Origin: Bacteroidota bacterium
GTDB taxonomy: Bacteria; Bacteroidota; Ignavibacteria; Ignavibacteriales; Melioribacteraceae
Direction: 5' to 3'
Length of the DNA stretch: 64,000 bases
Assembly: GCA_018829205.1 (NCBI GenBank)
Contig: JAHJUE010000015.1
Span: forward strand, 1 to 64,000
Made by a program: the position numbers and the translations under genes. The stretch's first letter is position 1. Every line of letters starts with the position of its first letter. The notes beneath the pieces were generated by a model that worked only from the letters and a program-made list of their open reading frames with translations, ran no database searches and had not been told where the DNA came from. Positions 1 to 64,000 of the stretch are shown here, piece by piece.

Positions 1-418
1 AACAAAGAAATAATCCCAAAGCTCCGTAGGAGCGATACAAACTACCCCGCGAAGGTGAGCCTGCCCGCCGTAGCCCTCCTTCACTTCGTTTCGGAGGGTA
101 AACTTCAGCGAAGGAGGGCCTGCCCGCCGTAGCGACGAAGCGAACAGAATCCTCCGCGAAGGCGGGCATGTTTCAGTGTAGGAAGATGACAATCAATTTT
201 TTAATCTTGTAATCTTGCAATCAACAAATCATCCAATCAATCAATCCTCCGTTTAACGCAAGAGGACAATCAATCTTGCAATCTTGCAATCTTGTAATCT
301 TGCAATCATGAAATCCTCCGTAGCATTTTGCGTAGGAGGAAATACAAACACTGGAATCTTTGCCGAAAATGACATATCTTACTTGCGATAATATTCGGAA
401 CGAAAATAATCGCAGCTT
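1..418. repeat. Composite palindromic repeat module plus octamer tract (copy A, partial)
   Basis: No gene is seen. The stretch opens with a small hairpin (GCTCCGTAGGAGC, 21-33), followed by GC-rich palindromic units built on CCTGCCCGCCGTAGC and GCGAAGGCGGGC (about 46-170). A conserved exit sequence ending GTAGGAAGATGACAATC follows. It then becomes an 8-bp periodic tract (nAATCTTG/nAATCATC, about 187-310) interrupted by CCTCC...GAGG hairpins at about 246-266 and 315-340. The same module recurs near 3.3-3.9 kb, 3.9-4.5 kb and 5.8-6.3 kb. The left end is cut by the window. Confidence 0.8.
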
Positions 419-1516
419 ATGAAAAAGAACCCTTTTAAATTCGGTACTATTGTCGACACCCCGTATTTTACCGACCGCACCGATGAAATTAAATATGTGA
501 AGTCGGTATTAAATAGTGACAATCACCTTATTATTATAAGTCCGCGCAGATTCGGAAAGACAAGTTTAATCAGCAAAGCGGTAAAGGATCTGAACAGACC
601 GTCGATATTTCTTGATCTGCAGTTAGTTACAAACGAAAATGATTTAGCTTCTCAGCTGCTGAAAAGAGTATTCCGTGTTTATCCGTTTGAAAAAATTAAA
701 GATTTTGTGAAAAATTTTAGAGTCATTCCCGGTATTTCTCTTAATCCTATAAACAATGAAGTAGATATTACCTTCTCAGCCGATTCCTCTTCTTCGGTTT
801 ATATTGAAGATGTGTTTAATCTAATTGAAAAGGCTGCGTTAAAAAAGAATAAACCGATAGTTATACTGGATGAATTTCAGGAGATTAAAAATATCGGGAA
901 TAAATTAGACCGTAAACTGCGTTCGATAATCCAGTTTCATCAAAAAATAAATTACGTATTTCTGGGGAGTCAGGAATCATTAATACGTGATATCTTCGAA
1001 AAGAAAAAATCCGCTTTTTATCATTTCGGGAGTTTATTTACTTTAAATAAAATACACTATGATCATTTCCTTGCTTACCTGGCAAAAGGATTTGTTTCAA
1101 TTTATAATAACGAAATTGAAATATCCGAAGAGATATTAAAAATTACAAAATCGCATCCGTATTATACTCAGCAGCTTGCGTTTGTTTGTTGGGATTTAGT
1201 ATATAATTCTAAAAATTTAAAAAATCCTGTTGATCAGGCTGTAAATGAAATTATCCGTCACCATGATATTGACTACGAACGTATATGGTACACAATAAAC
1301 AGAACCGATATGAAAATACTTATCGGAATGTCATTCTCTGATTTAAGTCCTCTTTCAATGGAATTTTCCAGAAACTATTTTACCTCTGCTTCAAGTACGG
1401 TTTTCAGCGGATTAAAACGGCTTGCTCAAAGCGGATTAATTATTAAAACCGATTTAGGATATGAAATTGATGACCCGTTTTTCAAAAGGTGGATTATTCA
1501 AAGAAGGGAGAGATGA
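419..1516 (+). CDS. ATP-binding protein, archaeal-type/STAND-like ATPase
   Basis: A 365-residue P-loop ATPase. A Walker A motif of the form SPRRFGKTS is at residues 41-49, a hydrophobic Walker B IVILDEFQE at about 148-155, and a sensor-like FLGSQESL at about 181-188. The RRFGKT variant, the DEFQ Walker B and the C-terminal helical part (about 280-365), probably winged-helix, are typical of the PF01637/AAA_14-like ATPases common in archaea and Bacteroidota; their cellular role is mostly unknown. No transmembrane segment or nuclease domain is visible. The gene stands alone between repeat arrays and has no clear Shine-Dalgarno sequence. A role in defence or plasmid/mobile functions is possible, but nothing here shows it. 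Confidence 0.8.
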   Translation: MKKNPFKFGTIVDTPYFTDRTDEIKYVKSVLNSDNHLIIISPRRFGKTSLISKAVKDLNRPSIFLDLQLVTNENDLASQLLKRVFRVYPFEKIKDFVKNFRVIPGISLNPINNEVDITFSADSSSSVYIEDVFNLIEKAALKKNKPIVILDEFQEIKNIGNKLDRKLRSIIQFHQKINYVFLGSQESLIRDIFEKKKSAFYHFGSLFTLNKIHYDHFLAYLAKGFVSIYNNEIEISEEILKITKSHPYYTQQLAFVCWDLVYNSKNLKNPVDQAVNEIIRHHDIDYERIWYTINRTDMKILIGMSFSDLSPLSMEFSRNYFTSASSTVFSGLKRLAQSGLIIKTDLGYEIDDPFFKRWIIQRRER

Positions 1517-2317
1517 ATTTTAGTAACTAGACACAAGTATCAAGACACAAGATTTGAGACACAATCCGCCGCGGCGGATAAAGATTTGTTAAAACAAAGA
1601 TCTGATAAAGTGATTTATTAAGTTTATAATCAATTAAATTAATTGATGACCTTGCATTCTCACATTCGATTAAACTCTTCATTGTCACACTGAGCGGACC
1701 TGCCGGCAGGCAGGGTCGAAGCATGAGCAAACCTGCCTGACGGTAGGCAAGGTCGAAGCATGAGCGCACATGCCTGTCAGTAGAGAAGATCGAAGTGTGA
1801 ACTGTCGTTGCATTGTCATTCCCGCGAATGCTGGAATCTTTACAATTGAAGAAGATAAAATTAAAAACTTCCAAGCTTCCTTCCAAACAATGTAGAAATG
1901 AATAATAGAATCATATCCATCGTATTCCTTTGTGCACTACAATAGCTTTTATTTCACGCAAAGTCCGCAAAGCGTTTTTATCCAATCAATTTTGAAATCT
2001 TGAAATCTTGAAATCTTGAAATCTTGAAATCTTGAAATCTTGTAATCTTGCAATATTGAAATCATCCGCTAAAATCTCACCATATAATCACAAATTAACC
2101 CGCCTGCTCCGTTAAAATAACAAACAAAAAATAGAATAAATTATGCAAAAAACCGTTACATCTTATATACACCTTATATACATCCTATATATAGGTTATA
2201 TAAAATCTATGAATAAATAATTTATACTTTATAATTAAATAATAAATATATATATTCAAAATACGTCAATCTATCGGATTAAAAATAAGTCTTAAATAAA
2301 ATGATAGGAGGTATAAA
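1517..2317. repeat. Gene-free repeat region with nested palindromes and an octamer tract
   Basis: About 800 bp without a credible gene. At 1685-1802 three successive copies of a GAGC...GTCGAAG...TGAGC unit each carry a CCTGCC...GGCAGG palindrome. Around 1960-1975 is a GCAAAGTCCGCAAAGCG motif. At 1990-2063 is a very regular 8-bp tract (AATCTTGA repeated), and at 2158-2260 a very AT-rich stretch with repeated CTTATATACA-like words that may hold the promoter of the downstream gene. The minus-strand frame at 1527-1886 simply reads through the repeats. Confidence 0.75.
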
Positions 2318-3010
2318 ATGGCGGAATTAAGAGGCAATGTAATGGGGGTTTTGCGGGGATCATTAGGAAATATAACTGGAAGAGTAAGATACGGGAAAAA
2401 TTATTTTTCAGCGAAACCGGCTTCATTTAAAATGCCGCTTGATGAAGCCTCGGTCGCGCGCAGAGCGAAGTTTAAATTAGCTGTAAAATTCTGCAGTATC
2501 GCTTTAAAAAATAATAAGATTAAAAATATATGGCGGCCGTTAGCAAAAAATGAAAAACTTGTTTTCCAGCATTTAGTCCCGATTAATTACAATCTTTTTA
2601 AAAATAATGATTTATCAAATTCGAATATTATCACTCCGCCGGATGGTTTCGCGCCGAGAATTTTAGATATTTCGTATGAAACGTCTGTGCTTTCGGTTAA
2701 AATCGGGGGATTAAATGAAGTGCCCGGTTATCAGTTTGAAATTGAGAATCAAATTAAATTATTTGGAATAATTTATCGCCGGACTCAAATTTCAGAAGAG
2801 GACGGTGATTATAAATTATTGTCATTTGAAACCGGGGGAGAAATAAATGAGGAAGATAATTCAATAACATTTAAAAGATTAATTGATGCAAAAAATAATC
2901 CTTGTCTAAATGATAATATTAAATCAAAAATTTATATGGCAGTTTATACATTGGATGAAAATGATAATACGGTACATTATTCCACGACTTTTATACATAA
3001 TATTAATTGA
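2318..3010 (+). CDS. DUF6266-like hypothetical protein
   Basis: A 230-residue protein of unknown function. The first 70 residues carry the pattern G-x-GS-x-G-x-TG-x-V...G...RRAKF-x-LAVKF that I associate with the Bacteroidota DUF6266 family; the rest is probably beta-rich. No signal peptide, lipobox or membrane segment is visible. It has the strongest ribosome-binding site of the first 9 kb (AGGAGG, 7 nt before ATG), which supports the start. It sits alone inside an intergenic repeat desert, with AT-rich DNA upstream. The family assignment rests on remembered motif similarity only; the function is unknown. Confidence 0.7.
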   Translation: MAELRGNVMGVLRGSLGNITGRVRYGKNYFSAKPASFKMPLDEASVARRAKFKLAVKFCSIALKNNKIKNIWRPLAKNEKLVFQHLVPINYNLFKNNDLSNSNIITPPDGFAPRILDISYETSVLSVKIGGLNEVPGYQFEIENQIKLFGIIYRRTQISEEDGDYKLLSFETGGEINEEDNSITFKRLIDAKNNPCLNDNIKSKIYMAVYTLDENDNTVHYSTTFIHNIN

Positions 3011-3440
3011 AGAAATTATTTTTTACCTAAGTAATTTATTACCCACACCTTTTAATTCCCCTCCCGGGAGGGGATAAAGGGGTGGGTTAAAGCTTTGCAT
3101 TACAAAGCAAAAAGTTATTATCTAAAACATATTTCTACATCAAATAAATAATAAAAAAACATCCCGTTAGTTGATACCGGTTCCAACATGATTAATTCAA
3201 TCTTTTAGAGCCAACCACATCAGATTGTGCCTAAAATAAAAACAAACTAAAACTAAGATTCCCGTCAGATTTCACACATACCAAAATTCAACAAATTAAC
3301 GTGCCGCTCCTACCGGAGCTTAATAAAATATAATCTATATTTACCTACTAATATACCGCACCTCCGGTGCTTTTAAAACTCAGTAAGTATCAAATAAACT
3401 TCCCCACGAGGACAGGCCCGCCGTAGTGAAAGAATCCATC

Positions 3441-3638
3441 GCGCAGGCGGGGAACTATACCCACTTGTGCACAAAATAACTATAAACGAAAACTAAAACA
3501 AACGACATATTTCACACAGTGGTGTTTTACGGCTCCAGCGGAGCCGAACATTAGTAGAAAAATAAAAAAAGAAATAATCCCAAAGCTCCGTAGGAGCGAA
3601 ACAAACATCCCCGCGAAGTCGAGCCTGCCCGCCGTAGC
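3441..3638 (+). repeat. 198-bp direct repeat, copy 1 (partner 4097-4294)
   Basis: The block starting GCGCAGGCGGGGAAC and ending CCCGCCGTAGC is repeated at 4097-4294 with a constant offset of 656 bp and about a dozen substitutions by eye, without indels. It includes the GGCTCCAGCGGAGCC and GCTCCGTAGGAGC hairpins. The high identity indicates a recent duplication or gene conversion. Confidence 0.85.
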
Positions 3639-3856
3639 GAAGGAAGGAAGAGAATCCATCGCGAAGGCGGGCCTGCCCGCCGTAGCCCTCCTTCACTTCG
3701 TTTCGGAGGGTAAACTTCAGCGAAGGAGGACCTGCCCGCCGTAGCGAAGTAGGAACAGAATCCATCGCGAAGGCGGGCATGCTTCAGTGTAGGAAGATGA
3801 CAATCAATTTTGCAATCTTGCAATCATCCAATCATTCAATCATGAAATCTTGTAAT

Positions 3857-4051
3857 CATGAAATCCAACGTCCTGACCTCCGTAACTTCAGTGAAGGAGG
3901 TACCCTCCGGCTTTTTAAATTCATTTCCAAATTCAAAAAATAAATGTGCCGCTCCTACCGGAGCTATTATGAAAAAATCTATATTTATCTACTAACATGC
4001 CGCACCTCCGGTGCTATTAAGGCTCCAGCAGAACCGAACAACTTCCCCGCG
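3857..4051 (+). repeat. 195-bp direct repeat, copy 1 (partner 5800-5993)
   Basis: Positions 3857-4051 and 5800-5993 match over about 195 bp with roughly four differences including one single-base deletion. The block runs from CATGAAATCCAACG through the CTCCTACCGGAG and CCTCCGG hairpins to CTTCCCCGCG. The intact hicBA genes and the vapBC remnant lie between the two copies. Confidence 0.85.
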
Positions 4052-4096
4052 CAGGCGGGCCTGCCCGCCGTAGCGAAGAATGGAACAGAATCAATC

Positions 4097-4294
4097 GCGC
4101 AGGCGGGGAACCATACCTACCTGTGTACAAAATAACTATAAACGGAAAGTAAAATAAACGGCATATTTCATACAGTGGTGTTTTACGGCTCCAGCGGAGC
4201 CGAACATTAGTAGAAAAATAAAAAAAGAAATAATCCCAAAGCTCCGTAGGAGCGAAACAAAATTCCCCGCGAAGTCGAGCCTGCCCGCCGTAGC
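4097..4294 (+). repeat. 198-bp direct repeat, copy 2 (partner 3441-3638)
   Basis: Second copy of the block described at 3441-3638, collinear over its full length. It leads into CCCTCCTTCACTTCG and the octamer tract from about 4361. Confidence 0.85.
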
Positions 4295-4572
4295 CCTCCT
4301 TCACTTCGTTTCTGAGGGTAAACTACAGCGAAGGCGGGCATGCTTCAGTATAGGAAGATGACAATCAATTTTGCAATCTTGCAATCATCCAATCATCCAA
4401 TCATTCAATCATGAAATCTTGTAATCTTGTAATCTTCTAATCTTCTAATCTTCTAATCATGCAATTTTGAAATCATGTAATCCTCCGAAACCTCTGGCGT
4501 AGGAGGATAGTCTTTGTCCGTGAATTATTTTATAAAATACACTATATTAGTTTTAATGAAAGAGAGTGAATA

Positions 4573-4797
4573 ATGGAAGCGATAAAAATTAGAAGAAAAA
4601 TTAATTCGAAAAACCTTCATATCGATGAATTAGAGAAATTAATGGGTCGTGAAGCAGAAATAATAATTCTGCCAATTGAAAATAGAAAGAAAACGTCCGT
4701 TAATAAAATTCTAAAATTAGCCGGTTCAATAAAAACCGGGGAGGATCCCGATACATTCCAAAAACGAATACGTAAGGACTGGGATAAAAGGGCATGA
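4573..4797 (+). CDS. VapB-like antitoxin of a PIN-toxin pair
   Basis: A 74-residue protein starting MEAIKIRRKINSKNLHIDEL and containing a LMGREAEIIILP strand, the layout of small antitoxins that accompany PIN-domain toxins in Bacteroidota. The C terminus (DPDTFQKRIRKDWDKRA) has the basic-aromatic tail typical of toxin-binding segments. The expected partner begins immediately: its ATG overlaps the antitoxin stop as ATGA at 4794-4797. That toxin is cut off after 14 codons, so the antitoxin is probably an orphan that could still act on related toxins elsewhere. The start has a GAGAGTGA element a few bases upstream. Family placement comes from context and length. Confidence 0.7.
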   Translation: MEAIKIRRKINSKNLHIDELEKLMGREAEIIILPIENRKKTSVNKILKLAGSIKTGEDPDTFQKRIRKDWDKRA

Positions 4798-4838
4798 ACG
4801 TTTTATTAGATACAAACATTGTTATTATTTGCGCTTAA
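4794..4838 (+). pseudogene. Truncated PIN-domain (VapC-like) toxin remnant
   Basis: Reading from the ATG overlapping the antitoxin stop gives MNVLLDTNIVIICA and then a stop. MNxLLDTNIxI is the canonical first strand of PIN-domain ribonucleases, with the first catalytic Asp at residue 6. A full VapC is about 130 residues. Here the reading frame ends at a TAA followed directly by a REP-like hairpin (AAAGCTCCGTAAGAGCGATAC) and the octamer tract. I see no later PIN motifs in 4839-5139. This looks like a toxin gene lost by repeat insertion or deletion. Confidence 0.75.
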
Positions 4839-5139
4839 TCAAAAGCTCCGTAAGAGCGATACATTAATGTATACCTGTTACCGAATCTTTTTTATAAGAA
4901 GTACAATCAATCCAGCAATCAACAAATCATCCAATCATTCATTCATGCAATCATTCAATCTTGTAATCTTGTAATCTTGCAATCTTGTAATCTTGCAATT
5001 TTGAAATCATGTAATCCTCCTACCTGTCCTTCTAATATACGAAGTCAAAAATCAGATTTTTGAGAACAGAAAATTGACCTATAAGCTATTTAGTCTTTTA
5101 AGGAATTTTTATATATTCAGATAAATTAAAAGAGCATAT
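4839..5139. repeat. REP hairpin and octamer tract replacing the toxin body
   Basis: A hairpin GCTCCGTAAGAGC (4844-4856) is followed by about 30 bp of unique sequence and then an 8-bp periodic tract at about 4904-5017 (AATCATCC/AATCTTGT words) ending in TCCTCC. The remaining 120 bp up to hicB is AT-rich and shows no recognisable gene fragment. Confidence 0.7.
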
Positions 5140-5391
5140 ATGAGCGATATAAAACAAAGAAAAAGTAGTAGAAAAAAACAGCTGCCGATATATGTTGAAA
5201 AGGATGAAGATAATTTTTACGTAGTAGAATGCCCTGTATTTGATGGCTGCTATTCGCAAGGCGCTACGCTGGATGAAGCTTTAAAAAATATTAGAGAGGT
5301 TATTGAATTACTTCTTGAAGAAAAATCCAATTATAAAATTCTAAAAGAGTATAATCCTTCAGAAATCAGTCTGCATACAATTACCATTTAA
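5140..5391 (+). CDS. hicB: HicB-family antitoxin
   Basis: An 83-residue HicB-like protein. The partial RNase H fold core is seen as PIYVEKDEDNFYVVECPVF (about 17-35), then GCYSQGATLDEALKNIRE (about 37-54), which matches the family G-x-x-SQG-x-T-x-EEAL-x-N signature. No separate ribbon-helix-helix or HTH domain follows, so it is the short form. It is expected to bind and neutralise HicA and to autoregulate the pair. hicA starts 3 nt after its stop. The antitoxin-first order is the reverse of the classical hicAB order but is common in this family. Confidence 0.88.
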   Translation: MSDIKQRKSSRKKQLPIYVEKDEDNFYVVECPVFDGCYSQGATLDEALKNIREVIELLLEEKSNYKILKEYNPSEISLHTITI

Positions 5392-5394
5392 GCA

Positions 5395-5610
5395 ATGACC
5401 AAAATACCAATTCTACAAGGCAAAGAAGTTATTAAAGCTCTGCAAAAAATTGGTTATAAAAAAACAAGGCAGAGAGGGAGCCACGTTAGGTTGCAATGTA
5501 CAGGTAAAAAATCTATAACAGTACCGGATCATGTTATTGGCCGGGGTTTACTCCGCAAAATACTAAGAGATGTAAACATTTCACCGGAAGAATTTATTAG
5601 AATGTTGTAA
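5395..5610 (+). CDS. hicA: HicA-family mRNA interferase toxin
   Basis: A 71-residue HicA toxin with the double-stranded-RNA-binding-like fold. It shows GKEVIKALQKIGY (about 9-21), the RGSHVRL motif with the family's catalytic His at residue 30, a VPDH strand and the closing GRGLLRKILRD helix. The length and all landmarks are complete, so the toxin should be active. HicA toxins cleave mRNA and tmRNA and are neutralised by HicB. It is translationally tied to hicB (3-nt gap). The pair lies as an island between repeat arrays, as often seen for mobile toxin-antitoxin genes. Confidence 0.9.
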   Translation: MTKIPILQGKEVIKALQKIGYKKTRQRGSHVRLQCTGKKSITVPDHVIGRGLLRKILRDVNISPEEFIRML

Positions 5611-6455
5611 AGATGTAAATCGAATACTCTTTAGTATTTTACCTATCAATGATATAAAGTTATGAAATCTCCCCCAAAAACAGACAAAAATAAAAGCTGT
5701 TAATTTATAGTCTATCTAGTAATAGGATAATCAATTTTGCAATCAACAAATCATCCAATCTTCCAATCATTCAATCTTGTAATCTTGTAATCTTGCAATC
5801 ATGAAATCCAACGTCCTGACCTCCGTAACTTCAGTGAAGGAGGTAGCCTCCAGCTTTTTAATTCATTTCCAAATTCAAAAAATAAATGTGCCGCTCCTAC
5901 CGGAGCTATTATGAAAAAATCTATATTTATCTACTAACATGCCGCACCTCCGGTGCTATTACGGCTCCAGCAGAACCGAACAACTTCCCCGCGAAGGTGA
6001 GCCTGCCCGCCGTAGCCCTCCTTCACTTCGTTTCGGAGGGTAAACATCAGCGAAGGAGGGCCTGCCCGCCGTAGCGAAGTAGGAACAGAATCCATCGCGA
6101 AGGCGGGCCTGCCCGCCGTAGCCCTCCTTCACTTCGTTTCTGAGGGTAAACTTCAGCGAAGGCGGGCATGCTTCAGTATAGGAAGATGACAATCAATTTT
6201 GCAATCTTGTAATCTTGCAATCATCCAATCATCCAATCATTCAATCATGAAATCTTGTAATCTTGTAATCTTGTAATCTTAAAATGTGTTAAAATAGGAG
6301 GCAAACTATTTCTCTTGTATGAAACCCTAAATTCTTCTTAAGTTTGCTATGTAAATTTATTTAACAATTAAAGTCGTTATTCAAAATTCAGACTACTGTC
6401 TACTGATTACTTACTACTGAATTCTGAATTCTGACTACTGACTACTGGAGAAAAA
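5611..6455. repeat. Composite repeat array (module copy D) with octamer and heptamer tracts
   Basis: About 845 bp without a credible gene: an octamer tract at 5729-5808; the second copy of the 195-bp block at 5800-5993; two rounds of the GC-rich CCTGCCCGCCGTAGC...GCGAAGGCGGGC unit at about 5990-6170; an octamer tract at 6189-6280; and, directly before the next gene, a 7-bp periodic tract (CTACTGA/ATTCTGA words, about 6384-6447) that runs to within 10 bp of its start codon. Confidence 0.8.
5800..5993 (+). repeat. 195-bp direct repeat, copy 2 (partner 3857-4051)
   Basis: Second copy of the near-identical block described at 3857-4051; it carries one single-base deletion and about three substitutions. 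Confidence 0.85.
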
Positions 6456-7622
6456 ATGAAAGTCCCATTACTCGACCTTAAACCTCAATATCAATCACTA
6501 AAGAAAGAACTAGACGAAGCGGTAGCAAAGGTAATTGAATCGCAGTATTTTATACTCGGTCCCGAAGTTAAAGCTATGGAAGAAGAAATCGCTTCCTATC
6601 TTCAAACAAAATATGCCGTCGGCGTTTCGTCGGGTACCGACGCGCTGCTAATCGCATTAATGGCTATAGATATTCAGCCCGGCGACGAAATAATCGTTCC
6701 TACATATTCATTCTTCGCAACGGCGGGAGTGGTATCAAGATTAAACGCCATTCCGGTATTCGCCGATTGCGATCCCGTTACGTTTAATATTTTACCCGAA
6801 GATATAGAGAAAAAAATCACAAGAAAAACAAAAGCCGTTATGCCCGTGCATCTATACGGTCAATCAGCGGATATGGACGCGGTTATGGCAGTCGCGCAAA
6901 AACATAATATTAAGGTTATTGAAGACGGCGCGCAGGCAATAAGCGCGCAGTATAAAGACGGAAGATATGCAGGTACAATAGGGGACATAGGATGTTATTC
7001 ATTCTTCCCTAGCAAGAACCTTGGCTGCTTCGGCGACGGGGGAGTTGTAGCTACCAACAGCCAAGAATTGTATGAAAAACTTGTTATGCTAAGAATGCAC
7101 GGAAGTAAAATTAAATATTATCATGATATAATCGGCGGCAACTTCAGACTTGACGCTCTGCAAGCAGCGGTAATTAGAGTTAAACTTCCGCATTTGAATA
7201 AATGGTCGCAGGCTAGAAGAGATAATGCCGCGCTTTATACAAAATTATTTATCGAAAAAGGACTGGCATCGGAATCCGGTATGACAAGCTTTGATGATAA
7301 TAATAAAGTATTAATTCCTAAAGCGGTGTATGAAAATACGGGACACAAAAATCATCATATATATAATCAGTTCATAATAAGAGTAGAAAAAAGAGACGAA
7401 TTAAGAAAATTCTTAACCGAAAATGAAATAGCTTCGGAAATATATTATCCGGTTCCTTTTCATCTTCAGACATGTTATTTGGAGTTAGGATATAAAAAAG
7501 GGGATTTCCCGAACAGCGAATTCGCGGCAGATTATTCTTTAGCGCTCCCGATTTACCCTGAATTAAGTGAAGCGCAGATTACCTTTGTTGTTGAGAAGAT
7601 AGCAGAATTTATTAGAAAGTAG
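6456..7622 (+). CDS. DegT/DnrJ/EryC1/StrS-family PLP aminotransferase
   Basis: A 388-residue, full-length sugar aminotransferase-type protein. The N terminus MKVPLLDLKPQY, a GTDAL phosphate-binding turn (60-64), EDGAQA with the PLP-pyridine Asp (about 156-161) and SFFPSKNLGCFGDGG with the PLP-binding Lys at 187 are all present. These enzymes transfer an amino group to a keto-sugar nucleotide for O-antigen, capsule or glycan decoration; the exact sugar cannot be told from sequence. No other nucleotide-sugar genes adjoin it. GGAG lies 7 nt before ATG. Unusually, a 7-bp periodic repeat tract abuts the ribosome-binding site, so the promoter must lie in or upstream of repeat DNA. Confidence 0.93.
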   Translation: MKVPLLDLKPQYQSLKKELDEAVAKVIESQYFILGPEVKAMEEEIASYLQTKYAVGVSSGTDALLIALMAIDIQPGDEIIVPTYSFFATAGVVSRLNAIPVFADCDPVTFNILPEDIEKKITRKTKAVMPVHLYGQSADMDAVMAVAQKHNIKVIEDGAQAISAQYKDGRYAGTIGDIGCYSFFPSKNLGCFGDGGVVATNSQELYEKLVMLRMHGSKIKYYHDIIGGNFRLDALQAAVIRVKLPHLNKWSQARRDNAALYTKLFIEKGLASESGMTSFDDNNKVLIPKAVYENTGHKNHHIYNQFIIRVEKRDELRKFLTENEIASEIYYPVPFHLQTCYLELGYKKGDFPNSEFAADYSLALPIYPELSEAQITFVVEKIAEFIRK

Positions 7623-8220
7623 AACAGAAACCGGAGACTGGAAGCGGGAAACCGTATTTCGGTCTCCGTTCTTCAGCCTTCCCCCGGAATGACAAATGAT
7701 AAAATTACTCCAAACCTTCTCCCTCGACTCCGCTCGGGATGACACCTCGACTCCGCCTGCCTGCCGGCAAGGCAAGCTCGGGATGACGTTGCACTGTCAC
7801 ACTGAGCGCAGTCGAAGTGTGAGCGAACCTGCCTTTCGGCAGGCAAGGTCGAAGTGTGAGCGTACTTCTTTGCGATCTTTGCGTAAAACCTTTGCGGGCT
7901 TTGCGTGAAACAAGAACCTTTATTCCACGCAAAGGTCGCTAAGAAAAACCCGCAAAGTACGCAAAGAAGTAGGGACACAGTCCGCCGCGGCGGATCAGTA
8001 GTAAGAAGACAGTGGATAGCGGTCAGTTTCCAGAGAATAGAATTAATTAACCTGCAACATGAAAACCTGAAACATTTACCCATGTTCTTTTTCTTTTGAT
8101 CTTATAATTAATCAGCAAACCAATCAATCATAAAACAATTCAAACCAAGAACCATCCAACTAAGTAACTACTAAACAAAGAATTATCTTACTTATCTCTA
8201 ATTTTTCTTTAAAAGAAGTG
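7623..8220. repeat. Gene-free repeat region with nested palindromes and a long inverted repeat
   Basis: No gene is supported. At 7723-7787 an uninterrupted CGACTCCGCTCGGGATGAC unit is followed at once by the same unit split by a 21-bp palindrome. At 7798-7862 a GTCGAAGTGTGAGCG unit behaves in the same way. At 7863-7971 is a long imperfect inverted repeat of TTTGCG/CGCAAA words. From 7980 to 8220 the sequence is AT-rich with no feature seen. Open frames on both strands through 7563-8099 are repeat read-through. Confidence 0.75.
7863..7971. repeat. Long imperfect inverted repeat of CTTTGCG words
   Basis: The left arm (7863-7909) starts TACTTCTTTGCG and continues with ACCTTTGCGGG words. The right arm (7923-7971) reads back as its reverse complement, ending CGCAAAGAAGTA. 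Arms of about 48 nt around a loop of about 13 nt could form a long hairpin in RNA or extruded DNA. Confidence 0.75.
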
Positions 8221-8251
8221 TTGATTTCTTGATAATTTAATATTATTTTTG
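8221..8251 (+). promoter_or_regulatory. Bacteroidota-type promoter of tRNA-Met
   Basis: TTG at 8221-8223, 20 nt of spacer, then TATTTTTG at 8244-8251, matching the TTG/TTTG ... TAnnTTTG consensus of the Bacteroidota primary sigma factor. It ends 15 nt before the mature tRNA start. The identical geometry occurs before the next tRNA. Confidence 0.6.
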
Positions 8252-8266
8252 TTTCTCTTTTTGTAA

Positions 8267-8340
8267 GGGCCCATAGCTCAGTTGGTTAGAGCATCTGACT
8301 CATAATCAGAGGGTCCGGGGTTCGAGTCCCTGTGGGCCCA
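8267..8340 (+). tRNA. tRNA-Met (CAT anticodon)
   Basis: A 74-nt cloverleaf: acceptor GGGCCCA with TGGGCCC plus discriminator A, D-arm with TAGCTCAGTTGGTTAGAGC, anticodon CAT at 8301-8303, and T-loop TTCGAGT. The 3' CCA is not encoded. A CAT anticodon also fits tRNA-Ile2 after lysidine modification; elongator Met is the more likely reading. Confidence 0.93.
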
Positions 8341-8343
8341 CAA

Positions 8344-8371
8344 AGCCTCGATTTAATCGGGGCTATTTTGT
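8344..8371 (+). terminator. Hairpin terminator after tRNA-Met
   Basis: AGCCTCGATT and AATCGGGGCT pair over about ten positions (one G-T), followed by ATTTTGTTGTTT. This is a weak but well-placed intrinsic terminator. Confidence 0.55.
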
Positions 8372-8443
8372 TGTTTGATAGATTGTTTGACAAAATGAAT
8401 TTGAAAATAAATTTAGTTTTTAATCGTTCTCTTAAGAAAATAA

Positions 8444-8474
8444 TTGCGATAATTAAAAAATAAATTTATTTTTG
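8444..8474 (+). promoter_or_regulatory. Bacteroidota-type promoter of tRNA-Leu
   Basis: TTG at 8444-8446, exactly 20 nt of spacer, then TATTTTTG at 8467-8474, ending 10 nt before the tRNA. It has the same elements and spacing as the tRNA-Met promoter, which strengthens both calls. Confidence 0.6.
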
Positions 8475-8484
8475 TAGCTCGTTT

Positions 8485-8573
8485 GCCGGGGTGGCGGAAT
8501 TGGTAGACGCACAGGACTTAAAATCCTGTGGGAATTAATTCCCGTGCCGGTTCGATTCCGGCCCTCGGTACCA
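8485..8573 (+). tRNA. tRNA-Leu (TAA anticodon)
   Basis: A class II tRNA with a long variable arm (GGGAATTAATTCCC region). Acceptor GCCGGGG pairs with CCTCGGT, the anticodon loop CTTAAAA carries TAA at 8519-8521, and the T-loop is TTCGATT. CCA at 8571-8573 appears encoded. Confidence 0.95.
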
Positions 8574-8621
8574 TTGGGAGTGCAAAGCGGAAAGTTTATC
8601 TTACTGCTTTGCATTTTATTT

Positions 8622-8810
8622 TTGTAGAAGGCAGAATACAGAATACAGAATACAGAAGTCAGAATACAGAAGTTAGAATTCAGAAATCTAACTACTATCT
8701 TCTAAATGCCTTTTTATAAGATTAGAAATTTTTAGCAATAAAAATATAAGATTCATTTAAGCTACTGACTACTGACTACTGAATTCTGCATTCTGACTTC
8801 TGACTACTAA
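8622..8810. repeat. Two inverted heptamer tracts between tRNA-Leu and tRNA-Val
   Basis: About 8632-8686 is a 7-bp periodic tract of CAGAATA-type words. About 8757-8808 is the reverse-complement family (CTACTGA, ATTCTGA words). They are separated by about 70 bp of AT-rich DNA and could pair into a long stem between the tRNA genes. Confidence 0.75.
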
Positions 8811-8814
8811 AAAA

Positions 8815-8888
8815 GGGTTCTTAGCTCAGTTGGTTAGAGCGTCTGCTTGACGTGCAGAAGGTCATAGGTTCGAATCCTATAGAACCCA
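8815..8888 (+). tRNA. tRNA-Val (GAC anticodon)
   Basis: A 74-nt cloverleaf: acceptor GGGTTCT with AGAACCC plus A, canonical D-arm TAGCTCAGTTGGTTAGAGC, anticodon stem TCTGC/GCAGA with loop TTGACGT (GAC at 8849-8851), and T-arm ATAGG/CCTAT with loop TTCGAAT. CCA is not encoded. It is followed by three 74-nt derivatives. Confidence 0.95.
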
Positions 8889-8925
8889 CAAGTGAAAAGA
8901 GCTTAGATATTTGATTGAAATAGGT

Positions 8926-8999
8926 TGGTTCTAGAACGATTAGTACTAGAGCGCCCCGCCGAGGCGGGGAGGTCATCCCGCGAAGCGGGATAGAACCCA
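8926..8999 (+). pseudogene. tRNA-Val-like pseudo-tRNA 1 with palindrome-replaced stems
   Basis: It is 74 nt, the same length as tRNA-Val, and aligns without gaps in the 3' half: AGGTCAT at positions 44-51 and ATAGAACCCA at 65-74. The acceptor keeps GGTTCT/AGAACC. The anticodon arm has become CCCCGCCGAGGCGGGG, a near-perfect hairpin with no 7-nt anticodon loop. The T-stem has changed from ATAGG/CCTAT to ATCCC/GGGAT with loop GCGAAGC. The D-arm pairing is lost. It cannot be a functional tRNA, but the stems remain paired. Confidence 0.75.
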
Positions 9000-9036
9000 C
9001 AAGTGAAAAGAGCTTAGATATTTGATTGAAATAGGT

Positions 9037-9110
9037 TGGTTCTAGAACGATTAGTACTAGAGCGCCCCGCCGAGGCGGGGAGGTCATCCCGCGAAGCGGG
9101 ATAGAACCCA
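9037..9110 (+). pseudogene. tRNA-Val-like pseudo-tRNA 2 (identical to copy 1)
   Basis: The second tandem copy of the tRNA-shaped 74-mer, with the same replaced anticodon and T stems. Identity with copy 1 implies recent duplication or homogenisation. Confidence 0.75.
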
Positions 9111-9135
9111 CAACAAAAGTAGAAATTTGAAAAAA

Positions 9136-9209
9136 GAGTTCTATAAAACTGGCTGATTAAGCGTCCTGATAACTTAGGAAGGTCATCCCGCGAAGCGGAA
9201 TAGGACCTA
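9136..9209 (+). pseudogene. tRNA-like pseudo-tRNA 3 (diverged)
   Basis: Again exactly 74 nt, with a weaker acceptor (GAGTTCT/AGGACCT). The anticodon arm TCCTGATAACTTAGGA gives six pairs and a 4-nt loop, and the same AGGTCATCCCGCGAAGCGG T-arm sequence sits at the same internal position. It is an older member of the series. Confidence 0.65.
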
Positions 9210-9216
9210 CAACAAT

Positions 9217-9239
9217 CGGAGCCGGCTCCGTTTTTTTTT
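9217..9239 (+). terminator. Intrinsic terminator of the tRNA-Val transcript
   Basis: The palindrome CGGAGCCGGCTCCG (9217-9230) is followed by nine T residues, a strong intrinsic terminator 14 nt before the thrS start. The pseudo-tRNAs are therefore probably transcribed with tRNA-Val. Confidence 0.8.
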
Positions 9240-9252
9240 ATAAGTAAAGATC

Positions 9253-11184
9253 ATGAATAAAATAAATATTACATTACCAGACGGATCAGTAAAAGAATTT
9301 GATAGCGGTATTACTCCTTATCAAGTCGCTGAATCAATTTCAGGCAGATTAGCATCCGATGCAATTGTCGCTAAAGTGGATGATAAATTGTGGGATCTGC
9401 ATAGATCTATTAATAACGACTCGAAATTATCTATTCATACCTTTAATGATCCTATCGGACAGGAAACATACTGGCATTCTACTTCCCATTTAATGGCTCA
9501 CGCTGTTCAGGAATTATACCCCGAAGCTAAATTCGGTGTCGGCCCCGCCGTTGAAGGGGGATTCTATTATGATATAGATATTAATTCCCAGCTTACCGAG
9601 GATGATCTTGGTAAAATTGAAAAGAAAATGTCGGATATCGCTTCCAAAAATAATCCTTTTAAAAGAACAGAGCTTTCAAAAGATGAAGCCGTAAAATTCT
9701 TTGATAAAAAAGGAGATAATTATAAACTTGAGCTTTTAGACGCGATGGACGAAAACGGTCAGGTCATTAGTATATACGACGAAGGTGAATTTACCGACCT
9801 TTGCCGCGGACCTCATGTACCAAGCGCGGGCGCAATAAAATATTTTAAACTCTTAAGCGTTTCCGGATCTTATTGGAGAGGGGACGAAAAGAATAAACAA
9901 TTACAGAGAATTTACGGCGTTTCTTTCCCTAAAAAGAAAATGCTCGAAGATCATCTTTTTATGCTCGAAGAAGCTAAAAAAAGAGATCATAGAAAATTAG
10001 GAAAACAGCTTAACCTTTTCAGCGTTCATGAAGAAGCCGGACCCGGTTTAATTTACTGGCATCCCAAAGGAGCGCGCGTTCGTAATGAAATCGAAAATTT
10101 CTGGAGAGACGCTCATTATAAAAACGGGTATGAATTATTGTATTCGCCCCACGTAGGTAAAGGATGGCTTTGGGAAACCAGCGGTCATCTCGAAAATTAC
10201 GGCGAAAATATGTACGCCCCTATGAAGGTTGATGATAACGATTATTATATTAAACCGATGAACTGCCCGTTTCATATTATGATGTATAAATCGGCGCTTC
10301 ATTCATACCGCGATCTTCCTTTAAGATGGGCGGAACTGGGTACCGTTTATAGATACGAAAAAAGCGGGGTGCTTCACGGACTTCTGCGCGTACGCGGATT
10401 TACTCAGGACGACGCGCATATATTCTGCGCGCAGGAACAAATCGAGGATGAAATAGTTGAGGTTATCCGCTTCAGTTTGTTTATGTGGAAATCATTCGGT
10501 TTTGAGGATCTTAAATTTTATGTGGCAACCCGACCCGAAAAAGCGGTAGGCGAAAATGAAACATGGGATAAAGCTACCAAGTCCCTTATTAATGCGCTTG
10601 ATAAGGAAGGTCTTAAATACGAACTTGACGAAGGTGGCGGAGCATTCTACGGTCCCAAAATAGATATTAAAATTAAAGACGCTCTTCACCGCGAATGGCA
10701 GATGAGCACTATTCAATTCGATTTTAATCTGCCCGAACGTTTCGATATGACCTATATCGGCGAAGACGGCAAGGAACACCGTCCTTTTATGGTGCATAGA
10801 GCCCTGCTCGGTTCCATTGAAAGATTTATGGGCGTGCTGATCGAACATTTCGGCGGAGCTTTCCCTACATGGCTTGCACCTGTTCAGGCTGCCGTTGTTC
10901 CGGTTTCACAAAATTACCTGGTATATGCGGAAGAAGTTGGAAATTTCCTGAAAAAGAACAATATTAGGGTTGAAGTTGACAGACGTAATGAAAAATTAGG
11001 TTATAAAATCAGAGATTGGGAAACTAATAAAGTCCCGTTTATGCTTATTGTAGGAGAAAAAGAAAAAGAATCTAATTCTGTTTCTATCAGACAGCATAAG
11101 TCGGGCGACATCGGAACCAAATCTTTATCCGAATTTTCGGATATGGTTTTTGATGAAATTATCAATAAAACTATTCACAACTAA
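9253..11184 (+). CDS. thrS: Threonyl-tRNA synthetase
   Basis: A 643-residue, full-length class II enzyme that charges tRNA-Thr. Domains in order: N-terminal TGS domain (1-62); editing/SAD domain with HLMAH (79-83) and the later TDLCRGPH; catalytic core with MNCPFH (zinc ligand Cys), motif 2 around YRYEKSGVLHGLLRVRGF and motif 3 around GSIERFMGVLIEHFGG; and the C-terminal anticodon-binding domain (about 545-640). It heads the conserved thrS-infC-rpmI-rplT-pheST block; infC begins 12 nt after its stop. The start follows the tRNA terminator closely, and no clear Shine-Dalgarno sequence is visible. Confidence 0.98.
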   Translation: MNKINITLPDGSVKEFDSGITPYQVAESISGRLASDAIVAKVDDKLWDLHRSINNDSKLSIHTFNDPIGQETYWHSTSHLMAHAVQELYPEAKFGVGPAVEGGFYYDIDINSQLTEDDLGKIEKKMSDIASKNNPFKRTELSKDEAVKFFDKKGDNYKLELLDAMDENGQVISIYDEGEFTDLCRGPHVPSAGAIKYFKLLSVSGSYWRGDEKNKQLQRIYGVSFPKKKMLEDHLFMLEEAKKRDHRKLGKQLNLFSVHEEAGPGLIYWHPKGARVRNEIENFWRDAHYKNGYELLYSPHVGKGWLWETSGHLENYGENMYAPMKVDDNDYYIKPMNCPFHIMMYKSALHSYRDLPLRWAELGTVYRYEKSGVLHGLLRVRGFTQDDAHIFCAQEQIEDEIVEVIRFSLFMWKSFGFEDLKFYVATRPEKAVGENETWDKATKSLINALDKEGLKYELDEGGGAFYGPKIDIKIKDALHREWQMSTIQFDFNLPERFDMTYIGEDGKEHRPFMVHRALLGSIERFMGVLIEHFGGAFPTWLAPVQAAVVPVSQNYLVYAEEVGNFLKKNNIRVEVDRRNEKLGYKIRDWETNKVPFMLIVGEKEKESNSVSIRQHKSGDIGTKSLSEFSDMVFDEIINKTIHN

Positions 11185-11196
11185 GAGAGGTTATAT

Positions 11197-11724
11197 ATCG
11201 CTCAAGATAAGTTTAGGGTAAATTACGAAATACGTATTCCGGAAGTTAGAGTTATTGACGCCGACGGAGAACAGCTTGGAGTTTTACCCGTTAAAGAAGC
11301 ACTTAAGAAAGCAGAAGAAAGAGGAATGGACCTTGTTGAAATTGCACCCCAGGCTAAACCGCCTGTGTGCAAAATTATTGATCACGGTAAATTTCTGTAC
11401 GAACAGCAGAAAAGAGATAAAATACAGAAGAAAAAACAGCATGTGACTATATTAAAGGAAATCAGACTTCATCCTAATACCGATACGCATGATTTTAATT
11501 TTAAAGCCAGACACGCTGAAAAATTTTTGGAAGAAGGAAACAAGGTTAAGGTCGCCGTTATTTTTAAAGGTAGAGAATTAGCTTATAAAGAACACGGATT
11601 GGAATTACTGAATAAATTTATTGAAGCGGTGCAGGAGTTCGCGAAAGTTGAACAGCCTCCTAAATTTGAAGGCAGAATTATGAGTACTATATTAGCGCCG
11701 ACAAAAATTAAAAAGAAAAGTTAA
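11197..11724 (+). CDS. infC: Translation initiation factor IF-3, probable AUC start
   Basis: Binds the 30S subunit and controls start-codon and initiator-tRNA selection. The frame containing MDLVEIAPQAKPPVCKI extends upstream without ATG/GTG/TTG through the conserved N-terminal domain (FRVNYEIRIPEVRVIDADG). An ATC at 11197 sits 6 nt after GAGAGG (11185-11190), giving 175 residues, the normal IF-3 length. infC is the classic gene that starts with a rare codon (AUU in E. coli) so that IF-3 represses its own synthesis; ATC here fits that logic. An ATG at 11326 would delete a quarter of the protein. Confidence 0.92.
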   Translation: MAQDKFRVNYEIRIPEVRVIDADGEQLGVLPVKEALKKAEERGMDLVEIAPQAKPPVCKIIDHGKFLYEQQKRDKIQKKKQHVTILKEIRLHPNTDTHDFNFKARHAEKFLEEGNKVKVAVIFKGRELAYKEHGLELLNKFIEAVQEFAKVEQPPKFEGRIMSTILAPTKIKKKS

Positions 11725-11769
11725 TAAGAAAAATTTTAAAAGATAAAATAATACAAATCGGGTGATAGA

Positions 11770-11961
11770 ATGCCAAAAATGAAAAGCAACAGAGGAGCGG
11801 CAAAGTCGTTCAAAAAAACCGGCTCCGGTAAAGTAAAAAGAAGTAAAGCTTATAAAGCTCATATTCTTACTAAAAAATCTACAAAGACTAAAAGAAATCT
11901 GAGAAAATCCACCTTGGTAAGTGATGCGGATTTACACAGAGTAAAAATTATGATTCAATAA
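11770..11961 (+). CDS. rpmI: Ribosomal protein bL35
   Basis: A 63-residue, highly basic 50S protein with the family start [20 protein letters not shown] and [18 protein letters not shown]. It lies between infC and rplT in the usual order, 45 nt after infC, with a GGTGAT element before ATG. Confidence 0.97.
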
Positions 11962-11978
11962 AGATAGAGGACTAACTA

Positions 11979-12326
11979 ATGCCAAGAGCAAAGAATAACG
12001 TTGCTTCACGCGCGCGTAGAAGAAAAGTATTAAGCATGGCTAAAGGCTATTGGGGTTCAAGACACAATGTTTATACCATTGCTAAGAACCATGTTGAAAA
12101 AGGCCTTCTGCACGCTTTCAGAGACCGCAAATTAAAAAAGAGAGTTTTCAGAAAACTTTGGATTGTCAGAATAAATGCCGCAGCTCGTTTAAACGGTACT
12201 ACATATTCCAGATTTATTAATGCCCTTAATAAAAAAGGCGTTGATATTAACAGAAAAGTACTCGCTAGCTTAGCAGCTGAAAATCCGCAGGCTTTTTCTG
12301 ATGTTGTAAAATTTGCAATGAACTGA
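11979..12326 (+). CDS. rplT: Ribosomal protein bL20
   Basis: A 115-residue 50S assembly protein: [41 protein letters not shown] and the conserved [24 protein letters not shown] lies before ATG and rpmI is 17 nt upstream. L20 represses its own operon in several bacteria; a leader pseudoknot was not looked for here. A hairpin terminator follows. Confidence 0.98.
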
Positions 12327-12330
12327 TTTT

Positions 12331-12380
12331 ATACCCTCCCGGAATTTATTTTAACAATATTTCCCGGAGGGTATTGTTTT
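12331..12380 (+). terminator. Terminator or attenuator between rplT and pheS
   Basis: TACCCTCC...CGG and CCG...GGAGGGTA form a stem of about ten pairs around a roughly 20-nt loop, followed by TTGTTTTAAATTTT. It lies directly after rplT and 20 nt before pheS, so it either ends the rplT transcript or attenuates pheST. Confidence 0.65.
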
Positions 12381-12399
12381 AAATTTTCGGGCAGATAAA

Positions 12400-13389
12400 A
12401 TGTTGGATAAAATAAACTTAATTCAATCCGGTTTTGATCAGGATATTCAGAATGTTAAATCGTTAGACGACCTCGAAATTATTCGTATTAAATACCTCGG
12501 AAGAAAAGGAAACATCGCAGAATTGTTCGAGGAATTTAAAACCCTTTCCAAAGATGAAAAACCTAAGTACGGCCAGACACTTAATATTCTTAAGAATAAC
12601 TGCCAGTCTAAATTCGACGAGGTAATCAGTAAATTTGAAGCCCCTGAAAACGGCGCCGGCTCTTATGCCGACCTTACGATTCCGCCGCGTGTAAGAGAAA
12701 TAGGTACTTCTCATATTCTTACACAGACGCTTAATGAAATGAAGTCCATATTTAAAGGTCTCGGCTTTTCGGTTTACGAGGGACCTGAACTGGAATCGGA
12801 CTTTTATAATTTCACCGCGCTTAATTTTCCTCCCGATCACCCGGCAAGGGATATGCAGGATACTTTTTTCGTTACTCCCGAATTCGTTCTGCGTACGCAT
12901 ACATCCCCGGTGCAGATTAGATTAATGGAAAATAAAAAACCACCGCTGCGCGCAATTATGCCAGGCAAGGTTTATAGAAACGAAGCCATAAGCGCTAAAA
13001 GCTATTGCCTGTTTCATCAGGTAGAAGGTCTGTATGTTGATACCGATGTAACATTCGCCGAGCTTAAAGGAATCCTTGTTTATTTCTTAAAACAATTTTT
13101 CGGCGCGGATATTAAATTCAGGTTCCGCCCCAGTTTCTTCCCGTTTACCGAACCCAGTATGGAAGTGGATATATGGTGGACCCCCGAAGGCAAGCAAGGA
13201 AGATGGATGGAAATATTAGGATGCGGTATGGTTGATCCAAACGTGCTTAAAAATGTAAATATCGATCCGGAAATTTATACAGGCTACGCGTTCGGTATGG
13301 GCGTTGAAAGAATAGCAATGCGTAAATACGGCATCGACGATATTAGAGTATTTTTCGATAACGATAAAAGATTCTTAAAGCAATTCTAA
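12400..13389 (+). CDS. pheS: Phenylalanyl-tRNA synthetase alpha subunit
   Basis: The 329-residue catalytic subunit. It has an N-terminal coiled coil (about 1-85), then the class II core with IGTSHILTQT, the FHQVEGLYVD motif and motif 3 GMGVERIAMRKYGIDDIR near the C terminus. It forms an alpha2-beta2 enzyme with PheT, encoded 15 nt downstream. A terminator-like hairpin lies just upstream. Confidence 0.97.
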   Translation: MLDKINLIQSGFDQDIQNVKSLDDLEIIRIKYLGRKGNIAELFEEFKTLSKDEKPKYGQTLNILKNNCQSKFDEVISKFEAPENGAGSYADLTIPPRVREIGTSHILTQTLNEMKSIFKGLGFSVYEGPELESDFYNFTALNFPPDHPARDMQDTFFVTPEFVLRTHTSPVQIRLMENKKPPLRAIMPGKVYRNEAISAKSYCLFHQVEGLYVDTDVTFAELKGILVYFLKQFFGADIKFRFRPSFFPFTEPSMEVDIWWTPEGKQGRWMEILGCGMVDPNVLKNVNIDPEIYTGYAFGMGVERIAMRKYGIDDIRVFFDNDKRFLKQF

Positions 13390-13404
13390 ACAGAGGAAAA
13401 GAAA

Positions 13405-15807
13405 TTGTTAATATCATTAAACTGGCTTAAAAATTATATTAACCTCGATGGTATAAGCCCCGAAGAAATTGAGCATAAACTTTCTACGTCGGGACTTGAG
13501 GTAGAAGAGATAACCGATCAGAAAAAGATTTTTGATAATATTGTTGTCGGATACGTTAAAGAGAAAAAAAAACATCCCAACGCCGATAAACTCTCTGTCT
13601 GCCTCGTTAACGACGGCATTGAGGATTTGTCAGTCGTATGCGGCGCGCCTAATGTGGAGGCGGGACAAAAAGTTATATTCGCCAAAACCGGCGCGGTTAT
13701 TCCTTCAAACGGTATGAAACTCGCGAAAGTTAAACTGCGCGGCGAGGTTTCAAACGGAATGATATGCAGCGAAAAAGAATTAATGCTGGGTGACGATCAT
13801 TCGGGTATAATGGTGCTTGATAATAATATTAAAGAGGGAACACCGGTATCCGAAGCGCTTTTAATGGATGATGTTATATTTGAAATCTCAGTTACTCCGA
13901 ACCGCCAGGACGCGCTTAGTCATTACGGCATTGCTAGGGACCTGGCCGCTCTTTATAATAAAGAATTAAAACTGCCTGAAATAAAAATTAATGAAGATGC
14001 CAAACCGGCATCGAGTTACGCTTCTATTGAAATTGAAAATACAAACGCCTGCCCCCGTTATTCTGCAAAGGTGGTAACCGGAGTTGAAATTAAAGAATCT
14101 CCCACTTGGCTTAAAAAATATTTAAAGGCTATCGGCGCCCGCCCAATTAATAATGTGGTGGATGTTACTAATTTTGTGCTTCATGAAATAGGTCAGCCTC
14201 TTCACGCGTTCGATCTCGATTTCCTTGTTGGCAGTAAAATCATTGTTAAAAACGCTGAAGAAAATTCCGCGTTTGTTACGCTCGATTCCAAAAAAAGGAA
14301 ATTAAAAAGCAGCGATCTTATGATTTGCGACGGTGAAAAACCAGTTGCCGTAGCCGGCGTTATGGGAGGAGAGAATTCCGAAGTAACCGAAAAGACAAAA
14401 AATATTCTGATTGAAAGCGCTTACTTTAATCCTTCGTCAGTGCGCAAAACCGCCAAACACCTGGGGCTTTCAACCGACGCCTCCTACAGATTCGAACGCG
14501 GATGCAATCCCGATATCACTCTTTACGCGGCTAACCGCGCGGCGCAGCTTATTGCGGAACTTGGCAACGGCAAGGTAGCCGAAGGGGAAATAGATATTTA
14601 TCCCAATCCAATAAAACCCATAAAGGTTACGCTTAGATTCGCGCGTATTGAAAAAATTCTCGGTATCGATGTTCCGAAAGACGATGTAATTAGAATACTC
14701 AATAATCTCGAATTAAAAGTTATTAAACAGAATGAGAATGACGTGCTGGTGCAAGTGCCGCCGTTCAGACATGATATTGAAAGAGAAATAGATCTTATTG
14801 AAGAAGTCGCGCGTATATACGGTTACGATAAAATTCCAAATATCGAAAAAATTATTCTTCCGCTTGATATAAAGGTTGATCAGTCGGAGTTCACCGGAAA
14901 TATAAGAGATATATTTATCGCTCTCGGCTTTAATGAAATAATTACCAACTCGCTTCTGAACGACCTGAACGCGAAAAAATTTGGAAATCCCGTTAGCGTA
15001 ATGAACCCGCAGAATTCGGAGATGAGCGATCCCAGACCTTCATTAATGCACGGTATGCTTTCAACCATATCAAGAAACCTGAAGGTTAAAGAGAAAAATC
15101 TGCGCCTATTTGAAATAGGGCATGTATTCCAAAAATTAAACGATGGACCAATAAAAAGTTTCGCGGATTTTTCCGAAGAAGAGCATCTGCTTTTCGCCGT
15201 AACCGGCAATGCAATTAATGTGGGATGGGATCAGAAAGAAAGAAAATATGATTTTTATGATTTGAAAGGTTTCGCCGAAGAGTTTATAAGAAATATTTAT
15301 CTTGACAATCTTATTTCCTATTCCTATAATAATTCTCAAATTGCTCATTTAGAATATACTTACGAAGTTTTATTCAAAAAAGAAACTTTGGGCGCGGGGG
15401 GTAAGGTTGTTAAACCGCTGCTTAAAGAATATGATATTGAGCATGAAGTTTATATATTTGATTTTAATATTTCCAAACTAAAGGAAATAATTCCTTTAGC
15501 TAAGAAATTTACCGAACTGCTTAAATATCCAAAGGTAATTAGAGATTTCGCCTTTGTACTGGATAAAAAGATAGATAGTCTGGAAGTTGAAACGACTATT
15601 AAAAATAGCGGTTCTAAATTATTGAAAAATATAAAGTTATTTGATATCTTTGAAAGCGACAGTTTAGGTGAGAATAAAAAAAGTCTGGCTTACCAGCTCG
15701 ATTTTTACGATGAGGGAAAAACTCTTACCGAAGAAGAAGTCGACAAAGATTTCTGGAATATTATTGAGACTGTTAAAAAAAGACACAACGCTTTATTAAG
15801 AGGATAA
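13405..15807 (+). CDS. pheT: Phenylalanyl-tRNA synthetase beta subunit
   Basis: An 800-residue PheT with complete architecture. The start MLISLNWLKNYINL is read from a TTG codon with GAGG upstream. The OB-fold tRNA-binding domain covers about 40-150 (HPNADKLSVC); the B3/B4 editing domain is around 200-390 (RPINNVVDVTNFVLHE, GLSTDASYRFERG); then come B5 and the C-terminal ferredoxin-like anticodon-binding domain (YPKVIRDFAFVLDKKI...). It is read as an operon with pheS. Confidence 0.97.
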   Translation: MLISLNWLKNYINLDGISPEEIEHKLSTSGLEVEEITDQKKIFDNIVVGYVKEKKKHPNADKLSVCLVNDGIEDLSVVCGAPNVEAGQKVIFAKTGAVIPSNGMKLAKVKLRGEVSNGMICSEKELMLGDDHSGIMVLDNNIKEGTPVSEALLMDDVIFEISVTPNRQDALSHYGIARDLAALYNKELKLPEIKINEDAKPASSYASIEIENTNACPRYSAKVVTGVEIKESPTWLKKYLKAIGARPINNVVDVTNFVLHEIGQPLHAFDLDFLVGSKIIVKNAEENSAFVTLDSKKRKLKSSDLMICDGEKPVAVAGVMGGENSEVTEKTKNILIESAYFNPSSVRKTAKHLGLSTDASYRFERGCNPDITLYAANRAAQLIAELGNGKVAEGEIDIYPNPIKPIKVTLRFARIEKILGIDVPKDDVIRILNNLELKVIKQNENDVLVQVPPFRHDIEREIDLIEEVARIYGYDKIPNIEKIILPLDIKVDQSEFTGNIRDIFIALGFNEIITNSLLNDLNAKKFGNPVSVMNPQNSEMSDPRPSLMHGMLSTISRNLKVKEKNLRLFEIGHVFQKLNDGPIKSFADFSEEEHLLFAVTGNAINVGWDQKERKYDFYDLKGFAEEFIRNIYLDNLISYSYNNSQIAHLEYTYEVLFKKETLGAGGKVVKPLLKEYDIEHEVYIFDFNISKLKEIIPLAKKFTELLKYPKVIRDFAFVLDKKIDSLEVETTIKNSGSKLLKNIKLFDIFESDSLGENKKSLAYQLDFYDEGKTLTEEEVDKDFWNIIETVKKRHNALLRG

Positions 15808-15810
15808 TAC

Positions 15811-16122
15811 TTGGCCGAATCTTCTAAATACGATTTCTTTACGGATGAATTAACTGCTCTTGAAAAGCAGATATATCTCTTCCTTCAAAGGAATGAAGAC
15901 CTTCAGCAGGAAAACAAGGATCTTTCTAATAAGGTTAAAAGTATTGATAAAGAAAATGAAGTTCTTAAATTAAAACTTCATGAAATCGAATCAAAACTAA
16001 ATCATTTCGAGGAAAATGGCGCGCAGAATAAAAGCGAAACATTTGACCCGGAGGAGAAAGAAGAACTAAAGAATAAAATCGGCGATCTGATATCTAAAAT
16101 TGATTATCATTTGCGCTCTTAA
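15811..16122 (+). CDS. Small coiled-coil protein upstream of zapA
   Basis: A 103-residue protein starting from TTG 3 nt after pheT. Residues 12-72 are a continuous predicted coiled coil (ALEKQIYLFLQRNEDLQQEN, then regularly spaced Leu/Ile). The C-terminal third is acidic and ends with a short helix (LKNKIGDLISKIDYHL). There is no enzyme motif. The position directly before zapA suggests a cell-division partner comparable in shape to ZapB, but this is inferred from context; no family-specific motif was recognised. Confidence 0.75.
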   Translation: MAESSKYDFFTDELTALEKQIYLFLQRNEDLQQENKDLSNKVKSIDKENEVLKLKLHEIESKLNHFEENGAQNKSETFDPEEKEELKNKIGDLISKIDYHLRS

Positions 16123-16155
16123 ACATTTTGTCCCGTATGATGGATTAGACAAATT

Positions 16156-16455
16156 ATGACTGAAAAAAAGAAGCTAAAAGTAAATATTTTTGATAAAGAA
16201 TATTCATTATTAGTTGATAATCAGGAAATAGCTGCTGAATTAGCAAAATATGTTAGTAAAGTAATGAATGAGACTCAGGAAGAATTACCTGATCAACCGA
16301 AAGAAACTGTCGCGATTATTGCGGCGCTCAACATAGCTTACGAATTATTTGTTGAAAAAAATAGGTTTAGGGAATTCAGTATTCAAGCTACTGATAAAAT
16401 CAAAAAAATAAAGCTTCTTATAAACGAATCCAATTCTATGTCATCCCCATCATAA
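16156..16455 (+). CDS. zapA: Cell division protein ZapA
   Basis: A 99-residue ZapA-like protein: a KKLKVNIFDKEYSLLVD beta-hairpin, an EIAAELAKYVSKVMNE helix and ETVAIIAALNIAYELF, the usual globular-head pattern, then a basic helix. ZapA bundles FtsZ filaments at the division ring. It lies 33 nt after the coiled-coil gene and just upstream of a structured RNA and rny, a neighbourhood known for zapA in Bacteroidota. Confidence 0.85.
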   Translation: MTEKKKLKVNIFDKEYSLLVDNQEIAAELAKYVSKVMNETQEELPDQPKETVAIIAALNIAYELFVEKNRFREFSIQATDKIKKIKLLINESNSMSSPS

Positions 16456-16501
16456 GGTTTTTAACCCATGCTGTCAGTTCATTCATAATGAAGAACTAAC
16501 A

Positions 16502-16679
16502 ATATAAGATAGGGTTATTGACTCGCAGCGTGTATTACAGGCCTTGTACCTAGCAATAGGGATTCCGATTTATCGGAACGTTGGAAGTAAAAAGCGTTGG
16601 GCAATTCCCCGCATTGTCTTAACTAGAGTTCTTCAGGTGACGACAACTGACGGCTGGGACTTATACTATAGGCTTATAT
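16502..16679 (+). ncRNA. ssrS: Probable 6S RNA
   Basis: The 233-bp zapA-rny gap folds as one long rod. The ends pair (ATATAAG 16502-16508 with CTTATAT 16673-16679; ATAG with CTAT). Inside, TTGT-ACCT pairs with AGGT...ACAA and CAAT-GGG pairs with CCC-ATTG, and TTCCGAT/ATCGGAA forms a hairpin at about 16562-16577. A length of about 180 nt, a closed rod with internal loops, and a position beside zapA all fit 6S RNA, which binds and sequesters sigma-70-type RNA polymerase. A 77-codon frame inside it is not a gene. I could not run a covariance model. Confidence 0.65.
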
Positions 16680-16688
16680 GGAGGAATT

Positions 16689-18260
16689 ATGTCGTTATTA
16701 GATCCTATTTTTTTAATTATTGCTGCCCTCGGCCTTGCAGTGCTGATGTTCTTTTTAGGCTGGATTATAAATTCTAAAATCGGTAAAAACAATGTCGCGC
16801 TTGCCGAAGAAAAAGCTAAAAAAATTATTGAAGACGCTGATAAGGAAGCTAAACATCTTAAAAAAGAAAAATTATTAGAAGTTAAAGACGAATGGCTGCG
16901 TAAAAAACAGGAATTTGATGTCGAAGTAAATCAGAAAAGACAGAAAATTCAAGCTACGGAAAAACAGCTCGACAGCAGGGAAGAAAATATAGAAAAGAAA
17001 TTCGACCTTGTTACAAGAAAAGAAAAAGAAAATAAAGAAGCTGATAAAAAATTAACCGAACAGAAAGAAGTACTCGATAAAAAACACGCGGAACTCGACC
17101 GGCTTATCTATGAACAGAATGTGCGCCTTGAAAAAACCGCGGCTTTAACTGCCGACGAGGCGAAAAAAATGCTCATGGAAAACATGATCGATAAAGCTAA
17201 AACAGACGCTTCTCAATTTGTTAAAGAGGTTAGAGATCAGGCTAAGGTCGACGCTAAAAAAGAAGCGCAGAAAATCGTCGTTCAGGCAATCCAAAGAACC
17301 GCCGTTGATCACAGCGTTGAAACTACCGTATCCGTTGTTCAAATTCAGAATGACGAAATGAAAGGCCGTATCATCGGACGTGAAGGCAGAAATATCCGCG
17401 CATTTGAAGCCGCTACCGGCATAGATGTTATTGTTGACGATACTCCCGAAGCGGTTATACTTTCAGGCTTCGATCAATTCAGACGAGAAGTAGCGCGTAT
17501 CTCTCTCGAAAGATTAATTTCCGACGGAAGAATTCACCCGGCTAGAATTGAAGAGGTTGTTCAGAAAGTTGAAGCTGAGCTCGAGGAAGAAATTGCGCGC
17601 GAAGGGGAGAATACATTAATTCAGCTTAATCTGCACGGCGTTAATATTGAACTTGTTAAACATATTGGCAAAATGAAATACCGCTCAAGCTACGGACAGA
17701 ATCTTCTTCAGCATAGTATTGAAGTTGCTTATTTAACAGGCATTATGGCCGCGGAAATCGGACTCGATGTTAACCTTGCTAAAAAAGCAGGCCTAATGCA
17801 CGATATCGGAAAAACTGTTGATAGAAATGTCGAAGGTCCGCATGCCCTTTTAGGTTATGATCTTGCTAAAAAATATAAAGAACATCCAATTGTTGTTAAT
17901 GCTATCGGCTCCCATCATGAAGATATTGAAATGGAACATCCGATCGCTGCTCTTGTGCAGGCTGCCGACGCAATAAGCGGCGCGCGTCCCGGCGCCAGAA
18001 GAGAACCTCTCGAAGGTTATGTTAAAAGATTGGAGAATCTTGAAAACCTCGCCAAATCATTCGAAGGCGTCGCCAAAACTTACGCTATTCAAGCCGGCAG
18101 GGAAGTTAGAGTTGTTGTTGAACCTGATAAGGTTGATGATAATTTTTCCGATCAGCTTGCATACGATATAGCCGCTAAAATTCAGGAAGAAATGGAATAC
18201 CCCGGACAAATAAAGGTTACGGTAATCCGTGAAGTGAGAAAAATCGCATACGCTAAATAA
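16689..18260 (+). CDS. rny: Ribonuclease Y
   Basis: A 523-residue membrane-anchored endoribonuclease that initiates mRNA decay. It has one N-terminal transmembrane helix (about 5-27), a long charged coiled coil (30-200), a KH domain with GRIIGREGRNIRAFE (about 220-234), an HD domain with HSIEVAYLTGIMA and AGLMHDIGK, and the conserved C terminus ending IREVRKIAYAK. It has a strong GGAGG site that lies at the very 3' end of the putative 6S RNA, so RNA processing and rny translation may be linked. A terminator follows. Confidence 0.97.
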   Translation: MSLLDPIFLIIAALGLAVLMFFLGWIINSKIGKNNVALAEEKAKKIIEDADKEAKHLKKEKLLEVKDEWLRKKQEFDVEVNQKRQKIQATEKQLDSREENIEKKFDLVTRKEKENKEADKKLTEQKEVLDKKHAELDRLIYEQNVRLEKTAALTADEAKKMLMENMIDKAKTDASQFVKEVRDQAKVDAKKEAQKIVVQAIQRTAVDHSVETTVSVVQIQNDEMKGRIIGREGRNIRAFEAATGIDVIVDDTPEAVILSGFDQFRREVARISLERLISDGRIHPARIEEVVQKVEAELEEEIAREGENTLIQLNLHGVNIELVKHIGKMKYRSSYGQNLLQHSIEVAYLTGIMAAEIGLDVNLAKKAGLMHDIGKTVDRNVEGPHALLGYDLAKKYKEHPIVVNAIGSHHEDIEMEHPIAALVQAADAISGARPGARREPLEGYVKRLENLENLAKSFEGVAKTYAIQAGREVRVVVEPDKVDDNFSDQLAYDIAAKIQEEMEYPGQIKVTVIREVRKIAYAK

Positions 18261-18287
18261 ATTCTAAAAATATTTTTACTTTAATGG

Positions 18288-18320
18288 CCCGGTAGCTTAA
18301 TTTGTTACCGGGTTTTTTAT
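18288..18320 (+). terminator. Intrinsic terminator after rny
   Basis: CCCGGTAGC pairs with GTTACCGGG across a TTAATTT loop and is followed by TTTTTTAT. Confidence 0.85.
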
Positions 18321-18321
18321 T

Positions 18322-18490
18322 ACTTAGTGCCTTGGTGGCAAAATTTCTTAGCCGCAAAGTCACGAAGACTTGCCTACCGGCAGGCACAAAGATTCACAAA
18401 GAGTTTTTTTACTTAGTGCCTTTGTGCCTTAGTGGCAAGTGAAATAGCCACAAAGTCACGAAGATTTGCCTACCGGCAGGCAGGCACAAC
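18322..18490. repeat. Tandem 89-bp-period repeat with inserted palindromes
   Basis: Two copies of an ACTTAGTGCC...GCCACAAAGTCACGAAG unit start at 18322 and 18411. Each includes a forward CTTAGTGGC word and its partial reverse complement, and each is interrupted after CACGAAGA by a TTGCCTACCGGCAGG palindrome. The second palindrome lies just before coaE and creates a false in-frame upstream start there. Confidence 0.75.
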
Positions 18491-18522
18491 GAAATATAGA
18501 AATTATTTTAATAGGAGCGGTT

Positions 18523-19113
18523 ATGAAAATTGCAATTACGGGCGGAATCGGTTCCGGGAAATCTCTTGTAAGTGAATATGTCGTAAAACTTGGTTATGAT
18601 GTTATAAGCGCAGATAAAATCGCGAAAGAAATTTTAATGTCCGACGATTCTGTCAAATCCAAAATAATAAAAACTTTCGGCAATGAATCATATAATGAAA
18701 ACGGACTAGATACAAAATATATTGCCGAGAAAGTTTTTAGCGATCCGGCTAATGTAAAAAAGATCAACTCCTTTGTTCATCCGCCAACTATAAAAAAAAT
18801 TGAATCGGAATCAGCAGAAATATTAAAGTCGAAAAAGATTGTATTTATTGAATCCGCGCTTGTTTATGAAGCAAACCTAGAAAACCTTTTTGATTATGTT
18901 CTGCTCGTTACCGCGGATGATAATCTTAGAATTGAAAGAGTAATGAAAAGAGATAATGTCGAAAAAGAAGACGTTGAAATGAGAATGGAAAACCAATTAT
19001 CTGAAAAAGAAAAAAGAGGTTTCGCTGATTTTGTAATCGATAATAATTCGACTGTCAAAGATCTCGAATCAAAGGTTAAATTCTTTTTAAACTTGTTTGA
19101 AAGCATGAGCTGA
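18523..19113 (+). CDS. coaE: Dephospho-CoA kinase
   Basis: A 196-residue kinase for the last step of coenzyme A synthesis. P-loop GGIGSGKS is at residues 7-14, the ADKIAKEI motif at about 32-39, then FVHPPTIKKIE and the LID-like RVMKRDNVEKEDVEMRM. The start is set by AGGAG 7 nt before ATG 18523. A longer frame beginning at 18466 is rejected because its first 19 codons are translated from the inserted palindromic repeat. Confidence 0.95.
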   Translation: MKIAITGGIGSGKSLVSEYVVKLGYDVISADKIAKEILMSDDSVKSKIIKTFGNESYNENGLDTKYIAEKVFSDPANVKKINSFVHPPTIKKIESESAEILKSKKIVFIESALVYEANLENLFDYVLLVTADDNLRIERVMKRDNVEKEDVEMRMENQLSEKEKRGFADFVIDNNSTVKDLESKVKFFLNLFESMS

Positions 19114-19704
19114 TATTTTTTATTTCATCCAAGCGTGCTTTTGGCGGGAAAGTAATTTATTACTGTAGCAAGATTGCAGATTACAAGATTACAAGATTGC
19201 AAGATTGCATGATTGGGTGATTGAATGATTGCAGATTGCAGATTACAAGATTGCAGATTGGATGTATGGATGATTGAATGATTGCAGATTGCAGATTGCA
19301 GATTACAAGATTGCAAGATTGGGTGATTGAATGATTGGAGGAATGGATTGGTGGCTAATCTACTCCGGCAACACATTTCGACGTTGGCTGTCGGCAAGTA
19401 AGTCCGTTCATGCTTTGACGCTGTGTGCCACAGGCAAGTACGCTCACACTTCGACTGCGCTCAGTGTGACAGTGCAACGTCATTCCGAGCTTGCCTTGCC
19501 GGCAGGCAGGCGAAGTCGAGGGAGGGAGGGCAGTTAAAATGATCGGATATAACGATCAATCAAAAAATATTTGAATCTTTCAATCTTGAAATCTTGTAAT
19601 CTTGTAATCTTGTAATCTTGTAATCTTGTAATCTTGAAATCTTGAAATCTTGTAATTTTTATAAATATTCATATTTACACTTTAGTAATCTTTCGGAGAA
19701 AAAA
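19114..19704. repeat. Repeat region with opposed octamer tracts
   Basis: No gene is seen. Positions 19166-19346 are an 8-bp periodic tract in the reverse orientation (GCAGATTG, CAAGATTA words). At 19440-19523 is the TTCGACTGCGCTCAGTGTGAC family with an inserted CTTGCCTTGCCGGCAGG palindrome. Positions 19571-19655 are the octamer tract in the forward orientation (AATCTTGT words). The two octamer tracts form an inverted pair. Confidence 0.8.
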
Positions 19705-20832
19705 ATGAGTACATCAAACGAAATTAAAATTACGCACATCGACATTTACAAACTTAACATTGAACTGCATGAACCGTTTGTTATTGCCGTAGGAACGCAA
19801 TGGGATTCGAAATGCATCGCGGTAAAAATTCATACCGATAAAGAAATATCCGGCGTTGGCGAGGCGAGCCCAATTCTAGTGCTACAAGGAGAGACGCAGG
19901 AAACTTCTTTCGAAATGGCAAAAATATTTTCAAAAATACTTATCGGAAAAAATCCTCTTGAAATTGAAAAAAGAATTAATGAAATAAACGCCGTAACTCC
20001 ATGGAACTACGCCATCAAAAGCGCGTTCGATATGGCTCTTTATGATATCGCTTCCAAATGCGCAGGAATGCCTTTGTATAAATTCCTTGGCGGCTGCAAC
20101 GATAAACAATTAATCATCGATAAAACCGTTACAATTAATACTCCCGAAATTATGGCCGAAAAAGCGAAAAAACTTGTCGATGAAGGTATAACGGAAATAA
20201 AGGTTAAACTCGGAAGAAAACCAGCGGAAGATATAAATCGAATAAAAGCCATTCGAGAAAAGATAGGGAATGAAATACCCATTAAAATTGACGCCAATCA
20301 AGGCTGGATATTAAGCGACGCGATGATGGTTCTAAACGGCATAGAACAGTATAACGTTGAATACGCCGAACAGCCTCTGCATAAAGACGACATACAGGGA
20401 ATGGCTAAAATTACCGCGTCAAGCCCTATTCCTATTATGGCCGATGAATCAGTATTCGATCACCGCGACGCGATTAGACTTGTTAAAAACGACGCTTGCG
20501 ATTTCTTTAATATAAAACTCTCTAAATCCGGCGGCATATTTAACGCGCTAAAAATTTTAGCTATTGCCGAAGCTTCGGATATTAAATGCCAGGTTGGATG
20601 CATGATGGAAACACGAGTCGGATTAACCGCGCTCTCTCACCTTGCTATGGCAAGCAGAATGATTGTTTATTACGATATTGATTCAAACTTTCTTTTGACA
20701 GAAGACCCCGTAATCGGCGGAATAAAATTCGTCGAAAACAAAAGATGGATACTTCCCGAAGCTTCCGGCATCGGAGCGGATTTCGATCCTGATTTCTTGG
20801 ATAAGATGGAAATGACAACCGTTAAAAGTTAA
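19705..20832 (+). CDS. Dipeptide epimerase (L-Ala-D/L-Glu epimerase-type enolase superfamily)
   Basis: A 375-residue muconate-lactonising/enolase superfamily protein. The catalytic set is complete: KVK with Lys 166 and 168, metal ligands Asp 196 (KIDANQGW), Glu 222 (AEQPL) and Asp 247 (ADESV), and a second base Lys at 271 or 274 (IKLSKSGG). The VGCMMETR segment is typical of dipeptide epimerases, which recycle murein peptides such as L-Ala-D-Glu. Substrate specificity cannot be fixed by reading. The start is ATG 19705 with GGAG 9 nt upstream; an extension to 19642 reads into the octamer tract. Confidence 0.88.
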   Translation: MSTSNEIKITHIDIYKLNIELHEPFVIAVGTQWDSKCIAVKIHTDKEISGVGEASPILVLQGETQETSFEMAKIFSKILIGKNPLEIEKRINEINAVTPWNYAIKSAFDMALYDIASKCAGMPLYKFLGGCNDKQLIIDKTVTINTPEIMAEKAKKLVDEGITEIKVKLGRKPAEDINRIKAIREKIGNEIPIKIDANQGWILSDAMMVLNGIEQYNVEYAEQPLHKDDIQGMAKITASSPIPIMADESVFDHRDAIRLVKNDACDFFNIKLSKSGGIFNALKILAIAEASDIKCQVGCMMETRVGLTALSHLAMASRMIVYYDIDSNFLLTEDPVIGGIKFVENKRWILPEASGIGADFDPDFLDKMEMTTVKS

Positions 20833-21145
20833 ATGTAGTAATTAACATAATTTGTTTCTCAGTATTTGAATATTCTGATTGATTGTTTGATTGAATGATT
20901 GAATTATATTCCCAATCATTCAATCAAACAATCATCCAATCCGCCTCCGGCGGACAGGTCATCCAATCCGCCTTCTGCGGACAAGTCATCCAATCCGCCT
21001 TCTGCGGACAAGTCATCCAATCTTTCAATCTTTCAATCTTTCAATCTTTCAATCTTTCAATCTTCTTCAAAAGAGTTTCACATCCTACCTTGCTTTAGAT
21101 GTCGACGCGCCTTATTTTTAATGATCAAATTTTCGGAGAAATGTT
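20833..21145. repeat. Octamer tract with three 27-bp hairpin-bearing units
   Basis: Octamer words (CAATCATT, CAATCAAA) at 20880-20940 are interrupted by three tandem 27-bp units (20941-20967, 20968-20994, 20995-21021). Each is a CCGCC...GGCGGAC or CCGCCTTCTGCGGAC hairpin plus GTCATCCAAT. A pure CTTTCAAT octamer run follows to 21062. No gene is seen. Confidence 0.85.
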
Positions 21146-22048
21146 GTGAATATTCTAAACAAGTCGATTGTATCTTTCGTAAAAGTATTGCCAAAATCAG
21201 TTGTTTATCTTTTTGCTAAAAAGTATATCGCGGGATTAACATTACAGGATGCTGTTAACGCAGTTAAGGATTTGAATGCTAAAGGAATTATGGCCACGAT
21301 GGACGTTCTGGGAGAATCAATTCAAAACAAAAATGAAGCTTTAATCGCCAAGGAAGAATGTATTGAAACTTTACAGACAATTTATGACAACAAACTTGAC
21401 GCCAACCTTTCAATTAAACCTACGCAGCTTGGCTTAGCTCTCGATCCCGATTTCTGTTATAATCTTCTTGATGAAATTATAACCAAGGCTAAAGAGCTCG
21501 ATAATTTTGTAAGAATTGATATGGAAGATTCTTCTGTAACTCAGGTTACCATTGACGTATTTAACAGACTCCGTGAAAAACACGGAAATACTGGAATCGT
21601 TGTGCAGGCTTATCTTAAAAGAACGCTGGACGATGTGATAAAACTTAATAAGAACGGGACAAGCTACAGATTATGCAAAGGTATTTATGTTGAACCCGCA
21701 GAGATCGCGTATAAGGATAGACGCGAAGTTCAGGATAATTTCCTGGCAATTCTAAAACAAATGATCGAAGACGGAAATTATGTGGGAATTGCTACTCACG
21801 ATGATTATTTGGTCGACGGATCTTACAAACTTCTTAAGGATTATAATCTCGATAAAAACAAATATGAATTCCAGATGCTGTACGGCGTTAAAGAAAATTT
21901 AAGGGATAAAATTAAAAACGACGGTCACCGTATTAGAGTTTACGTGCCTTACGGCGAACATTGGTATGCTTACAGCGTAAGAAGACTTCAGGAAAATCCC
22001 CAGCTCGCATTCTATATCGCTAAAAGCGTGATTGGTCTGGATAAATGA
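21146..22048 (+). CDS. Proline dehydrogenase
   Basis: A 300-residue monofunctional PRODH-type TIM barrel that oxidises proline to pyrroline-5-carboxylate using FAD and passes electrons to the quinone pool. Family landmarks: NLSIKPTQLGLALD, FVRIDMEDSS, GIVVQAYLKRTLDD, YRLCKGIYVEP, IATHDD, FQMLYGV and the closing RIRVYVPYGEHWYAYSVRRLQENP. It starts at GTG (CGGAG 8 nt upstream). No P5C dehydrogenase is adjacent. Its stop overlaps the tsaD start (ATGA). Confidence 0.93.
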   Translation: MNILNKSIVSFVKVLPKSVVYLFAKKYIAGLTLQDAVNAVKDLNAKGIMATMDVLGESIQNKNEALIAKEECIETLQTIYDNKLDANLSIKPTQLGLALDPDFCYNLLDEIITKAKELDNFVRIDMEDSSVTQVTIDVFNRLREKHGNTGIVVQAYLKRTLDDVIKLNKNGTSYRLCKGIYVEPAEIAYKDRREVQDNFLAILKQMIEDGNYVGIATHDDYLVDGSYKLLKDYNLDKNKYEFQMLYGVKENLRDKIKNDGHRIRVYVPYGEHWYAYSVRRLQENPQLAFYIAKSVIGLDK

Positions 22049-23061
22049 ATATTGTAGGAATTGAAAGCTCCTGTGATGAAACTTCCGCCGCTGTTATTTG
22101 CGATGGTAAATTAAAAGCTAATTTAATATCATCTCAGCACTTTCATAAGGATTTCGGAGGAGTTGTGCCCGAACTTTCAAGCCGGGCACATCTCCAGATT
22201 ATTGCGCCTCTTCTTAAACAGGCATTAAATCAAGCCGGCATTAAAAAAGATGAAATTGATGTGGTATGCGCAACGGCTGGACCCGGATTAATTGGCGCCG
22301 TTCTTGTTGGATTAACTTTCGCTAAAGGTCTTTCTTATTCTCTTAATAAACCTTTTGTTCCCGTTAATCATATTGAGGGACATATTTATTCGGGGTTCTT
22401 AATGGATGAAAAACCTGAATACCCGTATTTATGTCTTGTCGTTTCGGGGGGACATACATTACTTCTGATTGTTGAAAGCGAAACTGCGATCAGAAAACTC
22501 GGCTCCACTATTGATGACGCGGCCGGAGAAGCGTTTGATAAAACTGCTAAAATGCTCGGACTTGGTTATCCGGGCGGAATAAAAATCCAGGAAGAAGCCG
22601 AAAAGGGAAACCCGGATTTTATTGATTTCCCTGTATCGCAATGCAAAAACGAATTTGATTTTTCTTTCAGCGGATTAAAAACTTCCGTGCTTAGATACAT
22701 ACAAAAAGAATTCGGAAATGCAGGCAATATACCTATTGATAAAATTCCCGATATTGCAGCGTCGTTTCAGAAAGCGGCGGTGGACGCGTTAATTCAAAAA
22801 TCCGAAAGAGCGTTAAAAAATTATAATGTTAATTCTATTTCGATTGTAGGCGGCGTAGCGGCAAATAAATATTTAAGAGAAAGATTTGTTTTATTATCCG
22901 CAAAATATAAAAAGAGTCTTAATATACCCGACCTTCAATTCTGCGGCGATAACGCCGCTATGATCGCCCAACGCGGAGTTATGCTGCATAATAACGGATT
23001 AAAATTCGATTTAGATTATAACGCTTATGCGGGCCTCCCGGAATCTGCTTTTATTCCGTAA
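22045..23061 (+). CDS. tsaD: tRNA N6-adenosine threonylcarbamoyltransferase TsaD
   Basis: A 338-residue Kae1/TsaD protein that installs t6A37 on ANN-decoding tRNAs. It starts with GIESSCDETS; the metal-binding HIEGH is at 109-113; VSGGHT, GEAFDKTAKMLGLGYPGG, FSGLKT and the final CGDNAAMIA are all present. It is translationally coupled to the proline dehydrogenase by a 4-nt overlap. Confidence 0.97.
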   Translation: MNIVGIESSCDETSAAVICDGKLKANLISSQHFHKDFGGVVPELSSRAHLQIIAPLLKQALNQAGIKKDEIDVVCATAGPGLIGAVLVGLTFAKGLSYSLNKPFVPVNHIEGHIYSGFLMDEKPEYPYLCLVVSGGHTLLLIVESETAIRKLGSTIDDAAGEAFDKTAKMLGLGYPGGIKIQEEAEKGNPDFIDFPVSQCKNEFDFSFSGLKTSVLRYIQKEFGNAGNIPIDKIPDIAASFQKAAVDALIQKSERALKNYNVNSISIVGGVAANKYLRERFVLLSAKYKKSLNIPDLQFCGDNAAMIAQRGVMLHNNGLKFDLDYNAYAGLPESAFIP

Positions 23062-23118
23062 AATTTATTCGTTATATTTACGCTTTGTTAAAATCAATCT
23101 TAATCCGCGGATAATAAC

Positions 23119-24165
23119 TTGTTGAAGAATTTTGAATTAAAAAAAATATTTAATCTTATAAAAGAAAGAGATGTTTATTTTATTTCTACATTCTTCGGAT
23201 TTTTCCTGGGAGTATTTTTCTATACTTTTTTCACTCCCAATTATAATAATCAGCGTTCAAAAATATATCTTGATGTGCCAAAAGGCGCAGTGTTCAGCAA
23301 TGTAGTCGATTCTCTTTACGTTAAAGGCGTTATCCCGAGCAAGACAAATATGAAAATCGCGGCGCTGTTTAGAAGAACTGATAAAAAAATCAAAGCAGGA
23401 AGGTATGTTATTCTTGACGGACAAAGTTATTTTGATCTACTTGAATTATTTCTGAAAGGACAGCCTAAATCACAAAAACTTGTTACAATTCCGGAAGGAA
23501 TTTGGCAGCATAATCTCGCTAAACTTCTTAAGGAAGAACTGGGTATTGATTCTTCGAAGTTTATGGAATTAAGCTCGGACAGAGAATTTATTAAAAATCT
23601 AAATCTTAACGTAAAAAACCTGGAAGGTTATCTTCTTCCGGATACATATTATTTTTATGACGACGTTGACGCAAAGGACGTACTGATAAAACTTGAATCG
23701 GAAATGGATCTTCTTTTTACTGATTCCGTAAAAAAAAGAATAACGGAGTTGGGAATGACTCAGCATGAGGTTTTAACCATGGCTTCAATTATTGACGCGG
23801 AGTCGAACGTTATAAGCGAGTTCGGGAAAATTTCAAGCGTGTATCATAACAGATTAAAAAAACGAATTAAACTTCAGGCCGATCCAACGGTTCAATATCT
23901 GCTGCGGGGAAGAAAAAGATTCAACAAGGTTTATTTTAGAGATTTGGAAATTGATTCTCCGTATAATACGTATAAATATTACGGGCTTCCGCCCGGACCT
24001 ATAAATAATCCGGGTAAGGAAGCGATAATTGCCGCATTGTATCCCGAAGAAGGGGATTATTATTTTTTAATGGCTACCGGAAACGGCGATCATGCTTTCG
24101 CGAAAACTTTAGCCGAACATCAACAGAATGTGAGAAAATATAGAGAATGGAGAAATTCAAAATAA
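23119..24165 (+). CDS. mltG: Endolytic murein transglycosylase MltG
   Basis: A 348-residue YceG-family lytic transglycosylase that cuts nascent glycan strands at the inner membrane. One transmembrane helix at about 22-40, a LysM-like region with TIPEG, then the catalytic domain with TMASIIDAES (the family's Glu), SVYHNRL, QADPTVQY and the YNTYKYYGLPPGPINNPG signature. It starts from TTG. The next gene begins inside its last 19 nt. Confidence 0.95.
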   Translation: MLKNFELKKIFNLIKERDVYFISTFFGFFLGVFFYTFFTPNYNNQRSKIYLDVPKGAVFSNVVDSLYVKGVIPSKTNMKIAALFRRTDKKIKAGRYVILDGQSYFDLLELFLKGQPKSQKLVTIPEGIWQHNLAKLLKEELGIDSSKFMELSSDREFIKNLNLNVKNLEGYLLPDTYYFYDDVDAKDVLIKLESEMDLLFTDSVKKRITELGMTQHEVLTMASIIDAESNVISEFGKISSVYHNRLKKRIKLQADPTVQYLLRGRKRFNKVYFRDLEIDSPYNTYKYYGLPPGPINNPGKEAIIAALYPEEGDYYFLMATGNGDHAFAKTLAEHQQNVRKYREWRNSK

Positions 24166-25838
24166 AAAAAATAATTAAACCGGCGGTATATTTTGTTATG
24201 CTTTTAGTTGCCGCTAAATGCGCCAGCCAAATTCCTCCTTCAGGAGGAGAAGTCGATATGATTCCGCCCGTTGTTGAAAGTCATTATCCGCTAAACGGAA
24301 CGACTAATTATACCGAAAATTATTTTGAAATTAATTTCTCCGAATATGTAGATAAACGTTCGGTTAAAGAAGCTATATTTATTTCCCCCGCGCTTGAAAA
24401 AGGAATTGACATGGATTGGAGCGGGACTTCGTTAACTGTTTATTTTATTGATTCGCTTAAAAAAAATACCACATATAATATTTCAATAGGTTCCGACGTA
24501 AAGGATTTAAATAACTCCAATAATATGGCGGAAGCTTTTAATTTCGCTTTCTCAACCGGGAATAAAATTGATAAAGGAATTGTAGAGGGCAATGTTTACG
24601 ATAATAATCCTAATGGGATTATGATTTTCGCTTATAAAAAATCAGGTGATAGTTTTCCTGATCCTTTAAACGATAAACCCGGTAATATTACTCAAGTCGG
24701 TAAAAAAGGGAATTATAAAATTCTGGGTTTAAGCAGCGGCGATTATAGAATTTTCGCGGTGCGGGATGATTTTAAAGATTTTATATATAATATTGAAGAC
24801 GATCATTACGCAGCCCCTTCTGAAATAGTATCAATATCAGACAGCAGTTTATTATTCTCAAACCTGGATTTTATGATGACATGCGAGGATACAACCCTTC
24901 CTCATATTTATAATATTACTATGACCGACAGTTATCATATAATGATTGAGTTCAGCGAGTACGTGGATTCCTCTAAATTACCTGCTGACAATTTTTATAT
25001 TTTTGATTCAACAGCAAATAGAAAGTTTGAAACAAAGTATCTTTACAAAGGAGAAGCGAAAGCGAAAAACATTTTTATTGTAATTGATGATTCGTTAAAT
25101 ATAGAAAACGAGAATATTTTATTCGTTAAAGATCTGCACGATAATTTCGGGAATGTTTTATCGGAAGAAGCGACAAAATTTACGGCAAGCGACCGGCCGG
25201 ATACCACCGCGCCGAAATTAATAAAACAAATTACGGAATATGACAATTCGTCTGCCGATTTTGATAATGTCTATGTCGAATTTATTTTTAACGACGCGTT
25301 TAATGTTGAGTCGTTAAAGGACATAACAAAAATTTATGATTTAAAAAATAATTCATATCCTACGGAAATTATTAAAAACGACGACGCTTCGTTTATTGTA
25401 AAAGCAAAAACAAAATTATCCGAGAAGAGCGAATACCAAATAAAGATTGATTTGAATAAAATCAAGGACGCGGCGGGCAATTATATCGATTCAATATACA
25501 CGTATAAATTCTCGACTATTAATTCTCTTCAATTTTCCGGCGCTTCTGGTAAGGTAAATTCTGTTTATGATTCCAAATTAGTTTATGTTGAACTAAAAAA
25601 CATCGACATAAAAAAGAAAAATTATAAACAAGCGGTTAACAATAATTATGAGTTTAATTTTGAAAGAGTTGTTCCGGGTCAATATTTAGTCTGGAGTTTT
25701 TATGACGCCGATTCCAGCGGTAATTATTCATACGGCTCTATTAATCCGTTTGAGAAATCTGAAGAGTTTATTTATTATCCCGACACATTAAATCTAAAAG
25801 CCCGCTGGCCTGTCGGAGATATTTATATCAATTACTAA
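24147..25838 (+). CDS. Ig-like (SbsA-type) domain lipoprotein
   Basis: A 563-residue exported protein. After a hydrophobic signal (about 12-24) comes LLVAAKCASQIPPSGG. Cys 26 is the probable lipid-attachment site, although Lys at -1 is unusual. The P-x-GG-x-x-D-x-x-PP continuation is shared by Bacteroidota lipoproteins with an N-terminal bacterial Ig-like domain (here about 38-135, NYFEINFSEYVDKRSV). Further Ig-like parts seem present around 240-345 (a second FSEYVD) and 350-460. It overlaps mltG, which hints at an envelope role. Function unknown. Confidence 0.8.
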   Translation: MEKFKIKKIIKPAVYFVMLLVAAKCASQIPPSGGEVDMIPPVVESHYPLNGTTNYTENYFEINFSEYVDKRSVKEAIFISPALEKGIDMDWSGTSLTVYFIDSLKKNTTYNISIGSDVKDLNNSNNMAEAFNFAFSTGNKIDKGIVEGNVYDNNPNGIMIFAYKKSGDSFPDPLNDKPGNITQVGKKGNYKILGLSSGDYRIFAVRDDFKDFIYNIEDDHYAAPSEIVSISDSSLLFSNLDFMMTCEDTTLPHIYNITMTDSYHIMIEFSEYVDSSKLPADNFYIFDSTANRKFETKYLYKGEAKAKNIFIVIDDSLNIENENILFVKDLHDNFGNVLSEEATKFTASDRPDTTAPKLIKQITEYDNSSADFDNVYVEFIFNDAFNVESLKDITKIYDLKNNSYPTEIIKNDDASFIVKAKTKLSEKSEYQIKIDLNKIKDAAGNYIDSIYTYKFSTINSLQFSGASGKVNSVYDSKLVYVELKNIDIKKKNYKQAVNNNYEFNFERVVPGQYLVWSFYDADSSGNYSYGSINPFEKSEEFIYYPDTLNLKARWPVGDIYINY

Positions 25839-25993
25839 TTTTACATGTAAATATTATATTTTGTCTTCATCTTTATCTAAATCTAAATCTTAATCTTAAT
25901 CTATATCTATATCTTTAAAATTCACTTTCTAACACATAACTCAACCCTTATTCAGAAAAAAAACAAACCCAAACAAGAATTAAAACAAAAAAA

Positions 25994-27238
25994 TTACGCG
26001 GATTTGTAGATAACATTCCCGTTCTTAACCGTCATACAATTTAGGTTTTTACCAACCTGATAAACAATCTCAGAGTAATCTGAAATATCAAAAACGGAGA
26101 AATCTGCTTTTTTGCCGGGCTCAATACTTCCTGTTTTATCGGAAACATCCAGCGCTTTGGCCGCATTAATTGTTACGGCCGAAATAGTCTCTTCAATCGT
26201 CATTTTCATCTTTAAGGCGGCAAGGGACATTATTAAATTCAGGTTTGCTATATGAGAAGAACCGGGATTATAATCTGTTGCAAGCGCTACAATAGCTCCC
26301 GCATCAATCAGTTTCCTGGCCGGAGCGTAATCATAATCTAAAAAGAAAGATACGCCCGGCAGCAGTACGGCGACGGTTTCATTTCCGGCGAACTTATTTA
26401 AATCATCTTCGGCAATAACTTCAAGATGATCAGCGCTTTGTGCGCCTAGATCTATCGCAGCATCAAGTCCGCCGATATTGTTAAACTGCTCTGTATGCAG
26501 TTTGAGTTTTAAGCCTAGTTTTTTAGCTTCGGTAAATATTTTTATTACCTGCTGTGCCGAGAAAGCAGTCTTTTCACAAAACGCGTCGCAGAACAGGGCA
26601 AGTTTATTCTCGGCAATAAAGGGGAGAAGCTCGTTAACTATTATATCAACATATTTGTTATGGTCGTTTTTATATTCGGGCGGAAAAGTGTGTGCGCCTA
26701 AAAAGGTAGGTATTATATCAATCGCGTATTCGTTATTTAAGAAATTAATTACCTGCAGCAGTTTTATTTCGTCGTAATAACTTAATCCGTAACCGCTTTT
26801 TATTTCAAGCGTGGTAATTCCCTGTGAAATAAAATAATCGATTCTTGGTTTTATAATACTTACCAATTCTTCAAACGAAGCTTTTCTGACTGCCATTACG
26901 GTGGTATTAATTCCTCCGCCGCTTTTAGCGATTTCTTCGTAACCTATGCCGCTTAATTTTTTCTTAAACTCTCCGGCTCTTGATCCGGCATACGCGGTGT
27001 GAGTATGGCACTCAACCAGTCCGGGCATTAACACCTTTCCGCTAAGGTCAATTTCTTCGTCGAATTTATATTTTGAAATTTTAGAGTTGGGAATAATTTC
27101 TTTAATTAATCCGGATTCCGAAATTATGGATCTGCCTTCAAGAACTTCAATATCGGAAAGTTCATCTCCGCGTTTGAAGTTTTTTCCGTTTGTATTAACC
27201 GTAACAATTTGAGCGGGATTTCTGAATAATTTTTTCAT
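25994..27238 (-). CDS. hutI: Imidazolonepropionase
   Basis: A 414-residue amidohydrolase that opens imidazolone-5-propionate in histidine breakdown. The metal-binding HTH is at 78-80 (LVECHTHTAYAGSRAGEF), the ring-cleavage region is IKSGYGL, and HTEQF, SADHLE and ATDYNPGS follow in the expected order. The other hut genes are not in the window. It is transcribed against its neighbours: convergent with the lipoprotein at 24147 and divergent from glgA. Confidence 0.96.
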   Translation of the reverse strand: MKKLFRNPAQIVTVNTNGKNFKRGDELSDIEVLEGRSIISESGLIKEIIPNSKISKYKFDEEIDLSGKVLMPGLVECHTHTAYAGSRAGEFKKKLSGIGYEEIAKSGGGINTTVMAVRKASFEELVSIIKPRIDYFISQGITTLEIKSGYGLSYYDEIKLLQVINFLNNEYAIDIIPTFLGAHTFPPEYKNDHNKYVDIIVNELLPFIAENKLALFCDAFCEKTAFSAQQVIKIFTEAKKLGLKLKLHTEQFNNIGGLDAAIDLGAQSADHLEVIAEDDLNKFAGNETVAVLLPGVSFFLDYDYAPARKLIDAGAIVALATDYNPGSSHIANLNLIMSLAALKMKMTIEETISAVTINAAKALDVSDKTGSIEPGKKADFSVFDISDYSEIVYQVGKNLNCMTVKNGNVIYKSA

Positions 27239-27379
27239 AGATAGAAGTGTTGGGATATTATAGAGCTATAATTGAGCGATTCTTAGTTAAAAAACACAGG
27301 ATATTTAATATGCGAATATTTTTGTCAAATTGTCAATAATTTTGTAAATTTAGACTCAAAATAATAGGACATATGAAAT

Positions 27380-28873
27380 ATGCCTCCATCAAAAAAGTTA
27401 AAGATACTTTTTGTTACCTCAGAAGTCGTTCCATTTGTTAAAACAGGCGGTCTAGCCGATGTTTCTTCAGCACTTCCTCAAATACTTCTTGAACAAGGTC
27501 ATCAAGTAAGAATTGTTGTGCCGAAATACGGCGCCATTGATGAGCGTAAATACAAGATTCATGAAGTTGTTAGACTAAAAGATTTAACTACAAATATTGG
27601 CGGCAAGGAAGTTGTATTTTCATTGCGTTCATCATTTTTGGTGGGTCCCAAAGCCCGTGTTCAGATTTATTTCTTAGATAATCAGGAGTACTTCGGCAGC
27701 CGGCACAGCTTATACAGCGATCCGTTATCGGGGGAAGAATTTGCAGATAATGACGAAAGATTTATTCTGCTCGCGCGTTCTGTTTTTGAACTTATTACTA
27801 AACTCGGATGGGTGCCCGATGTAATTCATTGCAACGATTGGCAGTGCGGATTAATTCCGGCCTATTTAAAAACCCTTCACAGCGAAGAAGAATTATTTAA
27901 AAATGTTAAAACCCTGTTTACAATTCATAACCTGCAGGATCAGGGCGTATTCGCAAAATCGACTTTTGAAAAAACAGGTCTGCCCGAAAAATATAAAAGC
28001 GAAGAGGGAATCCTTCATAAAAATAAAATCAATTTTATGAAAACAGGTTTAGTATTCGCCGACAGTATAAATACAGTAAGTGAAAAATACGCAGAAGAAA
28101 TTTGCAACGATAAAGAATACGCTTTGGGTCTTCTTGATGTGCTTGCAAAAAGAAAAAAAGATATGTTCGGTATTGTAAACGGAATTGATACAGCTATTTG
28201 GAATCCAGAAAAAGATAAAAAAATCGCGAAAAAATATTCTCTTAAAAATCTTGAGGATAAAACACAAAATAAAAAAGCGCTGGCGGAAAAATTCGGATTT
28301 GAATATAAACCGGATGTGCCTGTAATCGGAATGATATCAAGATTATATGACTCGAAAGGTTTCGATCTTGTAGAAAAAGCCTTTAAGGAACTTATGAAAC
28401 TCGATATTCATCTTGTTCTGCTGGGAACCGGCGAAAAGAAATATCATAAATTCTTTGAAAACGAAGTGATAAAACATAGCGGCAAATTCTCGTGCTACCT
28501 TGGTTTTGACGATGAATTGGCGCATTTAATTGAAGCCGGCGCGGATATATTCCTTATGCCTTCTAAATTTGAACCGTGCGGACTAAATCAGATGTACAGC
28601 CTGGTTTACGGTACTATTCCGGTCGTTAGGGAAACTGGCGGCTTAGCCGATACTGTTGATAATTTTGACGAAAAATCGGGTAATGGGAACGGATTCGTAT
28701 TTAAGAAGTATAATGCGGCAGATATGATGAAAGAAATAAACAGAGCATTAAAAATTTATAAAGATGATCAGAAAACATGGATTAAGATAATGAAAACGGG
28801 AATGAAGTCTAACTTTACATGGATGAATTCTTCGAAGAATTATATTGATCTGTATAAAAAAGTAATCGGCTGA
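27380..28873 (+). CDS. glgA: Glycogen synthase (ADP-glucose type)
   Basis: A 497-residue GT5 enzyme that extends alpha-1,4-glucan from ADP-glucose. KTGGLADV with the sugar-nucleotide Lys at residue 21, HCNDWQCGL, FTIHNLQDQG, NGIDTAIWNP, GMISRLYDSKGFDL and PSKFEPCGLNQMYSLVYGT are all present. The intergenic region shared with divergent hutI contains two TAnnTTTG boxes (27317-27324, 27337-27344), either of which could be the -7 element. The 3' neighbour begins within a few bases of the stop. Confidence 0.95.
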   Translation: MPPSKKLKILFVTSEVVPFVKTGGLADVSSALPQILLEQGHQVRIVVPKYGAIDERKYKIHEVVRLKDLTTNIGGKEVVFSLRSSFLVGPKARVQIYFLDNQEYFGSRHSLYSDPLSGEEFADNDERFILLARSVFELITKLGWVPDVIHCNDWQCGLIPAYLKTLHSEEELFKNVKTLFTIHNLQDQGVFAKSTFEKTGLPEKYKSEEGILHKNKINFMKTGLVFADSINTVSEKYAEEICNDKEYALGLLDVLAKRKKDMFGIVNGIDTAIWNPEKDKKIAKKYSLKNLEDKTQNKKALAEKFGFEYKPDVPVIGMISRLYDSKGFDLVEKAFKELMKLDIHLVLLGTGEKKYHKFFENEVIKHSGKFSCYLGFDDELAHLIEAGADIFLMPSKFEPCGLNQMYSLVYGTIPVVRETGGLADTVDNFDEKSGNGNGFVFKKYNAADMMKEINRALKIYKDDQKTWIKIMKTGMKSNFTWMNSSKNYIDLYKKVIG

Positions 28874-28880
28874 TTTGTTG

Positions 28881-29459
28881 ATGTTACATCATGCTGTATT
28901 TTTTGATAGAGATGATACTCTTAACTACGATCCAGGTTATTTAGGTAACCCAGACCTTGTTAAATTATTTCCCGGTGTTCCCCAGGGAATCTCCAAATTG
29001 AAAAACGAACTTAATTTTAAGATTGTCGTAATTTCAAATCAATCCGGTATTACTAGGGGAAAAATTACGGAAAATGACGTATTGGCGGTTAATAGAAAAA
29101 TTAATGATCTGCTTAAAGAAGAAGGAACGGGGATCGATAAATTTTATCATTGTCCCTATCACCCCGATTTTGATGATGAAGAGAAGTGCAAATGCAGGAA
29201 GCCTTCTCCTTTAATGATCTTTACCGCAGCCGAAGAATTAAAATTAGATTTAAGCAAATGTTATTTTGTAGGGGATAAAGCATCAGATGTTTTATGCGGT
29301 TTTAACGCCGGTATTAAAACAGTATTAATTAAATCAGGAAATTTTGAAGAAGAAATAAATATCTTGATAAATGAAAATAAAACACCCAATTTTGTAGCTG
29401 CAAATTTTTTAGACGCAACTAACTTTATTTATAATGATTTTGCCGGGGCGCAAGTTTGA
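28881..29459 (+). CDS. D,D-heptose 1,7-bisphosphate 7-phosphatase-like HAD enzyme
   Basis: A 192-residue HAD-IIIA phosphatase. The nucleophile motif FFDRDDTL, VISNQSGITRG, the Zn-binding CPYHPDFDDEEKCKCRKP loop and GDKASDVLCGFNAG match GmhB, which makes D-glycero-D-manno-heptose 1-phosphate for LPS core. Histidinol-phosphatase relatives share much of this. Two TTG codons (28875, 28878) precede ATG 28881; the ATG is preferred, and none has a good Shine-Dalgarno sequence. The downstream gene overlaps by 4 nt. Confidence 0.85.
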   Translation: MLHHAVFFDRDDTLNYDPGYLGNPDLVKLFPGVPQGISKLKNELNFKIVVISNQSGITRGKITENDVLAVNRKINDLLKEEGTGIDKFYHCPYHPDFDDEEKCKCRKPSPLMIFTAAEELKLDLSKCYFVGDKASDVLCGFNAGIKTVLIKSGNFEEEINILINENKTPNFVAANFLDATNFIYNDFAGAQV

Positions 29460-30676
29460 AATCGAATATATTAAAATCAGTTTTTATTTTGTTTGTTTCC
29501 GTTCTTTTCTTTACCGCTTGTGAAGACGAACCAACTTCTCTTGGACTTGAAAATATCCCCGACGAGGATAAATTAGGACTTTTAGAAATCAACAGTCTTG
29601 AAGTGCCAATGCTTCAAAGATCTGATTTTTACAACGCCGGATCAACCGATACTACTTGGAATCTGGGTACTTCAATCAGACTTTTTGTAGGGCAGAATTC
29701 AAGTGTTAAGTCATCAATGCTTATTAAATTCAGAAGCAATGTTGAGGATTCTATCGTAGATTATTTCGACAGCAGCAGAATAACAGTCGAAAAAGCATGG
29801 ATTGAATTAAGACCTTCCTACACCAGCGGCGAGAATGCTTCGGCTTCCTCATTTAAGGTAAGTAAAATTAATAACGAATGGACTTCAACCTTTTTTAATA
29901 AAGATTCCCTTCATCAGTATATACTTCCGAATGTTTCCGATTCAAGAACAATTTCCGGATTAAATGATTCACTTATTTCTTTTGATATTTCTAATGATAT
30001 GGCCAATGACTGGCTTGTAAGCGGAATCAAGGATTCTTCGGAACTGAATTACGGATTGTTGTTTGAACCTTCGGGAAACAACAGTATGTACGGATTCTAT
30101 TCTCTTCATGAAAGCAATGTTGTTGATGGATATGATAATATTCCGGTCGCTAAAATTGTAATAAATATAACCGGCGTAGGTTTGGATACACTTAACTTTT
30201 ACTCTATTAGAGATGTGCATGTTGTTGAAGGTAATATTCCCGTTAATGACGAATCCTATATTTATTTGCAGGGCGGATATCCTATAAGAGCAAATTATTA
30301 TATTGATGTTGCGTCAGTACCTGAGAATTCAATTATTATTGATGCCGTACTCGATTTTTATTTTGATCCAAATCTAACAATTAACGGTTCGGTAGCTTCC
30401 AATACAATAAATTTGATTATGTATTCCGACAGTACTAATAGACAGCTTCTTGTTGGTACATCAATAAAATCGCTGCAGAAAGATTCGCTTGGAAATAAGT
30501 ACAGCGGCAATATTACTCCTTTTGTTCAATTATGGAATCAGGATAAGGAAAATCAAGGTTTATACGTTTTCCTACCCGACGAGCAGTATACAATGAACAG
30601 GGTAGCCGTTTACGGCAATAAGTATAATGATGAGCTTTTAAGACCTAAATTAACTATCAGATACACTAAAAGATAA
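29456..30676 (+). CDS. Lipoprotein, DUF4270/DNRLRE-like
   Basis: A 406-residue exported lipoprotein. The signal peptide ends FFTAC, with lipid Cys at about residue 22, followed by acidic EDEPTSLGLENIPDEDKLG. The body alternates Ser/Thr-rich beta segments and contains KAWIELRPSYTSGENASAS, reminiscent of the DUF4270 or DNRLRE beta-sandwich proteins of Bacteroidota; I am not certain of the family. It starts from TTG overlapping the phosphatase stop, and is followed after 6 nt by an outer-membrane barrel gene, so an outer-membrane function is likely. Confidence 0.7.
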   Translation: MKSNILKSVFILFVSVLFFTACEDEPTSLGLENIPDEDKLGLLEINSLEVPMLQRSDFYNAGSTDTTWNLGTSIRLFVGQNSSVKSSMLIKFRSNVEDSIVDYFDSSRITVEKAWIELRPSYTSGENASASSFKVSKINNEWTSTFFNKDSLHQYILPNVSDSRTISGLNDSLISFDISNDMANDWLVSGIKDSSELNYGLLFEPSGNNSMYGFYSLHESNVVDGYDNIPVAKIVINITGVGLDTLNFYSIRDVHVVEGNIPVNDESYIYLQGGYPIRANYYIDVASVPENSIIIDAVLDFYFDPNLTINGSVASNTINLIMYSDSTNRQLLVGTSIKSLQKDSLGNKYSGNITPFVQLWNQDKENQGLYVFLPDEQYTMNRVAVYGNKYNDELLRPKLTIRYTKR

Positions 30677-30682
30677 ACCAAC

Positions 30683-31927
30683 ATGAGATATCTAAAGTAT
30701 ATAATTATTTTTCTTTTTATTCCTGTTTTTATTTTTGCATCCGGCGGTTCTTTATATACTCGTGTAGGCTTGGGTGAGTTTTATAATACATATTCTGCCA
30801 GAAGAATGGGATTCGGAGAACTTGGCGTCGCAGTTTCAGATGTCGAAAATCTCAGTTCTTATAATCCCGCAAGCTGGTACCGTTTGGGAATTACAAGAAT
30901 TGAAACCGGTATGACCTTTAACGGCGCCAGTATCGATAACGGCAGTCAAAGCGCTTTCTATTCGCAGACTACCTTCTCCGGATTTACAATCGGTTTTCCC
31001 GTCGATCATGATAACGGCGTTTCGCTTGTAATAGGACTTGTACCTGTTACTAATGTTAAATATGAAGTAAGAAACGTGCAGAATGATCCGGCCGTAGGCG
31101 ATTATACCGAAATATATAAGGGAGATGGGGGTATTTCAAAAATATTCTTAGGTACTTCCTATAAACTTCCGTTTGACTTTATTATTGGCGCAAGTTTAGA
31201 TTATTATACTGGAAATGTGTCATACTCATCAAAATTTAATTTTAACCAGGCGGTATCAAGCACAAACGCCGAGTTTTTAAGAGAAAATTCCTATCGCGGA
31301 TTTGGCGGTACATTCGGACTAATTTCAAATGATTTATCGGGAATTATTGGTTCAAGTTCTATTAAGGATTTAAGATTCGGTTTGAATTTTAATTACATTT
31401 CTGACCTTACAACCGATTCTACGTTAAGTACTGTTTCTTCTATCGGAACAACTGTATACAATAAAGGAAGTTTTAATACAAAGGTTCCTTATAGAATTGG
31501 TACGGGATTTAGTTTCAATCTTGAAGAAAGCTTCTTAATTATGGCCGACTATCTTTACCAGCCATGGAGCAATTTCGAAGAAAACAGCCAAAAATCTTAT
31601 AATTTGAAGGATTTACAGAGAATCAGCGCAGGTTTTGAATACAGAAATGCAAAGAAATTATTCGGCGGTACTTTCTGGGAACAGATTATTTTAAGAGGTG
31701 GCCTAAGTTTTGAACAGACTCAGTATGAAATCAATAATACTGGAATTGAACAATATTCTTTACACGCCGGTTTCGGGATTCCGATTGGTATCGGCAACTT
31801 TTTGGATTTCGCGTTTCAATACGGAGTAAGAGGCGAAACGGGCGCTAATTTGTTCAAGGAAAACTTTTATAAAGCTGCAGTATCTATTAATTTTGGAGAA
31901 CTCTGGTTCCAGAGATTTGACAGGTAA
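30683..31927 (+). CDS. Outer-membrane beta-barrel protein (FadL/OmpP1-like)
   Basis: A 414-residue protein with a signal peptide ending FIFASGG (about residue 19-20). The start of the mature protein, SLYTRVGLGEFYNTYSARRMGFGELGVAVSDVENLSSYNPASW, has the 'early genes on/NPA' pattern of FadL-type or type IX-associated barrels. Alternating aromatic beta strands follow, and the C-terminal strand ends ...INFGELWFQRF. It is probably an outer-membrane channel or transport protein; the substrate is unknown. It is co-transcribed with the lipoprotein (6-nt gap). Confidence 0.75.
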   Translation: MRYLKYIIIFLFIPVFIFASGGSLYTRVGLGEFYNTYSARRMGFGELGVAVSDVENLSSYNPASWYRLGITRIETGMTFNGASIDNGSQSAFYSQTTFSGFTIGFPVDHDNGVSLVIGLVPVTNVKYEVRNVQNDPAVGDYTEIYKGDGGISKIFLGTSYKLPFDFIIGASLDYYTGNVSYSSKFNFNQAVSSTNAEFLRENSYRGFGGTFGLISNDLSGIIGSSSIKDLRFGLNFNYISDLTTDSTLSTVSSIGTTVYNKGSFNTKVPYRIGTGFSFNLEESFLIMADYLYQPWSNFEENSQKSYNLKDLQRISAGFEYRNAKKLFGGTFWEQIILRGGLSFEQTQYEINNTGIEQYSLHAGFGIPIGIGNFLDFAFQYGVRGETGANLFKENFYKAAVSINFGELWFQRFDR

Positions 31928-31948
31928 AACAAAATAAGGAAACTAAAA

Positions 31949-33238
31949 TTGAAAACCCTAAAAATTACAATGATATTATTTTTACTACTTTCATTTTCCG
32001 CTTCATTGTTTGCGTCTACTCCTAATCACGCGGATAATAATTATGCGGAAGCTGATAGTCTAAATCTAATGGTCGAATTCAGCCTTTTTTATGAATATCA
32101 TAAAAATAAAGATTATGCAAGCGCCGAACCTCACGGATGGAATATTGTTCACAGCAAACCTGAAAATTTCCTCCAGTTCAAACCATTCCATAAAATGGAG
32201 GATATTCTTTGGTACCTGCATGATAGCACCGATATAACCGAAGAACAGAAATTAACTATTGCAGATACAACAATATATCTGTATAACAGGGCAATGGAAG
32301 TAGATAAAGATAAAGCTCCTTATTTTCAAATTAAAAAAGCTTTTGTTATGGAAATCTGGAAAGATTTACCTGCTGCAGAAGTTATAGCCGAATATGTTAA
32401 AGCTTTCGAAATGGATCCAAATGCTCCTACCTTTTATAAGGATAGATTAGGCCGCTTATATAAAGATAATGCCGCGGATGATAATGAATATAAACTGCTT
32501 GCTTTGGACCTGTATTCAAATCTTTCCGAAGCGGATCCGAATAATGAAATCTGGATTCAAATGATTGAGTCACTTGCTGAAAATCCTGAAGAACTAATGG
32601 ATATTACAAAAAGAGCTTGGGAACTTGATAAAGAAAATCTTGAAAAAGCATGGAAGTACGCCTCCTTATGTTTAAGGAATAAAGAATATACAAGAGCAAT
32701 TGAAGCGCTTGAATTCTTAGTCGGTAAATCTCCCGATGTTATAAATTACTGGATGCAGCTTTCTTCTGCTTATGATAAAACAGATCAAACTGATAAAACT
32801 ATTTCAGCATACAAAAAGTTAATTAGTTTACAGCCCGACAATAGAGATAATTACGCGAATTTAGCGTTAGTTTATAAAAAGATGGATCAGCTTTCGGTCG
32901 CGAGATCATATTTGCAGAAAGCAAGCAACATTGATCCGGATTGGGACTTCCCTTATTTTGTTGAAGCGCAGATTTATGAACAAGCCGCAAGAAATTGCAT
33001 CGGTTCAAAATTTGAATTTATCGATAAAGTTGTTTATCAACTGGCTGTTGATACATATAAAATTGCAAGAAGCAAAGGCGGACAAAACGCAGGCGCAGCA
33101 GGTGAAAGAATGAACGCCTTAAAAGAATCTGTTCCTCAACAGGAAGATTTTTTCTTTAGAAATATTAAATCCGGCGAAAAAATTAAAATCGAAGGTAAAT
33201 GTTATGACTGGATCGGCAGAACTGTAATTGTCCCTTAA
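31949..33238 (+). CDS. Periplasmic TPR-repeat protein
   Basis: A 429-residue protein starting from TTG (AAGGA upstream). A signal peptide MILFLLLSFSASLFAS is cleaved near residue 23. The mature part holds at least four TPR units in 120-345; the clearest are EYTRAIEALEFLVGKSPDVIN, SYKKLISLQPD-like and YANLALVYKKMDQLSVARSY segments. The C terminus has an EGKCYDWIGRTVIVP strand. It probably scaffolds envelope proteins; the upstream barrel and lipoprotein are candidate partners. Confidence 0.8.
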   Translation: MKTLKITMILFLLLSFSASLFASTPNHADNNYAEADSLNLMVEFSLFYEYHKNKDYASAEPHGWNIVHSKPENFLQFKPFHKMEDILWYLHDSTDITEEQKLTIADTTIYLYNRAMEVDKDKAPYFQIKKAFVMEIWKDLPAAEVIAEYVKAFEMDPNAPTFYKDRLGRLYKDNAADDNEYKLLALDLYSNLSEADPNNEIWIQMIESLAENPEELMDITKRAWELDKENLEKAWKYASLCLRNKEYTRAIEALEFLVGKSPDVINYWMQLSSAYDKTDQTDKTISAYKKLISLQPDNRDNYANLALVYKKMDQLSVARSYLQKASNIDPDWDFPYFVEAQIYEQAARNCIGSKFEFIDKVVYQLAVDTYKIARSKGGQNAGAAGERMNALKESVPQQEDFFFRNIKSGEKIKIEGKCYDWIGRTVIVP

Positions 33239-33265
33239 TTCATAATAAAATTTTGAGCTCTAACT

Positions 33266-34561
33266 ATGTTAAATTTCCTAAATAAAGATCAAGAAATATT
33301 AAATATCGCTAATCTTGAATTAAGCAGACAGCAGAATAACCTGGAACTTATTGCTTCCGAAAATTTTGTATCTCTGCCAGTATTAGCGGCGGCCGGTTCC
33401 GTTCTTACCAACAAATACGCCGAAGGTTATCCAGGTAAAAGATATTACGGCGGATGCGAATATGTTGATATGGCAGAAGAGCTTGCCAGAGAAAGATTAA
33501 AAAAACTGTTCGGCGCCGAATACGCCAACGTTCAGCCTCATAGCGGTTCGCAAGCAAATATGGCCGTTTATATGACACTGCTTAATCCCGGCGATAAAAT
33601 TTTAGGTTTAAGTCTTGATCACGGCGGACATTTAACTCACGGGTCTCCTGTAAATTTTTCCGGCAAAATTTATAATGCTGTCGGTTATACATTAAATAAA
33701 GAAACAGAACTGCTTGATTATGATCTGATTGAAGATTTAGCAAAAAAAGAAAAACCAAAAATTATTGTCGCGGGCGCAAGCGCATACTCGCGCGATTGGG
33801 ATTTCGCAAAATTTAGAGAGATCGCAGATAAAGTAGGCGCATTTTTGATGTGCGATATGGCTCATCCTGCCGGACTTATTGCAAAAGGTTTATTATCGAG
33901 TCCCGTTCAGCATTGCGATGTAGTTACATCAACAACACATAAAACATTAAGAGGACCCCGCGGCGGGGTAATAATAGTAGGAAAGGATAAAGAGAATCCG
34001 TTAGGTATTAAAACTCCAAAAGGCGATAGAGTTAAACTAATGTCAGAGATATTCGACAGCATGGTAATGCCCGGAATTCAAGGCGGACCGCTGATGCATG
34101 TTATAATGGCTAAAGCCGTTGCGTTCGGCGAAGCGCTTGATGATTCATTTAAAACTTACGGCGAGCAGGTAATTAAAAACTCCAGAACAATAGCTGGCAA
34201 ATTATCCGAAATGGATTATAATATCTGCTCCGGCGGAACGGATAATCATCTTATGCTTGTAAATCTTAACAACAAAGACATAAGCGGTAAGAAGGCCGAA
34301 ATTGCGTTGGAAAAGGCCGGTATGACTGTTAATAAAAATATGGTTCCTTACGATACGAAAAGTCCTTTTGTGACAAGCGGAATTAGAATCGGAACTCCTG
34401 CGGTTACTTCAAGAGGAATGAAAGAAGAACAGATGGTTATAATAGCTGAATTAATTGACAAAGCAATCAGGAATTTTGAGAATGAGGAAATATTAACTTC
34501 AATGAAAAACGAAGTAAAAGAACTTTGCTCCAAATTTCCACTTTATCCAGAATTGAATTAA
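33266..34561 (+). CDS. glyA: Serine hydroxymethyltransferase
   Basis: A 431-residue PLP enzyme that interconverts serine and glycine with tetrahydrofolate. [26 protein letters not shown], the PLP-lysine motif [12 protein letters not shown] and [13 protein letters not shown] are all present. It is full length, with 27 nt between it and the TPR gene. Confidence 0.98.
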
Positions 34562-34573
34562 ACTGATCTCTCT

Positions 34574-35344
34574 GTGAGTTCGAAAAAAAATAAAGAAATA
34601 GAAGAAGGCGAAGAAAACGGCAACGACATGTCGTTTCTTGAACATCTTGAAGAACTTCGCTGGCGGTTAATGTATTCCATTGCGGGATTATTAATCGGTA
34701 CTATTATTGCGTGGATTTTTATTGATTTCCTTGTCGACGGTATTTTATTACTACCTGCAAGAAACGCTGGAATTAAACTTCAAAACCTTCAGCCGTTCGG
34801 TCAATTATTTCTATTCTTTCAAATTGCTATTATTACAGGTCTTGTATTTACAATCCCGAATGTATTTTATCATGTTTGGAAATTTGTAGGTCCAGCATTA
34901 AGAGACAACGAAAAAAAATACGCTTTTTGGGTAGTGACATTTTCTTCAATATGTTTTATATCCGGAATTGTGTTCGCATATTTTATAATGCTTCCGTTAA
35001 CATTAAAGTTTGCCGCGCAGTTCGGTTCGGCCGAAATTGAAAACAACTTTGCCGTAACGGAATACTTCTCAATAATTATAAGCGTTATGCTTGCCGCCGG
35101 ATTCATATTTGAACTTCCTATGATGTCGTTTTTTCTATCTAAAATTGGGCTGTTAAAACCGCATCATATGAGGAAATACAGGAAACATTCTATTGTAGCA
35201 ATTTTATTGGCCGCCGCAATTTTATCGCCCGGTACGGATCCTATCGCTCAAATTATGCTTGCTATACCTTTGGTAATATTGTATGAAATAAGTATATTCG
35301 TTTCAAAATTTTCCCAGAAAAAACAAATTGAAGAAGAAAGTTAG
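34574..35344 (+). CDS. tatC: Sec-independent protein translocase TatC
   Basis: A 256-residue, six-helix membrane protein, the receptor for twin-arginine signals. MSFLEHLEELRWRL, the FGQLFLFF region, an FxFEFP-like motif (AAGFIFELPMMSFF) and ILSPGTDPIAQIMLAIPL are present. It starts from GTG. No tatA is adjacent. The likely Tat substrates in this window are the small leader protein at 37586 and ActB. It overlaps the next gene by 17 nt. Confidence 0.95.
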   Translation: MSSKKNKEIEEGEENGNDMSFLEHLEELRWRLMYSIAGLLIGTIIAWIFIDFLVDGILLLPARNAGIKLQNLQPFGQLFLFFQIAIITGLVFTIPNVFYHVWKFVGPALRDNEKKYAFWVVTFSSICFISGIVFAYFIMLPLTLKFAAQFGSAEIENNFAVTEYFSIIISVMLAAGFIFELPMMSFFLSKIGLLKPHHMRKYRKHSIVAILLAAAILSPGTDPIAQIMLAIPLVILYEISIFVSKFSQKKQIEEES

Positions 35345-36311
35345 TCTCTCCGAAATAAGTCTCCCTATTAAACACGATCTCGATATGTTCGGTACTTTGT
35401 TTAAGAATTCTTTAAAATCAAAGGTCGGTATTGTTGATTTAGTTACTAAGTATATACTTAAACAGAAAGGGAAAAAAATTAGGCCTCTGCTGGTTCTGCT
35501 TTCGGCTAAGGTAGCCGGCGGAATTACAGACCGTTCATTCAGAGGCGCAACTCTTGTTGAACTGCTTCATACCGCGACACTTGTACACGACGATGTAGTT
35601 GATAACGCTGAAAAAAGAAGGGGTCTTCCTTCAATCAACGCGGTCTGGAAAAATAAAATTGCCGTGCTGATGGGGGATTATCTTCTTTCGCGCGGACTGA
35701 CAATTGCTGTAGAAGGAAAAGATTTTGACTTTTTGGGCATTATTACAAATACAGTAAAAAGAATGTCCGAAGGTGAGCTTCTTCAAATTAATAAAACCAG
35801 AAAACTGGATATTGACGAAGAAACCTATTTCAGGATCATCTCCGATAAAACCGCTTCTTTATTATCCACCTGCTGCGAGATAGGCGGAGGCAGTGCGACT
35901 GATAATGAAATCTATAGAAACGCATTAAAAAATTACGGCGAATATTTAGGCATTGCTTTCCAAATCAAGGATGATATACTGGATTACGTCGGTACGTCAA
36001 GCCTTATTGGAAAACCTTTAGGCGCCGATATTCAGGAAAAAAAGATTACGCTTCCTCTTATCTATTCACTCCGCAACGCCGATAAAAAAGAATCCGCCTC
36101 CATTATTAAGATTATCAAAAAGGGGAGCAAAAAAGAGGGACTTAAAGAAGTTCTCAAATTTGTAAATAAATATAACGGAATTGAATATGCTTACAAGTCG
36201 GCCGAAGAATATTCAAACAAAGCAAAAAATGAAATTCAGATTTTCCCCGATTCGGATTCAAAAACATCTCTCCTTAATTTAGTCGATTTTGTTACCAACA
36301 GAGAAAAATAA
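35328..36311 (+). CDS. All-trans polyprenyl diphosphate synthase
   Basis: A 327-residue E-isoprenyl synthase that makes the long side chain of the respiratory quinone (or a related polyprenyl). The first Asp-rich motif HDDVVD and the second KDDILD bracket the active site; GKKIRPLLVLLSAK, GDYLLSRG and the KITLPLIYSL segment fit the octaprenyl/heptaprenyl type. Chain length cannot be read. It starts from TTG within the tatC 3' end, and lies upstream of the quinol-oxidising operon. Confidence 0.93.
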   Translation: MKKKVSLSEISLPIKHDLDMFGTLFKNSLKSKVGIVDLVTKYILKQKGKKIRPLLVLLSAKVAGGITDRSFRGATLVELLHTATLVHDDVVDNAEKRRGLPSINAVWKNKIAVLMGDYLLSRGLTIAVEGKDFDFLGIITNTVKRMSEGELLQINKTRKLDIDEETYFRIISDKTASLLSTCCEIGGGSATDNEIYRNALKNYGEYLGIAFQIKDDILDYVGTSSLIGKPLGADIQEKKITLPLIYSLRNADKKESASIIKIIKKGSKKEGLKEVLKFVNKYNGIEYAYKSAEEYSNKAKNEIQIFPDSDSKTSLLNLVDFVTNREK

Positions 36312-36373
36312 ATTTCTCATGCAGCATTTTTATTGTTAACTTCCATTATTCATATACATCCAAATAAAATAAT

Positions 36374-36775
36374 ATGATTTTGTACGCTATCGGAAAAAGA
36401 ATTAAAGACTTTGTTAAAGTCACAGTCTTATCGGATTTTAAAAAGGACACGGGAAAAACAATATCCGGTGAAGAATATTTAAGGACGGATAAAACATTTA
36501 AAGAAGGCAAGGTGCGCTGGCATTACGAAGACGGAAAGCTTAAATCCGAATGTACCTATAAAGACGGAATGCTTGACGGTATTTCAACTCATTATTTTAA
36601 AAACGGAAATGTTAAAGCTAAAGAGACTTATAGAAGAAATATACTTGAGGGAATATCATTAATCTACAATGAAGAGGGATGGATAATAAGGGAAGAGACA
36701 TATAAAAACGGAGTATTGTTTTCTAAAGCGGAGTATGATTCCCATGGCAAAAGATCTGTTGAGAAAAGCAGCTGA
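36374..36775 (+). CDS. MORN-repeat (YwqK-like) protein
   Basis: A 133-residue protein with three or four MORN_2-type repeats at about 52-125 (WHYEDGKLKSECTYKDGMLDG, HYFKNGNVKAKETYRRNILEG and two more). Such proteins are labelled YwqK-family antitoxins by homology, but no toxin is adjacent. No signal peptide is visible. Function uncertain; the beta-hairpin repeats suggest a binding surface. Confidence 0.75.
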   Translation: MILYAIGKRIKDFVKVTVLSDFKKDTGKTISGEEYLRTDKTFKEGKVRWHYEDGKLKSECTYKDGMLDGISTHYFKNGNVKAKETYRRNILEGISLIYNEEGWIIREETYKNGVLFSKAEYDSHGKRSVEKSS

Positions 36776-37004
36776 ATGTCTTTATAATAATTTTTAAAAT
36801 TTTTCTATTATTCAATTTTATTTTGTAATTAAAATTTAATTTCCTATTTTGCTTTCATCGTTTTTATAATTATATATCTTGTCTTAAATAATTTCTAGAT
36901 AAATTTTGATCAGGTTTATGACTTGGTTTTTTAATTATACATGCCACTTAAAATCAAATTCTTTATTAAAATACCGAAAATGATGACTAATTTTTAGGAA
37001 TCCA

Positions 37005-37574
37005 ATGAAGAAAACTGTACTAGATTATGCATTAAAAATCCGCCTCCCTTTAATTTTATTTACAGTAGTTTTAGCTTTTGTTATTACTTTTTATGTATCT
37101 AGGGCAGAAAGGGATGGAATTGGTTATCAGCCTCAGCAGCCGATAAAGTATTCGCATAAACTTCATGCCGGAACTATGTCAATTGACTGCCAGTATTGTC
37201 ACACCGGGGTAACTAAAGGAAGGCATGCTCTCGTTCCTTCTGCTAATATTTGTATGAATTGTCATACAGTAGCCCGCAAAGATAAACCCGAAATAATAAA
37301 ACTTACAAGATATTATGAAAATGGCGAACCGATACCCTGGAAAAGAATTCATAAGGTTCCCGATTACGCATATTTTAATCACAGCGTTCATGTAAATAAA
37401 GGAATACAATGCGAAAGCTGTCACGGCAACATCAGGGAAATGGAAGAGGTAAGTCAGGTTCGCGGATTTACAATGACCGCTTGTCTGGAATGTCATAGAG
37501 ATCCTGAAAAACATTTACCGTATTTGGAAAAAGTAAACAAGGGACCCGAAAACTGTGCAGCTTGCCACAGATAG
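37005..37574 (+). CDS. actA: ActA, pentahaem cytochrome c of alternative complex III
   Basis: A 189-residue protein with an N-terminal membrane anchor (about 12-31) and five CxxCH haem sites: CQYCH 62-66, CMNCH 83-87, CESCH 136-140, CLECH 160-164 and CAACH 184-188. The extra His residues (HKLH, HSVH) are probable distal ligands. This is the pentahaem subunit that receives electrons in alternative complex III, a quinol:electron-acceptor oxidoreductase. It is the first gene of a 14.5-kb run of respiratory genes; the 229-bp AT-rich region upstream probably holds the operon promoter. Confidence 0.95.
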   Translation: MKKTVLDYALKIRLPLILFTVVLAFVITFYVSRAERDGIGYQPQQPIKYSHKLHAGTMSIDCQYCHTGVTKGRHALVPSANICMNCHTVARKDKPEIIKLTRYYENGEPIPWKRIHKVPDYAYFNHSVHVNKGIQCESCHGNIREMEEVSQVRGFTMTACLECHRDPEKHLPYLEKVNKGPENCAACHR

Positions 37575-37585
37575 GAGTTATTAAT

Positions 37586-37762
37586 ATGGCTGATCAATTA
37601 AATAAAAATATCGGACGCAGAAAATTTTTCAGCAGAATAGGAATGGGAACCGCCGCAATTGGTTTCTTTTCTTCAATTCCTGTAAAATTATTCGCCAAAG
37701 TAAAAAAAGAACAAAATGTAAAAGTGCTAATTCACCCGTCAGCGGTTAAGAGAACTAAATAA
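37586..37762 (+). CDS. Small twin-arginine leader protein within the ACIII operon
   Basis: A 58-residue protein. GRRKFFSRIGMGTAAIGFF (about 10-28) is a twin-arginine signal; beyond it only about 30 basic residues remain, ending VKVLIHPSAVKRTK. There is no cofactor motif. ATG 37586 has AGGAG 7 nt upstream; a TTG-started extension to 37562 overlaps actA and is less likely. Small Tat-leader subunits accompany some molybdopterin-family complexes, so this may be an unlisted ACIII accessory or assembly factor. It is followed after 11 nt by actB. Confidence 0.75.
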   Translation: MADQLNKNIGRRKFFSRIGMGTAAIGFFSSIPVKLFAKVKKEQNVKVLIHPSAVKRTK

Positions 37763-37773
37763 GGTTTTGTGTA

Positions 37774-40700
37774 ATGTCAAATTCTAATAGTGATAAAAAG
37801 AATTCAAATATCTGGAAAAGTCTGAAAGAATATTATAATGACCCGGAAATTTTTAAAGCAAAAGCTAATGAGTTTAACGAAGGCGTAACCGATGATTTTG
37901 ATCCATCAGAATTAAAAGGCCTTTCCAGAAGAAGATTTTTAGCGGTACTTACTGCGTCTGCAGCAGTTACGGCAACGGCTTGTTCCGACTATAGAGAAAA
38001 GGGCGAAATCATTCCTTATAACAAAAGGCCCGAAGGACTGCTGCCGGGCAGACCTAATTATTATGCTTCTTCAATGCAGCTGGGATCGGATAGCTACGGT
38101 ATACTCATTAAAACCCGCGAAGGCAGACCAATTAAAATTGAGGGGAACCCTGATCATCCTATTAATAAAGGAAAAATTAATGATGTAATTCACGCGTCCA
38201 TATTAAATCTTTATGATCCCGAAAGATTGTCGAATCCTTTAATTAATAAAAGAAAATCAGATTGGATAAGCACCGACGAAGAAATTATATCAAAATTAAA
38301 AACCGCTTCCGATGCCGGGAAAGAAATTGCCGTAGTCACAAACAGGGTAATTTCACCAACCGTAAAAAAAGTATTCGATAATTTTAAGAGAACATATTCT
38401 TCCGCTAAATTCTATTCATATGAATTATTCGGCAATGAAAATAAAAGAGCAGCCTGGAAAAAATCTTATAATACTTTAATTATGCCGTCTGTCAAATTAG
38501 ATAAAGCAAATATTATTCTTTCGCTGGATTCGGATTTTCTGGGGCGTGAAGGTAATACTGTTGAAAATACAAGACTTTTTACCGATAGACGCGATGTGAT
38601 GAAAGGTAACGATTTTAACAGACTTTATGTCGCCGAGGGAGCGTTAAGCTTAACCGGCAGCAATGCTGATTACAGGTTGAGAATACGCCCCGACGCGCAG
38701 TTTGAATTTGTAATGAGTTTGTTAAATGAAATTGTTATAACAAAGGGAATTGGAAATTCTAAAATAAATAATGAATCTAAAACATTAATTTCAAAGTATT
38801 CGTTAAACGATTTTGTAAAAAACAAAGGCTTAGATTCGTTAAAGGTAAATTATCTTGTTAATGATTTAATTCAGCACCAGGGAAAAGCAATTGTAATTGC
38901 AGGGGATACCTTGCCGGTTGATCTTCATATTGCCGTCAACTTGTTAAACGAAATTTTAAGCAACACTGAAATATATGATTTCGAAAAAGGTTATAACCTA
39001 AATTCTGATTTAAGTACGGAAGAGGATTTAAATCAATTAACCGAAAATATGACTGCCGGGAAAATCGGCGCGGTTATACATTTTGATACGGATCCGGTTT
39101 ATCATCTTTCATCTTTATATAATTACGCTTCGGCTTTAGAAAAAGTTGAAACTAAAATTACTTTAACCGAAAGCGAAAATGATACTTCCGCCGCATGTAA
39201 TTATGTTCTACCTATAAATCACGTACTTGAATCATGGGGCGATTATAAAGATAGAGCCGGAGTTTATTGTCTGCAGCAGCCTGTAATTGCGCCACTGTTC
39301 GATACGCGTCAAGCCGAAGCGGTGATTTTAACTTGGTCATTCGGCAGCTCCAAATCTTATTCGGAAGAAATGTATCATAAATTTTTAATGGAAAGTTTTA
39401 AAGATGAAGTTTCTTATACCGATTTTAACGATGCATGGTACAGCGCGCTTCATGACGGTTTTGTTGTTCAAAATGTATCAATTGAAAAATCAGCGGTATT
39501 TAATCTTTCCTCGATTGAAGGTATAATAGAGATAAAATCAAATGACTCTTATTTACTGCATCTACAGCCGAGTTATTTTATAGGCGACGGGAAATACGCA
39601 AATAACGGATGGCTTCAGGAAATACCGCATCCAGTATCCAAGGTTGCATGGGATAATTATGCTGCTGTTTCTCCGTCAACAGCAAAAGAATTAAATGTTA
39701 AAAACGATGATGTAATTGAAATTACAGTTGATAATAAATCGGTTAAACTGCCTGTTATTGTTCAGCCGGGCACCGCGGATAAATTAATTGCCGTTGAACT
39801 TGGATACGGAAGAAATATTATTGGTGATGCCGGAAAAGGCGCCGGTGTTAACGTTTGTGTATTTATTAGTAATAATAATTTTGTCTCACAATGGATTACC
39901 GGGATAACATCCGTTGCGAAAATCGACGAAGTATACAAATTAGCTTCCACTCAGGAACATCACGCTCTTGATGATATGTCAGTTAAAGATTTTCATAGAA
40001 TAAGAAATATTATTCAGGAAGGAACGGTCGGGGAATATATAAAACATCCGGGCTTTCTTCATGATCACGCAAAGCACGAATTATTCAGTATTTCAAAAGA
40101 AGTAAAATACAACGGCCTTAAATGGGCGATGGCAATAGATCTAAATAAATGCATCGGCTGCACTGCATGTATTACTTCGTGCAACGTGGAAAATAATATT
40201 CCCGTTGTCGGAAAAGATCAAGTAGCCCGCGGAAGGGAAATGCAGTGGATTAGAATTGACAGATATTATTCAGGCACTCCCGATGAGCCGGTTGTTAGTA
40301 ATCAGCCAATGTTATGCCAGCATTGCGATAACGCGCCGTGCGAAAATGTTTGTCCCGTAAACGCTACTAACCATAGTCCCGACGGGTTAAACCAGATGGC
40401 ATACAACAGATGCGTCGGCACAAGATACTGCGCCAACAACTGTCCTTATAAAGTTAGAAGATTTAACTTCTATAATTTCAGAGATAATTTCGCGGATGCT
40501 TATTATCAAAATAATGTTACTGATCTTGTTCATAATCCGGAGGTGACTGTAAGATCGCGCGGTGTTATGGAAAAATGTACATTCTGCGTTCAAAGAATTA
40601 TGGAAGCAAGATCAGAAGCTATTAAAGAAAATAAACAGCTTAAAGGTGATGATGTGCAGACTGCCTGCCAGGTAGCTTGCCCTTCAAACGCAATTGTATT

Positions 40701-40842
40701 CGGCGATTCAAGCGATAAAGAATCTGAAGTATCAAAATATAGAGATCATGACCTTGCTTATCACGTGCTTGAAGAACTGAATGTTAGACCAAATGTTACA
40801 TATATCGCTAAATTAAGAAATACTCACTCGGAGGAAGTTTAG
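37774..40842 (+). CDS. actB: ActB, molybdopterin-oxidoreductase-like/iron-sulfur subunit of ACIII
   Basis: A 1022-residue fusion of a molybdopterin-oxidoreductase-like domain (no cofactor expected in ACIII) and a ferredoxin-like domain. The N terminus has [16 protein letters not shown] and TATACS, a Tat-variant signal about 50 residues in. Four Cys clusters bind FeS centres: [11 protein letters not shown] (from 793), [14 protein letters not shown], the C-x4-C-x3-C cluster in [12 protein letters not shown], and CTFC paired with CQVACP (965). It passes electrons from the membrane quinol site toward ActA. actC begins at its stop. Confidence 0.95.
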
Positions 40843-42209
40843 TGACTACTACAGATTATAGACATGAACCTTCGGTTGTAGAAGGCAGACCTTCTTTAAG
40901 AGAACTTGATGAAATTATCGCGAAACCTCTGGAGAGTAAACCTGATAAGAAATATTTCCTTGCCCTGGCCGTAACTTTATCCATGCTTGGAATTGGAGTC
41001 ATCGGACTTGCTTTTTCTTTCTATTACGGTACCGGATTATGGGGAAATAATAATCCTGTAGGCTGGGGTTTCCCAATCGTTAACTTTGTTTTCTGGGTCG
41101 GAATTGGTCATGCGGGAACTCTAATTTCCGCGATATTATTTCTGTTCAGACAAAAATGGAGAAATGGTATTGCAAGGTTTGCAGAAGGAATGACAATATT
41201 CGCCGTTATGACGGCAATGATATTCCCGGCAATACATGTGGGACGACCATGGCTGGCCGGATATTTATTCCCTTATCCAAATCAGCATTCGTTGTGGGTT
41301 AATTTTACCTCTCCTTTGTTGTGGGACGTGTTCGCGGTTTCTACATATTTTACAGTTTCTTTTATATTCTGGTATGTTGGACTAATTCCCGATTTCGCGA
41401 CATTAAGGGACAAAACTTTTAGTAAAATTAAAAAAGTAATCTATTCGGTCTTTAGTTTGGGATGGAGAGGATCGAACAGACATTGGCAGCATTATGAAAT
41501 GGTTTATCTGATTCTTGCCGGATTTGCCACTCCCTTGGTTCTTTCCGTTCATACGATAGTAAGTTTTGACTTTGCGGTTTCTATTCTGCCCGGTTGGCAT
41601 ACAACTATTTTTCCTCCTTATTTTGTCGCCGGAGCTGTGTTTTCTGGATTCGCGATGGTTCAGAATGTTTTAATTTTTATTAGAAAAATATTTAATTACG
41701 AACATATAATTACTCTCGATACTCTCGAGAAGATGAATAAGATTATTCTTCTTACCGGTTCGATTGTCGGTTACGCCTATGCTATGGAATTTTTTACCGC
41801 CTGGTACAGTGGAGTTCAGCCTGAACAATTTACATTTGTAAATAGAGCTTTCGGTCCGTACGCATGGGCTTATTGGATTATGGCAAGCTGCAATGTTTTC
41901 TTCCCGCAGTTTTTCTGGATTAAAAAAATAAGAAGAAGCATACCATTTATGTTTGTTTTGGCTGTGCTTGTAAACGTCGGAATGTGGTTTGAAAGATTTG
42001 TCATTACGGTTACGTCTCTATCAAGAGATTATCTTCCTTCAAGCTGGGCTTATTATACTCCGACTTTAACCGATTTTGCGATTTTAATAGGAAGTTTCGG
42101 ATTCTTCTTTACATGGGTTTTATTATTTACTAAATCATTGCCGGTAGTTTCAATTGCAGAAATTAAGGCTGTTGCCGAAGGTTCACAGCCATCGCATAAG
42201 GATCATTAA
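40842..42209 (+). CDS. actC: ActC, NrfD/PsrC-like quinol-binding membrane subunit of ACIII
   Basis: A 455-residue polytopic protein with about ten transmembrane helices, in the NrfD family. [21 protein letters not shown] and [17 protein letters not shown] are the recognisable ActC/HybB-type segments. It is thought to oxidise menaquinol. It starts from GTG overlapping the actB stop. Confidence 0.94.
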
Positions 42210-42211
42210 AA

Positions 42212-43351
42212 ATGAGCGATAAAATTTTATATTCTTATACGGGTTTATTCGATACTCCCGATGAAATAATTCACGCGGCCGGAAAAACCGCTGACGAAGG
42301 TTATAAGAAATTTGATATTAATACTCCTTACCCGGTTCACGGTATGGATGACGCTATGAAATTAAAACCTTCAAGGCTTGGATATTTCGCGCTGGTATTC
42401 GGACTTTCGGGTACATTCGCGACCGTTTTATTGATGACATGGATGACGGCTTTTGATTATCCTATTGTTATCGGAGGCAAACCGTTTTTTGCGTTTCCTG
42501 CTTTTGTGCCTATTATATTTGAAGTAACTGTTTTAGCGGCCTCGGTTGCAACTGTGTTAACAATGCTGTTCGTATTCTTTAAATTTCCTAATAACAGTCA
42601 TCCGCTTCACGATACAGATTATATGAAAGCGGTAACAAGCGAGAAATACGGAATCAGCATTCAAGCAGAAGATGAATTGTTTAATGAGGAGAAAGTTAAG
42701 AATTTTCTTCAGGCCCTTGGTGCTAAAAACATTACTCCCGTCTATTTTGATAATGAAGAATTAAATGTAAAACACGCTGTTTTTGAACCTAAATTTATTT
42801 CTCTGCTGGCTGTTGTATTTATTCTGGTTTCAGGCGCTACGTATATTACCTTAAACAAATTAATGTTTATTACGCCTTTCAACTGGATGATGGAACAATC
42901 AAAAACAATTGTTCAGGAAAGTAATGTATTATTTGCAGACGGATTCGGTATGAGAAATCCGGTTGCCGGAACAGTTCCTAGAGATCAAATTCCATATAAA
43001 TATAAGGGTGATCCGGAAGGCGCCGGTGAAAATTTGGCAAATCCATTAATTCCGTCAAAAGAAGTTTTCGCATTAGGGGAAGTAAAATATAATACATACT
43101 GCAGTCCTTGTCACGGTTTTCACGCCGAAGGCGACAGCCGGTTGCGCGGACAGTTTCCGAATCCTCCCAGCATGCATTCTGAAAAGGTTAGAAATTGGTC
43201 CGACGGTAGATTATTTCATGTAATTACCGAAGGACAAAATATAATGCCTGCTTATTCTTCACAGTTAAGCAGGGAAGAACGATGGGCTGTTGTACTTTAT
43301 ATCAGAGCTTTACAAAGATCGTTAAATGCTAAGGAGTCCGACTTACAATGA
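42212..43351 (+). CDS. ActD-ActE fusion: DUF3341 membrane subunit plus monohaem cytochrome c
   Basis: 379 residues. Residues 1-235 form a DUF3341 (ActD) unit: the LYSYTGLFDTPDEIIHAA start, helices at about 57-80 and 95-125, and an ActD-type globular region. Residues 236-379 are an ActE-like cytochrome c with CSPCHG at 297-301 and a probable axial Met at 345 (NIMPAY). In Rhodothermus marinus these are two subunits, so this is a fusion. It lies 2 nt after actC and overlaps the next gene by 4 nt. Confidence 0.92.
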   Translation: MSDKILYSYTGLFDTPDEIIHAAGKTADEGYKKFDINTPYPVHGMDDAMKLKPSRLGYFALVFGLSGTFATVLLMTWMTAFDYPIVIGGKPFFAFPAFVPIIFEVTVLAASVATVLTMLFVFFKFPNNSHPLHDTDYMKAVTSEKYGISIQAEDELFNEEKVKNFLQALGAKNITPVYFDNEELNVKHAVFEPKFISLLAVVFILVSGATYITLNKLMFITPFNWMMEQSKTIVQESNVLFADGFGMRNPVAGTVPRDQIPYKYKGDPEGAGENLANPLIPSKEVFALGEVKYNTYCSPCHGFHAEGDSRLRGQFPNPPSMHSEKVRNWSDGRLFHVITEGQNIMPAYSSQLSREERWAVVLYIRALQRSLNAKESDLQ

Positions 43352-44538
43352 GTTCAAATACAAATACTGTTGAATACGTAAAAAAAGATCTGCCTGCAAG
43401 CGTTAACAAAATTGGAATTGCTTTACTTATTGCGGGATTGCTTATTATAGTATTTTCTTATTTTGTTGACAACACAAGAAGCGCGTTTAACAATTTAATA
43501 TTGTTGATGTTTTTAACAAGTATTGGATTAGGTTCCTTGTTCCTTGTTGCGATTGAATACTTGGGCGGTGCCGTTTGGAGCACTCCTTTCAGAAGAGTTA
43601 GCGAATTTTTGGCCGCCGTTTTAATTGTTGTACCAATTATTGCTATTCCGGTTTATTTGAATCTTCATTCTATTTTCCACTGGACACATACGGATGTTGT
43701 TGCGGCTGATCCTATTTTATCGGGAAAATCAGCCTATCTAAATGAAACCTTCTTTGCCGTAAGAGTTGTTGTGTTTTTCGCACTTTGGCTGCTGTTTTAT
43801 TTCTTAATTACTAAAAACTCGAAAAAGCAGGATGAAACAAAGGATCAGAATCTTACAACGCGAAATATTAAATTGTCTGCTGTGTTTATGCCGATATTTG
43901 CTCTAACAATTACTTTTGCTTCTATTGATTGGATTATGAGTTTAAATCCCCACTGGTTCTCAACAATATTCGGTGTTTATTATTTTACGGGAAGTCTTCT
44001 TGCTGCGCTTGCGGCCGGAACCTTTATAATAGTTATGCTGAATGAAAAAGGCTATTTGATAAAAGGACTTAAAAAGGATCATTATTACAGTCTGGGAGCG
44101 TTATTATTCGCTTTTACAAATTTTTGGGCTTATATAGCCTTCAGCCAGTTTATGCTTATCTGGTATGCTAATCTTCCTGAAGAAACAGTATTTTTTATGG
44201 ACAGATTGCACGGCAGCTGGGTTTATGTTTCTATCGGATTAATTTTTATCCGTTTTATTATTCCTTATGCAGGGTTATTGTCACAACCTTCTAAAATGAA
44301 CGCTAAAAACTTAAAATTCTTTTCATTATGGATTTTATTCGCACATTTTTATGATTTATACTGGCTCATTATGCCTAGTTACAGTAAGGAAGGATTTGTT
44401 TTAGGATGGATGGAATTAGGATTTCCATTGCTTGCCGTAGGAATTATTATCCTTGTATTCAGCATCAAATCGAAAAAAGAAAATCTTATCCCGATCGGCG
44501 ATCCTAAATTACAGCGCGGATTGGATTTTAGACTTTAA
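43348..44538 (+). CDS. actF: ActF, second NrfD-like membrane subunit of ACIII
   Basis: A 396-residue polytopic protein with about ten helices (from about residue 20), the second quinone-type membrane subunit of alternative complex III. SIDWIMSLNPHWFSTIFGVYYF, FWAYIAFSQFMLIWYANLPEE and the HFYDLYWLIMPSY segment are typical of this subunit. It overlaps the ActDE gene by 4 nt. Confidence 0.93.
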   Translation: MSSNTNTVEYVKKDLPASVNKIGIALLIAGLLIIVFSYFVDNTRSAFNNLILLMFLTSIGLGSLFLVAIEYLGGAVWSTPFRRVSEFLAAVLIVVPIIAIPVYLNLHSIFHWTHTDVVAADPILSGKSAYLNETFFAVRVVVFFALWLLFYFLITKNSKKQDETKDQNLTTRNIKLSAVFMPIFALTITFASIDWIMSLNPHWFSTIFGVYYFTGSLLAALAAGTFIIVMLNEKGYLIKGLKKDHYYSLGALLFAFTNFWAYIAFSQFMLIWYANLPEETVFFMDRLHGSWVYVSIGLIFIRFIIPYAGLLSQPSKMNAKNLKFFSLWILFAHFYDLYWLIMPSYSKEGFVLGWMELGFPLLAVGIIILVFSIKSKKENLIPIGDPKLQRGLDFRL

Positions 44539-44570
44539 ACTGACATTGGCGGATTAATCGGAATATTTTT

Positions 44571-45257
44571 ATGAGTAAAAAAAGAATTGAATCTGAAATT
44601 GAATTTAAGAACCTGCTGAAAAATCCACTTAGATTATTCGGCTGGATTTATCCTTACCTGTTTTTGATATTTTTAGTAATTGGTATTTTTTATGTAAAAA
44701 ATATGGATAATGTTTCTTTAAATACATTATCGCCGGTTATAACAGATTCATTGGCCGTTCCCGCAAAAATTGAAATGAAAAAAGGGGGAATTTTACCCGC
44801 GGTTGATTTAACTAAAATTAAATCACCGGGTGAAGAAATTATTTCAAAAGGGAAAGAATTATATAATGCTAATTGTTTATCCTGTCACGGCGCCGAAGGA
44901 AAAGGAGACGGAACAGCCGGTGCGGTTTTAAATCCTAAACCAAGAAACTTTCATACTTTAGAAGGATGGACTAACGGAACGGAATTCGGGCAATTATATA
45001 AAACCTTGCAGGAAGGCATAATTAAAAACGGAATGGCAGCTTATGAGTATCTGGCTCCTTCGGATAGAATTGCCATTATTCAATACATAAGAACGTTTGC
45101 AGAATATCCTGAAATTGGTGATGAAGAAATATCAACCTTGGATCAACAGTATAATTTATCCGCGGGTACTCAGGTTCCAAATCAAATACCCGTAAGTTTG
45201 GCTATCGATAAATTAATAAATGAATATAAAAGTGAACAAAGTGAAAAACAAAATTAG
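44571..45257 (+). CDS. Membrane-anchored monohaem cytochrome c
   Basis: 228 residues: one transmembrane anchor (about 24-42), a linker of about 50 residues, and one class I cytochrome c domain with CLSCHG at 102-106 and a probable axial Met at about 150 (NGMAAYEYL). Lying between ActF and the oxidase genes, it is a good candidate for the electron carrier from alternative complex III to the aa3 oxidase. Its end overlaps the Sco gene by 38 nt in another frame. Confidence 0.9.
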   Translation: MSKKRIESEIEFKNLLKNPLRLFGWIYPYLFLIFLVIGIFYVKNMDNVSLNTLSPVITDSLAVPAKIEMKKGGILPAVDLTKIKSPGEEIISKGKELYNANCLSCHGAEGKGDGTAGAVLNPKPRNFHTLEGWTNGTEFGQLYKTLQEGIIKNGMAAYEYLAPSDRIAIIQYIRTFAEYPEIGDEEISTLDQQYNLSAGTQVPNQIPVSLAIDKLINEYKSEQSEKQN

Positions 45258-46020
45258 TTATTTATTATTGTTAATAGTGCTTTTTTCAGGCAGTTTAAAT
45301 GCATTGTCCGAAAAAAGTAAAACCGGAATTGATGAAAAGCTCGGAAATTTTATCCCACTTGATACTGAATTTACAAATTCAGAAGGACAAATTGTAAAAC
45401 TTTCGGAATTAATTACCAAACCGACACTTCTTGCATTAGTCTATTACGAATGTCCGGGTATCTGCAGTCCGCTTCAGACCGAACTTGGCTGGGTGGCAAG
45501 CAAGGTTGAGCTTAAACCCAGTGAAGATTTTCAGGTCGTTTCTTTAAGTTTTGATTCGAGAGAAACTCCAGAAATTGCGGCGAAGTGGAAAAGGAATTAT
45601 ATACAGGGTATTAAAAGAGGATTCCCCGAAAATGCATGGACATTTTTAACCGGTGATTCGGTTAGTATAAAAAAAATTACCGATGCGGTTGGGTTTAATT
45701 ATATTCCAAGCCCCGATTCAAATTTTATTCATGCGGGAGCAATAATTACAATTTCTCCCAAAGGCAAAATATCAAGGTATATTTACGGTCTTCAATATAA
45801 TCCGTTCGATATTAAAATGGCATTAATTGATGCCGAGGCAGGGAAAACTAGCCCGACAATTACTAAAATATTACAATATTGTTTTAGTTATGATCCAGAG
45901 GGGAGAGGATATACATTAAACATTACACGTATTATTGGAACTTTAATGCTACTGGGAGTCGGATCATTTCTTCTAGTTTTATTATTAAAAAAGAAAAAAG
46001 TAAATAAGGAGCAGATATAG
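45220..46020 (+). CDS. SCO1/SenC copper chaperone
   Basis: A 266-residue thioredoxin-fold protein that loads the CuA centre of cytochrome oxidase. A signal or anchor at about 11-28; CPGIC (copper-binding Cys pair); the third ligand His in FIHAGAI; and a second C-terminal transmembrane helix (about 238-258). The start is uncertain: ATG 45220 lies inside the preceding gene, and GTG 45232 is an alternative. It directly precedes the oxidase genes (stop-to-start gap of zero). Confidence 0.93.
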   Translation: MNIKVNKVKNKISYLLLLIVLFSGSLNALSEKSKTGIDEKLGNFIPLDTEFTNSEGQIVKLSELITKPTLLALVYYECPGICSPLQTELGWVASKVELKPSEDFQVVSLSFDSRETPEIAAKWKRNYIQGIKRGFPENAWTFLTGDSVSIKKITDAVGFNYIPSPDSNFIHAGAIITISPKGKISRYIYGLQYNPFDIKMALIDAEAGKTSPTITKILQYCFSYDPEGRGYTLNITRIIGTLMLLGVGSFLLVLLLKKKKVNKEQI

Positions 46021-47667
46021 ATGGCTAACGGTGCTGCAGCAGTTGCCGAAAAAACATTTTATGAAGAAGGAACATCTTCCCGAAAAGGTATTTTAGGCTG
46101 GTTATTAAGTACTGACCATAAACGTATTGGTTTGTTATATTTAGGTGCTGTTGGTTCGTTTTTTATTGTAGGGGTTATTCTGGGTATTTTAATGAGATTA
46201 GAATTAATTGCCCCCGGGAAAACAATAATGGAACCTCAGACATATAATGCCGTATTTACGCTGCACGGCGTAATTATGATATTTTTATTTATTATCCCCG
46301 GAATTCCGGCAGTATTCGGAAACTTCTTTCTGCCGCTTCAATTGGGGGCTAAAGATGTCGCATTCCCGCGTTTAAATTTATTATCATGGTACATTTACAT
46401 AATTGGAGCGATTTTAGTTCTTATTTCTCTTGTTCTTCCGGGTGGACCGCTTGATACAGGCTGGACATTTTATATTCCCTACAGTGTTAGAACAGGAGCT
46501 AACGTTTCACTTGCAATTTTCGCTGCATTTGTACTCGGATTTTCTTCAATTCTAACAGGACTTAATTTTATTACCACGGTTCACAGGATGCGTGCTCCGG
46601 GTATGGGATTCTTCAAAATGCCTTTATTTGTCTGGGCCACCTATGCAACTGCATGGATTCAGGTAATTGCTACGCCAATTATCGGAATTACAATTCTTCT
46701 TGTAATTCTTGAAAGAGTTTTTGGTGTCGGAATATTCGATCCCGCTCTCGGCGGTGATCCAATTTTATATCAGCATTTATTCTGGATATACTCTCACCCG
46801 GCTGTATATATTATGATTCTTCCGGCTATGGGAGTTGTCTCCGAAATTATACCTACTTTCGCTAGAAGAACAATTTTCGGGTATAAAGCGATCGCGATTT
46901 CCAGTCTGGCAATAGCGTTTGTCGGATACCTCGTTTGGGCTCATCACATGTTTGTAAGCGGTTTGAGCGATACCTCCGCGATGATATTTTCGTTGCTGAC
47001 ATTTATTGTAGCTTTACCAAGCGGAGTCAAGATATTTAACTGGGTAGCTACAATGTATAAAGGCTCAATAGATCCGAAACCACCGTTTATTTGGGTAATG
47101 GTGTTTATATTTCTTTTTTCAATCGGTGGATTAACCGGATTAGTATTAGGATCCCTTGCAACCGACGTTCATTTGCACGATACATATTTTGTGGTTGCCC
47201 ACTTTCATTATGTAATGTTTGGAGGAACGGGCACAATTTTCTTTGCTGCTTTATTTTACTGGTATCCCAAAATGTTCGGGAAAATGTATTCAATAAAATG
47301 GGCAAATATTGCGGCCGCTTTATTTTTTGTAGCTTTTAATGCTTTGTATTTTCCGAAATTTATTATGGGCTATATGGGCATGCCGAGAAGATATTATGAT
47401 TATCTGCCTGAATTTGCCGATCTGCAGTTAATTTCTACAATTGGTTCGTGGTTAATGGGTATTACAATGATAATTATTTTCTGGAATTTAATTCACGCGC
47501 TTTTAAAAGGACCTAAATCAAAAGAAAATCCATGGGGAGGAGTTACACTTGAATGGCATACTTCTTCGCCGCCGCCATTGGAAAATTTCCATGTTATTCC
47601 AACGGTAACTCACGAACCTTACGATTTTAGCCAGCTCAAGGAGATGAAAAATTATGAGTCAGACTGA
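46021..47667 (+). CDS. ctaD: Cytochrome c oxidase subunit I, A2-type
   Basis: A 548-residue haem-copper oxidase subunit with 12 or more helices. The CuB-ligand/cross-linked Tyr segment reads YSHPAVY at 257-263, in place of the GHPEVY of A1 enzymes; this YS motif marks A2-type oxidases, in which the D-channel Glu is missing. HH (WAHHMF) and H-x-H (VAHFHYV) supply further copper and haem ligands. The haems are likely a-type, given ctaB downstream. It is followed by ctaE with a 14-nt overlap. Confidence 0.97.
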   Translation: MANGAAAVAEKTFYEEGTSSRKGILGWLLSTDHKRIGLLYLGAVGSFFIVGVILGILMRLELIAPGKTIMEPQTYNAVFTLHGVIMIFLFIIPGIPAVFGNFFLPLQLGAKDVAFPRLNLLSWYIYIIGAILVLISLVLPGGPLDTGWTFYIPYSVRTGANVSLAIFAAFVLGFSSILTGLNFITTVHRMRAPGMGFFKMPLFVWATYATAWIQVIATPIIGITILLVILERVFGVGIFDPALGGDPILYQHLFWIYSHPAVYIMILPAMGVVSEIIPTFARRTIFGYKAIAISSLAIAFVGYLVWAHHMFVSGLSDTSAMIFSLLTFIVALPSGVKIFNWVATMYKGSIDPKPPFIWVMVFIFLFSIGGLTGLVLGSLATDVHLHDTYFVVAHFHYVMFGGTGTIFFAALFYWYPKMFGKMYSIKWANIAAALFFVAFNALYFPKFIMGYMGMPRRYYDYLPEFADLQLISTIGSWLMGITMIIIFWNLIHALLKGPKSKENPWGGVTLEWHTSSPPPLENFHVIPTVTHEPYDFSQLKEMKNYESD

Positions 47668-48289
47668 TCACGCTCATGCGGCTGAAAGTCACGGACATAT
47701 ACACCGGGATGATATCGGATCCAAAATGGGAATGTGGCTTTTCCTATTTACCGAATTATTATTATTCGGAGGCATGTTCTTAATTTATGCTGTGTACAGA
47801 TATCAGTACCCGGATCAATTTCATATTGCCGGTATGGAACTGGATACCGGAATCGGGACGTTAAACACGATAATTCTTTTAACAAGCAGTTTAACTGTCG
47901 CTCTTTCTATCGCGGCGCTGCAGAGAAAAAATAAATTTTTATCTGTTGTATTGCTTTTGATTACTATCGTTTTGGCTTTCTCTTTCATGATTAATAAATA
48001 TTTTGAATGGGGAGTAAAATTTGAACACGGACTTTATCCCGGTTCAGAAACATTGCTTGGTAAACCCAACGGTGAAATATTATTCTTCGGATTATATTTT
48101 ATAATGACGGGACTGCACGGACTTCATGTGGTTATCGGAATTATATTTTTATCAATTATACTGGCAATGATTATCAAGGATAAAATTACATTTGATAATT
48201 ATGTTAAACTTGAAAATTCCGGTTTATACTGGCATTTAGTCGATTTGATCTGGATTTTCTTGTTCCCTTTATTCTATTTAATTCAATGA
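47654..48289 (+). CDS. ctaE: Cytochrome c oxidase subunit III
   Basis: A 211-residue, five-helix subunit III: GMWLFLFTELLLFGGMF, HGLHVVIGIIFL and the closing LYWHLVDLIWIFLFPLFYLI are standard. It stabilises proton pumping by subunit I. It overlaps ctaD by 14 nt. Confidence 0.95.
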   Translation: MSQTDHAHAAESHGHIHRDDIGSKMGMWLFLFTELLLFGGMFLIYAVYRYQYPDQFHIAGMELDTGIGTLNTIILLTSSLTVALSIAALQRKNKFLSVVLLLITIVLAFSFMINKYFEWGVKFEHGLYPGSETLLGKPNGEILFFGLYFIMTGLHGLHVVIGIIFLSIILAMIIKDKITFDNYVKLENSGLYWHLVDLIWIFLFPLFYLIQ

Positions 48290-48299
48290 GGCAAATTTG

Positions 48300-48602
48300 A
48301 TGGAATACGAAAAACAAACAGAACATAAACATCATCATGTAGGTTACGGTACCTTAATTTTAATTTGGGTGGCTTTAATTGCTCTTACTTCTATTACTGT
48401 AACAATTGCGGGAATAAGCCTCGGCTCTTATACATTATTTGTAGCATTATTTATCGCCGCTATTAAATCGTCGTTGGTAATAAATATATTTATGCACATT
48501 AAATTTGATGAGCCCATATTTAAAGTATTTTTAATTGTTAGCGGTTTTACACTTATAGTTATTTTTATATTAACGTTTTCCGATTTTATTTATCGAGGTT
48601 AA
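48300..48602 (+). CDS. Cytochrome c oxidase subunit IV
   Basis: A 100-residue membrane protein with three helices and a His-rich N terminus (EHKHHHVGYGTL), like the prokaryotic COX4/CyoD family (IKSSLVINIFMHIKFDEP). ATG 48300 has GAGG upstream; the adjacent TTG at 48297 is less likely. It sits between subunits III and II. Confidence 0.85.
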   Translation: MEYEKQTEHKHHHVGYGTLILIWVALIALTSITVTIAGISLGSYTLFVALFIAAIKSSLVINIFMHIKFDEPIFKVFLIVSGFTLIVIFILTFSDFIYRG

Positions 48603-48605
48603 AAA

Positions 48606-49250
48606 ATGTTTCCAGCGCCTACTTCTACTGTAGAAACTGTTGATTCAGTGATGCTTTATATTGTAGCTATTTCGGTTATCCTTCTTTTAGGCATAACCGT
48701 TACTATGATATATTTTGTATTTAAATATAACCGTAAAAAAGGGCATGAACCGCAGGATATTCACGGTAGTATTTTATTAGAAACTATTTGGATAGCCGTA
48801 CCGACCGTGCTGGTTTTATCAATGTTCTATTTCGGCTACGAAGGTTTTAAAGAAATGAGAATGGATTCCAAAGACGCGTTTGTTATACAGGTTAAGGCAA
48901 AAATGTGGGCATGGGACTTCAGATACGACAACGGTAAAAATTTAGATACCTTGTATGTGCCGGTCGGACGACCAATTAAACTTGAACTTCAGTCCCTGGA
49001 TGTCAATCATTCGCTTTATATCCCGGCTTTCAGAATTAAGCAGGATGTTATTGCCGGCGGAAAAATAAATACACTTTTTTTTACACCTGAATTAGTCGGA
49101 TCATATGATATTGCATGCGCTGAATTTTGCGGATTAAATCACTCTATGATGTATACAAAGGTTGTTGTTCTTTCAAAAGATGATTTTGCATCCTGGTACG
49201 AAGCAAAAAAAGATAGCAGTGAAGTTCAAAATGCGGGAATAGTGCAATAA
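48606..49250 (+). CDS. ctaC: Cytochrome c oxidase subunit II
   Basis: A 214-residue protein with two N-terminal helices (about 14-38 and 58-80), then the cupredoxin domain. The CuA ligands are seen in CAEFCGLNHSMM (Cys 171, Glu 173, Cys 175, His 179, Met 182) and the upstream His in NHSLYIPAF. It has no C-terminal cytochrome c extension, so the electron donor must be separate. The last of the four subunits in the order I-III-IV-II. Confidence 0.96.
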   Translation: MFPAPTSTVETVDSVMLYIVAISVILLLGITVTMIYFVFKYNRKKGHEPQDIHGSILLETIWIAVPTVLVLSMFYFGYEGFKEMRMDSKDAFVIQVKAKMWAWDFRYDNGKNLDTLYVPVGRPIKLELQSLDVNHSLYIPAFRIKQDVIAGGKINTLFFTPELVGSYDIACAEFCGLNHSMMYTKVVVLSKDDFASWYEAKKDSSEVQNAGIVQ

Positions 49251-49275
49251 ATTTATCGAAAGGTTCTTTAATAAT

Positions 49276-50157
49276 TTGAAAGCTTTTAAAAAATATTTTG
49301 ATATACTTTTTGAACTGGGAAAAGTGAGAATAACTTTTTTTGTTGCGGTAACAACTTCAGTCGGATTTATTTTGTATTCGGGAAACATTACTGAAAAAAT
49401 TATTCTTCCAACATTGGGTGTATTTTTACTCGCTTGCGGATCATCAGCGCTTAATCATTTTCAGGAAAAAGATAAAGACGCGCTGATGGATAGAACTAAA
49501 GGAAGGCCTATTCCTTCCGGCAGAATTACTCCCAACGGTGTACTAGTATACGCTTTTATATTGATCGTTTTTAGTTCATTGATAATCTATTACTCGGCAA
49601 ATACTACAGCTTTGATATTAGGCTGGATAAATTTGTTCTGGTATAATGTTATTTATACGCCGTTAAAAAGAATTAATTCATTAGCCGTAATTCCAGGTTC
49701 AATAATAGGGGCGCTTCCGCCGGTTATTGGGTGGTCGGCAGCGGGAGGCAGTATAAGCGATCCTAAAATATTAGCCGTAGCATTGTTCTTTTTTATATGG
49801 CAGATACCGCATTTCTGGCTTCTGCTTATGATTTACGGAAAAGACTATGAGAAAGCCGGGTTCCCGACTCTAACAAAAATATTTAACAATAGGCAGCTAA
49901 GCAGAATTACTTTTACATGGATCGCGGCTCTGGCAACAAGCTGTTTATTAATTCCTTTTTTTGATGTTTCGAGAAATATTCTTTCTATAGTTCTTATAAT
50001 TGCTCTTGGATTTATACTCGTATGGAGTACAAGAAATATTCTTACAAATTATATTGAAAAATTAATTTTCAGAAAGGCGTTTTTGCATATAAATTTATAT
50101 GTATTAGCCATTGTTCTAATTTTATCATTAGAAAAATTATTGTTAATTGAATTCTAA
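49276..50157 (+). CDS. ctaB: Protoheme IX farnesyltransferase (haem O synthase)
   Basis: A 293-residue UbiA-type prenyltransferase with about nine helices: NHFQEKDKDALMDRTKGRPIPSG carries the first Asp-rich motif, and YTPLKRIN the second conserved region. It makes haem O, the precursor of haem A; no ctaA is seen in the window. It starts from TTG, 25 nt after ctaC. Confidence 0.95.
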   Translation: MKAFKKYFDILFELGKVRITFFVAVTTSVGFILYSGNITEKIILPTLGVFLLACGSSALNHFQEKDKDALMDRTKGRPIPSGRITPNGVLVYAFILIVFSSLIIYYSANTTALILGWINLFWYNVIYTPLKRINSLAVIPGSIIGALPPVIGWSAAGGSISDPKILAVALFFFIWQIPHFWLLLMIYGKDYEKAGFPTLTKIFNNRQLSRITFTWIAALATSCLLIPFFDVSRNILSIVLIIALGFILVWSTRNILTNYIEKLIFRKAFLHINLYVLAIVLILSLEKLLLIEF

Positions 50158-50170
50158 GGGATAACCTGAT

Positions 50171-51505
50171 ATGGATTTTTTAGAAAATGCTGTGCTTCCT
50201 CAATCTGCTCATCATATGGTACTGCTTAAGTACCTATTGGCATTAACTTTTTTAATAGTTCTGCCTTATTTTACCTTGCTTATTGGCTCGTCGCTGTTAT
50301 CCGTTTATTATAACTCGAAAAGCAAAAGAAGCGATAATACCTATTATTCAAAATTTTCAAAACAGCTTATTGATCTTGTTACTTTTAATAAAAGCATGAG
50401 TTTCGGATTTGGCGTTGTGCCGATTTTAAGCGCCATTTTCTGTTATGCCCAGCTTCTTCATATGACCGATTCAGGCGTGCCGCAGAATATTTTTATTTCA
50501 TTAATTTTCTTTCTGACAGGAATAGTACTTATTTATACGTATAAATACTCTTCGCATATTAATGACATTTTAGGAAAAATTAAAGATTCGGATGAAGAAT
50601 CGGATATATATAAATTAAAAGCGGTAAAGCTGTTAAATAAAACAGGTAAATACGGACTTGTTTTATTATTGGTTTCCGCATACCTGTTTATCGGGTCAAT
50701 TGAGCTCGCTATAGATTCAAGCAGATGGGGTGAAGATTCATCTTTATTAGGAATTATTCTTTCAATAAATACGCTTACTTACTTTTTATACTTCATTGCT
50801 GCTTCAATAAGTGTTACTTCAGCCGTACTTTTATATTTTTATTTCAGGCCAAATTACGATTGGCAGGAAAATGACCCTAATTATAAAAGCTTTGTGAAAA
50901 AATTCGCATTAACTAGGGGATTGATAGCAACATTAATTCTTCCCGCGCTAATCGTCTTAAACGTTTTTGTAACTCCCGCTGTTGCGCTAAACGGAATTGT
51001 ATTCGGTTCTATAGTTATTATTTTATTTATTGTACTATTGATCGCTAATCTTTTTTACTTAATGCTCAAGGAATCAAATACAAAATTCAGCTCCTCGGTT
51101 ATTTATTTATTTGTAATTTTATTTACGTTTTTAGTCATAAAAGAGCAGGCCGCCTTCAGCACGTCAACACAGAATCAGTTTCAGAAATTATCAGCCAACT
51201 ATGAAGAATACCGCGTCAAATTAAACGAAGAATTAGGTATCGAAACTGTGGCTGTAAGCGGTGAAGATATATTTAACGGCAGATGCTCAGCTTGCCATAA
51301 GTTTGACGTAAAGCTAGTCGGGCCGCCGTACAATAGCGTCTTAAGCAAATATGTAGGCAAGCAAGATGAACTTGCAAAATTTGTTCTGAATCCCGTAAAA
51401 ATTAATCCTGATTATCCGGTTATGCCTAATCAAGGATTAAAACCTAACGAAGCAAAAGCTATTGCGGAGTATATTCTAAAGGTGTATCAAGAAAATCAGA
51501 ATTAA
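50171..51505 (+). CDS. Polytopic membrane protein with C-terminal cytochrome c domain
   Basis: 444 residues: about eight transmembrane helices in 20-330, then a class I cytochrome c with CSACH at 372-376 and probable axial Met at 418 (PVMPNQ). The membrane part has His 14-15, 96 and 132 but I do not recognise its family. It is the last gene of the respiratory operon, 13 nt after ctaB, and a terminator follows. It could deliver electrons to, or assist assembly of, the oxidase; that is inference. Confidence 0.75.
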   Translation: MDFLENAVLPQSAHHMVLLKYLLALTFLIVLPYFTLLIGSSLLSVYYNSKSKRSDNTYYSKFSKQLIDLVTFNKSMSFGFGVVPILSAIFCYAQLLHMTDSGVPQNIFISLIFFLTGIVLIYTYKYSSHINDILGKIKDSDEESDIYKLKAVKLLNKTGKYGLVLLLVSAYLFIGSIELAIDSSRWGEDSSLLGIILSINTLTYFLYFIAASISVTSAVLLYFYFRPNYDWQENDPNYKSFVKKFALTRGLIATLILPALIVLNVFVTPAVALNGIVFGSIVIILFIVLLIANLFYLMLKESNTKFSSSVIYLFVILFTFLVIKEQAAFSTSTQNQFQKLSANYEEYRVKLNEELGIETVAVSGEDIFNGRCSACHKFDVKLVGPPYNSVLSKYVGKQDELAKFVLNPVKINPDYPVMPNQGLKPNEAKAIAEYILKVYQENQN

Positions 51506-51527
51506 TATTTAATAAGATTAGCTAAAA

Positions 51528-51571
51528 AAAAGGGGATGCAATTGGTTTTGTTATCCCCTTTAATTTTTTAA
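51528..51571 (+). terminator. Intrinsic terminator ending the respiratory operon
   Basis: AAAGGGGAT (51529-51537) pairs with ATCCCCTTT (51553-51561) across a GCAATTGGTTTTGTT loop, followed by AATTTTTTA. A-tracts upstream make it potentially bidirectional. Confidence 0.9.
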
Positions 51572-51606
51572 ATTAGTACTCATTAATTATAAAATTATTA
51601 TTATAT

Positions 51607-52461
51607 ATGCTTACGGTTCTTGAAGCGATAAAATTATCAACAGAATATTTGGAAAAAAAAGGAATTGACTCTCCCCGCACTAACGCTGAACTGCTGTTGG
51701 CAGGAGTGCTGGAATGCAAAAGATTGGATTTGTACTTATCCTATGACAGACCTCTTGACGAAACGGAAAAACTTAATTACAGAACTTATATCTCCAAACG
51801 CGGAAACTTCGAACCGCTTCAGTATATTTTAGGCAGCTCGGAATTTTACGGTTTAAAAATTATTGTTGATCCTTCTGTATTAATACCGCGCCCCGAAACT
51901 GAAATACTTATTGAAACAATAATTAATAATTATAAATCCGGGGAAAATATTTCGATTTTGGATATAGGCACTGGAAGCGGGAATATTCCGGTCGCGCTGG
52001 CAAAAAATATAAGCGGCTGTAGGCTGACATCAATCGATATTTCCGGAGAAGCATTAAAAACAGCGGTTTTAAATGCGGAACTTCATGAAATAAAAGACAG
52101 AATTAATTTTCTTAATATGGATGTTTTTAGCAATGAAATTTACAATATAGGCAATTATGATATTCTAGTTTCAAATCCGCCTTACGTAGAAAAAGAAGAG
52201 ATGAAAAATCTTCAGAAAGAAATTGTTAATTATGAACCGTTTAACGCCGTAACCGACGGGGCGGACGGATACAGCTTTTATAGTAGAATTTGCGAAGTCG
52301 CTTCTGAATTATTGAATTTAAACGGCAAATTGTTTTTCGAAATAGGAATCGGGCAGGCGGCCAAGGTCGAAGAAATAATGAAAAGTTATAATTTTACAGA
52401 TATAAAAATAATCAAGGATTATCAGAATATTGACCGCGTAATTTACGGTGAAAGAATATGA
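51607..52461 (+). CDS. prmC: Release factor glutamine methyltransferase PrmC
   Basis: A 284-residue SAM-dependent enzyme that methylates the GGQ Gln of RF1/RF2. The N-terminal helical domain, PRPETEILIE, the SAM loop DIGTGSGN and the catalytic NPPYV are present. It overlaps dtd by 4 nt. Confidence 0.95.
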   Translation: MLTVLEAIKLSTEYLEKKGIDSPRTNAELLLAGVLECKRLDLYLSYDRPLDETEKLNYRTYISKRGNFEPLQYILGSSEFYGLKIIVDPSVLIPRPETEILIETIINNYKSGENISILDIGTGSGNIPVALAKNISGCRLTSIDISGEALKTAVLNAELHEIKDRINFLNMDVFSNEIYNIGNYDILVSNPPYVEKEEMKNLQKEIVNYEPFNAVTDGADGYSFYSRICEVASELLNLNGKLFFEIGIGQAAKVEEIMKSYNFTDIKIIKDYQNIDRVIYGERI

Positions 52462-52907
52462 GGGCATTGGTTCAGAGAGTGAAAGAGGGGGGAGTAGTTA
52501 TTCTTTCCGAAAAATATACTGAATCAATTGGAAAAGGAATGGTGATTCTTCTTGGAGTAACTCACGCCGATACTGCGGATGAAGTGAACTTTGTTGCTGA
52601 TAAATGCTGTAACCTTAGAATATTTGAAGACGATAATGAGAAAATGAATTTGTCATTACACGATATAAACGGAGAAGTATTAATTATTTCACAGTTTACT
52701 TTGTACGGTGACGCGAGAAAAGGAAATAGACCAAGTTTTGTTGATGCGGCTCGGCCCGAAAAAGCTGAAGAATTATATGATATGTTTGTTAATAGAGTTA
52801 AAGAAAATATTGGCCGTCAAAAAGTAAAAACCGGCATATTCGGCGCGATGATGGAAGTTAAAATAATTAATGACGGACCGGTGACAATAATTGTAGAATC
52901 AAAATGA
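52458..52907 (+). CDS. dtd: D-aminoacyl-tRNA deacylase
   Basis: A 149-residue Dtd with MRALVQRVKEGGV, SQFTLYGD, KGNRPSF and the Gly-cis-Pro motif NDGPVTIIVES at the C terminus. It removes D-amino acids from mischarged tRNAs. It is coupled to prmC by a 4-nt overlap. Confidence 0.97.
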   Translation: MRALVQRVKEGGVVILSEKYTESIGKGMVILLGVTHADTADEVNFVADKCCNLRIFEDDNEKMNLSLHDINGEVLIISQFTLYGDARKGNRPSFVDAARPEKAEELYDMFVNRVKENIGRQKVKTGIFGAMMEVKIINDGPVTIIVESK

Positions 52908-52921
52908 GAATTCATAAATAA

Positions 52922-53824
52922 TTGCATTCAACATTATTAATATTTATTGACGGCGTTGGCATTGGTCAAAATGATCCTGCCGTCAATCCTTTCTTTCGGA
53001 ATAAATTTAAAATCTTTTCCGAATATTTTATTGAAACTCCTCATTTGAAAAAACAAAAATTAACAACCGGTAACTCATTTTTATTCCCCGTCGACGCTAA
53101 TTTGGGAGTCGGCGGACTGCCGCAAAGCGGTACAGGGCAAGTTTCCATATTTGCCGGAATTAATGCTCCTAAAATTGCTGGATATCATTTCGGTCCCTAT
53201 CCTCATTCAAAAACAGTCTCTCAGTTGAAAGAAAAAAATATTTTTGTAGAATTTAAAAGAAGAGGATTAAATGTTTGTTTTGCAAATGCGTATCCAAAAA
53301 TATTTTTTGATTATATAAAATCGGGCAGAAAAAGATTAAGCGCCACTTCATTAAGCTGCCTGCTTAGCGGTGTTAAACTTAAAACTCCTTCAGATTTGTG
53401 GAAAGGAATTGCGCTTGGTGCCGATATAAATAATTTCCGGTGGATTGATAAACTAAATTATAACTTACCGCTTATAAAACCGCAGACAGCAGCTAACAGA
53501 TTGTTAAGACTCGCATCGGCAAATCATTTTACACTTTATGAATATTTTTTAACCGATCATTTCGGTCACGGAAGAAATCCCGAAATAATGGAATATTCCT
53601 TAAACATACTTGATGAATTCCTCCTTCACATTTTAAAAAACTTACGTAAAGATACCACCTTAATTATCTGTTCGGATCACGGAAATCTTGAAGATGTATC
53701 GGTTAAGACTCACACAAGAAATCCTGCTCTTACTATTACTTCCGGCAGGAACGCCGAAGAATTATCAAGAAAAATTAAAAAACTATATCATATTAAAAAA
53801 GCTATACTGGATATGTATGAATAA
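52922..53824 (+). CDS. Alkaline-phosphatase-superfamily metalloenzyme
   Basis: 300 residues. The N-terminal IFIDGVGIGQND, a central SGTGQ segment, DHFGHG and the C-terminal ICSDHGN plus HTRNP carry the metal-ligand pattern of the phosphopentomutase/phosphoglycerate-mutase-like branch. The exact reaction is unknown; it could be a mutase or a sulfatase/phosphatase-like enzyme. It starts from TTG. Its end overlaps comEC by 8 nt. Confidence 0.8.
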   Translation: MHSTLLIFIDGVGIGQNDPAVNPFFRNKFKIFSEYFIETPHLKKQKLTTGNSFLFPVDANLGVGGLPQSGTGQVSIFAGINAPKIAGYHFGPYPHSKTVSQLKEKNIFVEFKRRGLNVCFANAYPKIFFDYIKSGRKRLSATSLSCLLSGVKLKTPSDLWKGIALGADINNFRWIDKLNYNLPLIKPQTAANRLLRLASANHFTLYEYFLTDHFGHGRNPEIMEYSLNILDEFLLHILKNLRKDTTLIICSDHGNLEDVSVKTHTRNPALTITSGRNAEELSRKIKKLYHIKKAILDMYE

Positions 53825-56210
53825 ACACCCGCTGATAAATTTTACGGTTCTCTTTATCTGCGGTATTGTATTAAAAAATTATTTAGAATTAAATATTGGT
53901 TTACTGTTTTACGTTTGGGCAGTTCTTATTATTTCGGCATTGATTTTATATAAAATTAAAAATGATGCCGGAATAATTCAGATTCTGTTATTTATAAATA
54001 TAATTCTATGCGGTTATTTTTATTCTTCACTAATTTCTCCTCAAAAAATTTCTTACCCGTTTGAAAATCAAAGATATAAAAACTCCGAAGTAAAAGGCTT
54101 TATTAGCAATATTGAATTAATCAGAAAAGATAAAATTGTTCTGCAAATTGAAACCGATTCGATTAAAACCGGCAAATTCAAAATAAAAAGAAATGTAGTT
54201 CTGCTTTGTAATATTTATGAAAAAAGTAAGAAAAAATTATTGAACGTTTTTAATCAATTATCCGTCGGTAATGAAATAATTCTTAAAGGTAATCTGCAGA
54301 AAGGAAAAGAAGAAAGAAATCCCGGTGAGTTTGATTATCAGAAATATCTTGAAAGCAACGGAATATCTGCGCTCTTTAATTGTTATAAAATTGAAGAACT
54401 GAAAATTATTGGCAATAATAAAGATTTATTAAAGAATTTTATATTTGACATAAGGAAAAATATTGATGCGCAAATAAATAAATATCATAATGAAAATTCA
54501 TCAGCATTATTAAGAGGATTGCTTCTTGCCGATAGAAGCGAGGTTGATTATGAAACCAGGCAGAGCTTTGTTAATGCAGGCGTTATTCATGTTCTTGCTG
54601 TCTCGGGTCTGCATGTTGGGTTTATAATTCTAATATTTTTATTTCTATTCAGCAGGTTAAATATTGTTTTGCGTTATATTTTAACTATTGCGGGACTGAT
54701 ATTATTTTTAGTTGTAACCGGTTCGCCTCCGTCTGTATTTAGAGCTACCTTAATGGCTGCTGTCCTAATTATTTCGGCATTAACAAATAGAAGCTACAAC
54801 AGCATAAATTCAATTTCGCTTGCCGCATTTATTATTTTATTGCTTAATCCCGATGAGATATTTAATCCGGGTTTTCAATTGTCATTTTCTGCCGTGCTTT
54901 CAATAATAATTTTGTATCCTGTTTTTCAAAAATCCGTAAATAAGTATAAAATTAAAAATAAATTTATTAATTACCTGCTGTTGTTTTCTTCCGTATCTAT
55001 TGCTGCGCAGATCGGTACCTTACCTTTTACGCTAATTTATTTTAAGAAATTATCCGTAATTGCTTTATTCGCAAATCTGCTTGTAATACCTGTGATTGGA
55101 TTTATAGTGGGAATCGGGATTTTTACGCTAATTGTCTCAGTAATCTGGAGCTGGGCAGCCATTATTTACGCGGCTGCGAATGATAAAATAATTGAATATT
55201 TGTTCGTCTTTGTAAAATTTACAGGCAACCTGGATATTTCGTATTTGTTAATCCCCGGATTTTCAAAATATGATTCAGTTGTATTTTACATTCTTGTAAT
55301 TGTTGTATATACATATTATAACAAATTTACTTCAGCTTCCGGTAGAATAGTATTTACGCTTTTAATTATAATAAATTTCTTATTGTTTATTTCTTATGAT
55401 AACTATTCAATAATTCCGAAAAATAAACTTCTTGTTGTTGCTGTTGACGTAGGGCAGGGGGACGCGATATTTATAAAATTTCCTAACGATAAAACAGCAT
55501 TAATTGATGCCGGAAACGCGACTGTAAACTTTGATACAGGCGAAAGAATTATTAAACCTTTTTTTCAAAATCTTGGAATAGAAAAGATTGATTACGGGTT
55601 TATTACTCATTTGGATATGGATCATTTGGGAGGTTTTTATTATTTAATTGAAAAAGGTATTGTAAAAAATATTTATAAAACACCATTGGACTCGTCACTT
55701 GATAAAGACATTAAATTGGAAAAATTACTGAAAGAAAAAAATATTAGTATAAATTATTATAAAAATGAAATATTAAGAATCGGCAACTGCCGGATTTATA
55801 TTCTAAATGACACTAACACTCCAATTTATAATTCCTTAAATATTAATGACAAAAGCGGTATATTAAAACTTATTTTTGGAAGCACTTCATTTCTATTTAC
55901 CGGAGATGCCGGTATAAGAACTGAAAAAATGCTGATAAAAGATTTTGATAATTTTTTAGATGCCGATATCTTAAAACTCGGTCATCATGGAAGTAAAACA
56001 AGTTCATCGGAACAGTTTTTACGGATAGTTACACCGGACTATGCAATTGTAAGCGCGGGAATAGATAATAAATTTAAGCATCCGTCACAAGTAGTTGTAG
56101 ATAGACTGATAAATCTTGGTGTAAACATTAAAAGAACCGACATAGAAGGCGCAATAATTATTGAATCTGACGGTAATAAAATTAAATTTATTGACTGGAA
56201 AAATAATTGA
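53817..56210 (+). CDS. comEC: ComEC/Rec2 family DNA-uptake channel
   Basis: 797 residues with the usual three parts: an N-terminal membrane/OB region (1-230), the Competence domain with VLAVSGLHVGFI and VVTGSPPSVFRATLMA, and a C-terminal metallo-beta-lactamase domain with VDVGQGDAIFI, LIDAGN and THLDMDHLGG. It carries single-stranded DNA across the inner membrane in natural transformation. The start is ATG 53817; a frame beginning at 53688 reads out of frame through the preceding gene. Confidence 0.94.
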   Translation: MNKHPLINFTVLFICGIVLKNYLELNIGLLFYVWAVLIISALILYKIKNDAGIIQILLFINIILCGYFYSSLISPQKISYPFENQRYKNSEVKGFISNIELIRKDKIVLQIETDSIKTGKFKIKRNVVLLCNIYEKSKKKLLNVFNQLSVGNEIILKGNLQKGKEERNPGEFDYQKYLESNGISALFNCYKIEELKIIGNNKDLLKNFIFDIRKNIDAQINKYHNENSSALLRGLLLADRSEVDYETRQSFVNAGVIHVLAVSGLHVGFIILIFLFLFSRLNIVLRYILTIAGLILFLVVTGSPPSVFRATLMAAVLIISALTNRSYNSINSISLAAFIILLLNPDEIFNPGFQLSFSAVLSIIILYPVFQKSVNKYKIKNKFINYLLLFSSVSIAAQIGTLPFTLIYFKKLSVIALFANLLVIPVIGFIVGIGIFTLIVSVIWSWAAIIYAAANDKIIEYLFVFVKFTGNLDISYLLIPGFSKYDSVVFYILVIVVYTYYNKFTSASGRIVFTLLIIINFLLFISYDNYSIIPKNKLLVVAVDVGQGDAIFIKFPNDKTALIDAGNATVNFDTGERIIKPFFQNLGIEKIDYGFITHLDMDHLGGFYYLIEKGIVKNIYKTPLDSSLDKDIKLEKLLKEKNISINYYKNEILRIGNCRIYILNDTNTPIYNSLNINDKSGILKLIFGSTSFLFTGDAGIRTEKMLIKDFDNFLDADILKLGHHGSKTSSSEQFLRIVTPDYAIVSAGIDNKFKHPSQVVVDRLINLGVNIKRTDIEGAIIIESDGNKIKFIDWKNN

Positions 56211-56217
56211 TAATTAA

Positions 56218-57234
56218 ATGAATATTGTAAAAGATTTTTCTTTAACAAACTATAATACTTTTCATATTGATGTAAAAGCAGATTATTTCTGTGAAATACA
56301 CTCTCTTGAAGACCTTCAAGAATTATTATCCCATAACATTTTCTTAAATAATAACAGATTAATACTCGGCGGCGGAAGCAATATTTTATTTACATCTGAT
56401 TTCTCCGGGCTAGTTATAAAAAATTCTATTAAAAGTATTGAAGAAATTCATGAAGATGAACACTTTGTATTTGTTAAAGCAGGGGCGGGGGTTATTTGGG
56501 ATGAATTGGTTAATTACTGTGTAAATAAAAATTACGGCGGGATTGAAAATTTAACATATATTCCCGGGACGGTAGGCGCCGCGCCTATTCAAAATATCGG
56601 AGCTTATGGAGCAGAATTAAAGGATGTTTTTTATTCTTTAGAAGGTGTAGTTTTAAAAGAAAATAAGTTAAAAGAATTTTATAAAAAAGATTGTTATTTC
56701 GGGTACCGCAGCAGCATATTCAAAAACGAATATAAAAATAAAATATTTATATCCAGCGTAACTCTTAAATTAAATAAGATACCTAAAATAAATATTGAAT
56801 ACAGCGCATTAAAAGAATCGGCAAAGAATTATAAAACAGAAGAATTAACTGTTGCAAAAATTAGTGAAATAGTAAAAGAAATTAGAAAAAGTAAATTACC
56901 CGATCCTTCGGAATTCGGCAATGCCGGCAGCTTCTTTAAAAATCCGGAAGTTGATAAAGAAACAAAAGAAAGACTTGAAAACGAGTTTGAGGATATTATC
57001 TCTTTCAATACGGATAAAGATATTTATAAAATTCCAGCCGGCTGGCTAATTGAAAAATGCGGTCTTAAAGGATTTAGATTAGGGAATACCGGAACTTATA
57101 AAAAACAGGCACTTGTTATAATAAATTTTAATAACGCGTCGGGTAAAGAAATTTATGAGTTTTCTAATTTTATAAAGGATAAAGTTTATAATAAGTTTCA
57201 AATTGAATTGGAAACGGAAGTAAATGTAGTTTAA
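56218..57234 (+). CDS. murB: UDP-N-acetylenolpyruvoylglucosamine reductase
   Basis: A 338-residue flavoenzyme that completes UDP-MurNAc. YNTFHIDVKAD, LGGGSNILFTSDF (FAD), the YIPGTVGAAPIQNIGAYG loop, YRSSIFKN, and PDPSEFGNAGSFFKNP with the catalytic Ser identify the type I form. It lies 7 nt after comEC. Confidence 0.97.
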   Translation: MNIVKDFSLTNYNTFHIDVKADYFCEIHSLEDLQELLSHNIFLNNNRLILGGGSNILFTSDFSGLVIKNSIKSIEEIHEDEHFVFVKAGAGVIWDELVNYCVNKNYGGIENLTYIPGTVGAAPIQNIGAYGAELKDVFYSLEGVVLKENKLKEFYKKDCYFGYRSSIFKNEYKNKIFISSVTLKLNKIPKINIEYSALKESAKNYKTEELTVAKISEIVKEIRKSKLPDPSEFGNAGSFFKNPEVDKETKERLENEFEDIISFNTDKDIYKIPAGWLIEKCGLKGFRLGNTGTYKKQALVIINFNNASGKEIYEFSNFIKDKVYNKFQIELETEVNVV

Positions 57235-57297
57235 CAGAATATCTTAACTAAATAATTTATTTGTTCGCAACTATTGAATATTATTTTTGGAGAAATC

Positions 57298-58686
57298 ATG
57301 GAAGAAAACAAAAATGTTGATGAAAATCCGGCAAAAGGAATAATAAAAGAATTAACTCAGCCGTTTATTGATTTGGCACATACTTCACGCGCATTATTCG
57401 GACTTAACCTTTCATATGTTTTAGAGGGATTAACTTATTTCGGGGTTGTGGGACTACTTGCAATATTTTTTAACGAATATGTTGGTTTGGATGATATAAG
57501 GGCAGGTAATATGGTCGGATTGCTGACCGGCGGAATAACTTTAGCAATGCTGTTTCTCGGTGCGACTGTTGACTGGATAGGATTAAGAAAAGCATTACTG
57601 GTTGCTTTGTCATCGATGCTTATAGGAAGAATATTATTAACCATATCGCCTCAATTTGGAGCCACAGGAATGTGGGGAGGCGCGCATATTGTTGCAATGC
57701 TTGGAATTCTTGGAATTGTTATTGGATACGGAATTTATCAGCCCGCGGCATATGCCGGTATAAAACAATTAACAACCCCCAAAACCGCCGCTATGGGATA
57801 TGCAATGTTATATTCCCTTATGAATTTAGGCGGATTTTTGCCCGGATTAATATCTCCTCCAATTCGTAAAGCTGCGGGAATACCGGGTGTATTTTGGGTA
57901 TATGTAGTTTTAACAGTAACAGGAATTATTATTGTCGCGGTCGTTATGTCAAAATCGGCAATGAAAAAGGCGCTTGAAAATATTAAAGCCGAAGGAGGAA
58001 ATATTGAAGAAGAGAAAAATGAAATGGATGATATGAGCGCCAAAGAAAAATTAAGATATTATATCAAAAATTTTCCGCTTAGAGATTTAAGATTTCTCTT
58101 TTTTATTTTCGTTCTGATTCCGGTTCAAACATTATTTGCGCATAACTGGCTTACTCTTCCTCAATATACAAGCCGTGCATTTGATGGTTTTGTCGCCGAT
58201 AATTTCGAATTTTTTGTTAACCTGAATCCTATTTTGATTTTTGTACTAACTCCCATGGTAACCGCGCTTACATCCAAAAGAAATACTTATAATATGATGA
58301 TTATCGGTACCTTAGTTATGGCCTCGCCTACATTCATTCTTGCGTTTGGCCCTAACATAAATACGCTTATGGCATATCTGGTTATTATGACAATTGGCGA
58401 AGCAATGTGGCAGCCTAGATTTCTGCAATGGGTGGCTGAAATTGCTCCTAGAAATATGACGGGTATTTATATGGGAATAGGACAGTTTCCTTGGTTCCTT
58501 ACAAAAATTGTGACAAGTTTATATTCAGGATGGTTCTTAATGCAATATTGTTCTGTCGATAAACTTCCGGCAGAGCAAAATACCGAGACTATGTGGCTTA
58601 TTTACGGGTTTATCGCGATAATAAGTCCAATCGGATTATTGCTTGCAAAAGGATGGATGAAGAAAGGATTTAAAGATAAGAATTAA
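57298..58686 (+). CDS. MFS transporter (POT/PTR-like)
   Basis: 462 residues with about 12 helices. The start of the first helix (LNLSYVLEGLTYFGVVGLLAIFF) resembles the proton-dependent oligopeptide transporters and related MFS members, with a large central cytoplasmic loop (about 220-250). The substrate is not readable. ATG 57298 has GGAG 8 nt upstream; an extension to 57274 lacks a ribosome-binding site. Confidence 0.8.
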   Translation: MEENKNVDENPAKGIIKELTQPFIDLAHTSRALFGLNLSYVLEGLTYFGVVGLLAIFFNEYVGLDDIRAGNMVGLLTGGITLAMLFLGATVDWIGLRKALLVALSSMLIGRILLTISPQFGATGMWGGAHIVAMLGILGIVIGYGIYQPAAYAGIKQLTTPKTAAMGYAMLYSLMNLGGFLPGLISPPIRKAAGIPGVFWVYVVLTVTGIIIVAVVMSKSAMKKALENIKAEGGNIEEEKNEMDDMSAKEKLRYYIKNFPLRDLRFLFFIFVLIPVQTLFAHNWLTLPQYTSRAFDGFVADNFEFFVNLNPILIFVLTPMVTALTSKRNTYNMMIIGTLVMASPTFILAFGPNINTLMAYLVIMTIGEAMWQPRFLQWVAEIAPRNMTGIYMGIGQFPWFLTKIVTSLYSGWFLMQYCSVDKLPAEQNTETMWLIYGFIAIISPIGLLLAKGWMKKGFKDKN

Positions 58687-58691
58687 AAATA

Positions 58692-58759
58692 GATTGACTG
58701 ATTGGTTGATTGTAATAATGCAAAATATTATAAACTAACAATCAACCATTCAGCCAATC
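58692..58759. terminator. Long hairpin between convergent genes
   Basis: GATTG-CTGA-TGGTTGATTGT pairs with ACAATCAACCA-TCAG-CAATC: 20 base pairs with two mismatches around a 24-nt loop. It lies between the convergent MFS and ybjQ-like genes and may terminate both. Its GATTG/CAATC words resemble the octamer repeats elsewhere. Confidence 0.6.
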
Positions 58760-58772
58760 ATTCATTTATGTG

Positions 58773-59096
58773 CTAATCTTCCATTACAACCGCGGTACCG
58801 CTCGCAGATACCATAAGCATGCTTCCGCCCTGGCCGATAGTTTCATAATCAAGATCGACAGCTATTACCGCGTTGCCGCCAAGCAGTTTAGCCTGGTCCT
58901 GCATTTCCTGAAGAGCAATTTCTTTTGCCTGTCTTAATTCTCTTTCATATGAAGCGGAACGTCCGCCGACAATATCTCTTATTGAAGCGAAAATATCCTT
59001 AAAAATATTTGCTCCCAATATTGCCTCTCCGGAAACTAATCCGAGATAGACAGTTATTTTTTTCCCTTCAACGTTATTTGTTGTTGTAACCAGCAT
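58773..59096 (-). CDS. YbjQ-family heavy-metal-binding-domain protein
   Basis: A 107-residue protein of the UPF0145/YbjQ family, a small pentamer-forming beta/alpha fold. [31 protein letters not shown] and [14 protein letters not shown] are the family core. Its function is unclear. GGGG precedes the ATG. It lies 52 bp beyond the stop of the AAA ATPase, on the same strand. Confidence 0.92.
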
Positions 59097-59148
59097 TTTA
59101 TCCCCTATGAATGTTAAACTGAAAGCAATTTAACAAAATTTATAAAAA

Positions 59149-60666
59149 TCACATATATTTTTCTTCGTCAAATTCTTCATTGTCATCATCATCAGAATTA
59201 ATTGTAAACATACTGCTTATCATATCCTTAAACTGCAAACCGAATTCTATATGATATTTGCTTAATAACGAATGTTCCGAAAGTCCATGAAGCGCAAATT
59301 CCATTAATAAATATTTTTCGTTTTCTTCTGTATCAGGATGGTATTTTTCAATTAACTCGAACAATCCGGAAATTGACATTAATTTATTTTTATATTCCTG
59401 GTTTGATAGATTATTTAATAAATCCGCAGTATTTCCTTTTGAAAACCAGCTTATAATATCCATATAAGGATTAGGCTCATTCTTCTTTCTTTTGATTTTT
59501 TCGGGACTAGGGAAGTAATGAATAAAATCCTCGCGTATAGCTTTCCCGATTAAAATTTGAGCTACTTTAGCCGGACCTTCCTGTTCTCCTTCATATACCA
59601 GCTCGACTTTTCCTGTAATTGCGGGTATTACACCTGTAAAATCGGAAATCCTAACATCTGTATCTGTTTCATTATTTATTAACATTCTGCGCTCTGCCGT
59701 ACTTATAATATTTTCATAAGCGGAAATTGTTAAGCGGGCAGATACACCGCTTTTGGAATCAACATATTCACTTTCCCTTGCTTTAAATGCAATTTGTTCG
59801 ATCAGATTTGTAATAATATCTGAAATGCGGATATTATCTTTTTGATCATTTGTAAGTTTTGCTTCCTGTTTAGTAATTGATTTTGAAATACTTATTGTTT
59901 TGGGATAATGTGTTAGAATTTGAGAATCAATTCTGTCCTTTAGCGGGGTTACAATGGAACCTCTGTTTGTATAATCTTCCGGGTTTGCGGTAAAAACAAA
60001 TTGTACATCGAGAGGAAGCCTTATTTTGAATCCTCTTATTTGAACATCCTTTTCCTGAAGAATATTAAAAAGAGCTACCTGAATTCTTGCCTGCAAATCG
60101 GGCAGTTCATTAATAGTAAAAATACCTCTATGTGAACGGGGAATAATTCCGAAATGAATTACTCGTTCATCAGAATAGGGGAGTTTAAGAGCCGCCGCTT
60201 TTATCGGGTCAACATCTCCTATCAAATCTGCGATTGTTACATCTGGAGTCGCAAGTTTTTCAGAATATCTTTCATTTCTAAAAACCCAATTTATTGGAGT
60301 ATCGTCCCCTAATTCTTCAATTATATCCTTGCTGTATCTGGAAATAGGATGAAGCGGATCGTCATTAATTTCAGAACCTTCAATTATTGGAATGTATTCA
60401 TCCAATAAATTAACCAATGAGCGCGCGATTTTGGTTTTGGCCTGTCCTCGCAGTCCAAGTAAAATAATATTGTGCCTGGATAGAATAGCTGATTGTATAT
60501 CGGGAATTACGGTATCTTCGTATCCGATAATATCGGCAAATTGTTTCTCTTTTTTTCTAAGAATAGAAATAAGGTTTTCCCTCATTTCATCTTTTATTGA
60601 TCTGTATTTGTATCCGTTCTTTTTTAACTGCGCTAAAGTTTTTATGTTTTCAAAATTTTTAATCAT
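59149..60666 (-). CDS. MoxR/Mg-chelatase-type AAA+ ATPase
   Basis: 505 residues. A Walker A region LGLRGQAKTKIARSL (about 71-85), Walker B-like IFTINELPDL, a sensor region FVFTANPEDYTNRG and the arginine-finger surroundings DRIDSQI place it with Mg-chelatase ChlI/MoxR-type ATPases. It is probably a chaperone-like AAA+ partner for the VWA protein encoded upstream. GGAG lies before ATG. The C-terminal 150 residues are helical and family-specific; the tail is very acidic (NSDDDDNEEFDEE). Confidence 0.85.
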   Translation of the reverse strand: MIKNFENIKTLAQLKKNGYKYRSIKDEMRENLISILRKKEKQFADIIGYEDTVIPDIQSAILSRHNIILLGLRGQAKTKIARSLVNLLDEYIPIIEGSEINDDPLHPISRYSKDIIEELGDDTPINWVFRNERYSEKLATPDVTIADLIGDVDPIKAAALKLPYSDERVIHFGIIPRSHRGIFTINELPDLQARIQVALFNILQEKDVQIRGFKIRLPLDVQFVFTANPEDYTNRGSIVTPLKDRIDSQILTHYPKTISISKSITKQEAKLTNDQKDNIRISDIITNLIEQIAFKARESEYVDSKSGVSARLTISAYENIISTAERRMLINNETDTDVRISDFTGVIPAITGKVELVYEGEQEGPAKVAQILIGKAIREDFIHYFPSPEKIKRKKNEPNPYMDIISWFSKGNTADLLNNLSNQEYKNKLMSISGLFELIEKYHPDTEENEKYLLMEFALHGLSEHSLLSKYHIEFGLQFKDMISSMFTINSDDDDNEEFDEEKYM

Positions 60667-60782
60667 TAAAATCTCCGGTGTAGATTAAATGTTTGTGTTT
60701 TCGTCTTTGTGTCTTTGAGCCTTAGTGGCAAAACAAATTGAAAAATATGGACTAATACATATTCACAAAAAGGCGAATAATT

Positions 60783-61883
60783 TTATTTTACTTTTTTCCT
60801 TCTATTGCGGACGTAATCTTCAAAAAGATATTCCCCCAAACCGTTCAGGCTGCTGTAATATGCCCTGCCGTTATTAGTTTTTGTGAAGTCTCTTACAAAC
60901 TGCTGTAAATACGGATCGCGCGCTATCATAAAGGTTGTGATTGTAATTCCTAATCTCCTGCATTTGGCGGCCTGGTCCAAGGTTTTGTTTATTATTTTCC
61001 TATCAAGTCCGAAGCTGTTCTGATAATAACGCGCGCCTTCTTTTAAGCAGGTAGGTTTACCGTCTGTTATCATAAAAATTTGTTTATTTGATGTTTTTCT
61101 TTTTCTAAGGATATCCATTGAAAGTTCAAGTCCCGCAAAGGTGTTTGTGTGGTACGGACCAACTTGAAGATATGGAAGATCCTTAATTTCAATTGGCCAT
61201 GCATCGTTCCCGAAAACAATAATATCTAAAGTATCATTTTTATATTGTGTAGTAATTAATTCGGCCAAAGCCATTGCTACATTTTTAGCCGGAGTTATTC
61301 TGTCTTCGCCGTATAAAATCATTGAGTGTGAAATATCAATCATTAACACAGTTGAAGTATTGGTTTTATATTCACGTTCTTCTACCTCAAGATCATCTTC
61401 GGTAAGTTTAAAATCATTTAAACCGTGGGATATCTGAGCGTTTTTTATGGAGGAAGTCATATCTATTTGATCTAATGCATCGCCGAACAAATAATCTCTT
61501 CTATCCGCGGTTTTTTCATCCCCGAATCCTGAAAAGGGCGTAGGGTGATTTCCTTTACCGGTTTTCTTTAACTTATTAAATATCTCTTCCAAGGCGCGCT
61601 TACGAATTGTCTGTTCAGATTTGGCGGTCATATTTAAAGAATTAGGATTATTCTGATCTTCTTTTAAATATCCGTTTCTTTTTAAGTCTTCAATAAAATC
61701 TCCGATTCCGTAATCATTCCCTGTTAGATTATACTTTACGTCAAGTTCATTTAATATATTAATTGCCTGAGAAACATCTCCGGAGGTAATATTTAATATC
61801 TGCATAAATAAATTCAATAATTGCTGGAATTCGTATTTTCCCGCAGGGTCGGGCTTAAACTCGCTGAATCTATATCCAATCAT
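60783..61883 (-). CDS. VWA-domain protein partner of the MoxR-type ATPase
   Basis: 366 residues. The C-terminal half (about 173-350) is a von Willebrand A domain with MIDISHSMILYGEDR, i.e. a complete D-x-S-x-S MIDAS, a later TDG (MITDGKPTC) and a typical closing strand. The N-terminal half is helical and charged. MoxR-VWA pairs act in metal insertion, complex assembly or stress responses; nothing nearby identifies the client. First gene of a minus-strand group with the ATPase and YbjQ protein. Confidence 0.87.
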   Translation of the reverse strand: MIGYRFSEFKPDPAGKYEFQQLLNLFMQILNITSGDVSQAINILNELDVKYNLTGNDYGIGDFIEDLKRNGYLKEDQNNPNSLNMTAKSEQTIRKRALEEIFNKLKKTGKGNHPTPFSGFGDEKTADRRDYLFGDALDQIDMTSSIKNAQISHGLNDFKLTEDDLEVEEREYKTNTSTVLMIDISHSMILYGEDRITPAKNVAMALAELITTQYKNDTLDIIVFGNDAWPIEIKDLPYLQVGPYHTNTFAGLELSMDILRKRKTSNKQIFMITDGKPTCLKEGARYYQNSFGLDRKIINKTLDQAAKCRRLGITITTFMIARDPYLQQFVRDFTKTNNGRAYYSSLNGLGEYLFEDYVRNRRKKVK

Positions 61884-62053
61884 AATATTGTCTTTCTCTT
61901 TGTTCTATATAACAATTATTATTGAAATAAGTTCTAATATCTTATTAACAAAATAAATTTATTATTAGAAAAATCAATCTCTCTATATTATAAATAAATG
62001 AATAAATTTCATTAAATTAAGTAACAAAATTTACACTATCTAAAAGTATTCTC

Positions 62054-62061
62054 TATATTTG
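62054..62061 (+). promoter_or_regulatory. Possible -7 promoter box before the 295-residue gene
   Basis: TATATTTG matches TAnnTTTG and ends 6 nt before the ATG at 62068; a weak TTTA lies about 22 nt upstream. If used, transcription would begin at about the start codon, giving a leaderless or nearly leaderless mRNA. Confidence 0.3.
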
Positions 62062-62067
62062 CATTAA

Positions 62068-62955
62068 ATGGAAATCGGCAAACAATACATACTGCAATGC
62101 ATAAATTGCGCGGCAAATAATTTAAGACTCAGTTCCGAAAAAATTGAGGTAGTTGCCATTTTAAAAGAACATGTTTCTCATTCTGCGGATATGACAAAAC
62201 TTATTGCAGATATGAAAAAACTTACTAAGTTTTCAAAATTTGCGATAAAACTTGGAGAAATAAATCAGTTTATTCAAAATGGTAAAATTGATTTTCTTAA
62301 AATTTCGGATAAGTTTAAAGAGCATTCTCATTTGATTCTTCGCGAACTCAGCAATTTGCTTGATATTGTTACTCCTTTAGAATGCAGAGAAAATTTAAAT
62401 AGTCCCAAATCAAAAAATTCTGATACAGAAGAAGAAAAAATAGTTTCGCCTGAAAATGAAATAGATCACAGCAAACTTTTCGCGGCGGTAAAAGATGAAA
62501 ATAAAGACGCGGTTAATAAAATAAAGAAATCGGAAAGTGATTTGTTAAAAGAAGAAATGATTTTGGGCGATTTAAAGGATGAGAATGATTTAACATTTGA
62601 AAATTTTGAAAAAGAAGTTTTAAAACCTATTAAAGAACTTGATGCGTTTTTAAATAAACTTTCCAAAGGTGAGCACAGCTACGATGATCTTATCTTTTAT
62701 ACGGAGTTAATGAATAATAACGCAGAACTTTCCGAGAAAATCGGTTTTGAAGTTATTACAAATATGCATATTATTTTTGCCGGAACTTTGTCGCAGATTA
62801 AAGAAAATATAGTTCAACCTGATTCCGAACTTACTGAAAAGCTGAGAGCTTGTTTAATTGTGATTGCAGCGGTTGTAAGGGGTAAAGATGTTGATATTAC
62901 TTCTTATCTTAATGAAGCAGAGAACCTGGGTACTAAATTAAAAATTATTGGTTGA
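62068..62955 (+). CDS. Hypothetical protein, helical/acidic
   Basis: A 295-residue protein I do not recognise. The N-terminal part (1-118) and C-terminal part (170-295) are predicted helical, joined by a low-complexity acidic linker (PKSKNSDTEEEKIVSPENE). There are no membrane segments, signal peptide or catalytic motif; there is a single CINC (11-14) near the N terminus. manC begins 11 nt downstream, so the two may be co-expressed. Confidence 0.7.
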   Translation: MEIGKQYILQCINCAANNLRLSSEKIEVVAILKEHVSHSADMTKLIADMKKLTKFSKFAIKLGEINQFIQNGKIDFLKISDKFKEHSHLILRELSNLLDIVTPLECRENLNSPKSKNSDTEEEKIVSPENEIDHSKLFAAVKDENKDAVNKIKKSESDLLKEEMILGDLKDENDLTFENFEKEVLKPIKELDAFLNKLSKGEHSYDDLIFYTELMNNNAELSEKIGFEVITNMHIIFAGTLSQIKENIVQPDSELTEKLRACLIVIAAVVRGKDVDITSYLNEAENLGTKLKIIG

Positions 62956-62966
62956 GGTAGTTTATA

Positions 62967-64000
62967 ATGGAACTTTATGCTGTTATTATGGCCGGCGGCG
63001 TCGGCGCAAGATTTTGGCCTAGAAGCAAAGCAAGAAAACCGAAACAACTGATACGTATATTCGGCGATAATACTATGATTCAGGATACTGTTTCCAGGCT
63101 GGATGGATTGGTTAAACTTGAGAATATATTTGTTGTAACAAACAGAATACAAAAACCCCGCATAATTGAGCAGCTTCCTCAATTACCAAGAAAAAATATT
63201 ATAGATGAACCGTTCGGCAAAAATACAGCAGCATGTATTGGCCTTTCGGCTGTTATAGTTGAAAGCATGAAAAAAGACGCTGTAATTTTAACTCTCGCGG
63301 CAGACCATCTTATTAAAGACATTCCGGGTTTTCACAAAACTATGATGCGCGCGGCAAAGTTCGCCCATAAAACTAAAGGTCTTGTTACAATCGGCATAAA
63401 CCCTACACGTCCCGAAACAGGGTACGGATATATTCAAATTGATGAAAACCATTTTGATCAGGATATACATAAAGTAATTAACTTCGCCGAAAAACCTAAT
63501 CTTTCTACCGCAAGAAGGTTTATTTCATCGGGTGATTTTTTATGGAATTCCGGCATGTTCATTTGGAGAGCCGATACCATTCTTTCCGAAATTCAGAAAC
63601 ATATGGAAGATCTTTATGAAGGACTTGAAGTACTAAGAGAAAATATAAATCAAAAAGATTTTTCTGAAACACTTACAAAGGTTTACGGACAGCTTAAAAG
63701 TATTTCAATAGATTACGGTGTAATGGAAAAATCGGAAAATGTTTATTTAACAAAAGGTGATTTTGACTGGAGCGATGTAGGCAGCTGGGAAACAGTTTAT
63801 CAGCTGTCGGAACATGACGATGAGGGTAATTCTAAAATAGGGGATGTTTACACTTTAAAGACCGCAAATTCTTATGTGTTTTCACCTAAAAAATTTACCG
63901 CAGTTATAGGCGTGCATAATTTAATTGTTATTAATACAGAAGATTCATTACTAATTTGTAATAGAAAAAATTCTCAGGATGTAAAAAGCGTTGTCGATTC
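62967..64000 (+). CDS. manC: Mannose-1-phosphate guanylyltransferase (partial, cut by window end)
   Basis: The first 344 codons of a nucleotidyltransferase that makes GDP-mannose from mannose-1-phosphate and GTP. The signature MAGGVGARFWPRSKARKPKQ is at about 8-27; EPFGKNTAACIG, AADHLI, NFAEKP, FLWNSGMFIW and GDFDWSDVGSW follow. The ORF is open to the last base. GAGGTAG precedes the ATG. The product feeds capsule or LPS mannose/fucose synthesis. Confidence 0.95.
   Translation, partial: MELYAVIMAGGVGARFWPRSKARKPKQLIRIFGDNTMIQDTVSRLDGLVKLENIFVVTNRIQKPRIIEQLPQLPRKNIIDEPFGKNTAACIGLSAVIVESMKKDAVILTLAADHLIKDIPGFHKTMMRAAKFAHKTKGLVTIGINPTRPETGYGYIQIDENHFDQDIHKVINFAEKPNLSTARRFISSGDFLWNSGMFIWRADTILSEIQKHMEDLYEGLEVLRENINQKDFSETLTKVYGQLKSISIDYGVMEKSENVYLTKGDFDWSDVGSWETVYQLSEHDDEGNSKIGDVYTLKTANSYVFSPKKFTAVIGVHNLIVINTEDSLLICNRKNSQDVKSVVD

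Follow-up and report, generated by a model that had tools for sequence, protein, structure and literature searches.

The closest described systems are the free-standing GIY-YIG homing endonucleases of T-even phages, such as SegB, whose genes adjoin tRNA genes; in the excerpts of two reports on which we draw, these enzymes cut within tRNA sequences and are associated with tandem amplification of the tRNA together with the nuclease gene (PMC13096335, PMC2988022). For SegB of phage T6, the excerpted text gives the cleavage motif as RAWTSGAAC, places cleavage peaks within tRNA genes, and reports that SegB causes the tRNA and segB to be amplified together in tandem, apparently via microhomology (PMC13096335). 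On our own reading, the other strand of this motif, GTTCSAWTY, would be a tRNA T-loop motif. Phage and ICE integrases also leave their mark at tRNA genes: according to the part of the source available here, integration commonly leaves partial tRNA copies, so that one complete and one partial copy are found (PMC9897764). Finally, REP palindromes, which include the GTAG/RAYT-linked and the CGTC superfamilies, are short and GC-rich; members of the CGTC superfamily have been reported in Bacteroidetes and Chlorobi and, in the portion of that paper used here, "apparently lack a dedicated transposase" (PMC3733652; Di Nocera et al., 2013). The available portion of another source (PMC1564403) makes no mention of a tRNA-gene context.

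The window, that is, the whole 64,000-nt stretch that was analyzed, carries a tRNA-Val(GAC) gene between tRNA-Leu(TAA) and thrS, and behind it an array of tRNA-Val-derived sequences:

8815..8888, plus strand: intact tRNA-Val(GAC), the parent gene (ARAGORN; Rfam tRNA model, 75.2 bits; the 3' end is 8888 or 8889)
8879..8989, plus strand: first 111-bp repeat unit, 100% identical to the second
8990..9100, plus strand: second 111-bp repeat unit, 100% identical to the first
8926..8999, plus strand: converted tRNA-Val copy 1 (sequence; RNA fold)
9037..9110, plus strand: converted tRNA-Val copy 2, the same as copy 1 (repeat identity; RNA fold)
9136..9209, plus strand: copy 3 of tRNA-Val, converted and decayed (a 39-nt member of the repeat family, at 90%)
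8954..8969, plus strand: palindrome CCCCGCCGAGGCGGGG, replacing the anticodon arm of copy 1
9065..9080, plus strand: palindrome CCCCGCCGAGGCGGGG, replacing the anticodon arm of copy 2
8975..8991, plus strand: palindrome ATCCCGCGAAGCGGGAT, replacing the T arm of copy 1, 17 nt for 17 nt
9086..9102, plus strand: palindrome ATCCCGCGAAGCGGGAT, replacing the T arm of copy 2
9185..9201, plus strand: palindrome in the T arm of copy 3, degenerate, with 1 mismatch
9217..9239, plus strand: terminator-like hairpin CGGAGCCGGCTCCG followed by a T-run (sequence; palindrome list)
9253..11184, plus strand: thrS, the next gene, outside the element (ORF; own sequence and tblastn matches)

A sequence-only reading of this region had described a pair of identical 111-bp units and then a third, diverged one behind tRNA-Val, each holding a 74-nt tRNA-Val-like segment, and this layout is confirmed: the first unit opens with the final 10 nt of tRNA-Val, the second repeats it without a difference, and the third copy follows at a spacing of 99 bp. 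In copies 1 and 2, the 17-nt anticodon arm has become a perfect 16-nt palindrome and the 17-nt T arm a perfect 17-nt palindrome, both GC-rich; AGGTC of the variable loop and the 3'-terminal AGAACCCA are retained, and relative to tRNA-Val the D arm is 1 nt longer and the anticodon arm 1 nt shorter. The earlier statement that the stems have been overwritten by palindromes is therefore right for the anticodon and T arms of copies 1 and 2 and too broad for copy 3, where an AT-richer hairpin forms the anticodon arm and only a degenerate palindrome is left in the T arm. Nor are the units "tRNA-shaped", as had been proposed: neither ARAGORN nor the Rfam tRNA model at gathering score calls a tRNA on them (both call only tRNA-Met, -Leu and -Val in the window), and the best RNA fold of copy 1, and hence of the identical copy 2, consists of three hairpins (-37.6 kcal/mol, z -5.6) and is no cloverleaf, which leads us to reject a cloverleaf function; copy 3 folds with -20.2 kcal/mol (z -1.6). 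The terminator that had been placed after the third copy is matched by the terminator-like hairpin and T-run before thrS. The units contain no GIY-YIG ORF, and the sole ORF of at least 90 aa across them is a minus-strand repeat frame.

Where could these palindromes come from? Within the window, the 14-nt core of CCCCGCCGAGGCGGGG (at most 2 mismatches) has 5 matches compared to 0.12 in shuffles, and ATCCCGCGAAGCGGGAT (at most 3 mismatches) has 5 compared to 0.21, with strands counted double in both cases. The resemblance to palindromes of the genome's repeat arrays that had been suggested is loose: an array palindrome at 4046-4059 does differ from the anticodon-arm core at just 2 positions, but in the genome as a whole the complete 16-mer (at most 2 mismatches) occurs only in the units and at one 2-mismatch place, C15:192741, so that dispersal of the REP type is not seen, and the 15-mer core of the T-arm palindrome (at most 1 mismatch) occurs at five places only, namely the three units, tRNA-Gly(CCC) and RNase P RNA (rnpB), the last two with 1 mismatch each. 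An origin of the units' palindromes in the genome's own arrays is rejected, since the only link is a core match with 2 mismatches. Unlike REPs, moreover, the palindromes sit at tRNA-arm boundaries inside tRNA copies and lack a tag of their own; GTAG is absent beside those of the units, which are flanked by tRNA sequence. Other repeats are present nearby: palindromes GGCGGGCCTGCCCGCC and CGGCTCCAGCGGAGCCG, unlike those in the units, belong to repeat arrays at 3530-4202 and 6102-6117 of the window, AT-rich tandem and inverted repeats of the CAGAATACAGAAGT type occupy 8626-8811, between tRNA-Leu and tRNA-Val, and dispersed palindromes of the GTCATTCCCGC..GCGGGAAT type are found in the genome.

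The exact 111-bp unit is confined to this array, which holds both of its matches in the 4.59-Mb, 39-contig draft; the further copies that had been envisaged exist in another form, as the same phenomenon beside further tRNA genes, both here and in other genomes. When 42 tRNA genes of the genome were compared with their own flanks by blastn and the loci were read, adjacent partial copies were found at ten: Val, Asp (three copies, in tandem), Pro-TGG (two copies), Pro-CGG, Thr-GGT, Ser-TGA (found by reading the locus, not by blastn), Arg-ACG, Arg-CCG, Met and Leu-CAA. Copies at eight of the ten contain a perfect palindrome with a stem of at least 6 bp in the D, anticodon or T arm, the converted anticodon arms being TCCCGACTTGTCGGGA (Asp), TCCCGCCTTAAGCGGGA (Pro-TGG), TCCCGCCTTGGCGGGA (Thr) and TCCCGATTGCCATCGGGA (Arg-ACG); the Met copy has one imperfect and one 5-bp palindrome, and the Leu-CAA copy has a T-loop insert with short complementary ends. 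At Lys-CTT, only the 3' end and the terminator are repeated.

Among relatives, the region matches 54 of 57 (own genome excluded), over the tRNA; G020 has a weaker match only, to tRNA-Val(TAC). thrS is present at the same locus in 28 of the 29 fetched loci, yet most relatives read show only a short tRNA-Val/thrS spacer, often with a terminator-like hairpin, and a conserved thrS leader element is thus rejected; a hairpin resembling CGGAGCCGGCTCCG lies behind tRNA-Val in relatives that lack the units (L013, L015, L022, L027 and L035). Converted copies flank tRNA-Val in four relatives (G030, G010, G046 and G008), with two copies upstream, one downstream and palindromes in several arms in G046.

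A set of 155 loci (three duplicates, L018, L025 and L032, left out) with 213 tRNA genes yields 109 unique partial copies, 76 of them with a new GC-rich hairpin. Dropping the rows from L207-L236, which had been found by their palindrome pattern, leaves 73 of the 109; of these, 46 contain a GC-rich hairpin (3 of the 46 are chance pairings, and tandem copies, counted singly, are not independent) and 27 have none by the filter used. The controls are far lower: a hairpin is found on average in 4.7% of shuffled copies (12% in the highest of 20 rounds) and in 3 of 35 intact parent genes. For the "far" sequence, the hairpin density of 1.38 per kb was compared with the 0.20 per kb of the own genome, not with each genome's own. 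By hand assignment, 49 of 52 hairpins lie inside an arm (D, 12; anticodon, 20; anticodon/variable, 2; T, 15), and in the other three, all from L280, chance has paired the sequence with the acceptor strand; of the 20 anticodon-arm hairpins, 19 begin with the first nucleotide of the stem, and in 14 the exchange matches the arm exactly. The palindromes, which replace an arm or interrupt it, often have the form YCCCG..CGGGR. The copies lie on the strand of the adjoining parent gene, often in tandem; a native T loop is retained in 12 of the 73 and a native anticodon arm in six, with both in none, a figure that is partly circular because a copy with both would be called as a tRNA and masked. We conclude with high confidence that tRNA copies with palindrome-replaced arms are real and recurrent, and as a description the earlier proposal that palindromes replace existing hairpins is strongly supported. 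At five loci (G140 Arg, G375 Ala, G284 Ala, L260 Ser and L291 Lys), a 5' part upstream and a 3' part downstream of the intact gene carry palindromes with similar stems, as if an element carrying its own intact tRNA had split the host tRNA.

The phenomenon is not limited to close relatives. When 395 genomes of the phylum are scanned with a pattern for converted anticodon arms, TAGARCRYCCCGN{3,10}CGGGRAGRT, it matches 41 times, in 16 of them (7 times in the own genome, which is included), and never when reversed, and 28 of 30 fetched pattern loci contain an intact tRNA. In a scan of 84,980 species, run without the reversed control, 80 of 117 matching stretches are listed and hold 100 matches: 77 of these have a same-strand tRNA within 1 kb, one has a tRNA on the opposite strand, and 22 have none, several of the latter resembling chance matches in coding sequence; a GIY-YIG-like ORF lies within 800 bp of 18, by a simple motif test that may undercount. 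The tRNA-linked loci listed are recorded, many as MAGs and with the taxon names given in the records, as Ignavibacteria, Flavobacterium, Nitrospirae, Chloroflexi, Verrucomicrobia, Lentisphaerae, Kiritimatiellia, Acidobacteria, Neomarinimicrobiota, Dojkabacteria and Gracilibacteria. From the converted copies, past events at tRNA genes can be read in many bacterial groups, to go by record titles. As far as we have searched, tRNA copies with palindrome arms are an undescribed feature: the open-access literature, to which the search was limited (subscription journals and preprints being outside its scope), yielded no description of partial tRNA copies with palindrome-exchanged arms. The tyrT distal repeats of E. 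coli are tandem repeats that include a tRNA 3' end, and rRNA intervening sequences are hairpins placed in RNA helices; to our knowledge, neither involves exchange of an arm for a palindrome or a GIY-YIG gene.

What links these loci to SegB? In 13 genomes, the PF01541 profile detects small ORFs beside converted tRNA copies, a link that the sequence-only reading had no means of seeing. In the own genome, a GIY-YIG gene (119570-119773; its protein has 82 aa) lies between the copy and the intact gene of Arg-CCG, its TAG stop codon being inside the intact tRNA, another between the Leu-CAA gene and its copy, and a decayed one behind the Met copy; there is none at the window array nor at seven of the ten copy-bearing tRNAs. 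Two layouts recur: (i) intact tRNA, terminator, GIY-YIG ORF and a 3' part with a palindrome (L257, L258 and L266; also L246, with no intact gene nearby), the TAG stop codon being continuous with AGCG of the tRNA in all four; and (ii) a 5' part with a palindrome, GIY-YIG ORF and intact tRNA (tRNA-Pro of G035 and Arg-CCG of the own genome). In a first set of 79 rows with short open frames, 75 of which fall within fetched loci, 48 of the 75 placed genes have a tRNA within 1 kb, in every case on the same strand. Enlarged by 48 further rows to 123 small GIY-YIG genes (G425, the same genome as G284, is left out, and 15 more rows with frames below 300 aa are not included), the set has 73 genes within 1 kb of a tRNA, 72 of them on its strand, and 50 beyond 1 kb of any called tRNA; the tRNA-near genes occur in 25 of 30 genomes, nearly all of which were chosen for carrying converted copies and so are not a random sample. 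On a tree of 105 sequences, tRNA linkage needs 12 changes, as compared to a mean of 34 and a minimum of 28 in 200 shuffles, and the residues Y, YxG, R, H and E are kept in at least 102 of 104-105 GIY-YIG sequences. The only solved relatives found for the own tRNA-linked protein belong to UPF0213, likewise small GIY-YIG proteins (1zg2, E 1.2e-6; 1ywl, 1.2e-5), and its phage relatives comprise 17 records, all below 60% identity. The architecture and the association of GIY-YIG genes with tRNA genes are thus shown.

Some of these loci are more elaborate. Tandem arrays of three GIY-YIG genes beside tRNA-Ser (L279, G035:C1:1384667-1385513) and of five beside tRNA-Leu (L252, L265 and L270, G046:C1:120132-122135) have palindrome-bearing tRNA fragments between the genes. 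In the own genome, contigs C21 (end of L157) and C6 (start of L268) share about 70 identical end bases; if joined there, a GIY-YIG gene would be right behind tRNA-Lys(TTT).

The window units may be ORF-less members of a tRNA-nested, SegB-like family of GIY-YIG elements, in which displaced copies are overwritten by palindromes; we judge this reading to be no less probable than all others together. The assignment is drawn from the architecture that the array has in common with the nuclease-bearing loci, the units themselves having no such ORF. A member of the family would consist of an intact tRNA gene with at least one partial copy before or behind it, and the fuller form would add a gene for a GIY-YIG endonuclease of about 80-120 aa, often between the intact and the partial copy. 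For cleavage, mobility and the origin of the palindromes, we infer the following course. The nuclease, whose gene is seen next to the tRNA, would cut the tRNA gene like phage SegB; repair and microhomology recombination would then give rise to partial copies and tandem repeats; a palindrome that overwrites an arm would remove both the cut site and the homology to the intact gene, and the converted copy could be neither recut nor used for deleting the element. In the tRNA-Val array, the nuclease gene would have been lost or never present. Several copies end, or acquire their palindrome, right after the T-loop GTTC, but the 12 copies with a native T loop speak against a simple T-loop rule. The family would differ from phage SegB in residing on bacterial chromosomes, in the size of its proteins, in having partial tRNA copies with palindrome arms, and in its nuclease-less arrays. 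Several observations weigh against it, among them the 27 of 73 copies without such a hairpin, the 50 of 123 small GIY-YIG genes beyond 1 kb of a called tRNA, and the GIY-YIG-like ORF near only 18 of the 100 matches listed. A GIY-YIG gene with its catalytic residues, although present at related loci, is absent from the window's own units, as it is from most copy-bearing tRNAs of the genome, and in alphaproteobacteria, a more nearly random set, only one of 23 small GIY-YIG loci has a tRNA within 1 kb (L481, at 501 bp), the 23 including L474 (249 aa) and L501 (245 aa, UvrC-like). The converted copies point to an undescribed family of bacterial elements related in kind to phage SegB.

A wider reading, tentative and distinctly less probable, is that small GIY-YIG nucleases form a broad class of palindrome-handling mobile-element enzymes, with tRNA-nested and CGTC-REP branches, of which the window units would be an ORF-less, MITE-like form. 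The tRNA branch would nest at tRNA genes, replacing the broken tRNA while palindromes overwrite the arms of displaced copies; in the other branch, inverted REP palindromes of the CGTC type would flank the gene, and its product would be the enzyme that this superfamily is missing. Of 14 small genes assigned by motif to another GIY-YIG branch, none lies within 1 kb of a called tRNA in the genomes covered, and ten are flanked by hairpins, though not every one of these is CGTC-tagged. In alphaproteobacteria, CGTC-type palindromes occur within 300 bp of 4 of the 23 GIY-YIG loci with frames below 300 aa, a test that was prompted by genes of G423 (Roseibium), whose L434 is among both the 23 and the four; three of the four (L434, L476 and L486) have inverted pairs around the ORF. 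None of seven larger alphaproteobacterial GIY-YIG frames has such a palindrome within 300 bp, and farther away from the 23 small frames, 51.7 kb of sequence contains three, two of them at L434. With a modest share and a small test, the link between CGTC palindromes and GIY-YIG genes is a lead; it makes small GIY-YIG nucleases a concrete candidate for the missing enzyme of these palindromes. CGTC/GTCAT-tagged palindromes flank small GIY-YIG genes at L434, L447 and L469 (Roseibium, G423), L431 (Roseivirga), L476, L483, L486 and L267 (own genome, C20:39215), and at several of these loci the palindromes form an inverted pair with the ORF between them, an arrangement that resembles a REPtron whose RAYT has been exchanged for a GIY-YIG nuclease.

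Could the palindromes act on their own? Palindromic repeats might invade any tolerant hairpin, by template switching during replication or through a single-strand transposase (RAYT), with spare tRNA copies being merely the place where invasion survives and the GIY-YIG link being secondary; we regard this as unlikely, though it is the most serious rival to a SegB-like family. The genome has 43 CCCGC..GCGGG palindromes compared to 3 for the reversed pattern, and by our tally ten of the 43 lie in tRNA-derived sequence and two in rnpB. The two rnpB hairpins (L108 360-812, own genome C22:117159-117611), of the form TCCCGC..GCGGGA, may be native, and one of them sits in sequence inserted relative to the Rfam consensus. 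A palindromic T arm, TCCCGCAAAGCGGGA, is also found in tRNA-Gly(CCC) (L006 1492-1564, own genome C15:209433-209505), which is not a neighbour copy; ARAGORN misses this gene, Rfam scores it at 46.5 bits, and there is no second Gly-CCC among the 41 ARAGORN-called genes in blocks of the own genome. Three Y1_Tnp genes are present, one of which (PF01797, E 8e-7; L144 1093-1668, contig C3) contains an in-frame palindrome, TCCCGCCATGGCGGGA, at 168836. However, the units' own palindromes are not dispersed, all but one of the 73 tRNA-near GIY-YIG genes share the strand of the tRNA, and G003, G005 and G006 have TCCCGC..GCGGGA palindromes although G003-G006 yield no Y1_Tnp match. RAYT as the sole agent is rejected: the three Y1_Tnp genes exist, but the units' palindromes have no GTAG.

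Even less probable is a role as functional RNA, in which the copies would be transcribed together with the tRNA and maintained as stable hairpins for processing, decoy or regulation. Such a role would fit the shared strand (77 of the 78 matches listed that have a tRNA within 1 kb), the strong folding of copies 1 and 2, and arrays in which loops vary and stems stay paired (G140, G035 and G043), but copies differ between genera at the same locus, are not found at most tRNA-Val loci inspected, and in many cases are truncated 5' or 3' parts. Still less credible is an origin as scars left by integrases whose att sites lie in anticodon or T arms: the partial copies such events leave look similar, but here the intact gene and the copy are only tens to hundreds of bp apart, far closer than in integrase fragments; the 111-bp unit, which sets the spacing, is too small for an integrase, and none lies between the tRNA copies; and att crossover would not be expected to yield new perfect palindromes. 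The palindromic arms and the tandem arrays are further differences from integrase fragments. That a SINE-like dispersed repeat is forming, an earlier suggestion prompted by its tRNA derivation and the terminator nearby, is hardly tenable for a 111-mer with no dispersed copy and copies that adjoin their parent, and an assembly artefact, conceivable for two identical units in a 39-contig draft, is next to impossible given equivalent tandem arrays in the single-contig assemblies G035 and G046 and the many copies that differ from one another within arrays.

Converted copies may also confuse tRNA annotation: in G328 (L247), a GIY-YIG gene lies between two tRNA-Phe calls, one of which has a palindromic D arm, TCCGCCGCAGGCGGA.
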